Source of the DNA: a virus
IMG/VR virus record: IMGVR_UViG_3300044726_000053
Coordinates: 1 to 39,939 of that record
Strand: one strand, 5' to 3'
DNA length: 39,939 bases
Both the position numbers and the translations under genes were made by a program. The notes below the pieces were generated by a model. The model saw only the letters and a list, made by a program, of their open reading frames with translations, was not told the DNA's origin and did not search any database. Positions 1 through 39,939 of this stretch are shown here, one piece after another (within the stretch, counting starts at the first letter, position 1; every line of letters starts with the position of its first letter).

Positions 1-105
1 GGGGTGGGTAAAAGAATCGGGGACAATACGCCCCTTCCATTTCTGCTCGTAACATCCCGTCCACACCGTCACCGGGATGACCTTCTTCACCACCCGCAGC
101 GCCAT
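1..105 (-). CDS. Probable phage DNA methyltransferase, N-terminal fragment
   Basis: Only the first 35 codons lie in the window; the gene continues past the left edge. The start codon overlaps the stop of the upstream cysteine-cluster gene as TAATG, which indicates translational coupling. The visible peptide carries a W-x-G-x-Y ... W-x-G-x-I-V-P-x-S-F-x-H-P pattern (about residues 15-35). I associate that pattern with the N-terminus of phage-encoded DNA methyltransferases, where it precedes the AdoMet-binding region. The catalytic motifs would lie outside the window, so the assignment rests on a short stretch and is tentative. Confidence 0.45.
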   Translation of the reverse strand, partial: MALRVVKKVIPVTVWTGCYEQKWKGRIVPDSFTHP

Positions 106-542
106 TAGTAACCTTGAGGTTTGTAGGACTCCGCAAAGGGTAACGTCTGACGGAGCTTGGTGTATTCATCGCTCTCCAGAATCTGTGTCATGCCCCACAC
201 GGCTCGACGCTGACCCTCGGTGCCCGTCATGTGCGTATCGAAGTGAGAGCACCCGAATGGTGCGACGACATGGATGCTGCACTGGCCATCGTCGGTCAGG
301 AACACACAGGCTTTCTTGCGTCGGTCAAACCGGGGCGTGATGGTACCGATCTGGTACTGGAGACCGGTCTTGGAGTCCTGCACCCGTGCGCCGGGTGACG
401 CCCAGAACTTCTTCTTGACCTCGTCCAGCGACTGCTTCAGGTAGTCGGCAATTTTCTCCATCTGACCGGGCAAAATGTGTCCCGGTTGCCGCTTACAACA
501 CGACTTGCATTGGTCACAATCACAGACCGTTCTGGAGAACAT
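105..542 (-). CDS. YkgJ-like cysteine-cluster protein
   Basis: A 145-residue protein with a dense N-terminal cysteine cluster (C8, C10, C13, C16 and C17 in a C-x-C-x2-C-x2-CC arrangement) and further cysteines in a C-x-I-H ... G-C segment near residue 88. This resembles the YkgJ (zinc/iron-chelating, possibly Fe-S) family, whose biochemical role is poorly known. It has its own promoter at 562-590 and a strong ribosome-binding site (AAGGAG, 5 bases before ATG). It is coupled by TAATG to the methyltransferase-like gene. A metal-binding role is inferred from the cysteine spacing only. Confidence 0.6.
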   Translation of the reverse strand: MFSRTVCDCDQCKSCCKRQPGHILPGQMEKIADYLKQSLDEVKKKFWASPGARVQDSKTGLQYQIGTITPRFDRRKKACVFLTDDGQCSIHVVAPFGCSHFDTHMTGTEGQRRAVWGMTQILESDEYTKLRQTLPFAESYKPQGY

Positions 543-561
543 GCCACTCCTTGGACCTACG

Positions 562-590
562 ACTCTATTCGATAGTCAAACGTTTGTCAA
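562..590 (-). promoter_or_regulatory. Sigma70-like promoter of the YkgJ-like gene
   Basis: Read on the minus strand: TTGACA (590-585), a 17-base spacer, then TAGAGT (567-562), about 20 bases before the start codon at 542. The -35 hexamer is perfect. A copy of the dispersed 16-base palindrome (591-606) ends exactly where the -35 box begins. The 13 bases CACTTGACAAACG are identical to those around the -35 of the promoter at 5775-5803. Confidence 0.7.
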
Positions 591-606
591 GTGCAATCAA
601 TTGCCA
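591..606. promoter_or_regulatory. Dispersed 16-base palindrome, copy 1 (intergenic)
   Basis: The plus strand reads GTGCAATCAATTGCCA. It lies in the 111-base gap before the YkgJ-like gene and directly abuts the -35 box, the position expected for an operator or activator site. It is one of thirteen related copies in the window. Confidence 0.7.
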
Positions 607-653
607 TCGGCATTCTGAAAATGTGCGTAGCACCCAGACTTTATCTCCCGGCT

Positions 654-1064
654 TCACTCCCATGGCAGTTTATTCAAAACCCAAACCTTCGCACTACGGT
701 CCCCGCCTTGGGTTTTCGTAGACTTCCCTAATTGCCACGCCCCCTGATGCTTCCACCTCTTTAATCCATAAATCTTTTCTAGCCACACCATACTAATCCA
801 GTGTTCCGCGTTCTTGTCATGGGGCGTGAACGACCCTTCCGCAATCATGTACTTCATGACATCACGAGACCCCACCGCTCCATGCTTCAGCGCCAACTCC
901 TTGGCCACGACTTTGGCTCGGGCGATCTCTTTACAATACACAGACTCCAGTTTCACCTTCGCTTCGGAAAAACTCTTGATCTTGTTTTTCTGGAGCTTTT
1001 TCTGGGCCTCTGGCGTAAATTCCAGCTTACCCCGCCGTGGCCCTGTCTTGACGATTAGACCCAT
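654..1064 (-). CDS. Small protein of unknown function, possible winged-helix fold
   Basis: A 136-residue basic protein. An upstream in-frame ATG exists at 1145, but the start at 1064 is preferred because it leaves only a 10-base overlap with the helicase gene stop and begins a sensible N-terminus (MGLIVKTG). The middle (about residues 45-100) has an alternation of helices and a ...SRDVMKYM... segment reminiscent of winged-helix phage proteins, but no family is certain. It sits between the DnaB-like helicase and the YkgJ-like gene, suggesting a part in DNA metabolism. This is inference from position. Confidence 0.55.
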   Translation of the reverse strand: MGLIVKTGPRRGKLEFTPEAQKKLQKNKIKSFSEAKVKLESVYCKEIARAKVVAKELALKHGAVGSRDVMKYMIAEGSFTPHDKNAEHWISMVWLEKIYGLKRWKHQGAWQLGKSTKTQGGDRSAKVWVLNKLPWE

Positions 1065-2344
1065 TGAAGATCCGTGCTCTCTTCGACCTTGACGGGGCCG
1101 ATGGCGGGGTCGGTCTGGTGAAACGTCATGGTATTGAAGTCCCATGCAATGGAGAACTGCCCCACCTCACCATTCCGACCCTTCATGATTTGCACCTTGC
1201 GTGCCTTCATCGTCTCGACGGACTCTTCTTGGAATAGCGAGAGTGCGATACTACTGATTTGCCCGATGGCGTCGGAGTACCCGATATCTTCCAAATCCCC
1301 GTGCTCCCCGGTATTCTTCTTCTGCTTCTTACTCGCCTCACGATTGAACTGCCACGAACAGAACGCCATCATCTCTTGGTCCGTGCAGTATCGCTTGATG
1401 AGTTCCACGTTCTCTGCCGCTCTCGTGAAGCGGTCCAGTCGGGTGTTGCGATGCCTGAGTAGATACGCCCCGTCGATGAAGACTACGGGGCACTCCAACA
1501 TGTGTGCCATCGCAAACAGGTCTTCCACGTTGGTGGCAAGGTTCCCGTCGATGACATACATCTTGGCCTTCTCCGTGGCCATAATCTTCAGACCGGCGTA
1601 GAACTTCTGGAGCGTCTGGTTGCTGTAGGCTCCCATCTTCAACTGACTGATGTTCTGCTTGGTATACAGCGCCGTGATGCGTTGGGCGATGGGCAGGGTC
1701 ATCATCTCCATGCTCACGTAGAGCACGTTCAGATGCTTCGTCATCCAGTTGTGCAGAGCCGTCCACAGGGTCAGCCACGTCTTGCCTACCGCTGGTCGCC
1801 CCACGAAGCTGATCACATCTCCCGGCATCACCCCACCGCTCTGGGTGTCCATGTAGGGCCACCCAAAGGCTCCACCCACGGTCTCCACGGTGTTGGCGTG
1901 GTGGTAGGCATTCAAGACGAGCTTCGGGGCGTCCTTGGCCACGTCCAAGATCCGCATCCGATATTTCTGCTCGATCACATCCCGAATGCCGTGCCGAAGC
2001 ACTTCCACCGCCTGCTCATGGGCATTCTGATCGTCCTTGAGCACCGTCTGCGATTGCAGATTGGCGGTATTCAGTCGTTCGTAGCAGTACTGGTTCTCCA
2101 GCATCGCCACGTAGTAGCTGGATGGTTCCGGGGTATCCATCGACCCCACATCCGGAAAGTTAGCTTGCAGCGTCTCCACATGCGGAAGGGCATGATGCTG
2201 TTTCAGATGGTCCGTGACCCAATCGAACACCGGCTGTTCATACGCCTTGAACAGCACGGACGATAACTTGGCCTTTTGCCACCCGATGGGATTTTGTTCT
2301 TGACACAACCGCTTGACCGCTTTGATCCCCAACCCATAGGCCAT
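1055..2344 (-). CDS. dnaB-like: DnaB-type replicative helicase
   Basis: A 429-residue RecA-fold helicase. Residues 1-150 form an N-terminal domain. The C-terminal ATPase has Walker A GRPAVGKT (182-189), the YVSMEM segment typical of DnaB (about 209-214), a Walker B strand ending PVVFID, and a C-terminal region with a W-x-F-N-R-E motif. It would form the hexameric helicase that unwinds the fork. The start at 2344 overlaps the stop of the upstream loader gene as TAATG; a longer reading frame to 2497 exists but would run deep into that gene. Directly upstream are a degenerate DnaC-like protein and an HTH replication protein, a standard phage replication cluster. Confidence 0.9.
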   Translation of the reverse strand: MAYGLGIKAVKRLCQEQNPIGWQKAKLSSVLFKAYEQPVFDWVTDHLKQHHALPHVETLQANFPDVGSMDTPEPSSYYVAMLENQYCYERLNTANLQSQTVLKDDQNAHEQAVEVLRHGIRDVIEQKYRMRILDVAKDAPKLVLNAYHHANTVETVGGAFGWPYMDTQSGGVMPGDVISFVGRPAVGKTWLTLWTALHNWMTKHLNVLYVSMEMMTLPIAQRITALYTKQNISQLKMGAYSNQTLQKFYAGLKIMATEKAKMYVIDGNLATNVEDLFAMAHMLECPVVFIDGAYLLRHRNTRLDRFTRAAENVELIKRYCTDQEMMAFCSWQFNREASKKQKKNTGEHGDLEDIGYSDAIGQISSIALSLFQEESVETMKARKVQIMKGRNGEVGQFSIAWDFNTMTFHQTDPAIGPVKVEESTDLQWV

Positions 2345-2880
2345 TACTTCTCCACGATAAGAAATCGGCTCAGGAAGTCCGCGAATGGCGCACCATACAC
2401 GTCGGCTGCGCCTTTCAGGTTCTCGATATACACCACCGTGGGCTTGCTCTTGGTGGCACGTTCCAACAACAGGTCGTACATCGCCTGCACCCGCCACGCA
2501 GGGACGTTCTTACTCATCGCCAACATATAGAGGTTCGGAATGAGCAAGACGGTGGGAGACGGCGTGACGTTCCCGTTCATCGTGCTCTCGATGAGCGTGT
2601 TCAGCGGAATCACACGGGCATCGACATAGTTCCTGACAAGGGCAGCAGCCATCGACTGGCACCGTGTGTCAGGCTTGGTCACACCGTGCAGCATCAGACC
2701 GGGGCATCCCTCTTTCTTGAAAGTCCAAAACTTCTTGACCCAATCCACCTCCGTGGGACCACAGTACTTGGTCATCGAGTCATACATGAAGTGACCCTGA
2801 ATGCCAGCCGTGGTACACACCCGTTCGAAGTCCGCAATGATGCGGCTGTGTTCCTTCGCGTCCAGAATCCCGAGCGTCAC
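2344..2880 (-). CDS. DnaC/IstB-like helicase loader with degenerate ATPase motifs
   Basis: 178 residues. The layout follows the core of DnaC-type AAA+ loaders: a strand-loop-helix GLMLHG...SMAAALV where Walker A should be, a VLLIPNLY strand where Walker B should be, a helix with ...AMYDLLLERA..., a PTVVYIEN strand like the loader sensor-1 region, and a C-terminal ...FLSRFL segment. The glycines and lysine of the P-loop and the acidic pair of Walker B are missing, so ATP hydrolysis is doubtful. The start is GTG at 2880, chosen because AAGGAG lies 8 bases upstream. It lies between the HTH replication protein and the helicase, the usual loader position. The family call is inference from pattern and neighbours. 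Confidence 0.5.
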   Translation of the reverse strand: MTLGILDAKEHSRIIADFERVCTTAGIQGHFMYDSMTKYCGPTEVDWVKKFWTFKKEGCPGLMLHGVTKPDTRCQSMAAALVRNYVDARVIPLNTLIESTMNGNVTPSPTVLLIPNLYMLAMSKNVPAWRVQAMYDLLLERATKSKPTVVYIENLKGAADVYGAPFADFLSRFLIVEK

Positions 2881-2892
2881 AGTGATAGCTCC

Positions 2893-3870
2893 TTACGGAG
2901 TCTCCAGACCGTCCAACATCTCCGTCAACTCCTTCGACGTGAGCGTATGCGGCTGTTCGTCCGTGCCACCGGCAATTGATTGCACGGGGGGTGGCGGCTC
3001 CGACTGGGTAGACGGAGTCACAGGTGGCACTTGCAAATTCACGGCCACCGCGTGGTGCTTCAACAGGAACCCGATGTGCGGCTCCGAAGGCACCGTAAAT
3101 AGCCCCGCTGCATTGCCTGCCAGATGGGCAAACGTCGCCCAGTGATCGATGACGTAGTCGATGGTCGCCTTGGTGGTCTCCACACTGCCCAAATACTTGG
3201 ACAACTGCTTCAATTGCCCCGCTTCTTTCGCGGTGAGAGGATGCTGGAACGCTCCACTCTCCAGCGCCATCTTCGCCTTCCAGTGAGCACCCAAGCTACT
3301 ACTTACTCCCATCTTCTGATTCTTCAGCACATCAGTAGCTTTCATACTCACTCCTTCTCCTTCTCCTACTTCTCCTACTACCTTCTTCCCTACCCCTGTT
3401 GCTCCCTGTTCTTGTTCTCCTCCTCCACTCGCGCTTGCGCCTGTTTTCTGATCATACTCTTTGTATGTACTCTCTGTATTAAGATTGGTGTCAGATGCCA
3501 CCAATGGATTGGTGTCATGGGCCACCAATGGATTGGTGGGCTTCGATACCCTCAAGCCGACCATGATCGACTGTCCAGCCTCGGTGAGCCGGATAAATGG
3601 CGTCACTTTGCCCTTGAACAGCCCACGATCACACGTGATCAAACCCTTCCTCTTCAGCAGTGGCATGACCCGCTTGTACTGGTCCAGCGTGATGCCGGTT
3701 TCCTTGCACATGTCGGCCCGAGACTTCACCAAGCAATACTTCCCATGGCGTTTCACTCGGAGCCGCCCTGAGTGCCAATACATAATCTGGCTGAGTACGA
3801 CAGCGGCGGTATGATCGACGCCGGTCTGTGAAATCAATGACGGCCACACCGCGATGGGATGCTGGGTCAC
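2893..3870 (-). CDS. Phage replication protein with N-terminal winged helix (primosome-type)
   Basis: 325 residues from the GTG start at 3870, which has AAGGAG five bases upstream; longer in-frame starts lack this site. Residues 1-120 form a winged-helix region of the phage replication-initiation type (AAVVLSQIMYWH, then a DMCKETGITLDQYKRVMPLLKRKGLI recognition unit). A low-complexity linker (Ser/Gly/Glu/Thr-rich, about 125-190) leads to an Ala/Leu-rich helical domain, then a Pro-rich tail. Such proteins bind the origin and recruit loader and helicase. The gene is followed by loader and helicase genes. A copy of the 16-base palindrome lies near its 3' end (2970-2985). Confidence 0.7.
   Translation of the reverse strand: MTQHPIAVWPSLISQTGVDHTAAVVLSQIMYWHSGRLRVKRHGKYCLVKSRADMCKETGITLDQYKRVMPLLKRKGLITCDRGLFKGKVTPFIRLTEAGQSIMVGLRVSKPTNPLVAHDTNPLVASDTNLNTESTYKEYDQKTGASASGGGEQEQGATGVGKKVVGEVGEGEGVSMKATDVLKNQKMGVSSSLGAHWKAKMALESGAFQHPLTAKEAGQLKQLSKYLGSVETTKATIDYVIDHWATFAHLAGNAAGLFTVPSEPHIGFLLKHHAVAVNLQVPPVTPSTQSEPPPPVQSIAGGTDEQPHTLTSKELTEMLDGLETP
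2970..2985. repeat. Dispersed 16-base palindrome, copy 2 (in replication protein gene)
   Basis: The plus strand reads CGGCAATTGATTGCAC. Its 15 right-hand bases are the exact reverse complement of copy 1. In the gene it is read as Val-Gln-Ser-Ile-Ala. Confidence 0.65.
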
Positions 3871-3982
3871 TTCGACTCCTTCGAAATCAAGAAGATGCCC
3901 CCGAGTCCTCGACCGTTCGGGAGCCACACGGTATGGTGAGATGCCTGCCGAGAGGTGGCGAACCGGCTGGCATCACCCGAGA
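3871..3982. other. 112-base gap before the replication protein gene
   Basis: No promoter with a recognisable -35/-10 pair and no convincing small gene was found. It contains the AAGGAG site for the GTG start at 3870 and a 29-codon open frame without a good ribosome-binding site. It may hold untranslated leader or origin sequence. Confidence 0.3.
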
Positions 3983-4798
3983 CTACGCGACGTTCGACAC
4001 CCGCTTGTGCAAGTAGCTGAACGCCTTGATCAGCGGCTTCGACGTCACCGTCGTGAAGCGGTCAATGAGTGCCTTCATCCGAGACTTCGGCTTGGCCTCG
4101 GTCGCTAACTGGTCCAGAATGCGTTCCAGACCCTGCGCCGAGACATGGCACCGCTCGTACCACTGACGGGACAAGAAATCCTGACCACCCATCTCACTCA
4201 AGTCACCGGTCGTCTTGTTCCAGAAGGCATACGTCGGGTAGAACTTGACGTTGTACCAGTCCTGACTGAACTGGCGCACCGCCACGATGCCCTTCTCGGA
4301 CTTCACAGACGCCACGAGGTAGGTGCCTCGGGTGGACAACCCGTCCATGACCCTCAGCAACTCGATGCCCTTGATGGGGCTGTGCTGCCAGTCACTCCGA
4401 GCCACGATGGGCAGATCCAGCCGCACCCGGTGACCGTTCACACGGGGCGCGACCTTGTCCAGTTCCTCGTCTTCGGCCTCGTCTACCGCTTCGTCCACCG
4501 TCTGGTTCACGTCGTCATCAGTCACGTCGTCCAACTTCTTGGCCACCTTCTTGACCTTGGCCTTGATGGACGCACGAACCAGCGGAGCCAACCCCTTGGC
4601 CAACTCCTTGGCCTTCCGTTCAGTCAGTCCCAGCTTCAGGAGACGGGCTTCCAGCTTGCCTGTCACTGTGCCTGAGACCGTCTGCCGAGCCGCCGTGGGT
4701 GCCAAACCCTTGGCCAACTCTTTTGCTTTTCGCTGGGAAACCCCGAGCTTCCCGAGCTTTGCCAGCAGCCTATCTGCCAGCGACAGTTTCTGTGCCAT
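3983..4798 (-). CDS. Unknown protein with duplicated KAKELAKGLAP motif
   Basis: 271 residues. The start at 4798 overlaps the upstream stop as ATGA; the ATG eight codons earlier would overlap more. The N-terminal third is very basic and contains two copies of a 17-residue unit (LG[VL][ST][QE]RKAKELAKGLAP, about residues 22-38 and 57-73), each preceded by an Ala/Leu-rich helix. An acidic stretch (about 100-120, DDVTDDDVNQTVDEAVDEAEDEE) links to a folded C-terminal domain of about 140 residues rich in aromatic residues. The repeats look like a duplicated helical nucleic-acid or protein-binding motif. No family is recognised. It lies in the early replication block. Confidence 0.6.
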   Translation of the reverse strand: MAQKLSLADRLLAKLGKLGVSQRKAKELAKGLAPTAARQTVSGTVTGKLEARLLKLGLTERKAKELAKGLAPLVRASIKAKVKKVAKKLDDVTDDDVNQTVDEAVDEAEDEELDKVAPRVNGHRVRLDLPIVARSDWQHSPIKGIELLRVMDGLSTRGTYLVASVKSEKGIVAVRQFSQDWYNVKFYPTYAFWNKTTGDLSEMGGQDFLSRQWYERCHVSAQGLERILDQLATEAKPKSRMKALIDRFTTVTSKPLIKAFSYLHKRVSNVA

Positions 4799-5085
4799 CA
4801 CTCCCCCTCTCCTAGTAAACAACCCAACTCGATGATGACCCGGTTGAGTCGGTTGATTTCTTTCTCCAACTCAGCCAGTTCTTTCTGCTTCTGGGCCAGA
4901 CGTTCCTTCGCGGCTGCGTAATCCAAACGCGCCGTCTCCAACGCCAGCTTGTAAAAAGACTCGCCCTTCTCAACCATTGTGTGGTTACAGGACAGTCGCA
5001 CGAAGCTGGTCATCCCTGCGATGTCCTGTTCCTTCCCACAATACTTGCAATGTGCTACTGCTTTCTCAGCCGTTGCTGTTGCCAT
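4798..5085 (-). CDS. Small zinc-finger and coiled-coil protein
   Basis: 95 residues. The N-terminal half has C13-x2-C16 ... C33-x-H35, a plausible zinc-binding set. The C-terminal half (about residues 50-90) is a heptad-rich helix (ERLAQKQKELAELEKEINRLNRVI) expected to form a coiled coil. It is coupled by ATGA to the following gene and starts 3 bases after the preceding stop. Function is unknown; a regulatory or scaffold role is only a guess. Confidence 0.6.
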   Translation of the reverse strand: MATATAEKAVAHCKYCGKEQDIAGMTSFVRLSCNHTMVEKGESFYKLALETARLDYAAAKERLAQKQKELAELEKEINRLNRVIIELGCLLGEGE

Positions 5086-5088
5086 AGG

Positions 5089-5733
5089 TTAGTTCAGCCA
5101 GTCCTTCCCTTCGTTCTCTTCATCCTCGTCCGGATCTTCCTTGTCGGGATCGTCATCCTCGTCCACCGGCTTCTGCACCTGAGACAACGCCGCTGCCTGC
5201 TGCTCCGGATCACTCAGGTTCGGGAACTCGATGACCGACTTGATAGAATCTTCCGGCGTCTCGATGCCGCAGACTATCCGACGAAGCTCCGTCTTGAGAT
5301 CGGCAATCAGGCTAAAGCCTTCCGCCTGCACGGTCTCCGTGATCCACTCTTCCAACAGCGGCCAGACGTTGAGCTTCGTGGCGAACTTGTCCACTTCCTG
5401 TGGTCGCACAGGCGGCTGGAAGACGGGAACGGCAATCTTGTTGAGCCTGAATCCCTTGATCACTTCCCCAGACGTTGTCTGCGTGGCCGGGATCACGAAC
5501 TTCGCGGACTCCCGGTAGGTCAGGTGCTTGTAGTTCTTCGGATTGGCCCCCTTGCCATGGACCACGAACCGCAGGATGAAGCAGCCCACGCCCTTCGGGT
5601 GAATGGCGTACTCCACGCTGATGCCCAAGAACTCGTTGGGTGGCGACACCCCTTCCGGCGTCACGCCCCCGCCACGGGTAGCAACGTCCGTATACGAACT
5701 GTGACTTCCACGATATCGAAGTAATTCACTCAT
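5089..5733 (-). CDS. Unknown early protein with strongly acidic C-terminal tail
   Basis: 214 residues: a beta-rich N-terminal part (residues 1-110), a helical middle, and a tail of about 30 residues that is almost wholly Asp/Glu/Pro/Lys and ends in WLN. Acidic tails of this kind occur on single-strand DNA-binding proteins, where they contact partners, and the gene is in the replication block. However, I see no OB-fold signature, so the function stays open. It is served by its own sigma70-like promoter (5775-5803) and a GGAGTG ribosome-binding site. Confidence 0.6.
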   Translation of the reverse strand: MSELLRYRGSHSSYTDVATRGGGVTPEGVSPPNEFLGISVEYAIHPKGVGCFILRFVVHGKGANPKNYKHLTYRESAKFVIPATQTTSGEVIKGFRLNKIAVPVFQPPVRPQEVDKFATKLNVWPLLEEWITETVQAEGFSLIADLKTELRRIVCGIETPEDSIKSVIEFPNLSDPEQQAAALSQVQKPVDEDDDPDKEDPDEDEENEGKDWLN

Positions 5734-5774
5734 CTCTACACTCCATTGTCAGGCCACCATTGACCCGTTTGAGT

Positions 5775-5803
5775 AGTGTAACACTGGGCGTTTCGTTTGT
5801 CAA
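5775..5803 (-). promoter_or_regulatory. Sigma70-like promoter upstream of the acidic-tail protein
   Basis: Minus strand: TTGACA (5803-5798), a 17-base spacer, TACACT (5780-5775), in the 75-base gap before the gene starting at 5733. Both boxes are close to consensus. The bases CACTTGACAAACG match the promoter at 562-590 exactly. No palindrome copy is present here. Confidence 0.75.
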
Positions 5804-5808
5804 GTGGG

Positions 5809-6123
5809 TCACTGCGGGTTCACTCCCATCTCAGTCAGGGCCACCGCAAGGTTCTGCTCCAGCGTCTTCATGTCATTGGGGTCATACCGGACAATCCGAT
5901 CCGCCACCGCTAACAGTTTCGGTGGCACCTCCATGCCGTACGGCACTGGAAGGATGATCGTCTTGCCGGTCAACACACAATGGCCCAACTCGATCAGGAA
6001 CTGAATGCGTGCCTCGTCCATCGGATGATTACCGACGACGCCCACATACACATGGGACGAATCGAGACTCCGCAATGCCTTCCTTGTTGCCTCTATCAAT
6101 TCTTGTGGCATTCGCATGGTCAT
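5809..6123 (-). CDS. Nucleoside 2-deoxyribosyltransferase-like small protein
   Basis: 104 residues from the ATG at 6123, which overlaps the AAA+ gene stop as ATGA. The segment VYVGVVGNHPMDEARIQFLIELGHCVLTGKTIIL (split across about residues 26-60) has the strand-acidic helix-strand pattern of nucleoside 2-deoxyribosyltransferase-like and related Rossmann-type proteins, in which a D-x-G-T/E-x2-x-A helix leads to a GKPII strand. The glycosidic active-site residues cannot be confirmed, and the protein is shorter than typical enzymes (about 150). It could be a nucleotide-binding or salvage protein; confidence is low. Confidence 0.4.
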   Translation of the reverse strand: MTMRMPQELIEATRKALRSLDSSHVYVGVVGNHPMDEARIQFLIELGHCVLTGKTIILPVPYGMEVPPKLLAVADRIVRYDPNDMKTLEQNLAVALTEMGVNPQ

Positions 6124-7307
6124 TTCTCCGGGTCCAGCCAACCGCTTTTCTTCACAAGCTCATAGACCAATACCCTCACTTCGGCGTGAGCATACGTGCC
6201 CTTGTCACCCTTGTCCAGTAAATCCCTAATCACCTTCTGCCGCTTCATCGGCAGGGCCGTTTTGCATACCGATTCGTATACTTTTGCTGCGAACTGCTTC
6301 GACGCCGACAGGGACAGCTTCTCCAAATGGAGCACCTTGTCCAGCCGCTCCGCTCGATACAACTCCTTCGGAATCGTCTCAAGGTTATTGGTCGTCATGA
6401 TGGTCAAGACTCTGGACTGGTGTTCCTGCAACCACCACAACATCTGACTCAGGATGCGCTGAGTCGTCCCTTCATCCCCCTCGGTGGAGAACAACTTCTC
6501 GGCTTCGTCCAGCAACCAGACGCACGGAGCGTTCTGCTCGATGACATTCAGGTTCCGGGCAATACGGCTCTCGGACTCCCCGAGATACCGGTTCAGGCTG
6601 GTCGAGACATCCAGACGGAACAAAGGTACATCCCAGTGCTTCGCCAACACCCGTGCCGCCATGCTCTTACCGGTGCCTGCTTCACCCGCCAGCAACAGCC
6701 CTCGGGGCACCAGCACCTGTGGCGTGTTCACGTCGAGGAAGTACGGGTCGTTCAGCGTCAGCCACTCCTGTAGCTGAACTGGCCACTCGTAAAAGTCGTA
6801 GTCCGTGTCAAGCTGGGTCAGACCGGGGGTCTCCCCACCCAGCATCTGGCGGGTCTTCCGGACCTCCTGCGGTGCAATTGACTGCACTCGGGCCATGGTC
6901 AACTGCACCACTTCTTGGGCCGTTTTCAGTGAAAGACCCTTCAGTTGCTGGACAATGGCGTCCACTTGGTCCTTCTCAGCAAACTGATTCACATAGTCTC
7001 GATGGAACACCGTGGGCACCTGCAAAGTCCCGGTGTCATACACCAACATCGATGGCTTGTCCGGATTGATCACCGCACAACTGGCGGTGGACGCGCAGAG
7101 CTTCCGATACATGTCCACCGTCACCAGAGACATGTCTTCCGTAAACCACAGGTAACTATCGCCAATCGGAGCTTGCTTGGCGGTGGGCAGCGGCAATAAG
7201 TCCTTACCGCTCAGATACTTGAGCACACCCTTCACGTTGACCGGATCATCCGTGTGGATGCCGATGAACGGCAAATGCGCCTTGAATGCCACGTCGAACG
7301 TCAACAC
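6120..7307 (-). CDS. Ycf46-like AAA+ ATPase
   Basis: 395 residues from the GTG at 7307, which follows the upstream stop by one base and has GAAGGAG about ten bases before; an ATG at 7337 is possible but overlaps the neighbour. The N-terminal domain (1-150) ends in a GLSLKTAQEVVQLTMARV helix pair as in Ycf46 proteins. The AAA+ core has Walker A GEAGTGKS (208-215), Walker B VWLLDEAE (about 263-270), sensor-1 TTNN (305-308) and an Arg in YRAERLD. Segments RGLLLAGEAGTGKS, LFRLDVS, YLGESESR and LSQMLWWLQE closely follow the Ycf46 family. The family's cellular role is unsettled. The gene includes palindrome copy 3. Confidence 0.8.
   Translation of the reverse strand: MLTFDVAFKAHLPFIGIHTDDPVNVKGVLKYLSGKDLLPLPTAKQAPIGDSYLWFTEDMSLVTVDMYRKLCASTASCAVINPDKPSMLVYDTGTLQVPTVFHRDYVNQFAEKDQVDAIVQQLKGLSLKTAQEVVQLTMARVQSIAPQEVRKTRQMLGGETPGLTQLDTDYDFYEWPVQLQEWLTLNDPYFLDVNTPQVLVPRGLLLAGEAGTGKSMAARVLAKHWDVPLFRLDVSTSLNRYLGESESRIARNLNVIEQNAPCVWLLDEAEKLFSTEGDEGTTQRILSQMLWWLQEHQSRVLTIMTTNNLETIPKELYRAERLDKVLHLEKLSLSASKQFAAKVYESVCKTALPMKRQKVIRDLLDKGDKGTYAHAEVRVLVYELVKKSGWLDPEK
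6872..6887. repeat. Dispersed 16-base palindrome, copy 3 (in AAA+ gene)
   Basis: The plus strand reads GTGCAATTGACTGCAC. The outer arms GTGCA/TGCAC are perfect. It is read in the gene as Val-Gln-Ser-Ile-Ala. Confidence 0.65.
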
Positions 7308-7308
7308 T

Positions 7309-7539
7309 TTAACTCGGCTCCTTCTTCGGCCAGACATAACCTTCAGTGAACTTCCACTCCGCGCAGATAGAGTCACCACTATCCGTGATGATCACGCGGA
7401 CAGTCGTCCCCAACCGGGCACCAACTGAATTCGTGTAATGGGCAAAGACCCGTGAGGCTTCTTCCGCGTTCACAAATCGACGGACGTACTCATACGAACC
7501 GTCCGGAAAGAACTGGCACACGCTGAACGTTTCTTCCAT
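7309..7539 (-). CDS. Conserved small phage protein of unknown function
   Basis: 76 residues with an FxVCQFFPDGSYEYVRRFV...EEA...F.HYT...GA..G...RVIITDSGD pattern that I recognise as recurring in small hypothetical proteins of diverse phages. No function is known to me. It is read from a dedicated promoter at 7570-7598 with a GGAGTG ribosome-binding site, and is followed one base later by the AAA+ gene, so the two form an operon. Confidence 0.65.
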   Translation of the reverse strand: MEETFSVCQFFPDGSYEYVRRFVNAEEASRVFAHYTNSVGARLGTTVRVIITDSGDSICAEWKFTEGYVWPKKEPS

Positions 7540-7569
7540 TCACACTCCATTGCGGAAAAATCAGCACCT

Positions 7570-7598
7570 AATCTAGCATTTGCCGACCACCCTGTCAA
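7570..7598 (-). promoter_or_regulatory. Sigma70-like promoter after the lysis genes
   Basis: Minus strand: TTGACA (7598-7593), a 17-base spacer, TAGATT (7575-7570). It begins five bases after the stop of the putative holin gene and points to the 76-residue protein and AAA+ gene, so it marks the border between the late lysis genes and the DNA-metabolism genes. Confidence 0.7.
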
Positions 7599-7602
7599 CC
7601 CC

Positions 7603-7749
7603 TCACTTGCGTTCACCCCTCCAGACCAGCAACACACCAATCCATGCCGCACTTGCCGCGTAATACAACACGGACGTGTCATACACCGTGCCGAGAATAG
7701 AACCGGCAAAGATCAAGACAATGCCGAACCACTGCAATTTGGTGGGCAT
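7603..7749 (-). CDS. Putative holin (48 residues, two membrane segments)
   Basis: A short open frame on the minus strand encodes 48 residues beginning MPTKLQWFG and ending VWRGERK. Two hydrophobic stretches (about residues 8-23, FGIVLIFAGSILGTVY, and 27-43, VLYYAASAAWIGVLLVW) are separated by a short polar turn, and the C-terminus is basic. This is the form of small two-segment holins. It starts five bases after the stop of the lysozyme-like gene and ends just before a promoter. Holins permeabilise the inner membrane and time lysis. The assignment rests on topology and neighbourhood; another small membrane protein is possible. Confidence 0.6.
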   Translation of the reverse strand: MPTKLQWFGIVLIFAGSILGTVYDTSVLYYAASAAWIGVLLVWRGERK

Positions 7750-7754
7750 GTGGT

Positions 7755-8162
7755 CTACTCAAACAACAGGTGGCCTCTGGAGAACAGATAGGACTCGGCT
7801 CTCCGCTTCTCCCACAGACGGCTTTGAACTTTACCGCCTGAATAGCAGAACACCGAGAATTCTGCCGCCGCGATCTGGAACATGTTCTTGTTGACAGCGG
7901 ATACCAACACACTCTTTCCAAAGGACATGGATGGTGATACCGCGAGACCCGCTACTAAGTCCGACACCAGACACAGTAAAGCCTCTCGCTGGTAGGACTG
8001 CAATGGTCGAACGATGGTCCGAGCCAGTGTCCTCTCTGCCAGCCACAATTGATGCACCAGCACCGCGTCTGGTCGCTCTGATGGCGAGTAAAAGTACCGG
8101 GTCAGGGCCACACAGTTGGCCGGGGGCACGTATTCGTCTTCAACCGCTTCTACCCGAAGCAT
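7755..8162 (-). CDS. Divergent GH24-type lysozyme (putative endolysin)
   Basis: 135 residues from the ATG at 8162 (GGGAG six bases upstream). The C-terminal two thirds follow the T4/lambdoid lysozyme pattern: Q-x-EAL near residue 59, SxxSFGKSVLVSAVN in the place of the usual STLL-x2-LN, a helix IAAAEFSVF, GGK, then W-E-KRRAESYLF matching the GL-x2-RR-x2-E-x2-LF motif. The family's E-x8-D/C-x5-T catalytic triad is only partly visible: E8-x8-C17 fits, but the Thr is shifted (T21). It is paired with a holin-like gene. It may be a rapidly diverged endolysin, or inactive. Confidence 0.55.
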   Translation of the reverse strand: MLRVEAVEDEYVPPANCVALTRYFYSPSERPDAVLVHQLWLAERTLARTIVRPLQSYQREALLCLVSDLVAGLAVSPSMSFGKSVLVSAVNKNMFQIAAAEFSVFCYSGGKVQSRLWEKRRAESYLFSRGHLLFE

Positions 8163-8174
8163 AATGCACTCCCG

Positions 8175-8190
8175 TTGCAATCAATTGCCA
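8175..8190. promoter_or_regulatory. Dispersed 16-base palindrome, copy 4 (intergenic, before lysozyme)
   Basis: The plus strand reads TTGCAATCAATTGCCA. It fills most of the 30-base gap between the tail gene stop (8193) and the lysozyme start (8162). It leaves only 12 bases to the ATG, so it could control read-through into the lysis genes rather than initiation there. Confidence 0.7.
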
Positions 8191-8192
8191 AA

Positions 8193-9086
8193 CTACTCAA
8201 TCCACGGGTTACTGGCTCCGTCACCCATCCACGCACCCACCTGAGTCGTTGACGGCGCTGACGGCTGACGATACAGTGTCTCCACCGCGACCTGAGACAC
8301 CCGCCCCGGTGTGGCCGGAAGATGCAACGACTCCACCGCCACCTGTGACACCCACGCTCTGGCCACCGCCACTTGGAGCACTTCGACGGCATACTTACTG
8401 ACTCTCGCCTCTGGCAGAATCGGTAACGTCAGAATCTCAACCGCATCCTGCGTAACTCGTGTATCAACTGGCGGGATGGTGCCTACCGCTGGAATAGAGA
8501 TGGCTGAATACAACCACGGGGTGGAAATCGACAGGCCCCACGACATCACGACGGATGCCGCACCCGCTTCCCGACTCCCTGCTGAGTAATGGTCGTTACC
8601 TGTGGCGCTAATGGCCCAGTCTTGCGTCTGTCCTGCCCCCGGCGTATAGACTTGGCTGTTGGCGTTCTGACTCAGGAAATCGAGCACCAGATCGCCAACC
8701 GCACTAGGGATAGTCAGAGACGGCGCGGTAGACGTGGCGGCTGCGGTGGTCAGGTTCTTCGCAAACCCATCGAGGTCCACTCCCGACACGTTGCGTGCAG
8801 CGAGGGCCAACCACTCCGTGCTGCTCAGCAGCGTAGCGACGACGTTTGCCGTGCCTGCCGGTGGATTGGCGAGAAACCACCACTCCTGAGAGAACGCACT
8901 ACCAGTCACACGCCCAATGCGTTCTAAGAGTATGCCTGCGTATGTGACTCTGGAGTATTCCTTAACGTTATCGGAAATAGACGCACACACGTACAACGGA
9001 TCACCCGTTGACGTATGCGGCATCGACAACGATGCGGCACCGCTAGTCAGCCAGAGTTGTGACGTGGTTCCAACAACCGAAGGCAT
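8193..9086 (-). CDS. Tail-associated structural protein with four C-terminal VSQVAVE repeats
   Basis: 297 residues. The N-terminal 200 residues are Ser/Thr/Gly/Ala-rich and beta-like, consistent with a virion jelly-roll or Ig-type domain. From about residue 212 come four repeats of about 17-22 residues with the core R-V-[ST]-[QK]-x2-AVE-[VILST]-L (DTRVTQDAVEILTLP, ARVSKYAVEVLQ, AWVSQVAVESLHLP, GRVSQVAVETLYRQ). Repeats of this type recur at the C-termini of phage tail and fibre proteins. It is the last structural gene before lysis, coupled by TAATG to the gene upstream. Exact role is unknown. Confidence 0.6.
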   Translation of the reverse strand: MPSVVGTTSQLWLTSGAASLSMPHTSTGDPLYVCASISDNVKEYSRVTYAGILLERIGRVTGSAFSQEWWFLANPPAGTANVVATLLSSTEWLALAARNVSGVDLDGFAKNLTTAAATSTAPSLTIPSAVGDLVLDFLSQNANSQVYTPGAGQTQDWAISATGNDHYSAGSREAGAASVVMSWGLSISTPWLYSAISIPAVGTIPPVDTRVTQDAVEILTLPILPEARVSKYAVEVLQVAVARAWVSQVAVESLHLPATPGRVSQVAVETLYRQPSAPSTTQVGAWMGDGASNPWIE

Positions 9087-10183
9087 TAGCTCACCCGCTT
9101 GTAACCAAACTCAGCAGCATTGAACCCGGCCTCAGTCCACTGTGCTCCGGTCCCCGGATTCACCTGAGCCATCTGCGTGGCAAAGTTATACGCCACGGAT
9201 GGAGCGAACGCGGCTCCCACATAATCTACGCCACTATGGCGTATGACGTGGGCTAACGTGCAGACTCCGGCATCCACCTTCCTCATGCTCAAATTGTGCT
9301 GCACGCCAAGCACCACACCACCCACCACAGGGGCATCCTGCGTGACGAACGTGTCCACCGCGCCGACTGTGTTGGTGGCGTTGTAGTCGGTATCTCCGTT
9401 CTCCTGTGCCTCATCCACCATCAGGGCATTGTCAGTTCCAGACAAAGGCGTCCATGCCGATGAAGCACCCTCTGCCGTAGGCACTCGGACATCACACCGA
9501 CAGTCCCCCAAGAAGTCATTCCATGGTGCCGCCCCAGACCCGTCACACACCCACAAGTCATCGAAATCCCATTCACCCACAGCGGTATTGGCTGACGTAA
9601 TGCCGCCAATCAGGAAGTCATCCCAACCAACCGTGGCGGCATTTCGCGTGTTCTGAGCCGTCAAAGACAACCATGACAGGCCATTCACCAAAAGGTCCAC
9701 GGTTCCAACCGCAGGATCGATGAATACCTTAACTTGGATGTGATGGCTCACGCCAAATGTCATCACATTCGTAGTCGTCCCTAAAATGGTTGAGCCTCGT
9801 AGCACGCTAATCGAACCATTCGTATTGATTCGGAACCACACCTGATGGATACCGGCCACCCGCAAGGAGATCAGGCTGTTGGAATCATTGCCGTTTGGAG
9901 TGTAAGTCGTGCCTATCTTGAGTCCTGAAAAGGGCAACGTGACAGCCGTAAATGAAAACCCCGCGATGAACACGTTTCCACTAGCAGGCAACGCCTTGAC
10001 CATCCACCGAGATACAGCAGAACCACCAGCGTTCCCCGTAGCATTCGCTCGATAGGCGTTGGAACCATGTCGTCCAGTGCCCACAGAGATGGTGGGTGGA
10101 CCCTGCGTGCCGGGAACCTGCCACTTCTTGATGAAGTCTGCCGTGACGTAATGGTCAAATGAATCCATGAACAGCAGGGCCAT
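9086..10183 (-). CDS. Tail/fibre protein, LamG-like fold candidate (paralogue A)
   Basis: 365 residues from the ATG at 10183 (MALLFMDSFDHY), preferred over an upstream in-frame start that would lack homology to the neighbour. It is paralogous to the next gene upstream over its full length: a shared MALLF-x-DSFDHY start, KW at about residue 20, central GNVFIAGFSF, and a nearly identical GSGAAPWNDFLGDCR...PTAEGA...W-PLSGT block. The beta-rich N-terminal half resembles a concanavalin/LamG-type sandwich, which in phage tails often binds glycans. It is TAATG-coupled to the following gene. Confidence 0.65.
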   Translation of the reverse strand: MALLFMDSFDHYVTADFIKKWQVPGTQGPPTISVGTGRHGSNAYRANATGNAGGSAVSRWMVKALPASGNVFIAGFSFTAVTLPFSGLKIGTTYTPNGNDSNSLISLRVAGIHQVWFRINTNGSISVLRGSTILGTTTNVMTFGVSHHIQVKVFIDPAVGTVDLLVNGLSWLSLTAQNTRNAATVGWDDFLIGGITSANTAVGEWDFDDLWVCDGSGAAPWNDFLGDCRCDVRVPTAEGASSAWTPLSGTDNALMVDEAQENGDTDYNATNTVGAVDTFVTQDAPVVGGVVLGVQHNLSMRKVDAGVCTLAHVIRHSGVDYVGAAFAPSVAYNFATQMAQVNPGTGAQWTEAGFNAAEFGYKRVS

Positions 10184-10191
10184 ATAGCTCC

Positions 10192-11277
10192 TTACGACGC
10201 TCTGGTGAAGCCAAACTGTGCCGCGTTGTATTCCGCTTCCGTCCATGCAAGTCCAGTGGCCGGGTTAGTCTGAAACAACGCCATCCGATACGAATACGTC
10301 CCACCGGGATTGATCACCGGCACTGGGTAGTTGGTTGAGCCAATACGAGCCACCGCCGCCAAATTACACAACCCAGCTTCTTCTTTGCGGGTAAACAGCG
10401 ACACTTGAACCGCTGAGGGATCGGACCCGGCTACGGGTGAATCGGGCACGTCATACGTGTCCGTATGCCCCGGCGTCAATGACGACACGTAAGACGTATC
10501 ATTGTCAGCCGGTATTTCCTTCACCATGTCGGCGTTATTGGTCCCTGACAGCGGTGCCCAATCCGACACGGCACCCTCTGCGGTAGGCATGCCCACTTCT
10601 ACTCGGCAATCCCCGAGCAGATCGTTCCACGGGGCGGCTCCAGAGCCGTCACTGAGGTAGAAGTCATCGTAGTTCCATTCCTGCTGTGTGCCTGCTGACA
10701 GACGTTGACGACTATAAAACCCAGTCCATACTGCCGTGGCTCCCACCTGTGTCGTCACGCCAGTCAGATTCAGCGCAACACTCCCGTTGATCCTGATGAC
10801 TACAGACCCAGCCGCTGCGGCTGCGATTACCACCTTCGTCTCGATATAGGCATACACGCCTTGCGTGACAGCAGTAATCGTCGTTCCGAGAGCCGTGCTA
10901 CCACACAGCGCCGTGATCGTGCCGTCGCCGTTGATTCTGAACCAGACGTGGGACACGCCGATGTTCTGCACAGCAGAGATAACGCAGGCTGAGCCTTCCG
11001 ACGTGGAACTTGGATTCAAGCCAAGAGCCGTCACGCATTTGAATGCAAATCCGGCAATGAACGTATTGCCAGACGTGACGAACTGCTTCTCCAGCACATG
11101 GCCGATACCGATCAACGTGCCGCGATGCGTTCGCATCTTCAGCCCGTAGGTACCACGGCGTCCCAACCCGGCCACGATGTCAGAGAAATCAGAGCTAGTG
11201 CCACCCGCGTACATCCATTTGCTCGTCAACTGAGCATAGTTGTAATGGTCAAAGCTATCAAAGAACAATAACGCCAT
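10192..11277 (-). CDS. Tail/fibre protein, LamG-like fold candidate (paralogue B)
   Basis: 361 residues, the tandem duplicate of the following gene. It shares the DSFDHY N-terminus, the NTFIAGFAF strand, the HVWFRIN strand, and the SDGSGAAPWNDLLGDCRVEVGMPTAEGA segment (split here), plus a C-terminal NPATGLAWTEAEYNAAQFGF motif also found at the end of paralogue A. Divergence is spread along the sequence rather than being recent. Probably a minor tail or receptor-binding accessory protein. The ATG has a GGAGATTTTC leader. Confidence 0.65.
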   Translation of the reverse strand: MALLFFDSFDHYNYAQLTSKWMYAGGTSSDFSDIVAGLGRRGTYGLKMRTHRGTLIGIGHVLEKQFVTSGNTFIAGFAFKCVTALGLNPSSTSEGSACVISAVQNIGVSHVWFRINGDGTITALCGSTALGTTITAVTQGVYAYIETKVVIAAAAAGSVVIRINGSVALNLTGVTTQVGATAVWTGFYSRQRLSAGTQQEWNYDDFYLSDGSGAAPWNDLLGDCRVEVGMPTAEGAVSDWAPLSGTNNADMVKEIPADNDTSYVSSLTPGHTDTYDVPDSPVAGSDPSAVQVSLFTRKEEAGLCNLAAVARIGSTNYPVPVINPGGTYSYRMALFQTNPATGLAWTEAEYNAAQFGFTRAS

Positions 11278-11286
11278 GAAAATCTC

Positions 11287-12375
11287 CTACTCAGGTGGAC
11301 TCGGACCTTCAGGCAATTCCGGAAATTCAGGTGGACTGGTAGAGAACAGCACCGGCAAGGTCTCTCTGAGTCTCAGATATAACGTCGCACGGGTAACCAG
11401 TGATGCTGAGGCCACTTTGAACTGAATCACATCCCACTTACTCACATGGTAGTCCCATGTTTCCACACCGGCTTCGGCTCTGGCTGCTGACTGCGCTCCC
11501 GACAGCACAATCGGAGCCGCCGCTGAAATCTTCCCGGCCACCGGATCGGGAATGGCTGGAGCGAAAGGAGGATCAGTGGAAGCCGCCCTCGATACTTCCA
11601 CCGATATGGAACCAACTACGTCAGCAATGATGCTCCATCCGATAATATCCGCTTCGAAATCGATTTGGATGGCCCCCTTCACACCAATCGCACCATCGAC
11701 CGTGCAACCGATCTTCCGAATGGCTCCTTCCAGCGCGATCCCGGCTTCATACACCAGCCCGATGGCTTGGTCGGCATTGGCCTTGGCTTCAGCCGCCATC
11801 GCTTCCGTGGCTTCCAAGCGGTCATCGAGCGTTCGATAGATGCCGCTCTCAGTCGGGGACGATACCTCGGCCAATGCCGTGCTCTCCCGTGCCGCCGTAG
11901 ACTCAGCCGCATCAAAGAGGCACTGCGCGATCCGGATGGGCTGTCCGTCAAAGTGACCCCCGGCGTATTCCACCGAGTAGGCGGCTCCAGACCCCAGCAC
12001 ACTACTGAATTGTGGAAGACCCGTACTGCTCACCGTGATGTAATACGTGCCCGGTGTCTGCCCCGAAAAGTTCAGTGTCACGATATTCAGTGACTGCACC
12101 GGGGTCTGAGTTTCCGCGATATAAAACCCACCGGGGGCCACGTTCACCGTAGAACTGCCCTGCGTCGGAAAGTAACTATCGGGACCAATCAACGTATCCG
12201 CATCATTGAACAGGGCATTCCAAAATGCTCCGACAGTGACCTCGTTGACGCCTTGCGCTCCACCGGCCTGCGACTGCAACGCATCAATGGCGGCTTTGAT
12301 GGCCGACACATTAGCGTTCAACTTCGCAATGTAATCGGTGTCTCCGCTGGCGAATGTCCGTAACGTAATAGCCAT
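11287..12375 (-). CDS. Putative tail fibre or baseplate-associated protein
   Basis: 362 residues. It begins MAITLRTFASGDTDYIAKLNANVSAIKAAIDALQ, an N-terminus typical of phage fibre-type proteins in which a short helix follows a virion-attachment strand. A beta-rich middle, an Ala-rich helical segment (about 165-215, EAMAAEAKANADQAIGLVYEAGIALEGA) and a second beta domain follow, ending in a Pro/Glu-rich tail. No enzymatic motif was recognised. Its position between the tail hub side and the LamG-like paralogues supports a tail-tip or fibre role. Confidence 0.55.
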   Translation of the reverse strand: MAITLRTFASGDTDYIAKLNANVSAIKAAIDALQSQAGGAQGVNEVTVGAFWNALFNDADTLIGPDSYFPTQGSSTVNVAPGGFYIAETQTPVQSLNIVTLNFSGQTPGTYYITVSSTGLPQFSSVLGSGAAYSVEYAGGHFDGQPIRIAQCLFDAAESTAARESTALAEVSSPTESGIYRTLDDRLEATEAMAAEAKANADQAIGLVYEAGIALEGAIRKIGCTVDGAIGVKGAIQIDFEADIIGWSIIADVVGSISVEVSRAASTDPPFAPAIPDPVAGKISAAAPIVLSGAQSAARAEAGVETWDYHVSKWDVIQFKVASASLVTRATLYLRLRETLPVLFSTSPPEFPELPEGPSPPE

Positions 12376-12383
12376 GCTGGCTC

Positions 12384-12998
12384 CTACACAATCGAAACCA
12401 AGACGCCGCCTTCAAAAATCGCACTGGCTCCGAAAGGCAACGATCCGAACGGGTGAATATCTGGGTGCGTCTCACCCATCTCTGCCAGCGTCAACAACCG
12501 TGTCATGATCGACAAGTCAATCACGGGACCGATGAGCATCGTGCCCAAGTCCACCGGGTACATGATGTAAGTACCCGGTCGTTCCTGTGAGAACCCAGTA
12601 ATCTGCCAGTTACCACTGGCACTCCGCTCGACCACCACCGCCGCGCCAACATCAGCGTAGAGCAAATCCGCATTGTTCCGCGCAATCTGCACATTCCTCA
12701 ATGTGGTATCGACGTGCCCCGGTAACGAGTCATCAAGCTGCCAATCTTCAGGCCGCTGACCCGGTATGCCGGTGATGATATCGTCTTCGGGTTCGCCCTC
12801 ACCATCGTCATCTTTCTTGCTGTTCAGGTACTGCTTGATTCTCCCCGTGGGATCACGTTCACTGATTTGAACATCACACGCCCAAATGTCCGTCATGCCG
12901 TCAGAGATGAGTCGCGTAGGCCGCGTCATCGTAATCCCAAACAGCTTCCGAACGTGCCGTTTGACTTCTGCTGAGGCTAGGTCAGTGAGGACGGGCAT
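12384..12998 (-). CDS. Tail-tip associated protein of unknown function
   Basis: 204 residues, no recognised family. The N-terminal 60 residues are helical and basic. An acidic Lys/Asp/Glu-rich loop (about 62-74) is followed by a mixed region with GNWQITGFSQERPGTYIMYPVDLGTMLIGPV. It ends hydrophobic (FEGGVLVSIV). It follows the tail hub-like gene by two bases and precedes the fibre-like gene by eight, so it is translated with them. Likely a small tail-tip component. Confidence 0.5.
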   Translation of the reverse strand: MPVLTDLASAEVKRHVRKLFGITMTRPTRLISDGMTDIWACDVQISERDPTGRIKQYLNSKKDDDGEGEPEDDIITGIPGQRPEDWQLDDSLPGHVDTTLRNVQIARNNADLLYADVGAAVVVERSASGNWQITGFSQERPGTYIMYPVDLGTMLIGPVIDLSIMTRLLTLAEMGETHPDIHPFGSLPFGASAIFEGGVLVSIV

Positions 12999-13000
12999 AA

Positions 13001-15190
13001 TTACCTCGGTGTCCCCGTATCAGGCCACGTCACCGGATAGGCCAACGACGTACGCTCCTGAATGTTGTTGGGACCATATCGAGCCACACCACTCACCATG
13101 AATCCATACACTTCACCCGGCTGCACCGTGAAATCCTTCAGCGGCTTCGCAATGGCTCCCGTCTCCATCAGGTTCTCGCGGAACTTGGTTTTCTGGTTCT
13201 GGAGCATCCACTCCCACGTTCCGGCATACCACTGGCCATCGCGGTAGACGAAGATCCATGCGTTGCCTGCGCCACCGTCCGGATTCAACGGCCAATTTGA
13301 TGTGCCCTGCTGTTCCAACGTGATGGAGCCTTCACGTGGGAAATGCACTTCCAGCGGATACGTCTCAGGCCACCCAGAAATGTCATGGTCAATCCAGTGG
13401 ACCTGACTCAAACTGGTCAACGGCTCCGTGGGTGGATTCGGTTTGTGCCCAATGCCCTTGTTACCGGGGGCTGGCGTGCCACCACCACCCGGTGAAGGCG
13501 CACTGCCCCCACCACCGGGGGCTGTCGCAATCTCGGGTGGATTGATCGTCGCGCCAATGAAACCGGTTCCACGCACCACCGCCGTCACTGGAATCAAGAA
13601 CCCCTTGACCTCCAACGTGGCTTCACTGCCACGCTCCAGACTCCGCGTGTAATCCTCGACATACAACTGACTGCCGTCATCGAATTGTAGAATGTCCCCG
13701 AATTCAATCCGGGGGTCATCCACAATCGTGGCCGACCACTTGTTGGCGGCTCGTGCCTGATAGATCAACTCTCGGATCGCCGTGGCCTTGGCGTGCTCCT
13801 CGTTGACCATGAAGTCCGATTCAATATCTTCGACGTTATCTACCCAGATGGGCACTGAGCTATCGAAGGCTTCCGACACGTTCCGTGCGTGGACCCAATC
13901 GTAGGGCGTGCCCCAGATTTCATAGGTGCCCGTGCCGATGGTCATCGCCAGTAGCATCCACGAGTACATCGCTACGGATTCAAGCAAAGAGCTTTTTGGT
14001 CTCGTAGTCAGGGTAGGATTTGTTGCTGGATTGAGAGTGATCACACCAACCACCTCACTGAAACCAATCCCCCCCGCTTCTAAATGTGTAGGAGCTTTCA
14101 GGTCAGGAACGTCCAGCCTCCCCGCTACGAAATCACTTCTCGTTTTTATCTTCAGAATGATCGTCGTCAGTGCCGCCAGCATCGCCAAAATACTGTGGTA
14201 ACTCACAAACGACAATTTTCCTTTATTTTCCTCCTGCTGTATCCACTCTTCCCTCACTAAGTCGATACCGATGGTCTTTGGGTATTGATTGACGCTGGAA
14301 CTCGTCTCCGTATTGATGTAGGTGTTCTCGGCCCGTTGGGTATGGTCCTCCGAGAACCACACGGTCTTTTTCCAGTAGGGAATAAACCACCCCAGCGTGA
14401 TCGTGACGGGTGAACCCAACATTCGCCCTTGTCTCTTTTCCTTCTTCAACGTCGGGTTCAACCAGAGCACACGCACACGAGACTTCGGGGGCCGTTGACG
14501 TTGCCCACCCACCTTGATCAACCGTTCGTCTCTCAACACCACATCAGGACGACGCCCTTGCAGATTGCGGTCGGCGGCTCTCAACCTCCCCAGACCGTCC
14601 ATGTAAGGCGTCCAGCCCAGTGCCATGAACACTTGGGTCACCATGTCCCACGCATTCATGTCGGCAAGCTGCGTGTTCGTGTGCGCCGTCGTGTATGAGC
14701 TTCGTGGTAGAACGATTTCATCGCCCTTCATCTCCGCAGAACGGGCGACTCGTTGAGCAATGTAAGTCAAATCCGTCAACTGTGGAAACAACGGGGTCAG
14801 TCGATTCGTCTTCCGCCAAATGTCTTGCTGGTCTCGACTTTTGGCAATCAATTGCATTGAACGTTCGCCACGGCTCAACGTGTACCCGTTCAGGGCGTCC
14901 ACGATACCCAGCCAGCACGTCTTCCACTCACCACGCTGCTGTAGCTGAATCTCCAACACCTGATTCGGGGCTGGCTGTGCGGCCCCAAACAACTCACGGC
15001 GGAACTTGAGCGTAATGTTGACGTCAAAGGCCGTCTGCGACCCTTGCGTAACAAACTCTGACAGGTCTACCGAATCATCAGACCCCGGATCAAGACCACG
15101 CCGTATCTCCCAGATGGAAGCAGTCGGGTGCAGGATCACCCGAAAGTCTCGCTTACTATCCATCGGACAGGGATTCCAGCGGTAGTCCAT
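13001..15190 (-). CDS. Tail hub / tail-tip protein with C-terminal carbohydrate-binding-like domain
   Basis: 729 residues. The N-terminal 500 residues have the form of siphophage hub proteins: a beta domain with VDLSEFVTQGSQTAFDVNI, a YIAQRVARSAEMK helix, and an AWDMVTQVFMALGWTPYMDGLGRLRA segment. An Ile/Leu-rich stretch (about 330-350) follows. A Gly/Pro/Ser linker (GGGGSAPSPGGGG, near 565) separates a C-terminal beta domain of about 140 residues rich in Trp. The hub closes the tail tube and organises the tip. The ATG directly follows the upstream TAA. It contains palindrome copy 5. Confidence 0.6.
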   Translation of the reverse strand: MDYRWNPCPMDSKRDFRVILHPTASIWEIRRGLDPGSDDSVDLSEFVTQGSQTAFDVNITLKFRRELFGAAQPAPNQVLEIQLQQRGEWKTCWLGIVDALNGYTLSRGERSMQLIAKSRDQQDIWRKTNRLTPLFPQLTDLTYIAQRVARSAEMKGDEIVLPRSSYTTAHTNTQLADMNAWDMVTQVFMALGWTPYMDGLGRLRAADRNLQGRRPDVVLRDERLIKVGGQRQRPPKSRVRVLWLNPTLKKEKRQGRMLGSPVTITLGWFIPYWKKTVWFSEDHTQRAENTYINTETSSSVNQYPKTIGIDLVREEWIQQEENKGKLSFVSYHSILAMLAALTTIILKIKTRSDFVAGRLDVPDLKAPTHLEAGGIGFSEVVGVITLNPATNPTLTTRPKSSLLESVAMYSWMLLAMTIGTGTYEIWGTPYDWVHARNVSEAFDSSVPIWVDNVEDIESDFMVNEEHAKATAIRELIYQARAANKWSATIVDDPRIEFGDILQFDDGSQLYVEDYTRSLERGSEATLEVKGFLIPVTAVVRGTGFIGATINPPEIATAPGGGGSAPSPGGGGTPAPGNKGIGHKPNPPTEPLTSLSQVHWIDHDISGWPETYPLEVHFPREGSITLEQQGTSNWPLNPDGGAGNAWIFVYRDGQWYAGTWEWMLQNQKTKFRENLMETGAIAKPLKDFTVQPGEVYGFMVSGVARYGPNNIQERTSLAYPVTWPDTGTPR
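14842..14857. repeat. Dispersed 16-base palindrome, copy 5 (in tail hub gene)
   Basis: The plus strand reads TGGCAATCAATTGCAT. It is read in the gene as Met-Gln-Leu-Ile-Ala. Confidence 0.65.
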
Positions 15191-16657
15191 TTACAGTCGC
15201 CCCACCAATCGCAAGGTCAACACCACAGGAGCCGTCACCCAGCCATCTGGTCCACGTAGGTCACGATAGTTCACCACGTCATCGAGCGCGATACCCTGAC
15301 TTCCAGCCGTCAGGTTCACAATCAACGCCTTGAACGCTACTCTCGTGATGTAAGTCGGGTACCACTCCACATAGGCTTCTTCAGGGTCATGTTGAGTGGT
15401 CCAGAAAGACAATAGCATGCGAAGCTGCTCGATGGGCATCGAGATTCCACCCGGTGCCGTCCATCGCTCTTCGACCACCACATCACGCAAATTACCCGGC
15501 CACAGCACGTTCGCAGCCCCTGTCAGCGTTCGACTCGACGCCCAGACCGGCGAGATGATCGCATCGGCATCGATGTTCGTCCATTGATCAGGCTTGACTT
15601 CATAGTCATACCGACCCAACGACGGATGAACGAGCCGACCTTTCCCCGTTTCCACTGGAAACGTCGGGAAGATTTCTTCTGGCAACGGTAACAATTCTTC
15701 TGACAGCCCCGCCACGCCAAACTGACCCATGCTCGTCATCAGGATGGAGCCAGACGGCGGAATAGGAACATTGCTTTCCCTAACAAATAACCCACCCCCA
15801 CCGACACTGGTGGGTGGCGGGAGTCCCGGCACGAAGGGTAGAGGTGTACTCGCCACCACCACACGTGGTTCGGACAGGTCAATATCCCGCACCACGATAT
15901 CTTCAGGTCGCTCTCCAGCCGTGACTGAATACACCACCCGGATCACGTTCGGGGCATACAGCATCAGGTCAGGCTGGAACGCATTGCCCACCGCCACGAC
16001 ATATCCTGAATCCGATGCGACCGGATGCAGGACCGTATCCTCACCGACGTTGTACAGACACCACCACCCATTAGGGGTGTCCAGCATGCGAAGCCAGTAG
16101 ATGGGTATGGACCTCGGGTTCGGCTTCGGCACACCATCCGTGACCTTGGGCGCACCACCTTCAATCCATGCCGCCCGTCGTGAACCGAGCAGATGAATGG
16201 ACCCAGCATCTCCCCCGGTCAACAACCACGTCGCCCCGGCCATCTCATGCACATCCCAATTGCCTATCCCCTGATAGCTCCTCTTGATCGCAATCGAACC
16301 GTCTGGGCCAACGCTCGTGACAGAAAGACCCGCGTTCGGCAACAACTTGCCCGTCGAAGTGAACACACCGTAAGCAGGATTGCCACCAAGCCACGCGGCC
16401 CACACATTGGACCTTGCACTCAGGTCATTGGCCCCTCGGGATGAGATCATCACTTCTGAATTCAGGCGCACGTCCCACGCATAAATCCCACACACGCCTC
16501 CGGGGCAATGCTGACCAATCACCGTGTCGTCATTCAACCAGTGAGCACCTCCGCCCACTGGCCAAATCACCGTGCCTACGCCGGATGCGGACCCCCACGA
16601 CACACCAATACTGCCGATACCCGCGCACCATTCGCCGTACTTGTTCAGGTAAGGCAT
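15191..16657 (-). CDS. Tail protein, propeller-like N-terminus and shared C-terminal domain (copy A)
   Basis: 488 residues. The N-terminal 300 residues are Trp/Gly-rich with repeated short strands (about 40-residue periodicity, for example WPVGGGAHWLND, WAAWLGG, TWLLTGGDAGS, WWCLYNVG), suggesting a beta-propeller. The C-terminal 155 residues (from GKGRLVHPSLGRYDYEVKPD) match the C-terminus of the next gene upstream closely. Known members of such tail modules act at the tip, but no family name is certain. The start overlaps the upstream stop as TAATG. Confidence 0.55.
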   Translation of the reverse strand: MPYLNKYGEWCAGIGSIGVSWGSASGVGTVIWPVGGGAHWLNDDTVIGQHCPGGVCGIYAWDVRLNSEVMISSRGANDLSARSNVWAAWLGGNPAYGVFTSTGKLLPNAGLSVTSVGPDGSIAIKRSYQGIGNWDVHEMAGATWLLTGGDAGSIHLLGSRRAAWIEGGAPKVTDGVPKPNPRSIPIYWLRMLDTPNGWWCLYNVGEDTVLHPVASDSGYVVAVGNAFQPDLMLYAPNVIRVVYSVTAGERPEDIVVRDIDLSEPRVVVASTPLPFVPGLPPPTSVGGGGLFVRESNVPIPPSGSILMTSMGQFGVAGLSEELLPLPEEIFPTFPVETGKGRLVHPSLGRYDYEVKPDQWTNIDADAIISPVWASSRTLTGAANVLWPGNLRDVVVEERWTAPGGISMPIEQLRMLLSFWTTQHDPEEAYVEWYPTYITRVAFKALIVNLTAGSQGIALDDVVNYRDLRGPDGWVTAPVVLTLRLVGRL

Positions 16658-18024
16658 TACACCGGCTCCACGATCTTGAACTGCAACGTCACGGGGTCGG
16701 TCACCCAGCCAATCGGATTGCCGTCAATGTCTTTGTAGTTGATGACGTCATCGAACGTCATACCCTGTCCACCCACGGTGAGATTCACCGGCAGGACTTT
16801 CCATGCCTTGTCGGTCACGTAGTTCGGTCGCCACTGCACGTAGCCCACATCGGGGTCCAGCGGCATCGTCCAGATGGCGATCAACATCCTCAACTGGGTG
16901 ATAGGCATCGCCAGACCACCCAGCGACTTCCACCGCTCCTCCACCATGACATCTTTCAGCAGTCCCTGCCACAGCGCATTGGCCGTACTCGTCAAGCCAC
17001 GAGAAGACGCCCACATCGGCGGAATGATGATGTCCTGATCCAGATTCACCCACTCATCCGGTTTGGCTTCGTAGTCAAACGACCCCAGAATCGGATGCAC
17101 GATGCGTCCCTGCCCACGAGTCAAGTAGACCGCAGGCTTCACATTGATGGAATAAGAGACAATGGTCTCTGGAGCTTCTACAATGTCAAACGTCCCTTCA
17201 CTTTCCAGCGTTCTCACACCGGGAACGTGACCGAATCCACCAAACCCACGCCACAGGTCTTCCACCGCCACCGCTGGACCCGATGGCGGGGCTGGTTCCG
17301 CCACAGCAGGCCCAGTGCTCAACACCGGCCAGTTAGACAGCGACGATAGATACGACTGTTGGTCGCCATTCCACGCCACAAGCAGAGAACTGTTGTCTTT
17401 CTGTTGCTTCGGACAGTGGTAATACGGACTCGTGGAATTCGTCACGAGATACCACGTCCCGTTCGGGGCTTTGGCGATGCACCGGTCGTTGTAGTCCCCA
17501 CCCTGCTGTCCGAAGAGCCACGTACCCGCCTGCGTCCATTTCACAAGGCGATAGCCGTCTACCGTGATGGGCTTACCACGGTCCTGCCAGACAGGCGTAT
17601 ACCCCGCAGGACCACCCGCTGTGAAGTTCGCAATCCCTTCAATGTCATTCGTGCCTGATGGAAATGGCCCAAGGAGTTCACCATTCTTCCAGACCCAGTA
17701 CACAGAACGATCCCCGCCTTCACCACCCTGATACCACCCACCATCAGGAGCAAACCGACCCGCATAGGCCCCACGCCACGTAATCCCTGTAGGACGCACC
17801 GGCTGTTGGCCGGGAGACATGATGAACCACGTCCCGAAGGACTCAGGCACATCAGGGTCTTCAGCAGACCCAAACCCCACGATGTTGTTGAACATGTCGG
17901 GTTCAATGGGCGTCACATGGATTTCGTACGGAGCAATAGTCACCGCGCCCGAGTATTGGACCGTGTGGCCGATACTATCGAACTTCAGACCCTTATCATT
18001 GCAAGCGCGATGATGTATGGCCAT
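16657..18024 (-). CDS. Tail protein, propeller-like N-terminus and shared C-terminal domain (copy B)
   Basis: 455 residues from the ATG at 18024 (AGGA four bases upstream, five bases after the preceding stop). The N-terminal 290 residues contain repeated strand motifs with Trp/Gly (SFGTWFIMSPGQQ, SVYWVWKNGE, GTWLFGQQGGD, GTWYLVTN), propeller-like. The C-terminal 155 residues (GQGRIVHPILGSFDYEAKPDEWVNLD ... VEERWKSLGGLAMPITQLRMLIA) are clearly paralogous to those of the next gene. The pair therefore shares a common attachment domain with diverged exposed domains. Confidence 0.55.
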   Translation of the reverse strand: MAIHHRACNDKGLKFDSIGHTVQYSGAVTIAPYEIHVTPIEPDMFNNIVGFGSAEDPDVPESFGTWFIMSPGQQPVRPTGITWRGAYAGRFAPDGGWYQGGEGGDRSVYWVWKNGELLGPFPSGTNDIEGIANFTAGGPAGYTPVWQDRGKPITVDGYRLVKWTQAGTWLFGQQGGDYNDRCIAKAPNGTWYLVTNSTSPYYHCPKQQKDNSSLLVAWNGDQQSYLSSLSNWPVLSTGPAVAEPAPPSGPAVAVEDLWRGFGGFGHVPGVRTLESEGTFDIVEAPETIVSYSINVKPAVYLTRGQGRIVHPILGSFDYEAKPDEWVNLDQDIIIPPMWASSRGLTSTANALWQGLLKDVMVEERWKSLGGLAMPITQLRMLIAIWTMPLDPDVGYVQWRPNYVTDKAWKVLPVNLTVGGQGMTFDDVINYKDIDGNPIGWVTDPVTLQFKIVEPV

Positions 18025-18029
18025 AAATC

Positions 18030-19298
18030 CTACGGAACGGCTGGATACACCCACGAATCAAGCACGTCATTAGCCACACGGGGCGCACGATCCTTGGCCA
18101 CCCACTGAATCGTGTTGGCCACGATCACCGCGCCTTCCTGCGTGGTGCCGTCATCGTTCTTGAAACACACCGAGTCAAGCGACCCACCACCGGGTAAGTA
18201 TCGGCTATACCCCGGTTTCCTCAAGTAATGTCCGAACCGTGCGTCCACATCGTGCATTGCCTGAACCGCCGCCGCTGTGAAGGCACCTCGACCGTCAGAC
18301 TGACGCATGTCGTACTCTTCACCCTGCGTGAACTTCCACGACTTGGTGGTCAAGACCTGATCCAAGATGTACTTCATGTTCGGCATCTCGTTCGGGCCAT
18401 ACACACCAGCCCCACTCCCCGGATCGGGTTGCCCCGGCTGCTGAGGTGTCTGAAATGTGGGTGGTTTCGGTGGAATGCCGGGAATATCCTCCGGGTCCGG
18501 TCCATAGATGATGGCCGTCGCAATCACCCGAATCTGCCACTGCGGCAACCCCGGTAAATTGATGTTGAGATTGGGGAGCGTAGGCGTAACCGGTGTGCCA
18601 CCGCCACCCACTATCTCTCCGCTGCCATCGAGCGCATGAAACAGCGTGACTTCTACGCCGGGGAACGTGATGCCAGCCACCGGCTGGTTATTACGCAGCA
18701 CGAAGCTGGGTCCGATGGGCGTGTATTCCTCCCATGCGATATACGTCTTATGCGTCTGCGTATTAACCAGTAGAATCCAACCCCGCGAGTCGGTCTCCAT
18801 CCCGATGACCCAATCACCGAGCGTGACACACCGGGTCAGTGAATGTCCCTCCAGCACCTTCCGACCCACTTGATCGGTCCACGCAGGCAATCCGGAATCG
18901 AAAATCTGGGTCCACCCCTGTCCCGAGATGTAGTCACCGGTCTGGTCTATCGGAACGGGCTTCTCGACGCCACCCACTTTGTAGGCACTGATGGCATGAA
19001 TCCAGTATTCGACGCCAGTCAACGGGTGGAAACCTACGTCATACGTACCGACCGCTGAGTCCACATCTTCAATCTGAGGCACGCCTTCCAAGGGCACACG
19101 ATGCACACGATACGTGCGGTCGTTGTTACCTCGCACCAACGCTTTCATACCATCCGGACTGATGGCAATCGCGTTCGTATGCGTGGGCATGACAATCGTC
19201 ACGTCCGGATCACCACTGAAGATGATGTGCGGGTCATCCGGAGCAATCGACCCCTTCACGTTGCCCGTAGGCCCGACTGCGATGTACTTGGGAGCCAT
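18030..19298 (-). CDS. Tail-tip region protein with propeller-like N-terminus
   Basis: 422 residues. The N-terminal 240 residues hold repeated strands (HIIFSGDPDVTIVMPTHTNAIAISPDGMKALVRGNNDRTYRV), as in beta-propellers: the phrase AISPDG followed by hydrophobic strands is typical of WD/YVTN-like blades. A Pro-rich linker (about 285-310) leads to a C-terminal domain of about 110 residues with no recognised family. It is TAATG-coupled to the preceding gene and belongs to the tail-tip block. Confidence 0.5.
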   Translation of the reverse strand: MAPKYIAVGPTGNVKGSIAPDDPHIIFSGDPDVTIVMPTHTNAIAISPDGMKALVRGNNDRTYRVHRVPLEGVPQIEDVDSAVGTYDVGFHPLTGVEYWIHAISAYKVGGVEKPVPIDQTGDYISGQGWTQIFDSGLPAWTDQVGRKVLEGHSLTRCVTLGDWVIGMETDSRGWILLVNTQTHKTYIAWEEYTPIGPSFVLRNNQPVAGITFPGVEVTLFHALDGSGEIVGGGGTPVTPTLPNLNINLPGLPQWQIRVIATAIIYGPDPEDIPGIPPKPPTFQTPQQPGQPDPGSGAGVYGPNEMPNMKYILDQVLTTKSWKFTQGEEYDMRQSDGRGAFTAAAVQAMHDVDARFGHYLRKPGYSRYLPGGGSLDSVCFKNDDGTTQEGAVIVANTIQWVAKDRAPRVANDVLDSWVYPAVP

Positions 19299-21109
19299 TA
19301 TGCAGCCGGGAAATGCGTCCAGTCAGCCGACGCTTCTTTCATTCTCTGAACCGCTGTTGCAATTGATTGCCAGAAGTCCACACCGTCCACCAGCACTTCA
19401 CCGTGAAACCGAGCTTTAGAAAACAGCCAGATTGACCCAACGTGGAACTCACGCGCCAAATCCCACATCCCGCCCAGCATGTCGAGCACCTTCTGTTCCG
19501 TCAGAGCGTAATCTCCGGGGCCTCGATACTGACAGTAAGCCGCGCAGGCAAGGTCCATCGGCACGTGAGCATTCGCACACGCATTCATGTTGGCCCGTAC
19601 GATTTGTAAACTGGTCGAGACTGCGGCTCCCTCAGTCGGGTAGGCAAAAATGAGTGCCCGTGTACCACTCGGCACGTCATCGGGATCGAGTCCATACCCG
19701 TCCTTGTAAATCTCAACGGGCCACCCCAGTTCATCCGACACATCCATGGACGGAGCCAAGTTCTCCGGGTCTCTGGTGTCAAAGAAAATCGCTCTGACGT
19801 TAGCCGATGGCGTCTCCGTGTAGTCCATGATGCGTGGACCCACCATGTCATCGAACATCCCGATGCCAATTTGCTGCGTAGTGGGTGTGAAGTACGGAAT
19901 GATAGGGCCGGGACCGGCTGGTGGCGGTGGCAGATTGTAGTCGAGGTCGTAGCCGTAACCATACACGTCGTACTGCGAACACAGCACTTGAACCAGTGTG
20001 TTCCCCACGTGGTCAGACACAGGCGTGCCCATCAGCATGCCCGAGCCTTGCACCGTGACACTCAGATTGTATCCACCCACTCCCTCATTCATGTCACCAA
20101 CGGCCTGCACCAGCACCGGAATCTGACGACCCTGTCTCGGAGCCTTCAGCGGAATCGGCGTGGTCAGGCGCACAGGGATCGGCACCTGCCGGAATCCACG
20201 AATGTATGAAGTCGAAGCCCCAGTAATGGGGTCGTTCGGAAGTTCTTGGGCGACGAGAATTCGGCGGTAGAGTGAATCCCACGCAATGGTGGCCCCACCC
20301 CACGCATCCCCATCTTTCGCGCCTGTCAGGGTCGGGATCTTCACCGCTCCCATGATTTCGCCGCGCATGTAATCCACCAAGACCAGCGTCTGGTCGGTGA
20401 GCATCACATAGCACCGCTGGTTATCTTCCAGACAGATAGACTTGATGCCCTGTGGCATCTGGATCGAATAGAGAAATTCCCCGGTGGTCCATCGGAACAC
20501 CGACAACAACCCGGTGGATTTTCCACTCAGAAACAAGTCCCCGGAGTCATTCGAAAGAGAACGTGGCGTGTCATCAATAGCACAGGCCCCAAACCCTGAA
20601 ATGTTGAACCGGTCATCCGAAATGACTTCAGTCCCATACCCCCACGAATCGCCTCTCCCCTCTGGCTCGTCTCCCACCGACGCTGTAGCCGTCACGCCTA
20701 AGATCAGTTCACGCATCGAACTGCCATACAGATGGATGGCATACATCCGTCCTAGACGGGACGTCACCAGACTTGCAAACACGAGGTACTGAAAAAGAGG
20801 AGCAGACCGTGGATACATGCGCTTGATGAACGCCCCGGTCTTTCCATCAAATCGCCACAGTGCGTTTCCAGCCGGGTGGTATGACCTCTGGTGCATATTG
20901 GCGAACAAATACACACTGCACGGGCTATAGGGCGTCCCATACTTACCGGTTTTTATGTCCGTTGCGTGTTGCACCGACATGCCAATAAACCACGCCAGAC
21001 TCTCCACGTAGGGGGGCTTATTTGGCTTGTAATACACGCCAAGGATGGTGGGGTCATCGTATTCACCTAGCACCCGATAGGGGATAGGGGCTGTCCGATA
21101 CACTTCCAT
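19298..21109 (-). CDS. Large tail-tip protein: propeller-like, Ig-like and possible TIM-barrel regions
   Basis: 603 residues, taking the ATG at 21109, which overlaps the upstream stop as TAATG (an ATG two codons earlier is equally open). Residues 1-310 are propeller-like strands. About 315-400 resembles an Ig-like domain (IPVLVQAVGDMNEGVGGYNLSVTVQGSG). The last 180 residues (VRAIFFDTRDPENLAP ... RALIFAYPTEG ... VGSIWLFSKARF) look like an alternating strand-helix fold of the glycoside-hydrolase TIM-barrel kind, but catalytic acids cannot be assigned. It may degrade or bind surface glycan. It contains palindrome copy 6. Confidence 0.5.
   Translation of the reverse strand: MEVYRTAPIPYRVLGEYDDPTILGVYYKPNKPPYVESLAWFIGMSVQHATDIKTGKYGTPYSPCSVYLFANMHQRSYHPAGNALWRFDGKTGAFIKRMYPRSAPLFQYLVFASLVTSRLGRMYAIHLYGSSMRELILGVTATASVGDEPEGRGDSWGYGTEVISDDRFNISGFGACAIDDTPRSLSNDSGDLFLSGKSTGLLSVFRWTTGEFLYSIQMPQGIKSICLEDNQRCYVMLTDQTLVLVDYMRGEIMGAVKIPTLTGAKDGDAWGGATIAWDSLYRRILVAQELPNDPITGASTSYIRGFRQVPIPVRLTTPIPLKAPRQGRQIPVLVQAVGDMNEGVGGYNLSVTVQGSGMLMGTPVSDHVGNTLVQVLCSQYDVYGYGYDLDYNLPPPPAGPGPIIPYFTPTTQQIGIGMFDDMVGPRIMDYTETPSANVRAIFFDTRDPENLAPSMDVSDELGWPVEIYKDGYGLDPDDVPSGTRALIFAYPTEGAAVSTSLQIVRANMNACANAHVPMDLACAAYCQYRGPGDYALTEQKVLDMLGGMWDLAREFHVGSIWLFSKARFHGEVLVDGVDFWQSIATAVQRMKEASADWTHFPAA
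19357..19372. repeat. Dispersed 16-base palindrome, copy 6 (3' end of tail-tip gene)
   Basis: The plus strand reads TTGCAATTGATTGCCA. It is read in the gene as Trp-Gln-Ser-Ile-Ala, close to the 3' end. Confidence 0.65.
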
Positions 21110-22059
21110 TAACATGCGACCCTCGCCAGCACTTTCGACTCACCGGTCTCACCCACCAGATACTGCACACGGGCAAAGGCATACCCGTCCGCATCGGTCT
21201 TCGTCTGGTAATCCAGTAGCAGACCTTTTCCCTCCACCAGCCAACTCACAAACTCGCCTTCGGCGGGATCGTCCTGATCACCCAACAGCCGTGTGCGATA
21301 CGTGACGACTTGCCCTGACTTGGGCACTCCGTCATGCACCTCCACGGGAAGTAACTGAGTCGGATTGACTTCGAACGACCAAATCTTCAGGAACAGTTGC
21401 CACGGTTCATCAGGCGGTGATGCCTCCACGTTGTGCCCCGAGACCAGCACATTGAACTCAGGGACATATACCAGTCCCTCACACTCCATGCCAATGTTGT
21501 AGACCGGGGACACGATCTTTCTCGTCTCTGTGTCGTAAAAACACCCGGCCCCATTTCCCAGCACCGTGCCGGGGCACCAGATGTCCTTGTCTGACCGACC
21601 GGGACGCACTGTAGGATTCGTGACGGGTAACGTGTCCGACTCTGCGACTTGGGTTTCGTTCACATCACCGAACATGATGTGGTAAACCTTGTTCAAATTG
21701 ATGAACACCCGTCGATCCAGTAATTTCACGTAGGACGAGCCGATACCGTCCTCCATGTGGTCATCAGGATGCGTTTGCTGTTCAGCAAACACCTTGGGTT
21801 CGAACATTCTTTCGTAGCCACCGCTCATCCAGAGCATTCGTTGCCGCGACGGCCACCAACTCCACGTGCGATTGGTGCTCATACGTTTGCGGCAGACGCC
21901 ATCCAACGTCACGACATGCACGCCCGACGATGAGTACTCAGCAAAATGCCCTGAGCACAACAGCCCGACACCCGGATACCAATACCGCACCGTCATGTCC
22001 ACCGGCATGTTGCCGCTGACGTCAATGAACGGGAAAGTGGCGAGAAGTCGGAGCGCCAT
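21109..22059 (-). CDS. Tail-tip protein with C-terminal Ig-like domain
   Basis: 316 residues from the ATG at 22059, which overlaps the upstream stop as TAATG; an in-frame start at 22128 would lie inside the neighbour. The first 220 residues are beta-rich (RYWYPGVGLLCSGHFAEYS, RTWSWWPSRQRMLWMSGG), propeller-like. The last 80 residues (LPVEVHDGVPKSGQVVTYRTRLLG ... DADGYAFARVQYLVGETGES) have the pattern of bacterial Ig-like Big_1 domains, where a T-D-A-D-G-x-A turn is characteristic. The same domain appears alone in the next gene upstream. Confidence 0.55.
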   Translation of the reverse strand: MALRLLATFPFIDVSGNMPVDMTVRYWYPGVGLLCSGHFAEYSSSGVHVVTLDGVCRKRMSTNRTWSWWPSRQRMLWMSGGYERMFEPKVFAEQQTHPDDHMEDGIGSSYVKLLDRRVFINLNKVYHIMFGDVNETQVAESDTLPVTNPTVRPGRSDKDIWCPGTVLGNGAGCFYDTETRKIVSPVYNIGMECEGLVYVPEFNVLVSGHNVEASPPDEPWQLFLKIWSFEVNPTQLLPVEVHDGVPKSGQVVTYRTRLLGDQDDPAEGEFVSWLVEGKGLLLDYQTKTDADGYAFARVQYLVGETGESKVLARVAC

Positions 22060-22328
22060 TAGAGTACGTAAGCTGCACCAATCACAATGGTTTCTACAAA
22101 CCCCTGAGCATCCACCCGGCACGAGCACCGACCGAGCTTATCCGTAAACGTCGTAAACGGTGTCAGGGTCGCATGCCCTTCCAGAAGTCGCCAATCAATG
22201 CTTTTATGAGGTTCCCCAATAAAGCACAGAATGCAGCCGCCATTGTCCAGCATCGCCCCAGTAATGTTGAAAATCTTCGGGGTAACAACGACCGCAATAG
22301 CCGAGCAAACCGTCTGATCAAGAGTCAT
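22059..22328 (-). CDS. Single Ig-like domain protein
   Basis: 89 residues making essentially one Ig-like (Big_1 type) domain: IDWRLLEGHATLTPFTTFTDKLGRCSCRV carries the W ... G-x-A-x-L-x-P ... T-D-x-x-G-x-A/C-x-V pattern. The start overlaps the upstream stop as ATGA, and its stop overlaps the next start as TAATG. Ig-like modules decorate phage tails and are thought to bind weakly to cell surfaces. Confidence 0.6.
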   Translation of the reverse strand: MTLDQTVCSAIAVVVTPKIFNITGAMLDNGGCILCFIGEPHKSIDWRLLEGHATLTPFTTFTDKLGRCSCRVDAQGFVETIVIGAAYVL

Positions 22329-22726
22329 CCGTTGCCATCCGTCAACGTGAACGTGGTTACAGTGACCGTCATGCCTTCTTCAAGGTCCACCACATTCAGG
22401 GTCATCGACACATTTCCGGACAACCCCAAGTCGCCTTGGGCATGGTGCGCTCCGTCACTCTTCACGAGTCGGAAATACGTGGCAAGACCAGCTTCGATGG
22501 CGACTCCGGACCACGTGCCCGTCTTGGACACCGCACCGTTCGACCCACTCGTCATCCAGTTGGATGGCAGGGTCATCTCACAGAGCAACGTCCCGGTCTC
22601 TACCGCCGCCACGTTGGTGGGAATAGTTCCGGACATGATCCGGAGCTTGGGAGACGTCCCAAGGGTCGTCTCAACCAGATTGACCCGTGCGTTCCGGAGC
22701 GTGTTACTGAACTGAAGTCTCGCCAT
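22325..22726 (-). CDS. Conserved small minor tail protein
   Basis: 133 residues, ATG at 22726 overlapping the tape-measure stop as ATGA. The pattern LRNARVNLVE...SPKLRIMSGTIPTNVAAVETGTLLCEM...ATYFRLVKSDGAHHAQGDLG...TVTVTTFTLTDGNG follows a recurring phage family, located just after the tape measure, with a Gly-rich turn, A-x-Y-F-R-L strand and FTLT-DG end. Probably a minor tail component of the distal tail; no catalytic residues seen. Confidence 0.55.
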   Translation of the reverse strand: MARLQFSNTLRNARVNLVETTLGTSPKLRIMSGTIPTNVAAVETGTLLCEMTLPSNWMTSGSNGAVSKTGTWSGVAIEAGLATYFRLVKSDGAHHAQGDLGLSGNVSMTLNVVDLEEGMTVTVTTFTLTDGNG

Positions 22727-25700
22727 CACCGTCTCCCCTGCTGACGCACGACTTCATGTTCCAGCCAGTCACGCATCGTCATGTTCAGAGCATCCGGATG
22801 GAGCGACACCACCATGTTGCCCCCGCCGCCACCTGTCGTGACCGCTGAGGCCCCACCATCGGTCATGACGACCCCGCCTGCGGCATACCGTCTGGGGATC
22901 ACCGACCCTGCGGCAATTGATTGCAACGACACGACCCCACCCAGTGCAAAGGCGGGTGACAATCTACCGAGTCGAATACCTTCCAGAAGCGGCATCCACC
23001 GGGCGGCTTTGGCGGCTGGCATGATGTGCTCACCGGTTGACAGCATCGCCGGGACTGAATCGCTTGTTCCTGTGCCGGGGCCATCAACAACGCCGCCTTC
23101 AGCACCAAGAAAGGGGGTAGGTTGGACACCCGGAAGCCCCAATCCCCCCGACTTACCACCACCGCCACCACTAACCCCAAGCCACTTATCTAGGAACGAG
23201 AAATTGTTGAACAGTCTGGCGACGATGACTTGTGCGAGTTTCTTCGTAAAAATACTGACAATGGCATCTGAAATCGACGTGGCCATGTTCTTCCAGACTT
23301 CACCCGCATTCTTGAAGTCCGTCGTCATCGACGTCAACGCATCAGACAACGCCCCGACAGCGGTATCTTTGATCTCTTTGCTATACAGTTCCGACGAACC
23401 TGCCAACTCCTCATACGCCACATCGGTACTAGCGATAGCTTGCTCTGTCGCCAGCATTTCTTCCCTGAGCTTTCTCTGCTCTTCGGCCAACGTCTTGACA
23501 ATATCCTCCTGACGCATTTCTGTCTGGGACAATTCCTCAAACCGCTTATTGAGTTCTCTGGGGGCCTTGGCTTGTTGCTCTTCCAGTGTCCTCACTTGAG
23601 ATTCCCGACGTAGACGGTTCTCGGCCATCGCATCTTCGATACGAGCGTTATTCCGCCGTCTCAACTCGACTTCTGTAATGTCGCCTCGGCCTGCCGCCGC
23701 CCGATCTCTCGCCGCTCCGATATCCCGCTGCTGCTGATGCAGATCCAACTGCCCCTGAATGGCCGTCTCAATGGCGACTTCGGCTTGGTAGGCCCGTTCC
23801 CTTTCCTTACGATACGCTTCGGCCTCACCCGTGATGCGTTTCAGCGCCACCAACCGTTCGCCGTCTGCGGTGCCCAACTCGTTGTATTTTTTAAGCTCCT
23901 GCTCCAACTGAAGGTTCAATTGCTCTAAGGCTTCTGAGACACCACCATACTGGGCACGTTGACCAGCGATGGCTGTTCGAACTTCCAATCCCAGCACTCG
24001 ACGCCGGTCTTCACGCGCAACATCGAGCTTGTACAGTTCTTCGGTTCTCCGTTGCTCGATGCGATGGGCTTCTTGTTCAGCCTCTCGGGTCGCCGCCGCA
24101 GCGGCAATTTTGGCCTTGGGATCTTCTTCAGCCGCTTCCAGCGCACGTCGCTTCAGAATTTCTTCTGAAGCCAACGCATATTCAGCCGCAAACCCTTTCT
24201 CAGCAATCTCAATCCGCTGATCGTAGTAATCATCCAGCGTGATGGCCTGCTCTTTCAGGCTCTGCTCTAAATTCGTCGTCGCCAGAGCATTCTGCGTACG
24301 AATCTCGTCTTGGGCACGACGTGCCGCTGCAATCTCCTCGTCGGCTCTCGCTGAAATTCTTTCTTTGCTCTCGGTCACAATGGGCGCACGAATGGCAACT
24401 CTAGTTTGCCGTGCCCCTAGTTGACCAAACTGCAAGGCTTGATTACCTAACCCACCCAACCCCGGAATAGCTCCACCAAGCGTTGTCTGCACCTCAGCCA
24501 CTGATTCCTTCAGCAGAGTCAGATCCAACGGGGTATTGACCGCTTTCCCGAACTTCTCCATGCCCTCTTTAAGAGCCGTGATCGTCTCCGGTGGAATAAT
24601 TTGACCCTTCTCCAGCGCATCTTGGGCCGACTTCACCAACCCCATGTATCCGCCGTATATCTTGTTGAAAGCGGCAGACACCCGTCCTTCCTGACGGAAG
24701 ATATCCTCACCAAAGACAGCCTTCCGAGCATTGGTGAAGTCTTCCATGCTCTGAGCCGCCTCCGCATAGGTTCTCTTCATGCTGGCGAGAGCTTCTTCGT
24801 CGGCCTTCCGGGTCGGGTCGGTGATGGCTTTGGTCTTCAGCCGTGCTTCGTGCAGATCAATCTGCACAGCAAGACGTTCTCGTTCGACCGCAAGAGTCGC
24901 TTCAGCCGTAGCCAAATCTTCTGCTGACTTCTTCGGGTCAGTTCTCGTGCGAGTCACGTCGGTCGTCAGATTCTTCACCTTATCCACAAGGGCGTTGATG
25001 CCCGTCGCAGTCAAGGGAGCCTGCTGTTTCATTTCCTGTTGAAGACGCTGTTGAAGCTGAGTGACCTTCCTCCCAGCGTCCTCCATCTGCTGACCAATGA
25101 CCAGTCGCTCTGCTTGATGTTCCTTGTCCTTGGGTAACGCTTCGAACTCACGGCGAAGGGCCTGCTGCTCCAACCGAGCTTGGGCAATCTCACTCACAAT
25201 CGGAAGCGCCACTTCCTGCTTGTTCAGTGCCTCCACCTGATTTCGAAATTCTTGGAACAACTTAATGTCGTCCTGCAAGTCATGGACGAGCTTGAGGTTG
25301 TTCATCTTCCAGTTTTCGTAAATCTGGGTGAACATCGCGTTGCCACCCGTCGCTGCCTTGTACAGATCCGGTGTGAATTTTCCTCCAATCCCTGCGCCAC
25401 CAGACAGCATCGGGTCCGACTTAATCAACCGTGAGGCTTGCTCAGCGGGAGTCGGCGGATTTTCCGCGAACTTAATCGCTTTGTAGATAATGTATCCGAT
25501 AGCCGGAACCGCCAGTGTAATGAGCAACGTGCGCCACGCTGCCGCCAGTAGCTCAACAGCAAGGGCTGTGGTAGTCGCAGCCGTCCCTGTAGCGACGATA
25601 CCCGCTGTGGCTGGCCCAGAGGTCGCTGCCACGGCTGTGTTCGCCTGAGCGACCTTGAGCAAGGCGAGAGCTTCTTCATTCGAAGCCGCTGCCAGCATCT

Positions 25701-26949
25701 TCTGGGCCGTCGCCATCGTGACCTGAGCCGTCCGCGTAGCGTCCAGAATCAACTTCAGACGGCTCAATGTCGCAGCGACTCCAGTCACCCACGCCCACAC
25801 CGCTGCCGATCCCGAGATGGCGTACGACACCACCTTGAACTTGATGTACCACTCCACAAGCTCTGCAATCACGCCCAAATGCTCAACAATGGTGACCACA
25901 ATCGTACTGATAGCACTGGCCACCATCTGAGCCGTGTCGGCCCACTCCTGAGCACGCTCCTTATTGGCAGAGAACTCCCGACTCAGGATGATCAACTTCT
26001 CAAACATCGCCGTGATTTCCGCGACGATGGCCGAGTAAGCCGGGAGCAACGAGTCACCCAACAACTGACGGTAGGTATCGGTATACCGTGTCAGGGACGT
26101 CAACTGCTTGCCGACGTCACCCATGGCACTGGAATAGGTGCCTTCCAACTGCTTGGCCTTCTCCAACACCTCCAGCATCAAGGCTTCCTGCATGTGTCGC
26201 TTTTGCAGGGCACCGGTAATCTCTCGATGGTTCTCCTTGTACTTCTGTTCTGCTAGATTACGGTCAATGACAATGCCCATCCACCGCAAACCCAGCGTGT
26301 CCAACTGCTGGATGTTCACGATCATTCGGGCAAACGTATCGGACGAGTTGACTCCGGAGATGACGGCCAGATCCTGAGCCGCCCGAGCCAAGGCTGGGGC
26401 GAACTTCAGATCCAGCTTCGCCTGCATGAACTGGGTCAAGGACTTTCGGCTTGACTCTGCCGTAATGCCCAATCGCTGAATCTGCTTGTCTACCTCGTCA
26501 ATTTCCTCTGCCGTCATGCCAGCGTTCTGGGCCACGACGTGCAGCACCGTCCCCAAGACCTGCACACGAGCCGCTTCATCGGCCAAGCCCTTCAGGAAAC
26601 GCACACTCTGAAGGCCCAAGAACCCTACGGTCATGAACCGCACAGCGGCCACGACCTTATTTACGGTTTTCTCAAGAGAGGCCAGACTGAGGTTGGCGAC
26701 GTTGCCAGCCGCCCCCATGCTTTGGAGACCGGTTGTTGCTGCTGCCGCCGCCGCTGCGACGGCATTCGTGGCTTGGGCTGATTGGGTACCGACGCCAGAC
26801 GCTCCACCCGCTGCGTTGGCTTGCGCTTGGAGCTTGGTCAGCGCAGCCGAAACTTGATTGACCTGAGCCAGAATAGACTGTAATCCCGCACCACTTTGCA
26901 GGATGTTGATCAGGACTTTCAGTTCCATCGCGGAGGAGCCGTTTGACAT
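22726..26949 (-). CDS. Tape-measure protein
   Basis: 1407 residues, the longest gene, starting seven bases after AAGGAG; its ATG overlaps the chaperone stop as TAATG. It is Ala/Gln/Glu-rich with long heptad segments (about 555-660, 700-740 and 930-1190), a hydrophobic stretch near 470-490 (LLITLAVPAIGYIIYKAI), a Gly-rich region near 1310-1345 and an Ala/Gly-rich C-terminus with GEHIMPAAKAARWMP. This composition, the size and the place after the G/GT chaperone pair define the protein that sets tail length. At roughly 0.15 nm per residue, a tail near 200 nm is implied. It contains palindrome copy 7. Confidence 0.92.
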   Translation of the reverse strand: MSNGSSAMELKVLINILQSGAGLQSILAQVNQVSAALTKLQAQANAAGGASGVGTQSAQATNAVAAAAAAATTGLQSMGAAGNVANLSLASLEKTVNKVVAAVRFMTVGFLGLQSVRFLKGLADEAARVQVLGTVLHVVAQNAGMTAEEIDEVDKQIQRLGITAESSRKSLTQFMQAKLDLKFAPALARAAQDLAVISGVNSSDTFARMIVNIQQLDTLGLRWMGIVIDRNLAEQKYKENHREITGALQKRHMQEALMLEVLEKAKQLEGTYSSAMGDVGKQLTSLTRYTDTYRQLLGDSLLPAYSAIVAEITAMFEKLIILSREFSANKERAQEWADTAQMVASAISTIVVTIVEHLGVIAELVEWYIKFKVVSYAISGSAAVWAWVTGVAATLSRLKLILDATRTAQVTMATAQKMLAAASNEEALALLKVAQANTAVAATSGPATAGIVATGTAATTTALAVELLAAAWRTLLITLAVPAIGYIIYKAIKFAENPPTPAEQASRLIKSDPMLSGGAGIGGKFTPDLYKAATGGNAMFTQIYENWKMNNLKLVHDLQDDIKLFQEFRNQVEALNKQEVALPIVSEIAQARLEQQALRREFEALPKDKEHQAERLVIGQQMEDAGRKVTQLQQRLQQEMKQQAPLTATGINALVDKVKNLTTDVTRTRTDPKKSAEDLATAEATLAVERERLAVQIDLHEARLKTKAITDPTRKADEEALASMKRTYAEAAQSMEDFTNARKAVFGEDIFRQEGRVSAAFNKIYGGYMGLVKSAQDALEKGQIIPPETITALKEGMEKFGKAVNTPLDLTLLKESVAEVQTTLGGAIPGLGGLGNQALQFGQLGARQTRVAIRAPIVTESKERISARADEEIAAARRAQDEIRTQNALATTNLEQSLKEQAITLDDYYDQRIEIAEKGFAAEYALASEEILKRRALEAAEEDPKAKIAAAAATREAEQEAHRIEQRRTEELYKLDVAREDRRRVLGLEVRTAIAGQRAQYGGVSEALEQLNLQLEQELKKYNELGTADGERLVALKRITGEAEAYRKERERAYQAEVAIETAIQGQLDLHQQQRDIGAARDRAAAGRGDITEVELRRRNNARIEDAMAENRLRRESQVRTLEEQQAKAPRELNKRFEELSQTEMRQEDIVKTLAEEQRKLREEMLATEQAIASTDVAYEELAGSSELYSKEIKDTAVGALSDALTSMTTDFKNAGEVWKNMATSISDAIVSIFTKKLAQVIVARLFNNFSFLDKWLGVSGGGGGKSGGLGLPGVQPTPFLGAEGGVVDGPGTGTSDSVPAMLSTGEHIMPAAKAARWMPLLEGIRLGRLSPAFALGGVVSLQSIAAGSVIPRRYAAGGVVMTDGGASAVTTGGGGGNMVVSLHPDALNMTMRDWLEHEVVRQQGRR
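22912..22927. repeat. Dispersed 16-base palindrome, copy 7 (3' end of tape-measure gene)
   Basis: The plus strand reads GGCAATTGATTGCAAC. It is read in the gene as Leu-Gln-Ser-Ile-Ala, near the 3' end. Confidence 0.65.
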
Positions 26950-27607
26950 TACTCGTCTCCTTGCAGACTACCCAAGAACTCTTTGAACACCTTGTTGTCA
27001 GACCCCTGTGTATGTCGAACCGCCACGGTCAGGTCATACAACTGGCGACGTTGGCGAAGCAGAATCAGATCAAGATATACCTGCATCGCTCGTAGTGAGT
27101 AGTCCCAAATTTCTGCTGGCCGATGCCCATTGACGATCAGTATCTCTATTGAGGTTGCAATATCGTCGGAGAAGGAGTCAGCAGGTTCTTTTGCTCTTCT
27201 TTTTCGGATAGCCTTTGCAACAGCGTGGTCACCTCGGATAACAAGAGGGTCGCTTTTTTTTGATCAGGGATCGACGCCTTCCAGATTTCAGACAGTGCAA
27301 TCAGTTGCACCGTCGCAGGCATCCGAGACTCCACAACCGGTGCTGAGTCGGGGTCATCCGATGCCAGCGCGATGATCTTGGCAACGATACCCGGTGCCGT
27401 CAACAGAAACGGCCCCAGTTCATCTGCGGACATTTTGCCTTCCATCCCTGCGGCATACAGCGGCAGGAACACTTCACGAGAGTCGATGAACAGGCCCACC
27501 ATCTCGCGCAAACTCAGCGCACGCACCATGATCTGTTGATCATCGGAGATATCCACAGGTCGTGCGAGTTGTGCGAGGTCCGCTATCTTTACGGTCTGCT
27601 TGGCCAT
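26949..27607 (-). CDS. Tail assembly chaperone, long form made by -1 frameshift (GT type)
   Basis: A -1 shift at the A AAA AAA heptamer (27260-27254, in frame as CAA AAA AAA GCG) joins codons 1-118 of the short chaperone to an open -1 frame that starts SDPLVIRGDHAVAKAIRKRR, includes HRPAEIWDYSLRAMQVYL, and ends GSLQGDE at TAA, overlapping the tape-measure ATG as TAATG. The product is 219 residues. The R-P-x-E-I-W and R-A-M-Q-x-Y-L features are typical of the T part of lambda G/GT-like chaperones. The pair binds the tape-measure protein and recruits tail-tube subunits. Nothing else explains the 197 bases before the tape measure. Confidence 0.8.
27146..27607 (-). CDS. Tail assembly chaperone, short form (G type)
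   Basis: 153 residues in the zero frame, Leu/Ala/Asp/Glu-rich and mostly helical, with MVRALSLREMVGLFIDSREVFLPL, typical of G-type chaperones. AAGGAG is seven bases before ATG at 27607. The frame contains QKKAT at codons 116-120, encoded by an eight-A run that is the slippery site for the long form. After the site the zero frame continues to a TAG at 27146. It is placed between the tail-tube terminator and the tape measure, as in lambda-like tails. Confidence 0.8.
   Translation of the reverse strand: MAKQTVKIADLAQLARPVDISDDQQIMVRALSLREMVGLFIDSREVFLPLYAAGMEGKMSADELGPFLLTAPGIVAKIIALASDDPDSAPVVESRMPATVQLIALSEIWKASIPDQKKATLLLSEVTTLLQRLSEKEEQKNLLTPSPTILQPQ
27254..27261 (-). promoter_or_regulatory. 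Programmed -1 frameshift slippery site
   Basis: A run of eight A on the minus strand gives the canonical X XXY YYZ heptamer A AAA AAA in the zero frame. The -1 frame downstream stays open for 101 codons and encodes a T-like chaperone domain. Confidence 0.75.
27295..27310. repeat. Dispersed 16-base palindrome, copy 8 (in chaperone gene)
   Basis: The plus strand reads GTGCAATCAGTTGCAC. It is read in the gene as Val-Gln-Leu-Ile-Ala. It lies 34 bases before the frameshift site in the direction of translation. Confidence 0.65.
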
Positions 27608-27637
27608 AACACTCCTTGTCGGCCTACGAATACGAAA

Positions 27638-27669
27638 GGGGGCAGGTGGACACTAGACCACCCACCCCC
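27638..27669 (-). terminator. Hairpin after the tail-tube gene (partial terminator)
   Basis: On the minus strand a 12-base GGGGGTGGGTGG arm pairs with CCACCTGCCCCC across an eight-base loop, followed by TTTCGTA. There are two G-T or mismatched positions and the T run is short, so it is likely to attenuate rather than stop transcription. It lies 17 bases after the stop of the abundant tail-tube gene. Confidence 0.6.
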
Positions 27670-27685
27670 GTTGAACACGTGACGT

Positions 27686-28519
27686 CTAGTTGATCGCGTT
27701 GTCCGGAGCGAACTTCAGCTTCTTGATGCTGAAGTAGTTCGAACCCGCCAGTCGGGTGTCGTCCTTCAGAACCGAACCCTCGATCACGAACTGACCGAAC
27801 GTGTCGGACAGCAGGGCGAGTTCCTTCAGCGGGTCGTTGCTGAAGCGGAACACGTCCACCACAACCGGGCTGTTCGACTCGATGGTGTTGAGACCTTCGA
27901 ACCGCAGCCAGTTGTCGGTGATCGGACGGGTCATGGCCGAGACGAGGAACTGTTCGCCGTACTGATAAGTCGCTTCCAGATCCTCTCCTTCGGGGTCCAC
28001 AGGTGAAGCCGGTGAGAACCCTGCGAAGTCCATCAGGATACCGTCGTTCATCATGATGGAACCCGCATCCGGATTCAGCTTGTAGTCCCACGGCACGGTG
28101 CCGTCCGTGTAGAGCGTCAACGTCGTTCCACCCTGCTTGAGCACCAAGGCACTCACGTCGATGTAGCGGAGCGACGTGACACGACCGGGGAAGCCCTTCA
28201 GTTCTTCGTCCGTCGCCGTGCCAGCCGGGATCATGATGTCATCACCACGAGTGGCTTCTGCGAGGTTCTTCGCGTTCCAGTTCTCCACGGTGATGGAGCA
28301 CGTCACGTTGACTTCGGTCTGGAGTCGGGCGTCAGTGGCCCTCTGGCCGTCCTGTGACCCCTTGTGGTTGACGACGGTTGTGGCAATGCCCAACCGCATT
28401 TCCGGACAGTTGCCGATGGGTCGCAGCCCAATCGGGTTGCCCGTGATGGGGTCACGACGCCCCACCATGATTACGCCTTGGCCACTGAAGTACCAGTTGG
28501 CCGCATCAAAAGTGCTCAT
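27686..28519 (-). CDS. Major tail tube protein
   Basis: 277 residues, GGAG six bases before ATG. Beta-rich with GQGVIMVGRRDPITGNPIGLRPIGNCPEMRLGIATTVVNHKGS near the N-terminus, a signature seen in tail-tube proteins of many siphophages, and further strands VNVTCSITVENW and VVVDVFRFSNDPLKELALL. The place before the G/GT chaperones and tape measure, the hairpin just downstream and the lack of a sheath gene all support the tube protein of a non-contractile tail. Confidence 0.8.
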   Translation of the reverse strand: MSTFDAANWYFSGQGVIMVGRRDPITGNPIGLRPIGNCPEMRLGIATTVVNHKGSQDGQRATDARLQTEVNVTCSITVENWNAKNLAEATRGDDIMIPAGTATDEELKGFPGRVTSLRYIDVSALVLKQGGTTLTLYTDGTVPWDYKLNPDAGSIMMNDGILMDFAGFSPASPVDPEGEDLEATYQYGEQFLVSAMTRPITDNWLRFEGLNTIESNSPVVVDVFRFSNDPLKELALLSDTFGQFVIEGSVLKDDTRLAGSNYFSIKKLKFAPDNAIN

Positions 28520-28550
28520 CTGAATCTCCTTCTTTTGAGTGGACGGCTAA

Positions 28551-29681
28551 CTAGCGGCCAGCCTTGTTTCTACCCTTGAAGTTCAGGTTGCCACCGCTCT
28601 TGGTGCCCATGCCCTCAGCACCTTCCGGGGGTGACACTTCACCTTCTTCCGGTGGCGACACCACCGAACCTTCCGCCAAGAACTGGAACATGACTTCGTT
28701 GCTGTCGTCTCCGAAGCCCGTCCGCACCTTCACAGGAAGCGGCTCTGACGGACCCTTCCAGACGTCCATGTTGACGCCGGTCGTCAGTTCTTCCGGTGAC
28801 ACGAAGATGGTCGGCTCTTCGTAGCCATTGAACACGATCTTCGAATCCGGCCCGAAGCCCGTGCCACGGACGGTCAAGTTGAAGCTCTCGTCTCCGATGA
28901 CGGCCTGTGCTGGCTCCAGCGAGGTAACTTCCAGCACGTACTCAGGCGGCGACTCCATGTGATCCAGCACGCCGAAGAGCAGCGGCATGGTGGCGGCACC
29001 CGGTGCCTTGTCGTACCAGAGCACCAAGAGCTTCTTCGCGGCCAGAGACACGCTGCTGACGAAGCCTGCGCTGCCTGCCGCCGTGCCGCCTGCGAAGGTG
29101 GCACCAGAGACGGTGACGGCGTTGCCGGTCTCAGTCAGGGTGTAGGCGTTGCCAGACGTTCCCGGCTGACGCACCTTGACGCGGACCACGTTCATGAGTG
29201 GCGGTGAGCCTGCACCAAGCTCCACTGACGCCGTCAGGGTGCTGTCCCCCGACATGATGACCTTGGCCAGCTTCGCGGCCATGTCCACGGGGTCAGAACC
29301 AGATGGGGTGATGTCGGTGGGAACGATGTTGGGGGGTGCGTTATAGCTGGGGTGAACCACCACGTCCTTGAACGTGTACGCCTTGCCGTTCACCGTCACC
29401 TTGTCGCCGTCTACGGCGGTGGCCAGACAGGTGATGGTGGCTTCAGCGTTTCGTCCTTTGATGGAGATGGTGTTCATCGCCACGTCCACCAAATCTGTCA
29501 GGTTGACGACGGCTCCGATGTGATCTTCCGGGTCCATCCCCGGCACCGCAACCACCGTGCCTGCCGCTGCTCCCGTCACGACAGACATTTTCATGCCTTG
29601 GAGTTCGGCAATCGCCTTGGGCAAGGCGTCGGGAATACCCGAGCCACCAAACCCAAGGTTCTGAACATTTACCATACTCAT
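28551..29681 (-). CDS. Structural protein with C-terminal TIG/Ig-like domain
   Basis: 376 residues, AAGGAG seven bases before ATG at 29681. The N-terminal part (about 85-200) contains the recurring phage motif ATAVDGDKVTVNGKAYTF ... DPVDMAAKLAKVIM ... TASV ... RQPGTSGNAYTLTETGNAVTVSGATFAGG, in which a scaffold of short strands precedes GTAGN-like turns. Residues about 250-340 form an IPT/TIG-type Ig domain (VTSLEPAQAVIGDESFNLTVRGTGFGPDSKIVFNG). The tail ends Pro/Glu-rich and basic. Likely a virion surface or tail-decoration protein; lies just before the tail tube. Confidence 0.6.
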   Translation of the reverse strand: MSMVNVQNLGFGGSGIPDALPKAIAELQGMKMSVVTGAAAGTVVAVPGMDPEDHIGAVVNLTDLVDVAMNTISIKGRNAEATITCLATAVDGDKVTVNGKAYTFKDVVVHPSYNAPPNIVPTDITPSGSDPVDMAAKLAKVIMSGDSTLTASVELGAGSPPLMNVVRVKVRQPGTSGNAYTLTETGNAVTVSGATFAGGTAAGSAGFVSSVSLAAKKLLVLWYDKAPGAATMPLLFGVLDHMESPPEYVLEVTSLEPAQAVIGDESFNLTVRGTGFGPDSKIVFNGYEEPTIFVSPEELTTGVNMDVWKGPSEPLPVKVRTGFGDDSNEVMFQFLAEGSVVSPPEEGEVSPPEGAEGMGTKSGGNLNFKGRNKAGR

Positions 29682-29707
29682 CAGCGTTCTCCTTTGAACC
29701 TGACAAC

Positions 29708-30505
29708 CTACTCGGCTGCACTGGATACTGTGCCACTCGTTGCACTCAATTGCAAGAGCTTAATATCCCCGAAATCTTTCACCCACTGACGCAAAACAAC
29801 CGGATTAGTCAAAACATACTTAACCTGTTGGTAGCGTGCGTACAAATCACCTTGAGGTCGCACGCTTTTCTTTCGGTGGTAACCATACCACCCGACATGT
29901 TGGGCATAGGGCACCAATGGCCACGCCACTGGAAGCCCTTCCAACACCCGGCAAAACACGCCATCCTGCTCACAATCCGTCTTCGACGGTGGGAATCTCG
30001 TCTTGCAGTAGGCTCGGAGATTACTGAAATACGCCACCTGACAGTGCGGCACGATCAGCCTGAGCATGTCACGCTGAAAACACACCCCCAATGACGCATA
30101 GTGCCCATACTGCGGCTCTTTGACGACGCCGATGCTGCACCCCAATGCCTGATCAGCATGCTGCTGACGGTGCCACAGGAAAAAGTCCGGATGCACCATC
30201 ACGTCATCTTCAATCATGAAGACGTGCTCGGCCTTTGTATGGTAAGCATCCTTGAACGCCATCATCACATTAAAGCTGTTGCCATGAAACGTGTGCGGCT
30301 GGCGATAGATAACCCGAATAGATAGCTGTGGAAACTTCGCAATGACTTGTTCAATTTCATCCCGAGGTGGCATATGTCCAACGTGGGCATCGACATACAC
30401 GACCGTCAAGACGTCCTTGGTGCCATGGCTCTTGGCGATGTGCTCCAGACAGAGCCACAGCATCTCCGGACGGTCAAACGTCGGGACAATCAAGAGGTCT
30501 TGCAC
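29708..30505 (-). CDS. GT-A-fold glycosyltransferase (family 2-like)
   Basis: 265 residues from a GTG start at 30505, overlapping the methyltransferase by 16 bases. It has an N-terminal LLIVPTFDRPEMLWLCLEHI strand-helix, typical of GT-A enzymes, and an EDDV motif (residues 99-102) in the place of the metal-binding DxD, followed by a Phe/Trp/His-rich acceptor region. It would transfer a sugar from a nucleotide donor. It is part of a four-gene sugar-modification block placed between tail-terminator and tail-tube genes. Palindrome copy 9 lies near its 3' end. Confidence 0.7.
   Translation of the reverse strand: MQDLLIVPTFDRPEMLWLCLEHIAKSHGTKDVLTVVYVDAHVGHMPPRDEIEQVIAKFPQLSIRVIYRQPHTFHGNSFNVMMAFKDAYHTKAEHVFMIEDDVMVHPDFFLWHRQQHADQALGCSIGVVKEPQYGHYASLGVCFQRDMLRLIVPHCQVAYFSNLRAYCKTRFPPSKTDCEQDGVFCRVLEGLPVAWPLVPYAQHVGWYGYHRKKSVRPQGDLYARYQQVKYVLTNPVVLRQWVKDFGDIKLLQLSATSGTVSSAAE
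29740..29755. repeat. Dispersed 16-base palindrome, copy 9 (3' end of glycosyltransferase gene)
   Basis: The plus strand reads TTGCACTCAATTGCAA. It is read in the gene as Leu-Gln-Leu-Ser-Ala, a variant of the common reading. Confidence 0.65.
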
Positions 30506-31035
30506 AGCACGCCCACTCCCATCGGGGTCATGTCTTCATGAACGACCTGAGCGTCCACCGACTGGATGAAGTCACGATATACGGTGATCAACTCCGGATG
30601 CGACGGATGAGTCAAGTCATCGAACACCAGTAAGCCACCGGGCAGAAGCAGCTTCCAACAGTCTTCCAGATCCTCTCGGGCACCCACCGCACTGTGATCA
30701 CCATCCACCGTGATCAGATCGAACTGCCCGATGTACTTCTTCAACAGGTCATGCGACGACCCGTTCAAGTACGTCACCGGGCGGGTATATTTCTTCTCCT
30801 GCAACAAGACTTCGATATGCGTCGGCCCACCGAATTGCTCTCCCCCATACTCGCCACCCCACGTATCACACAGGGCCAACCGGTTGGGGAATTGCTCTTT
30901 CAGGATAGTCGCCAGTGAATGCCCGTAGCAGACACCCACCTCTAAGTAGGCGGTAATCCTCCGCTGCTTGGCAATCGATTGCAAAATGTTGTGCAGAGCC
31001 AGATTATGGCCGTGATCAGTGAAAGTTAAGTCCAT
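30490..31035 (-). CDS. Class I SAM-dependent methyltransferase (Methyltransf_24-like)
   Basis: 181 residues. Motif I is YLEVGVCYGHS (30-40), the second acidic strand is LALCDTW, FDLITVDGDHS (105-115) is the family's FD-x-I-D-G-D-H-S signature, and GGLLVFDDL follows. This is the methyltransferase type often found beside glycosyltransferases, where it O-methylates sugars (for example macrocin-type enzymes). It overlaps both neighbours (20 bases upstream, 16 downstream). Palindrome copy 10 lies near its 5' end. Confidence 0.8.
   Translation of the reverse strand: MDLTFTDHGHNLALHNILQSIAKQRRITAYLEVGVCYGHSLATILKEQFPNRLALCDTWGGEYGGEQFGGPTHIEVLLQEKKYTRPVTYLNGSSHDLLKKYIGQFDLITVDGDHSAVGAREDLEDCWKLLLPGGLLVFDDLTHPSHPELITVYRDFIQSVDAQVVHEDMTPMGVGVLCKTS
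30969..30984. repeat. Dispersed 16-base palindrome, copy 10 (5' end of methyltransferase gene)
   Basis: The plus strand reads TGGCAATCGATTGCAA. It is the only copy with a CG centre, making the core perfectly palindromic. It is read as Leu-Gln-Ser-Ile-Ala. Confidence 0.65.
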
Positions 31036-31897
31036 GACGACCTACCAACCCATCCAATGCGACATAAAAAGCCTTCTGGTCCTCTTCGTACTGGTCTCGT
31101 GCCGCCACCGCTAACATTTCCACTTCAAACTCAGACAACGCCGCCACATTCTTCACCGCATTGGCCACGTCCACCGACGACACCTGATGCAACGGAGCCG
31201 CGTGGTGTGGCTTCGTTCCGGTACTCGGGATTCGATATGACGGCACAATCTCGTTCATCGGTGGAGCGTCGGTCGTAATCAGCACTTGCCCGGTGCTCTG
31301 CGACTCATGCAGCACATGGCCATAGCCTTCGTAGGCAGACGGCATCACGTGGCAGAAATGCGAATTCATCAGGTGAATCAACTGCTGTTCAGACACCCGT
31401 CGAGCCGGGACGACATGCTCTCCAATCACCGTCAGCGGCACTCTCGCCAACTGACACCCCTGAATCACCGCATGAGTATTCTTGAATCTGGATTTGCCTG
31501 CGACGTGCAGGAATCTCCGTTCTTTTGGAATTCCCTCACGATACAAGTCTTTGGCAATCCATCCGAGGTACTGACATTTATCCCCCACTTTTGCTCGGAA
31601 AATCCGCTCACAATCATGGGTCTTCGCCAGCACCAAATCCCACTTATACCCGTCCCACCCAGCAAACCACCACTCAGGATGAGGCATCACCCAGTTCTTC
31701 GGAGCCGCCCTGAAGGCTTCAGGGGCGACCACCTCATCGAAGATATTCACATCGGCTGATGGGGCGAGTAAAGGATGGGCATTGAACTGCACTCCCTGCA
31801 CCGAATGCCCACGAGCTTCCAGTGCCTGTTTCAGCAACTCATAATTGCGTTGCAGACCTACGCCGTTCGCTAGATTGCTGACGATATTAAACCGCAT
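31016..31897 (-). CDS. GT-B-fold glycosyltransferase (GT4-like)
   Basis: 293 residues. N-terminal RFNIVSNLANGVGLQRNYELLKQALEARGHSV is the classic GT-B start: a strand, a G-V-G loop and a long helix. A second domain has FLHVAGKSRFKNTHAVIQG, matching the mid-enzyme strand-helix, and MPSAYEGYGHVLHESQSTGQVLITTD, which corresponds to the family's P-S-x-x-E-G-x-G-x-x-x-x-E-A motif that binds the donor nucleotide sugar. Slightly short for the family (usually 350-400). It overlaps the upstream glycosyltransferase by 28 bases. Confidence 0.75.
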   Translation of the reverse strand: MRFNIVSNLANGVGLQRNYELLKQALEARGHSVQGVQFNAHPLLAPSADVNIFDEVVAPEAFRAAPKNWVMPHPEWWFAGWDGYKWDLVLAKTHDCERIFRAKVGDKCQYLGWIAKDLYREGIPKERRFLHVAGKSRFKNTHAVIQGCQLARVPLTVIGEHVVPARRVSEQQLIHLMNSHFCHVMPSAYEGYGHVLHESQSTGQVLITTDAPPMNEIVPSYRIPSTGTKPHHAAPLHQVSSVDVANAVKNVAALSEFEVEMLAVAARDQYEEDQKAFYVALDGLVGRHGLNFH

Positions 31898-32547
31898 GGG
31901 AACGCCGGGGGTAACGCCGTAGGCGGCATCGGTCGGTAGCTGGTCTTGTTGAGAGACTTCTTACTGGTCTGGTAGTCGTGAACTCGGGCCACCATCATCT
32001 GTCCTGCGGGGGCTGTTGGTACGAAACGATGGGCTTCGCGCATGGCCTGCCGAAAGAACCGAATGTCTTCCCCAATCTGAATCGACATGAACGGATGGCT
32101 ACGCCACCAGATCCTGCGGTAACACATCGACGTGCCCAGTGCGAACCGGGCCGGGGAGTGCGGCATGTGCCACTGGTACAGCTTCCCGTCACGCTCATCG
32201 TAGAACAGCATGTCGTGGTAGCCGGTCAGGACGCCGAACTCCCCCAACCGTGTGACCTGATCTGTCACCCTCTCCGGGGCACTCCAATCGTCGGAATCGA
32301 AGTGACAAATGTATTCGCCTCGGGACCAATTCGCACAGGCATTCCGCATGTCCCCCACCGTCAACTTCCCGAAAACCTTCGCATACCGAATGGTGGGATC
32401 GGCAGGAATCAACTTCTCGGTCCCATCATCTCCGTTGTCCACGATGACCAGTTCTTTGTGGGGATATGTCTGGGACTGATAACAACGAATAGCCTGCGGT
32501 ATGAACGCCGCTCGGTTCTTCGTCGGCAGTATGCAGGAAACGAGCAT
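31870..32547 (-). CDS. Family 2 glycosyltransferase (GT-A)
   Basis: 225 residues. MLVSCILPTKNRAAFIPQAIRCYQSQTYPHKELVIVDNG is a textbook GT2 beginning: strand, P-T-x-N-R, helix, then E-L-V-I-V-D-x-G-D-D. The metal-binding motif is FDSDDW (83-88). A region with ALGTSMCYRRIWWRSHPF forms the acceptor side. The first gene of the sugar-modification block; starts two bases after the tail-terminator stop. Its substrate is unknown; a virion protein or host envelope glycan is inferred. Confidence 0.8.
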   Translation of the reverse strand: MLVSCILPTKNRAAFIPQAIRCYQSQTYPHKELVIVDNGDDGTEKLIPADPTIRYAKVFGKLTVGDMRNACANWSRGEYICHFDSDDWSAPERVTDQVTRLGEFGVLTGYHDMLFYDERDGKLYQWHMPHSPARFALGTSMCYRRIWWRSHPFMSIQIGEDIRFFRQAMREAHRFVPTAPAGQMMVARVHDYQTSKKSLNKTSYRPMPPTALPPAFPCGLISSAI

Positions 32548-32549
32548 GA

Positions 32550-33062
32550 CTACTTACAAGCAGGATCGTAGAACGGATGGCGAGGTGGGGTGGTCGGACT
32601 GCCTTCAGAATGCACCATCTGGACAGGCAGGCTCCATCGCTGCACCCAACACACGGCTCCGGACCTAAGAGCCGCTGGGGCTTCCACCATAAAGTGCCAG
32701 AAGTGGTTGGTTACTGTGCTTCGCTGGCCAATGAACTGGAACCGCATGGCGTCCAGATACTCGATGGCTCGGACCTTCTTCTGAAGCGTGTTGTGAACTT
32801 CGTCGCCACGTTCCACCAACACTAGACCAAGCACAATCTCACCCGACATACCGACTCGGGCAGTGGGTCCACCTTCACTCATCGACCGCATGCCTTCGTA
32901 GACGATGCCCACGGCTGGATAGGACCGCACACCCTTCAGCACATCGAGTAGGTCGTTCTCATCGTAGGCAATGACCACCTTACCCGTCAGGTTGACCGGT
33001 GGGGCGTTCAATCGCAGCAACCGTGTGCTGGCTTCGTCCAGTACCTCAGTGAGCTTGCTCAT
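32550..33062 (-). CDS. Putative tail terminator / tail completion protein
   Basis: 170 residues: N-terminal helix (SKLTEVLDEASTRLL), then VVIAYDENDLLDVLKGVRSYPAVGIVYEGMRSM and a second block GEIVLGLVLVERGDEVHNTLQKKVRAIEYLDAMR, as in small tail-terminator or Gp37-type proteins that cap the tube and join it to the head. The call rests on fold pattern and place among connector genes. It overlaps the 53-residue zinc-ribbon gene by 17 bases. Confidence 0.5.
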   Translation of the reverse strand: MSKLTEVLDEASTRLLRLNAPPVNLTGKVVIAYDENDLLDVLKGVRSYPAVGIVYEGMRSMSEGGPTARVGMSGEIVLGLVLVERGDEVHNTLQKKVRAIEYLDAMRFQFIGQRSTVTNHFWHFMVEAPAALRSGAVCWVQRWSLPVQMVHSEGSPTTPPRHPFYDPACK

Positions 33063-33207
33063 CGTCTACCCGATCAACAATGGGATCGTCTGGCCGATCA
33101 TCAATGAAGCAAGGTCCACACGTCTTACAAATCCCTACACCCGGATGATCACAGTCTGGATCACGCACCACATCAGTGCCGCCGCATGTCGTGCAAAATG
33201 CAATCAT
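33046..33207 (-). CDS. Small zinc-ribbon protein (53 residues)
   Basis: A 53-codon gene on the minus strand. It begins MIAFCTTCGGTDVV and has C5-x2-C8 and a second set C27-x2-C30-x2-C33 with C19-x-H21 between, then an acidic Asp-rich tail. Its ATG overlaps the stop of the upstream virion gene as ATGA, and its end overlaps the next gene by 17 bases; this tight packing supports it being real. The cysteine pattern implies a zinc ribbon. Role unknown. Confidence 0.6.
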   Translation of the reverse strand: MIAFCTTCGGTDVVRDPDCDHPGVGICKTCGPCFIDDRPDDPIVDRVDDEQAH

Positions 33208-33668
33208 GGCGTCTGGCCTGCCTTCAACCCTTGAGCAATCCTTCGGATGATGACTCGCGCCATCAAGTCAAGGTCTTCATTGGCGAAACCTAAGAACACA
33301 CGCGCTGGGAAGCCGATACCGAACTGATGCTTCTCCGCATACGAAAATCCTTGGGGCGACGTCACGTTCGTGCCGATGGCTCTCGTATGCTGGCTCTCCG
33401 CATACAACTGGATGCTACGAAACAGCTTGCCCGTATCGAACAGCGTCCCACCACCCCGTCCGCTTCGCGCTCTGCGGAGTGCCGCTTGAGAGACCGGCCA
33501 CGTCGATCCATCCGGAGCTTGTTGAATCAAGAATCGAGCACGTAACCGGTTGTAAATGACGGCTGCACCTTCATCCAGAATCTTCACTGGATCAAGGGCG
33601 TCGGCCAGTCCCGCGATGGACTTCTCCAACGCAGGCTGTCCAGTGACAGTGACGGTCAGCAGCTTCAT
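33204..33668 (-). CDS. Phage virion morphogenesis protein (Mu gpG / neck-type)
   Basis: 154 residues. RARFLIQQAPDGSTWPVSQAALRRARSG, LFDTGKLFRSIQLY, AIGTNVTSPQGFSYAEKHQFGIGFPARVFLGFANEDL are the family's features: P-D-G-x-x-W, L-x-x-T-G-x-L-x-x-S-I, V-G-T ... Y-A-x-x-H-Q-x-G, and P-A-R-x-F-L-G. Proteins of this type complete the neck or tail during head-tail joining. Coupled by ATGA on both sides with small genes. Confidence 0.75.
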   Translation of the reverse strand: MKLLTVTVTGQPALEKSIAGLADALDPVKILDEGAAVIYNRLRARFLIQQAPDGSTWPVSQAALRRARSGRGGGTLFDTGKLFRSIQLYAESQHTRAIGTNVTSPQGFSYAEKHQFGIGFPARVFLGFANEDLDLMARVIIRRIAQGLKAGQTP

Positions 33669-33826
33669 TTCTTTCGACGCTTCTTGATTTCCTTCGCCGC
33701 TTTCTCTTTGGTCGCCGTCGCAGGCGGTTCCACGATGCCTTCTGGTTTATCTCCGGGTAAAGGCGTCTCAGAAGACTTGGACTCCGACTCCGACGTCTTG
33801 GTGAGATTCTGATTCTTGGGTTGCAT
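33665..33826 (-). CDS. Small Ser/Lys-rich disordered protein (53 residues)
   Basis: A 53-codon gene. It begins MQPKNQNLTKTSESESKSSE and ends KEIKKRRKK: acidic/Ser-rich at the start, Pro-rich in the middle, strongly basic at the end. No folded domain is expected. Both its start (over the connector stop) and its stop (over the next start) form ATGA overlaps, which supports expression. Possibly a DNA- or assembly-binding peptide; function unknown. Confidence 0.6.
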   Translation of the reverse strand: MQPKNQNLTKTSESESKSSETPLPGDKPEGIVEPPATATKEKAAKEIKKRRKK

Positions 33827-34611
33827 CAGATGGACCTGAACGTGAATCCCTGTGTCCGCATGTAGGGCTGGAGCAAGATGTTCGCATGGTCGGTCAGCGT
33901 CTTGTATTGATCTTTGGCTTGGGCACTTCGATTCGTGGTCTGCTGCGCGTTGAACACCATCGGGACCAGCGACATGATGGCTTCGTAGATGGGGTCAGGG
34001 ATCGGCTCCATCGGTACGTAGTCTGGCTTCCAGTAAGCTGCGTTCGATGGTGGCGTGCCAATGGGTGGAACCGCAATACAGCGGTGCATCTTCCCCTGAT
34101 ACCCTGCGGTCTCATCCACTGCGTACTGCTTGTCGATCTGCCACTCATCAATATCCGTAGAGTCTGGGACTCGGGTGCCATCTTCGAACCCGGTGTCACA
34201 CTGAATCCGAACGTAACTATCTGCGTAGGTCTCGGCATCCAGATACAGATAACCCCGTGGATAGTCAATCTTCATCAGGCCCGGATCGATGGTCGCATGC
34301 GGCATGAATGGTCCACCTTCATTGCTGTAGGAGACCACCTGTACCACATCCTGCCGAACCAATCCGCTGGGAATCTCCAGACGATACAGACCACCCGGAG
34401 CGATGCCAGAGAACGACTCCGAATCAATGAAGAAGCGACAGTCCTGCTTCTGACGACGCAGCTTACCGTCAATCACACGCTCGACGTGCAACTGGGCGGC
34501 TTGGATGCCTGAAGACACCACCTCTTCAATCCCAGCCAGATCCTTGCTGAGTTGCATTCGCAGGATCACATCCTGCACGTCCACGAACAGCGGCATGGCA
34601 GGGCGTTGCAT
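33826..34611 (-). CDS. Head-tail connector protein with chitin-binding-like (CBM5/12) insertion
   Basis: 261 residues. The helical N-terminus (residues 10-50, VILRMQLSKDLAGIEEVVSSGIQAAQLHVERVIDG) and ordered C-terminal helices match gp6-type head-tail adaptors. Residues about 154-196 (DIDEWQIDKQYAVDETAGYQGKMHRCIAVPPIGTPPSNAAYWKP, here described in pieces) follow the CBM5/12 pattern W ... Y-x-V ... V/G-Y-x-G-x-x-H/Y-x-C ... P ... W with W157, Y163, Y171, C178 and W194. This insertion is unusual for an adaptor. The gene starts two bases after the preceding stop. Confidence 0.6.
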   Translation of the reverse strand: MQRPAMPLFVDVQDVILRMQLSKDLAGIEEVVSSGIQAAQLHVERVIDGKLRRQKQDCRFFIDSESFSGIAPGGLYRLEIPSGLVRQDVVQVVSYSNEGGPFMPHATIDPGLMKIDYPRGYLYLDAETYADSYVRIQCDTGFEDGTRVPDSTDIDEWQIDKQYAVDETAGYQGKMHRCIAVPPIGTPPSNAAYWKPDYVPMEPIPDPIYEAIMSLVPMVFNAQQTTNRSAQAKDQYKTLTDHANILLQPYMRTQGFTFRSI

Positions 34612-34613
34612 GG

Positions 34614-35003
34614 CTAGACCGTGACGTCTCCACCTTCGTTCTTCAGAATGTCTTGAATCTCGTCATCACTCCCGATATCGATGCGCTTCGCAGCGGGAGG
34701 AACATTGATGGGTTCGCCGGGGACCGTCACCTGAACACCCGTCGCATCCATGATCTCGTTCTTCGGAGCCTGACGCGGCTTCGGTGCCTGATACAGCTTC
34801 CAGACGGGACGTCCGGTGTCCGTCTCGGCCAGCAACTTCATGGCGTCCACAGATCGGAAGCGGTAGGGCTTACCCTTCTCATACGTCTCGCCACCCCACG
34901 TGTACTGGGTGTAGAGCGCCAATTCCAACACGGTCGTCTGCGGCTGTGCCTGTGGTTGTGCCGCAGGTTCCGTCGCTGGCTTCGTCTCTGTCTTCAATGC
35001 CAT
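34614..35003 (-). CDS. Unknown head-associated protein
   Basis: 129 residues with an Ala/Pro/Gln/Glu-rich first 20 residues, a beta-like centre (LELALYTQYTWGGETYEKGKPYRFRSVDAMKLLAETDTGRPVW) and an acidic C-terminal part. AAGGAG seven bases before ATG. First gene after the capsid terminator, read from a leader holding palindrome copy 11 and a TATACT box. Possibly a head completion or decoration protein; no family recognised. Confidence 0.5.
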   Translation of the reverse strand: MALKTETKPATEPAAQPQAQPQTTVLELALYTQYTWGGETYEKGKPYRFRSVDAMKLLAETDTGRPVWKLYQAPKPRQAPKNEIMDATGVQVTVPGEPINVPPAAKRIDIGSDDEIQDILKNEGGDVTV

Positions 35004-35022
35004 TTCACCACTCCTTGGTCGA

Positions 35023-35028
35023 AGTATA
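35023..35028 (-). promoter_or_regulatory. Possible -10 box in the capsid-connector gap
   Basis: TATACT on the minus strand (five of six bases), abutting palindrome copy 11. No good -35 box lies at 17 bases; the spacer would be occupied by the palindrome. It may be an activator-dependent promoter, or chance. Confidence 0.35.
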
Positions 35029-35044
35029 GTGCAACTGATTGCAA
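35029..35044. promoter_or_regulatory. Dispersed 16-base palindrome, copy 11 (intergenic, after capsid terminator)
   Basis: The plus strand reads GTGCAACTGATTGCAA. It lies between the capsid terminator hairpin, whose T run it partly shares, and a TATACT box, 26 bases before the next start codon. Confidence 0.7.
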
Positions 35045-35072
35045 AAACGAAGAAGGGAGCCGAAGCTCCCTC
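35042..35072 (-). terminator. Rho-independent terminator after the major capsid gene
   Basis: Minus strand: GGGAGC-TTCG-GCTCCC, a perfect six-base-pair GC-rich stem with a stable UUCG-type loop, then TTCTTCGTTTTT. It lies 27 bases after the capsid stop. It should limit transcription of downstream genes relative to capsid. Confidence 0.85.
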
Positions 35073-35098
35073 TCCGTCCGTGGCTGCTTGGTGATTCG

Positions 35099-36040
35099 TT
35101 ACCGACTGCCCGTGATGCCCGTGTACTTCACCACCGCGTTGACTTCCTCGATGGCGAAGTCGATGCGGCAGGTCAGCACGACGATGAACACTCGGGCGCG
35201 AATGTCCTTGTCGTACTCGATCATGATGTTCCGCTGAATCCCGAAGATCAGGTTCATCGGATCGGTGAACAGGCCCTGCGGTCCCGGCATCAGGGCGACC
35301 GGGGTCACCTTGGAACCGTAGATGTAGACCGGCAGCAGGCCCTGCACCTGAGCGTCACCGAGTGCGGTCTGACGTGCGCCGTACTGGTCACGGATCTCGG
35401 TTTCGTTGTCCACCGACACGAAGTGGGACATGGCACTGCGGTTCCGCAGATACCGAGTCGGCATCGTTTTCAACGCCTGCTTGACCGCCGCCTTGTCGAA
35501 CACGCCACCGACGTTGGTGACGTTCGCGGTGGCCAGCTTCAGGTAGCCGTCCTGAAGAGCCAGATAGGCGTCCGCAAGGTTCGCGGTGTCACCCTGAATG
35601 CCAAGCTCTTCCAGATCGAGTGCGGCTCGTTCCGCAAGCAGGTCCACCACGGTCTGGTGCAACCCACCCGCGCCGGTCTGCATCGGCACGTTGATGTTGC
35701 CCTTCTCGATGTTGTCCTCGATCACGTCGTAGGGCAGATGGACTTCAGCGATGACTTCTTTCGTCGCCAAGTTCACCTGTCCAAGATCCGGCTTCACGCG
35801 ATCCGAGTCAGCCAGTGGTGTGGCGCTGACCGCAGGTCGCAGCACTCGGGAGCCGAAGCCGATCTTGTTGATCTTCATCTCCGGTGCGCCCATGGCGACA
35901 GTACGGATGGAAGCCAACAGGGTGGGCTGGTCAATGAGGGTGCGAATGAAGCGGTCGGTCTGCTCCGGATTTAGCTTGCCAGCCGTCGCCAGATCCGAAA
36001 GCGCCATATCCGCTTTTTGGATTACTTCCTGATTCGTCAT
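35099..36040 (-). CDS. Major capsid protein (HK97-fold)
   Basis: 313 residues, AGGAG five bases before ATG. The N-terminal helix (MTNQEVIQKADMALSDLATAGKLNPEQTDRFIRTLIDQ) resembles capsid N-arms. VNLATKEVIAEVHLPYDVIEDNIEKGN is the E-loop/P-domain spine pattern, followed by a long helix LLAERAALDLEELGIQGD and C-terminal beta strands. A terminator directly after the gene is usual for the most abundant virion protein. It follows the protease and scaffold-like genes. Confidence 0.85.
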   Translation of the reverse strand: MTNQEVIQKADMALSDLATAGKLNPEQTDRFIRTLIDQPTLLASIRTVAMGAPEMKINKIGFGSRVLRPAVSATPLADSDRVKPDLGQVNLATKEVIAEVHLPYDVIEDNIEKGNINVPMQTGAGGLHQTVVDLLAERAALDLEELGIQGDTANLADAYLALQDGYLKLATANVTNVGGVFDKAAVKQALKTMPTRYLRNRSAMSHFVSVDNETEIRDQYGARQTALGDAQVQGLLPVYIYGSKVTPVALMPGPQGLFTDPMNLIFGIQRNIMIEYDKDIRARVFIVVLTCRIDFAIEEVNAVVKYTGITGSR

Positions 36041-36082
36041 GTCATCTCCTGTAACAACGTGTTGGTGGTGGATCTGGTCGTG

Positions 36083-37213
36083 CTACTTACGACGGCGCAG
36101 AAACGCGGTGTCGAAGTTACCCGTCCGAGGATCATCGTCCTTCTGGACACGCATCCGGGCGGGGCCTGCGGGACGATCTTCTGACACCACGGGAGCGACC
36201 ACCGTCGCACCCAACTTCTCTCCCAGAGTGTCAGCTTTCTTCACCACGTCGTCAAGCACTTTCTTCTGGTTGCCCTGCTCGGTGACCACCGTCTCCAACT
36301 TTGTGGTCAGTGCAGTCAATTGCGCCGTGGTGGTGGTCTTCAGGTCGTTCAACGCGGCCAAGATGGCGTTGTCGTTCTTCTTGGCCTCTTCCTCTGGCGG
36401 CGGCTTCTGGTCGTCTTCCTCATCGACCGGAGCCATCTCAGATGGCGGGTGATCCTTGATGCGCTTCTTGCGGTCCTCTTCGGACTCCTTGATCACCTTC
36501 TTGGCCGGGTTGCCGGTCATCTTCTCGCCAGCCACTTTCTCTTCCTTCTTCGGCTCCTCTTTCACCGGCTCTTCCTTTGGCGCTTCGCAGGAGCACTTCT
36601 TGACGATCTCGGTGACAGCCTCGTCCAGATTGAACGCTTCCACCGGAAGCATGATCATCTGGTTCAGGTACTCGGCGTAGCTGGTCAGCGCAGCCTGAGC
36701 ATGATCCTGTGGCGTGTCCGACTTGGAGACCTTCATGACCTCTTCGTGCAGGCCCTGTGAAGCCATCTTCAGGTCAGGGAAGAATCCGTGCTCGTCAATC
36801 TGGTCACCAATCCAACCAGAGGGTGTCTGGAAGTTGGCGACGGACACCAGCACTTGATCGCTCAGACGCACAAGCTGCACGTCTTTGGGCTGGTCCGTTT
36901 GCGCGAACACGAGCGTTTCGCCACCATCCGACTTCTGGACGCGATCCGTCCGGAAGCCGTGCTTCTCGATGGCATCCAGCACTTGTTTCGCGGCGGCTTC
37001 ATCCTTCTGGGCGAAGACCACCACTGCCGACACAAACGGCTTCGGTGCCTCTCCGTCCGATTTGAACACTCGCGTCAGGTCAATCCCCATTTCGCTCTCC
37101 TTCTCACGCTTCAACACTCGGAACGGAATACGTGTGGCGGCTCGGTCCACCAGTGAAATGAATCGCACGTCCGCGTCACGCAACTGCTTCAGCTTGGTCC
37201 GAAAAATCGGCAT
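36083..37213 (-). CDS. Scaffold-like protein of the prohead
   Basis: 376 residues. The N-terminal stretch VRFISLVDRAATRIPFRVLKREKE is a recurring phage motif (F-I-S-L-V-x-R-A/G-A-x-R-x-P) found near XkdF-type proteases. It is followed by a mixed region and a C-terminal half rich in Lys/Glu/Pro (about 215-275) and a heptad helix (about 280-330, ILAALNDLKTTTTAQLTALTTKLETVV). This layout, between protease and capsid, suits an internal scaffold. The C-terminus is basic (FLRRRK). It contains palindrome copy 12. Confidence 0.55.
   Translation of the reverse strand: MPIFRTKLKQLRDADVRFISLVDRAATRIPFRVLKREKESEMGIDLTRVFKSDGEAPKPFVSAVVVFAQKDEAAAKQVLDAIEKHGFRTDRVQKSDGGETLVFAQTDQPKDVQLVRLSDQVLVSVANFQTPSGWIGDQIDEHGFFPDLKMASQGLHEEVMKVSKSDTPQDHAQAALTSYAEYLNQMIMLPVEAFNLDEAVTEIVKKCSCEAPKEEPVKEEPKKEEKVAGEKMTGNPAKKVIKESEEDRKKRIKDHPPSEMAPVDEEDDQKPPPEEEAKKNDNAILAALNDLKTTTTAQLTALTTKLETVVTEQGNQKKVLDDVVKKADTLGEKLGATVVAPVVSEDRPAGPARMRVQKDDDPRTGNFDTAFLRRRK
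36310..36325. repeat. Dispersed 16-base palindrome, copy 12 (in scaffold-like gene)
   Basis: The plus strand reads GTGCAGTCAATTGCGC. One arm base differs from consensus. It is read in the gene as Ala-Gln-Leu-Thr-Ala. Confidence 0.6.
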
Positions 37214-37217
37214 AAGA

Positions 37218-37808
37218 TTACCTCAAGATTCGGACATTGTCCACGCTTGAAAATCGATGACGGTGACCCTGAGTATCCTGCGTATGTGTCCCGGCCACGA
37301 TGACATGTGAATGCCCGTTGACCACATCCGTCATTCCACCCTTGAACTCACCCTTGTCGTCATACGTGACGAAGAATTTGTGTTCGTGGTCTTCATTCTT
37401 ACTGGTCAACCCAGTTACTACCGGGGGAATCTCAATCTCCACATCCATGTCGTGCCGGGTGACCAAGGCTTCCATACTAAACCCGTTGATTTCACCCTTC
37501 TTGATGGACGCCCACAGGGCAGGGTCTGGGATGTGGACACCGATGACCCACGAACCGGGCAGGAACCTCGTGTCGGAGTCGTCAGCCACAAAAGACTCAA
37601 CAACACTCGACCCCTGCATCAATTTGTTGCCGTGCATCAAGTCAATCTGCCCCATCTTGCCGGAGCGAATAAACTCGTGCGCCATCTTGCGAATCTCGAT
37701 AGCCGTCATGTATTCGCCCTGTGCATCAGGGCGGTTGGGTGCATAGACCTCACCCAACACAATCTGGAGTTCCGCCTCCTGTTTGACGACCAGTTTTCTC
37801 TCTGACAT
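37218..37808 (-). CDS. XkdF-like prohead serine protease with His-rich C-terminus
   Basis: 196 residues from the ATG at 37808; an upstream TTG lacks support. LGEVYAPNRPDAQGEYMTAIEIRKMAHEFIRS, IDLMHGNKLM (the His of the catalytic set), VVESFVADDSD, PGSWVIGVHIPDPALWASIKKGEINGFSMEAL (the Ser region G-F-S-M) follow the Phage_XkdF family. The last 50 residues hold HEHKFF ... GHSHVIVAGTHTQDTQGHRHRF, seven histidines, a likely metal-binding tail. It would mature the prohead. Confidence 0.75.
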   Translation of the reverse strand: MSERKLVVKQEAELQIVLGEVYAPNRPDAQGEYMTAIEIRKMAHEFIRSGKMGQIDLMHGNKLMQGSSVVESFVADDSDTRFLPGSWVIGVHIPDPALWASIKKGEINGFSMEALVTRHDMDVEIEIPPVVTGLTSKNEDHEHKFFVTYDDKGEFKGGMTDVVNGHSHVIVAGTHTQDTQGHRHRFSSVDNVRILR

Positions 37809-37843
37809 TTTACACCCCAATTGGGTTAGCAACTGATCCGTGA

Positions 37844-37859
37844 TTGCAATCAGTTGCCA
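37844..37859. promoter_or_regulatory. Dispersed 16-base palindrome, copy 13 (intergenic, before protease)
   Basis: The plus strand reads TTGCAATCAGTTGCCA. It lies in the 68-base gap between the Pro-rich gene stop and the protease start. No clear promoter pair is seen beside it. Confidence 0.7.
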
Positions 37860-37876
37860 ACCCTCTTGGCTTACTA

Positions 37877-38611
37877 CTACTTCTTCACCGGCTGCACCGG
37901 AACCGGTGGCTTATCTCCACCGGGCTTCGTGGTGGCTTCAGGCGGTGACGTCTCGCCCTGTGGCGGCACGCCCAACAGCCAGCCGTAGGTCGGAGACCAG
38001 TACCACTGGTAACCGGCCAACGGACCCGGCTCACCAATGGGTTCGAACCCCGGTGCCTCTGGCGGCGATCCTCCACCCGGCCATCCACCACCCGGTGGCT
38101 GCGGCGGCTGCGGCCACGGATATCCCGCGATGGGATGCGACGGGAACGGCGGCAAGCCGTGATCCGGTCGTGGTTGCCAACCGCCAGCCCACGGTGGAAG
38201 CTGGATCGGGTGCGTCGGGAAGCCCGGTCCCGTTGACGGATACGGCGGCTGACCACCGGGGCCACCACTACCGGGCGGGTAGTAGATCGGGTGCTCCGGA
38301 CGCGGTTGCCACCCCCCGGCCCACGGGGGCAACTGGATCGGATGTGTCGGAAATCCGGGTCCGGTGCTTGGATACGGCGGCTGACCTCCACCGGGTGGCC
38401 ACACGCCACCGGGCGGTATCACAATCGGGTGGCTCGGAAATGGCGGCAGTCCTTGATCGGGTCTGGGTTGCCATCCACCCGCCCATGGCGGTAGCTGGAT
38501 CGGGTGTGTGGGAAAACCCGGTCCTGTGCTCGGGTAAGGTGGCTGACCGGGCACCGATGGTTCATCGGTGAACGTCAGCATTCCAACAAACATGACAGGG
38601 CGTGTTGACAT
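37877..38611 (-). CDS. Pro/Gly-rich repeat protein with three identical 30-residue units
   Basis: 244 residues. After a 20-residue N-terminus, a 30-residue unit beginning GQPPYPSTGPGFPTHPIQL occurs three times without change (22-51, 76-105, 120-149), twice followed by GLPPFPSHPI. A Trp/Tyr-rich end (GYQWYWSPTYGWLLGV) and a Pro/Lys tail complete it. The copies differ at many third codon positions, so the amino-acid identity is kept by selection or gene-conversion that is old. GAGGAG precedes ATG. Proteins of this composition recur near phage capsid genes; I suppose a virion decoration, unproven. Confidence 0.6.
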   Translation of the reverse strand: MSTRPVMFVGMLTFTDEPSVPGQPPYPSTGPGFPTHPIQLPPWAGGWQPRPDQGLPPFPSHPIVIPPGGVWPPGGGQPPYPSTGPGFPTHPIQLPPWAGGWQPRPEHPIYYPPGSGGPGGQPPYPSTGPGFPTHPIQLPPWAGGWQPRPDHGLPPFPSHPIAGYPWPQPPQPPGGGWPGGGSPPEAPGFEPIGEPGPLAGYQWYWSPTYGWLLGVPPQGETSPPEATTKPGGDKPPVPVQPVKK

Positions 38612-38635
38612 AACAGAACTTCTCCTCTACGTGGG

Positions 38636-38893
38636 TTACTTCTTTGGTCCCGGCCCCTTGGCTGGCTCGGCTGGCAACTGCGTGGGTTTTCCCGGTCCAC
38701 CCGGTCCCGGTCCCTGCCCCGGCCTACCGGGTCCACCCGGTCCACCGGGACGTCCAACACCCGGTCTGCCGGGAAGTCCCTGATCCGGCTTGCCGGGTTT
38801 CGATGGTTCATCCGGTTCCTCGGGATCGACGGGTTCGGTCGGTGGATCGGTTTCGTCAGGATCGGTGGGCAATTGGCTCGGTGTATCAGTCAT
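38636..38893 (-). CDS. Short collagen-like protein
   Basis: 85 residues. Residues 1-35 are acidic and Pro-rich (PTDPDETDPPTEPVDPEEPDEP). Residues about 39-70 consist of Gly-X-Y triplets with a few breaks (GLP GRP GVG RPG ... GPG KP). The C-terminus is Pro/Lys-rich. Collagen-like modules form triple helices on phage fibres and capsids. It is placed just before the Pro-rich repeat protein, with which it may act in decoration. Confidence 0.55.
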   Translation of the reverse strand: MTDTPSQLPTDPDETDPPTEPVDPEEPDEPSKPGKPDQGLPGRPGVGRPGGPGGPGRPGQGPGPGGPGKPTQLPAEPAKGPGPKK

Positions 38894-38914
38894 CGGTCGT
38901 CTCCTATGCTGGGG

Positions 38915-39835
38915 TTATCTGAAAAACTTGAGCACGGTGGCGTGATCCCACTTCTTCACACCCTGCGACGGAAGTCCATACTGCCTCGTCCACGCGACGG
39001 ACTCATGATAGACCACGGACATCGGAAGATCCACTATCACGACGTCCATTTCCATATCATTGTCAAGGTTACCATCCTCGGCATCACGTCCGACTGCTGC
39101 GGCCCATGTATGGTGCCCATCGAGGACGTATCCATCCCGTGTGACCGTAATCTTCGCCTTCTTCGGGTCACGGTTTTTTGCCAGCATCATCCCGGCAACC
39201 TTGACCCCCTCCATCTCAGCTTGGCTGGCCTTGAGCTTACGCGCCAGCATCTTGCCGTTCGGATTGGATGAGATACCCGAGACCGCTAAGTGATCAAGGA
39301 AGGCTTTGGTCGCATCCACCTCTCCGTTCGTATCTCTCGGGAGCTTATCCGCAGGACTCCCCGGTACGGGAGTCTTCGACTTGAACTGCGGCATCTCAAT
39401 GCGGGGGATGCCGTTAGGAAATTCTTCGGTCCTAATCTTCTGAGTGCAGAACAAACTCGCACCCTTGACAGTGATATTGCACGGGTCGAAGTTAGGTGCA
39501 TCTCGGCCTAGCTTTTTGGCTCTAATCGCCATCTCGCCCAATTGCTTGAGCACCGTGTGGACAGACTTCGTGTCCTGAAGCTCGACGTTCTCACCCTTGA
39601 GAATGCGAATCACGCCTTCTTCGGCGGTCTTGACTTTATAGATCCGCTTGGCGGCTTGTCGCTCCAGTCGAGTCTGGGCGGCTTGTTGATCAGGGGAAAG
39701 CGTGCTTCGACCGAGAGACCCGAGTCCCTCTGTGGACCCTGACTCTCCACTCGATGAGAATTCACCACCACGTCCACTACCAGCCGGGACTCGTGGATGC
39801 TGACTCTCATTCCACTTGAGGACTTCAGTGAACAT
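38915..39835 (-). CDS. ParB-fold nuclease-like putative virion effector
   Basis: 306 residues. It begins MFTEVLKWNESQHPRVPAGSGRGGEF, a W-x-E-x-x-H-P-R-x-x-x-G-S-G-R-G-G-E-F linker typical of regions fused to or following MuF/portal capsid proteins. A helical, basic middle leads to LKASQAEMEGVKVAGM and ITVTRDGYVLDGHHTWAAAVG (about residues 201-250), a clear match to the ParB/sulfiredoxin-type fold, with DGHHTW (239-244) in place of DGHHRW. Such domains are nuclease or nucleotide-hydrolysing toxins in some phage capsid-linked proteins. It might be packaged and injected. The start overlaps none, two bases after the preceding stop. Confidence 0.6.
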   Translation of the reverse strand: MFTEVLKWNESQHPRVPAGSGRGGEFSSSGESGSTEGLGSLGRSTLSPDQQAAQTRLERQAAKRIYKVKTAEEGVIRILKGENVELQDTKSVHTVLKQLGEMAIRAKKLGRDAPNFDPCNITVKGASLFCTQKIRTEEFPNGIPRIEMPQFKSKTPVPGSPADKLPRDTNGEVDATKAFLDHLAVSGISSNPNGKMLARKLKASQAEMEGVKVAGMMLAKNRDPKKAKITVTRDGYVLDGHHTWAAAVGRDAEDGNLDNDMEMDVVIVDLPMSVVYHESVAWTRQYGLPSQGVKKWDHATVLKFFR

Positions 39836-39837
39836 GA

Positions 39838-39939
39838 CTAAGTGAATTTCAGGATGGATGCGTAATCAATCTTCTCGGCTTCTTGACGTTCTTTCCGCCG
39901 CTTAAATCGGCGGGTATCACGCGAGGAGTGCGGCCCCGG
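39838..39939 (-). CDS. C-terminal end of a head gene (partial; portal or MuF candidate)
   Basis: The last 33 codons of a gene entering from the right edge, ending DYASILKFT and rich in Arg/Lys/Glu (SRDTRRFKRRKERQEAEK). It precedes the ParB-fold gene by two bases. The head order of phages makes portal or MuF likely, but the fragment has no diagnostic motif. Confidence 0.4.
   Translation of the reverse strand, partial: PGPHSSRDTRRFKRRKERQEAEKIDYASILKFT

Follow-up and report, generated by a model that had tools for sequence, protein, structure and literature searches.

In the mycobacteriophage Corndog, an O-methyltransferase and three glycosyltransferases (GTs) are encoded in the portal-to-protease interval, and the authors of that study suspected capsid modification (PMC4351075). 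In Corndog-type phages of cluster O these enzymes are the O-methyltransferase gp35, the GTs gp36-37, and the N-acetylglucosaminyltransferase gp38; PMC11600133, citing Freeman et al. 2023, states that both the capsid and the tail tube are modified by them. For F1 phages, whose GT genes lie near the 3′ end, capsid glycans are mentioned in PMC11256854, also citing Freeman et al. 2023, and PMC12619734 (citing Freeman 2023) places mycobacteriophage glycans at the C-termini of capsid and tail-tube subunits. Optimus, an Omega-like phage of cluster J, encodes a run of sugar enzymes (gp12-gp17 and gp21) in the order GT-kinase-MT-GT-GT-GalT, where MT is a methyltransferase.

Here we analyse a block of three GT genes and one MT gene in a virus record of 39,939 bases (the window), a fragment whose long relatives are 112-120 kb. 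Likened by description, Corndog resembles the block in having one O-methyltransferase and three GTs encoded consecutively within the structural operon; it differs in the siting of the set between portal and protease and in its mycobacterial host. Optimus resembles the block in placing its sugar-enzyme run between the major capsid and head-tail connector genes and differs in having more GTs, plus a kinase. In a profile comparison of a 12-protein set, Optimus gp15 was a remote relative of GT-A1, the first enzyme of the block (E 5.7e-10), and the Optimus MT and other GTs had no detectable relationship to the block. Two features of virion-glycosylation cassettes are present: several GTs together with a methyltransferase, and a siting among virion genes as in clusters O and J. 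A preliminary description of this DNA held that this is not a usual place for such genes, which is incorrect since Corndog, Omega-like phages such as Optimus, and the Streptomyces phages JustBecause and Frankenweenie all carry them among virion genes. In the part of the literature covered, we found no cassette of this kind described for phages other than actinobacterial ones.

Judged by the capsid, the closest isolates are the Stenotrophomonas phages DLP3 and DLP5 (Delepquintavirus), whose major capsid protein is 67-69% identical and whose head-tail gene order matches that of the window. Their slot lacks the block, and their sugar genes lie elsewhere in the genome; the GT of the DLP3 sugar gene cluster was linked to LPS by the phage's authors. 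Capsid similarity to DLP3 and DLP5 leads us to guess at a gammaproteobacterial host. A capsid scan of bacterial and archaeal genomes returned only a 32% relative, and no GT-B relative was found in such genomes with the profile patterns used. The block also differs from Gtr-type seroconversion cassettes, which carry a membrane GT, a GtrA-type flippase, and GtrB: the four block enzymes have no transmembrane-like windows and no membrane gene was seen within the block.

Four overlapping enzyme genes among virion genes

All four genes lie on the minus strand. GT-A1 (32547..31870) encodes a Glycos_transf_2 family glycosyltransferase of 225 aa (PF00535, 1.8e-16), followed by GT-B (31897..31016), a Glycos_transf_1-like glycosyltransferase of 293 aa (PF00534, 6.3e-7; phrog_2170, 7e-8), MT (31035..30490), a class I SAM-dependent methyltransferase of the Methyltransf_24 family with 181 aa (PF13578, 4.9e-17), and GT-A2 (30505..29708), a GT-A glycosyltransferase of 265 aa with a GTG start (PF13641, Glyco_tranf_2_3, 7.2e-8). 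Every one of these Pfam matches exceeds the curated cut-off, and consecutive genes overlap by 28, 20, and 16 bases. The four overlapping GT-A, GT-B, Methyltransf_24, and GT-A enzymes that the preliminary description placed at 29708-32547 are therefore confirmed, with exact coordinates and agreeing Pfam families. In an alignment of 11 phages the DxD-like motif HFDSDDW of GT-A1 is invariant; GT-B has a conserved PSAYEGYGHVLHE-like motif, MT the motifs EVGVxxGxS and VDGDH, and GT-A2 an EDDV that is invariant among the carriers compared. Purifying selection acts on all four genes: comparing the window with L037 or L028 gives a dN/dS of 0.08-0.18 (0.08-0.14 for GT-A1), synonymous distances being saturated for some more distant pairs. 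Because dN/dS is low and the gene order is kept in 11 distinct phages, the block is not a chance arrangement.

The predicted structure of GT-A2 is a confident GT-A fold (pLDDT 85.6) that is shared with POMGnT1 (Z 18.3, rmsd 2.9, 203 aligned) and GnT-I (Z 17.9, rmsd 3.0, 199 aligned), both of which act on glycoproteins. GT-A2 is 18-19% identical to these enzymes and lacks their extra domains. Many polysaccharide GTs come next, at Z 15-16, and the fold therefore tells neither the sugar nor the acceptor.

The block starts 2 bases past a tail-terminator-like gene (32550..33062, minus strand), which forms the upstream border of the slot and lies between the block and the gene for the Neck1 tail completion protein (33204..33668, minus; PF05069, 2.8e-11; phrog_26, 7.7e-22). 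On the other side, the gene for an Ig-like/IPT protein of 376 aa with an IPT/TIG fold (28551..29681, minus) is a virion-type gene that separates the block from that for the major tail (tube) protein (27686..28519, minus; phrog_807, 7e-59), which itself has an Ig-like domain. Of the setting first described, between tail-terminator and tail-tube genes, the tail tube is thus solid; the terminator is assigned by its position alone, its own match being to phrog_26611 of unknown function, and the Ig-like gene intervenes. Secure assignments among the neighbours are Neck1, the major tail protein, the pre-tape-measure protein, and the capsid family phrog_1623.

One hairpin that matches the terminator consensus alone was found 3′ of the capsid gene and another 3′ of the tail-tube gene (27638..27669, minus strand). 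This consensus-based scan, which is weak evidence on transcription, showed no further one in the interval separating these two, and hence none from the block to the tail-tube gene. Clear GGAG-type ribosome sites precede the Ig-like and tail-tube genes and those of the block genes are weak, as would be expected if the enzymes were made at a low level from a virion operon. Elsewhere in the window, positions 37877-38611 near the protease gene encode a proline-rich protein of 244 residues that contains a long internal repeat (QPPYPSTGPGFPTHPIQLPPWAGGWQPRP) and has no PHROG match; local GC content reaches 65%, and among the loci compared the protein is confined to the window and to contigs nearly identical to it. 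Positions 9086-11277, downstream of the tail genes, hold two tandem phrog_2448 genes (E 4e-42 and 3e-32), a duplication of unknown function.

Distribution of the block and exchange of its inner enzymes

Searching IMG/VR with GT-B, the tail tube, the capsid, and GT-A2 as queries yielded 11 distinct phages, including the window, whose block occupies this slot and follows the order GT-A1, GT-B, MT or substitutes, GT-A2. At least six relatives lack it. GT2/GT4 matches are confined to the block in five long carrier contigs (68-120 kb), and the six to seven contigs without the block that were searched gave none. Carriers come close to making up a single clade; on the capsid tree the presence and absence of the block needs two changes. 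L050, which has no block, branches within the carriers, for which a loss is the simplest account; in the block's place, between the tail-terminator-like and Ig-like genes, L050 has a Tad2-like (Thoeris anti-defence 2) gene of 81 residues (L050:4353-4598; PF11195, 4.3e-26). The slot therefore also accepts host-directed cargo unrelated to the virion.

Carriers differ in their inner enzymes. For MT there are two forms, 33-36% identical to each other, the second accompanied by an extra gene of ~155 residues matching Methyltransf_11, and L045 has a different Methyltransf_24 protein at this place. In L046 a CgeB-like GT (PF13524) and an FkbM methyltransferase (PF05050) replace MT and GT-A2. Between L046 and L047 the capsid is 99% identical, other flanking genes 86-91%, and GT-A1 89%, with GT-B at only 46%; going by these comparisons, the inner enzymes are replaced between the two phages. 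Such swaps between close relatives lead us to predict a different glycan in each. Genes for HNH-type endonucleases lie in or beside the cassette of three carriers (L037:14345-14932, assigned by sequence alone without a family match; L040:17530-18099; L041:13901-14344) and are a possible driver of cassette exchange.

The module is also found with other structural genes. In L086 (a 93-kb contig) and L087 (76 kb), the order GT-A1, GT-B, MT, MT2, GT-A2 is kept, flanked by different capsid-region genes (phrog_13692) and with a head-tail adaptor gene (phrog_442) directly after. JustBecause and Frankenweenie encode adjacent GT-B and GT-A2 homologues (31-35% identity) in the interval from capsid to tail genes; the Frankenweenie pair is immediately upstream of the annotated major tail gene. 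In these phages and their kin (about 185-200 kb) the pair lies upstream of tail genes as it does here; it differs in having no GT-A1 or MT beside it and in the structural genes around it. Judged from sequence, three virion operons of different origin retain these enzymes with head-tail genes. Further contigs carry GT-A2 relatives in larger glycan gene clusters (L088, L089, and L090), together with GT-B in L088 and L089; in L089 a head maturation protease and a DNA transfer protein of phrog_1745 are encoded near the cluster.

A C-terminal extension of the Ig-like protein usually accompanies the block

In relatives without the block, the core of the Ig-like protein ends at KKLLVLWYDK-like residues. 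A C-terminal extension beyond this point is present in 8 of 9 carriers and in none of 6 non-carriers with complete genes, a count that leaves out the non-carriers L051 (gene runs off the contig) and L062 (no recognisable homologue). The comparison with relatives lacking the block that had been suggested as a check could thus be made, and it separates their Ig-like proteins from those of nearly all carriers. The extension measures 51-181 residues across the eight carriers, about residues 225-376 in the window's protein; six of the eight have an IPT/TIG domain, then a mostly Pro/Gly-rich tail. The IPT/TIG part of the window's model aligns to 2cxk and 3mqi with a TMt of about 0.78. Confidence is low for the core (pLDDT 64, pTM 0.38), so the IPT part alone is interpreted. 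At 0.22-0.29, the dN/dS of the Ig-like protein ranks near the top for the virion genes compared.

We hypothesize from this pattern that the Ig-like protein would be the main glycan acceptor, with the tail tube as an alternative candidate. The role is kept as a hypothesis because relatedness confounds the association and because L045 is an exception, having the block and no extension. The motif [ST]PPE, of which the window's extension has three copies (0 of 20,000 shuffles) and which is also found in L028, L040, and L025, was rejected as an acceptor motif: it is missing from L026, L037, L041, and L047, and an unrelated proline-rich protein also contains it.

Discussion

The block is probably a virion-directed glycosylation cassette. 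We infer that it would be expressed late, in the same gene run as the head-tail connector and tail genes, with weak or overlapping ribosome sites keeping the enzymes at a low level beside structural genes whose translation starts strongly. Host nucleotide sugars would serve as substrates for GT-A1, GT-B, and GT-A2; no match to nucleotidyltransferase (PF00483) or epimerase (PF01370) families was seen in carrier contigs, whose completeness was not stated, and the long relatives are among those lacking them. The product of the three GTs may be a short glycan attached to a virion protein soon after its synthesis, with the Ig-like/IPT protein and/or the tail tube as the likeliest acceptor; one sugar of this glycan may be capped or tuned by the methyltransferase. 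Recombination between relatives would swap GT-B, MT, the extra MT, and GT-A2 while the first gene, GT-A1, stays, and the glycan would change. Candidate benefits are particle shielding, stability, and the tuning of adsorption.

The preliminary description had left two targets side by side, virion proteins and host surface glycans, and of these the virion is the better supported by slot, linkage, and the lack of transmembrane segments. We favour it because the module has been retained in independent virion operons (the window's lineage, L086/L087, and the Streptomyces phages), and because the extension that goes with the block is C-terminal, as are the known glycan positions on mycobacteriophage capsid and tail-tube subunits. 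Several observations weigh on the other side: the extension correlates with phylogeny and L045 has the block without it, the L050 slot holds cargo unrelated to the virion, and the sequences of the block enzymes show a distant relationship (GT-A1 and Optimus gp15) or none to the mycobacteriophage enzymes tested. Late action on LPS, capsule, or another surface polymer, blocking re-adsorption to debris or superinfection and leaving virion proteins untouched, would agree with PDB sequence relatives that include polysaccharide and LPS-type GTs, with the host-directed Tad2-like gene in the slot, and with DLP3, of the nearest isolate group, where the sugar cluster lies elsewhere and its GT is linked to LPS. 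We consider this unlikely, since the enzymes lack a transmembrane segment and the block a membrane gene or a nucleotide-sugar gene of the tested families, and since it leaves unexplained both the head-tail siting in three phage lineages and the linkage to an extended virion protein.

Phage GTs are best known for the glycosylation of DNA bases. DNA glycosylation by phage GTs is mentioned in passing in PMC12619734, and PHROGs labels an MT-related family 'DNA methyltransferase'. Hypermodification of phage DNA against restriction, through glycosylated 5-hydroxymethyl bases or similar, is nevertheless very improbable here: MT belongs to Methyltransf_24, not to a DNA methyltransferase family, siting among tail genes is unexpected for DNA-modifying enzymes, five carrier contigs (completeness not stated) have no gene of the thymidylate-synthase-type hydroxymethylase family (PF00303), and the carrier contigs gave no Tet/JBP match (PF12851), though the control in that search stayed silent. 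It is just as hard to see the block as a passenger in a recombination-prone slot, acting on a small molecule or a host protein, for example in counter-defence. The Tad2-like gene of L050 and the HNH-type endonucleases of L037, L040, and L041 fit a passenger, but a multi-enzyme order conserved across different virion operons does not, and a full glycan-building set is atypical for counter-defence.

Four things are new with respect to the known systems: the lineage, the portability across virion operons, the swapping of inner enzymes, and the extension of a neighbouring virion protein in linkage with the block. A bolder proposal, which we advance only tentatively, sees in the block a portable module for glycotype switching in phages that are not actinobacterial; the C-terminal IPT/Pro-rich extension of the Ig-like protein would have evolved as its dedicated acceptor, and recombination of the inner enzymes would give close relatives different particle glycans. 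The virion glycosylation reports that we found concern actinobacterial phages, and the cassette described here would, if the proposal is true, generalize the trait. Glycotype switching by inner-enzyme recombination would then be comparable to serotype switching in bacteria, and pairs such as L046-like and L047-like phages, with flanking virion genes 86-99% identical and different inner enzymes, would make the role of particle glycans outside an animal immune system testable.
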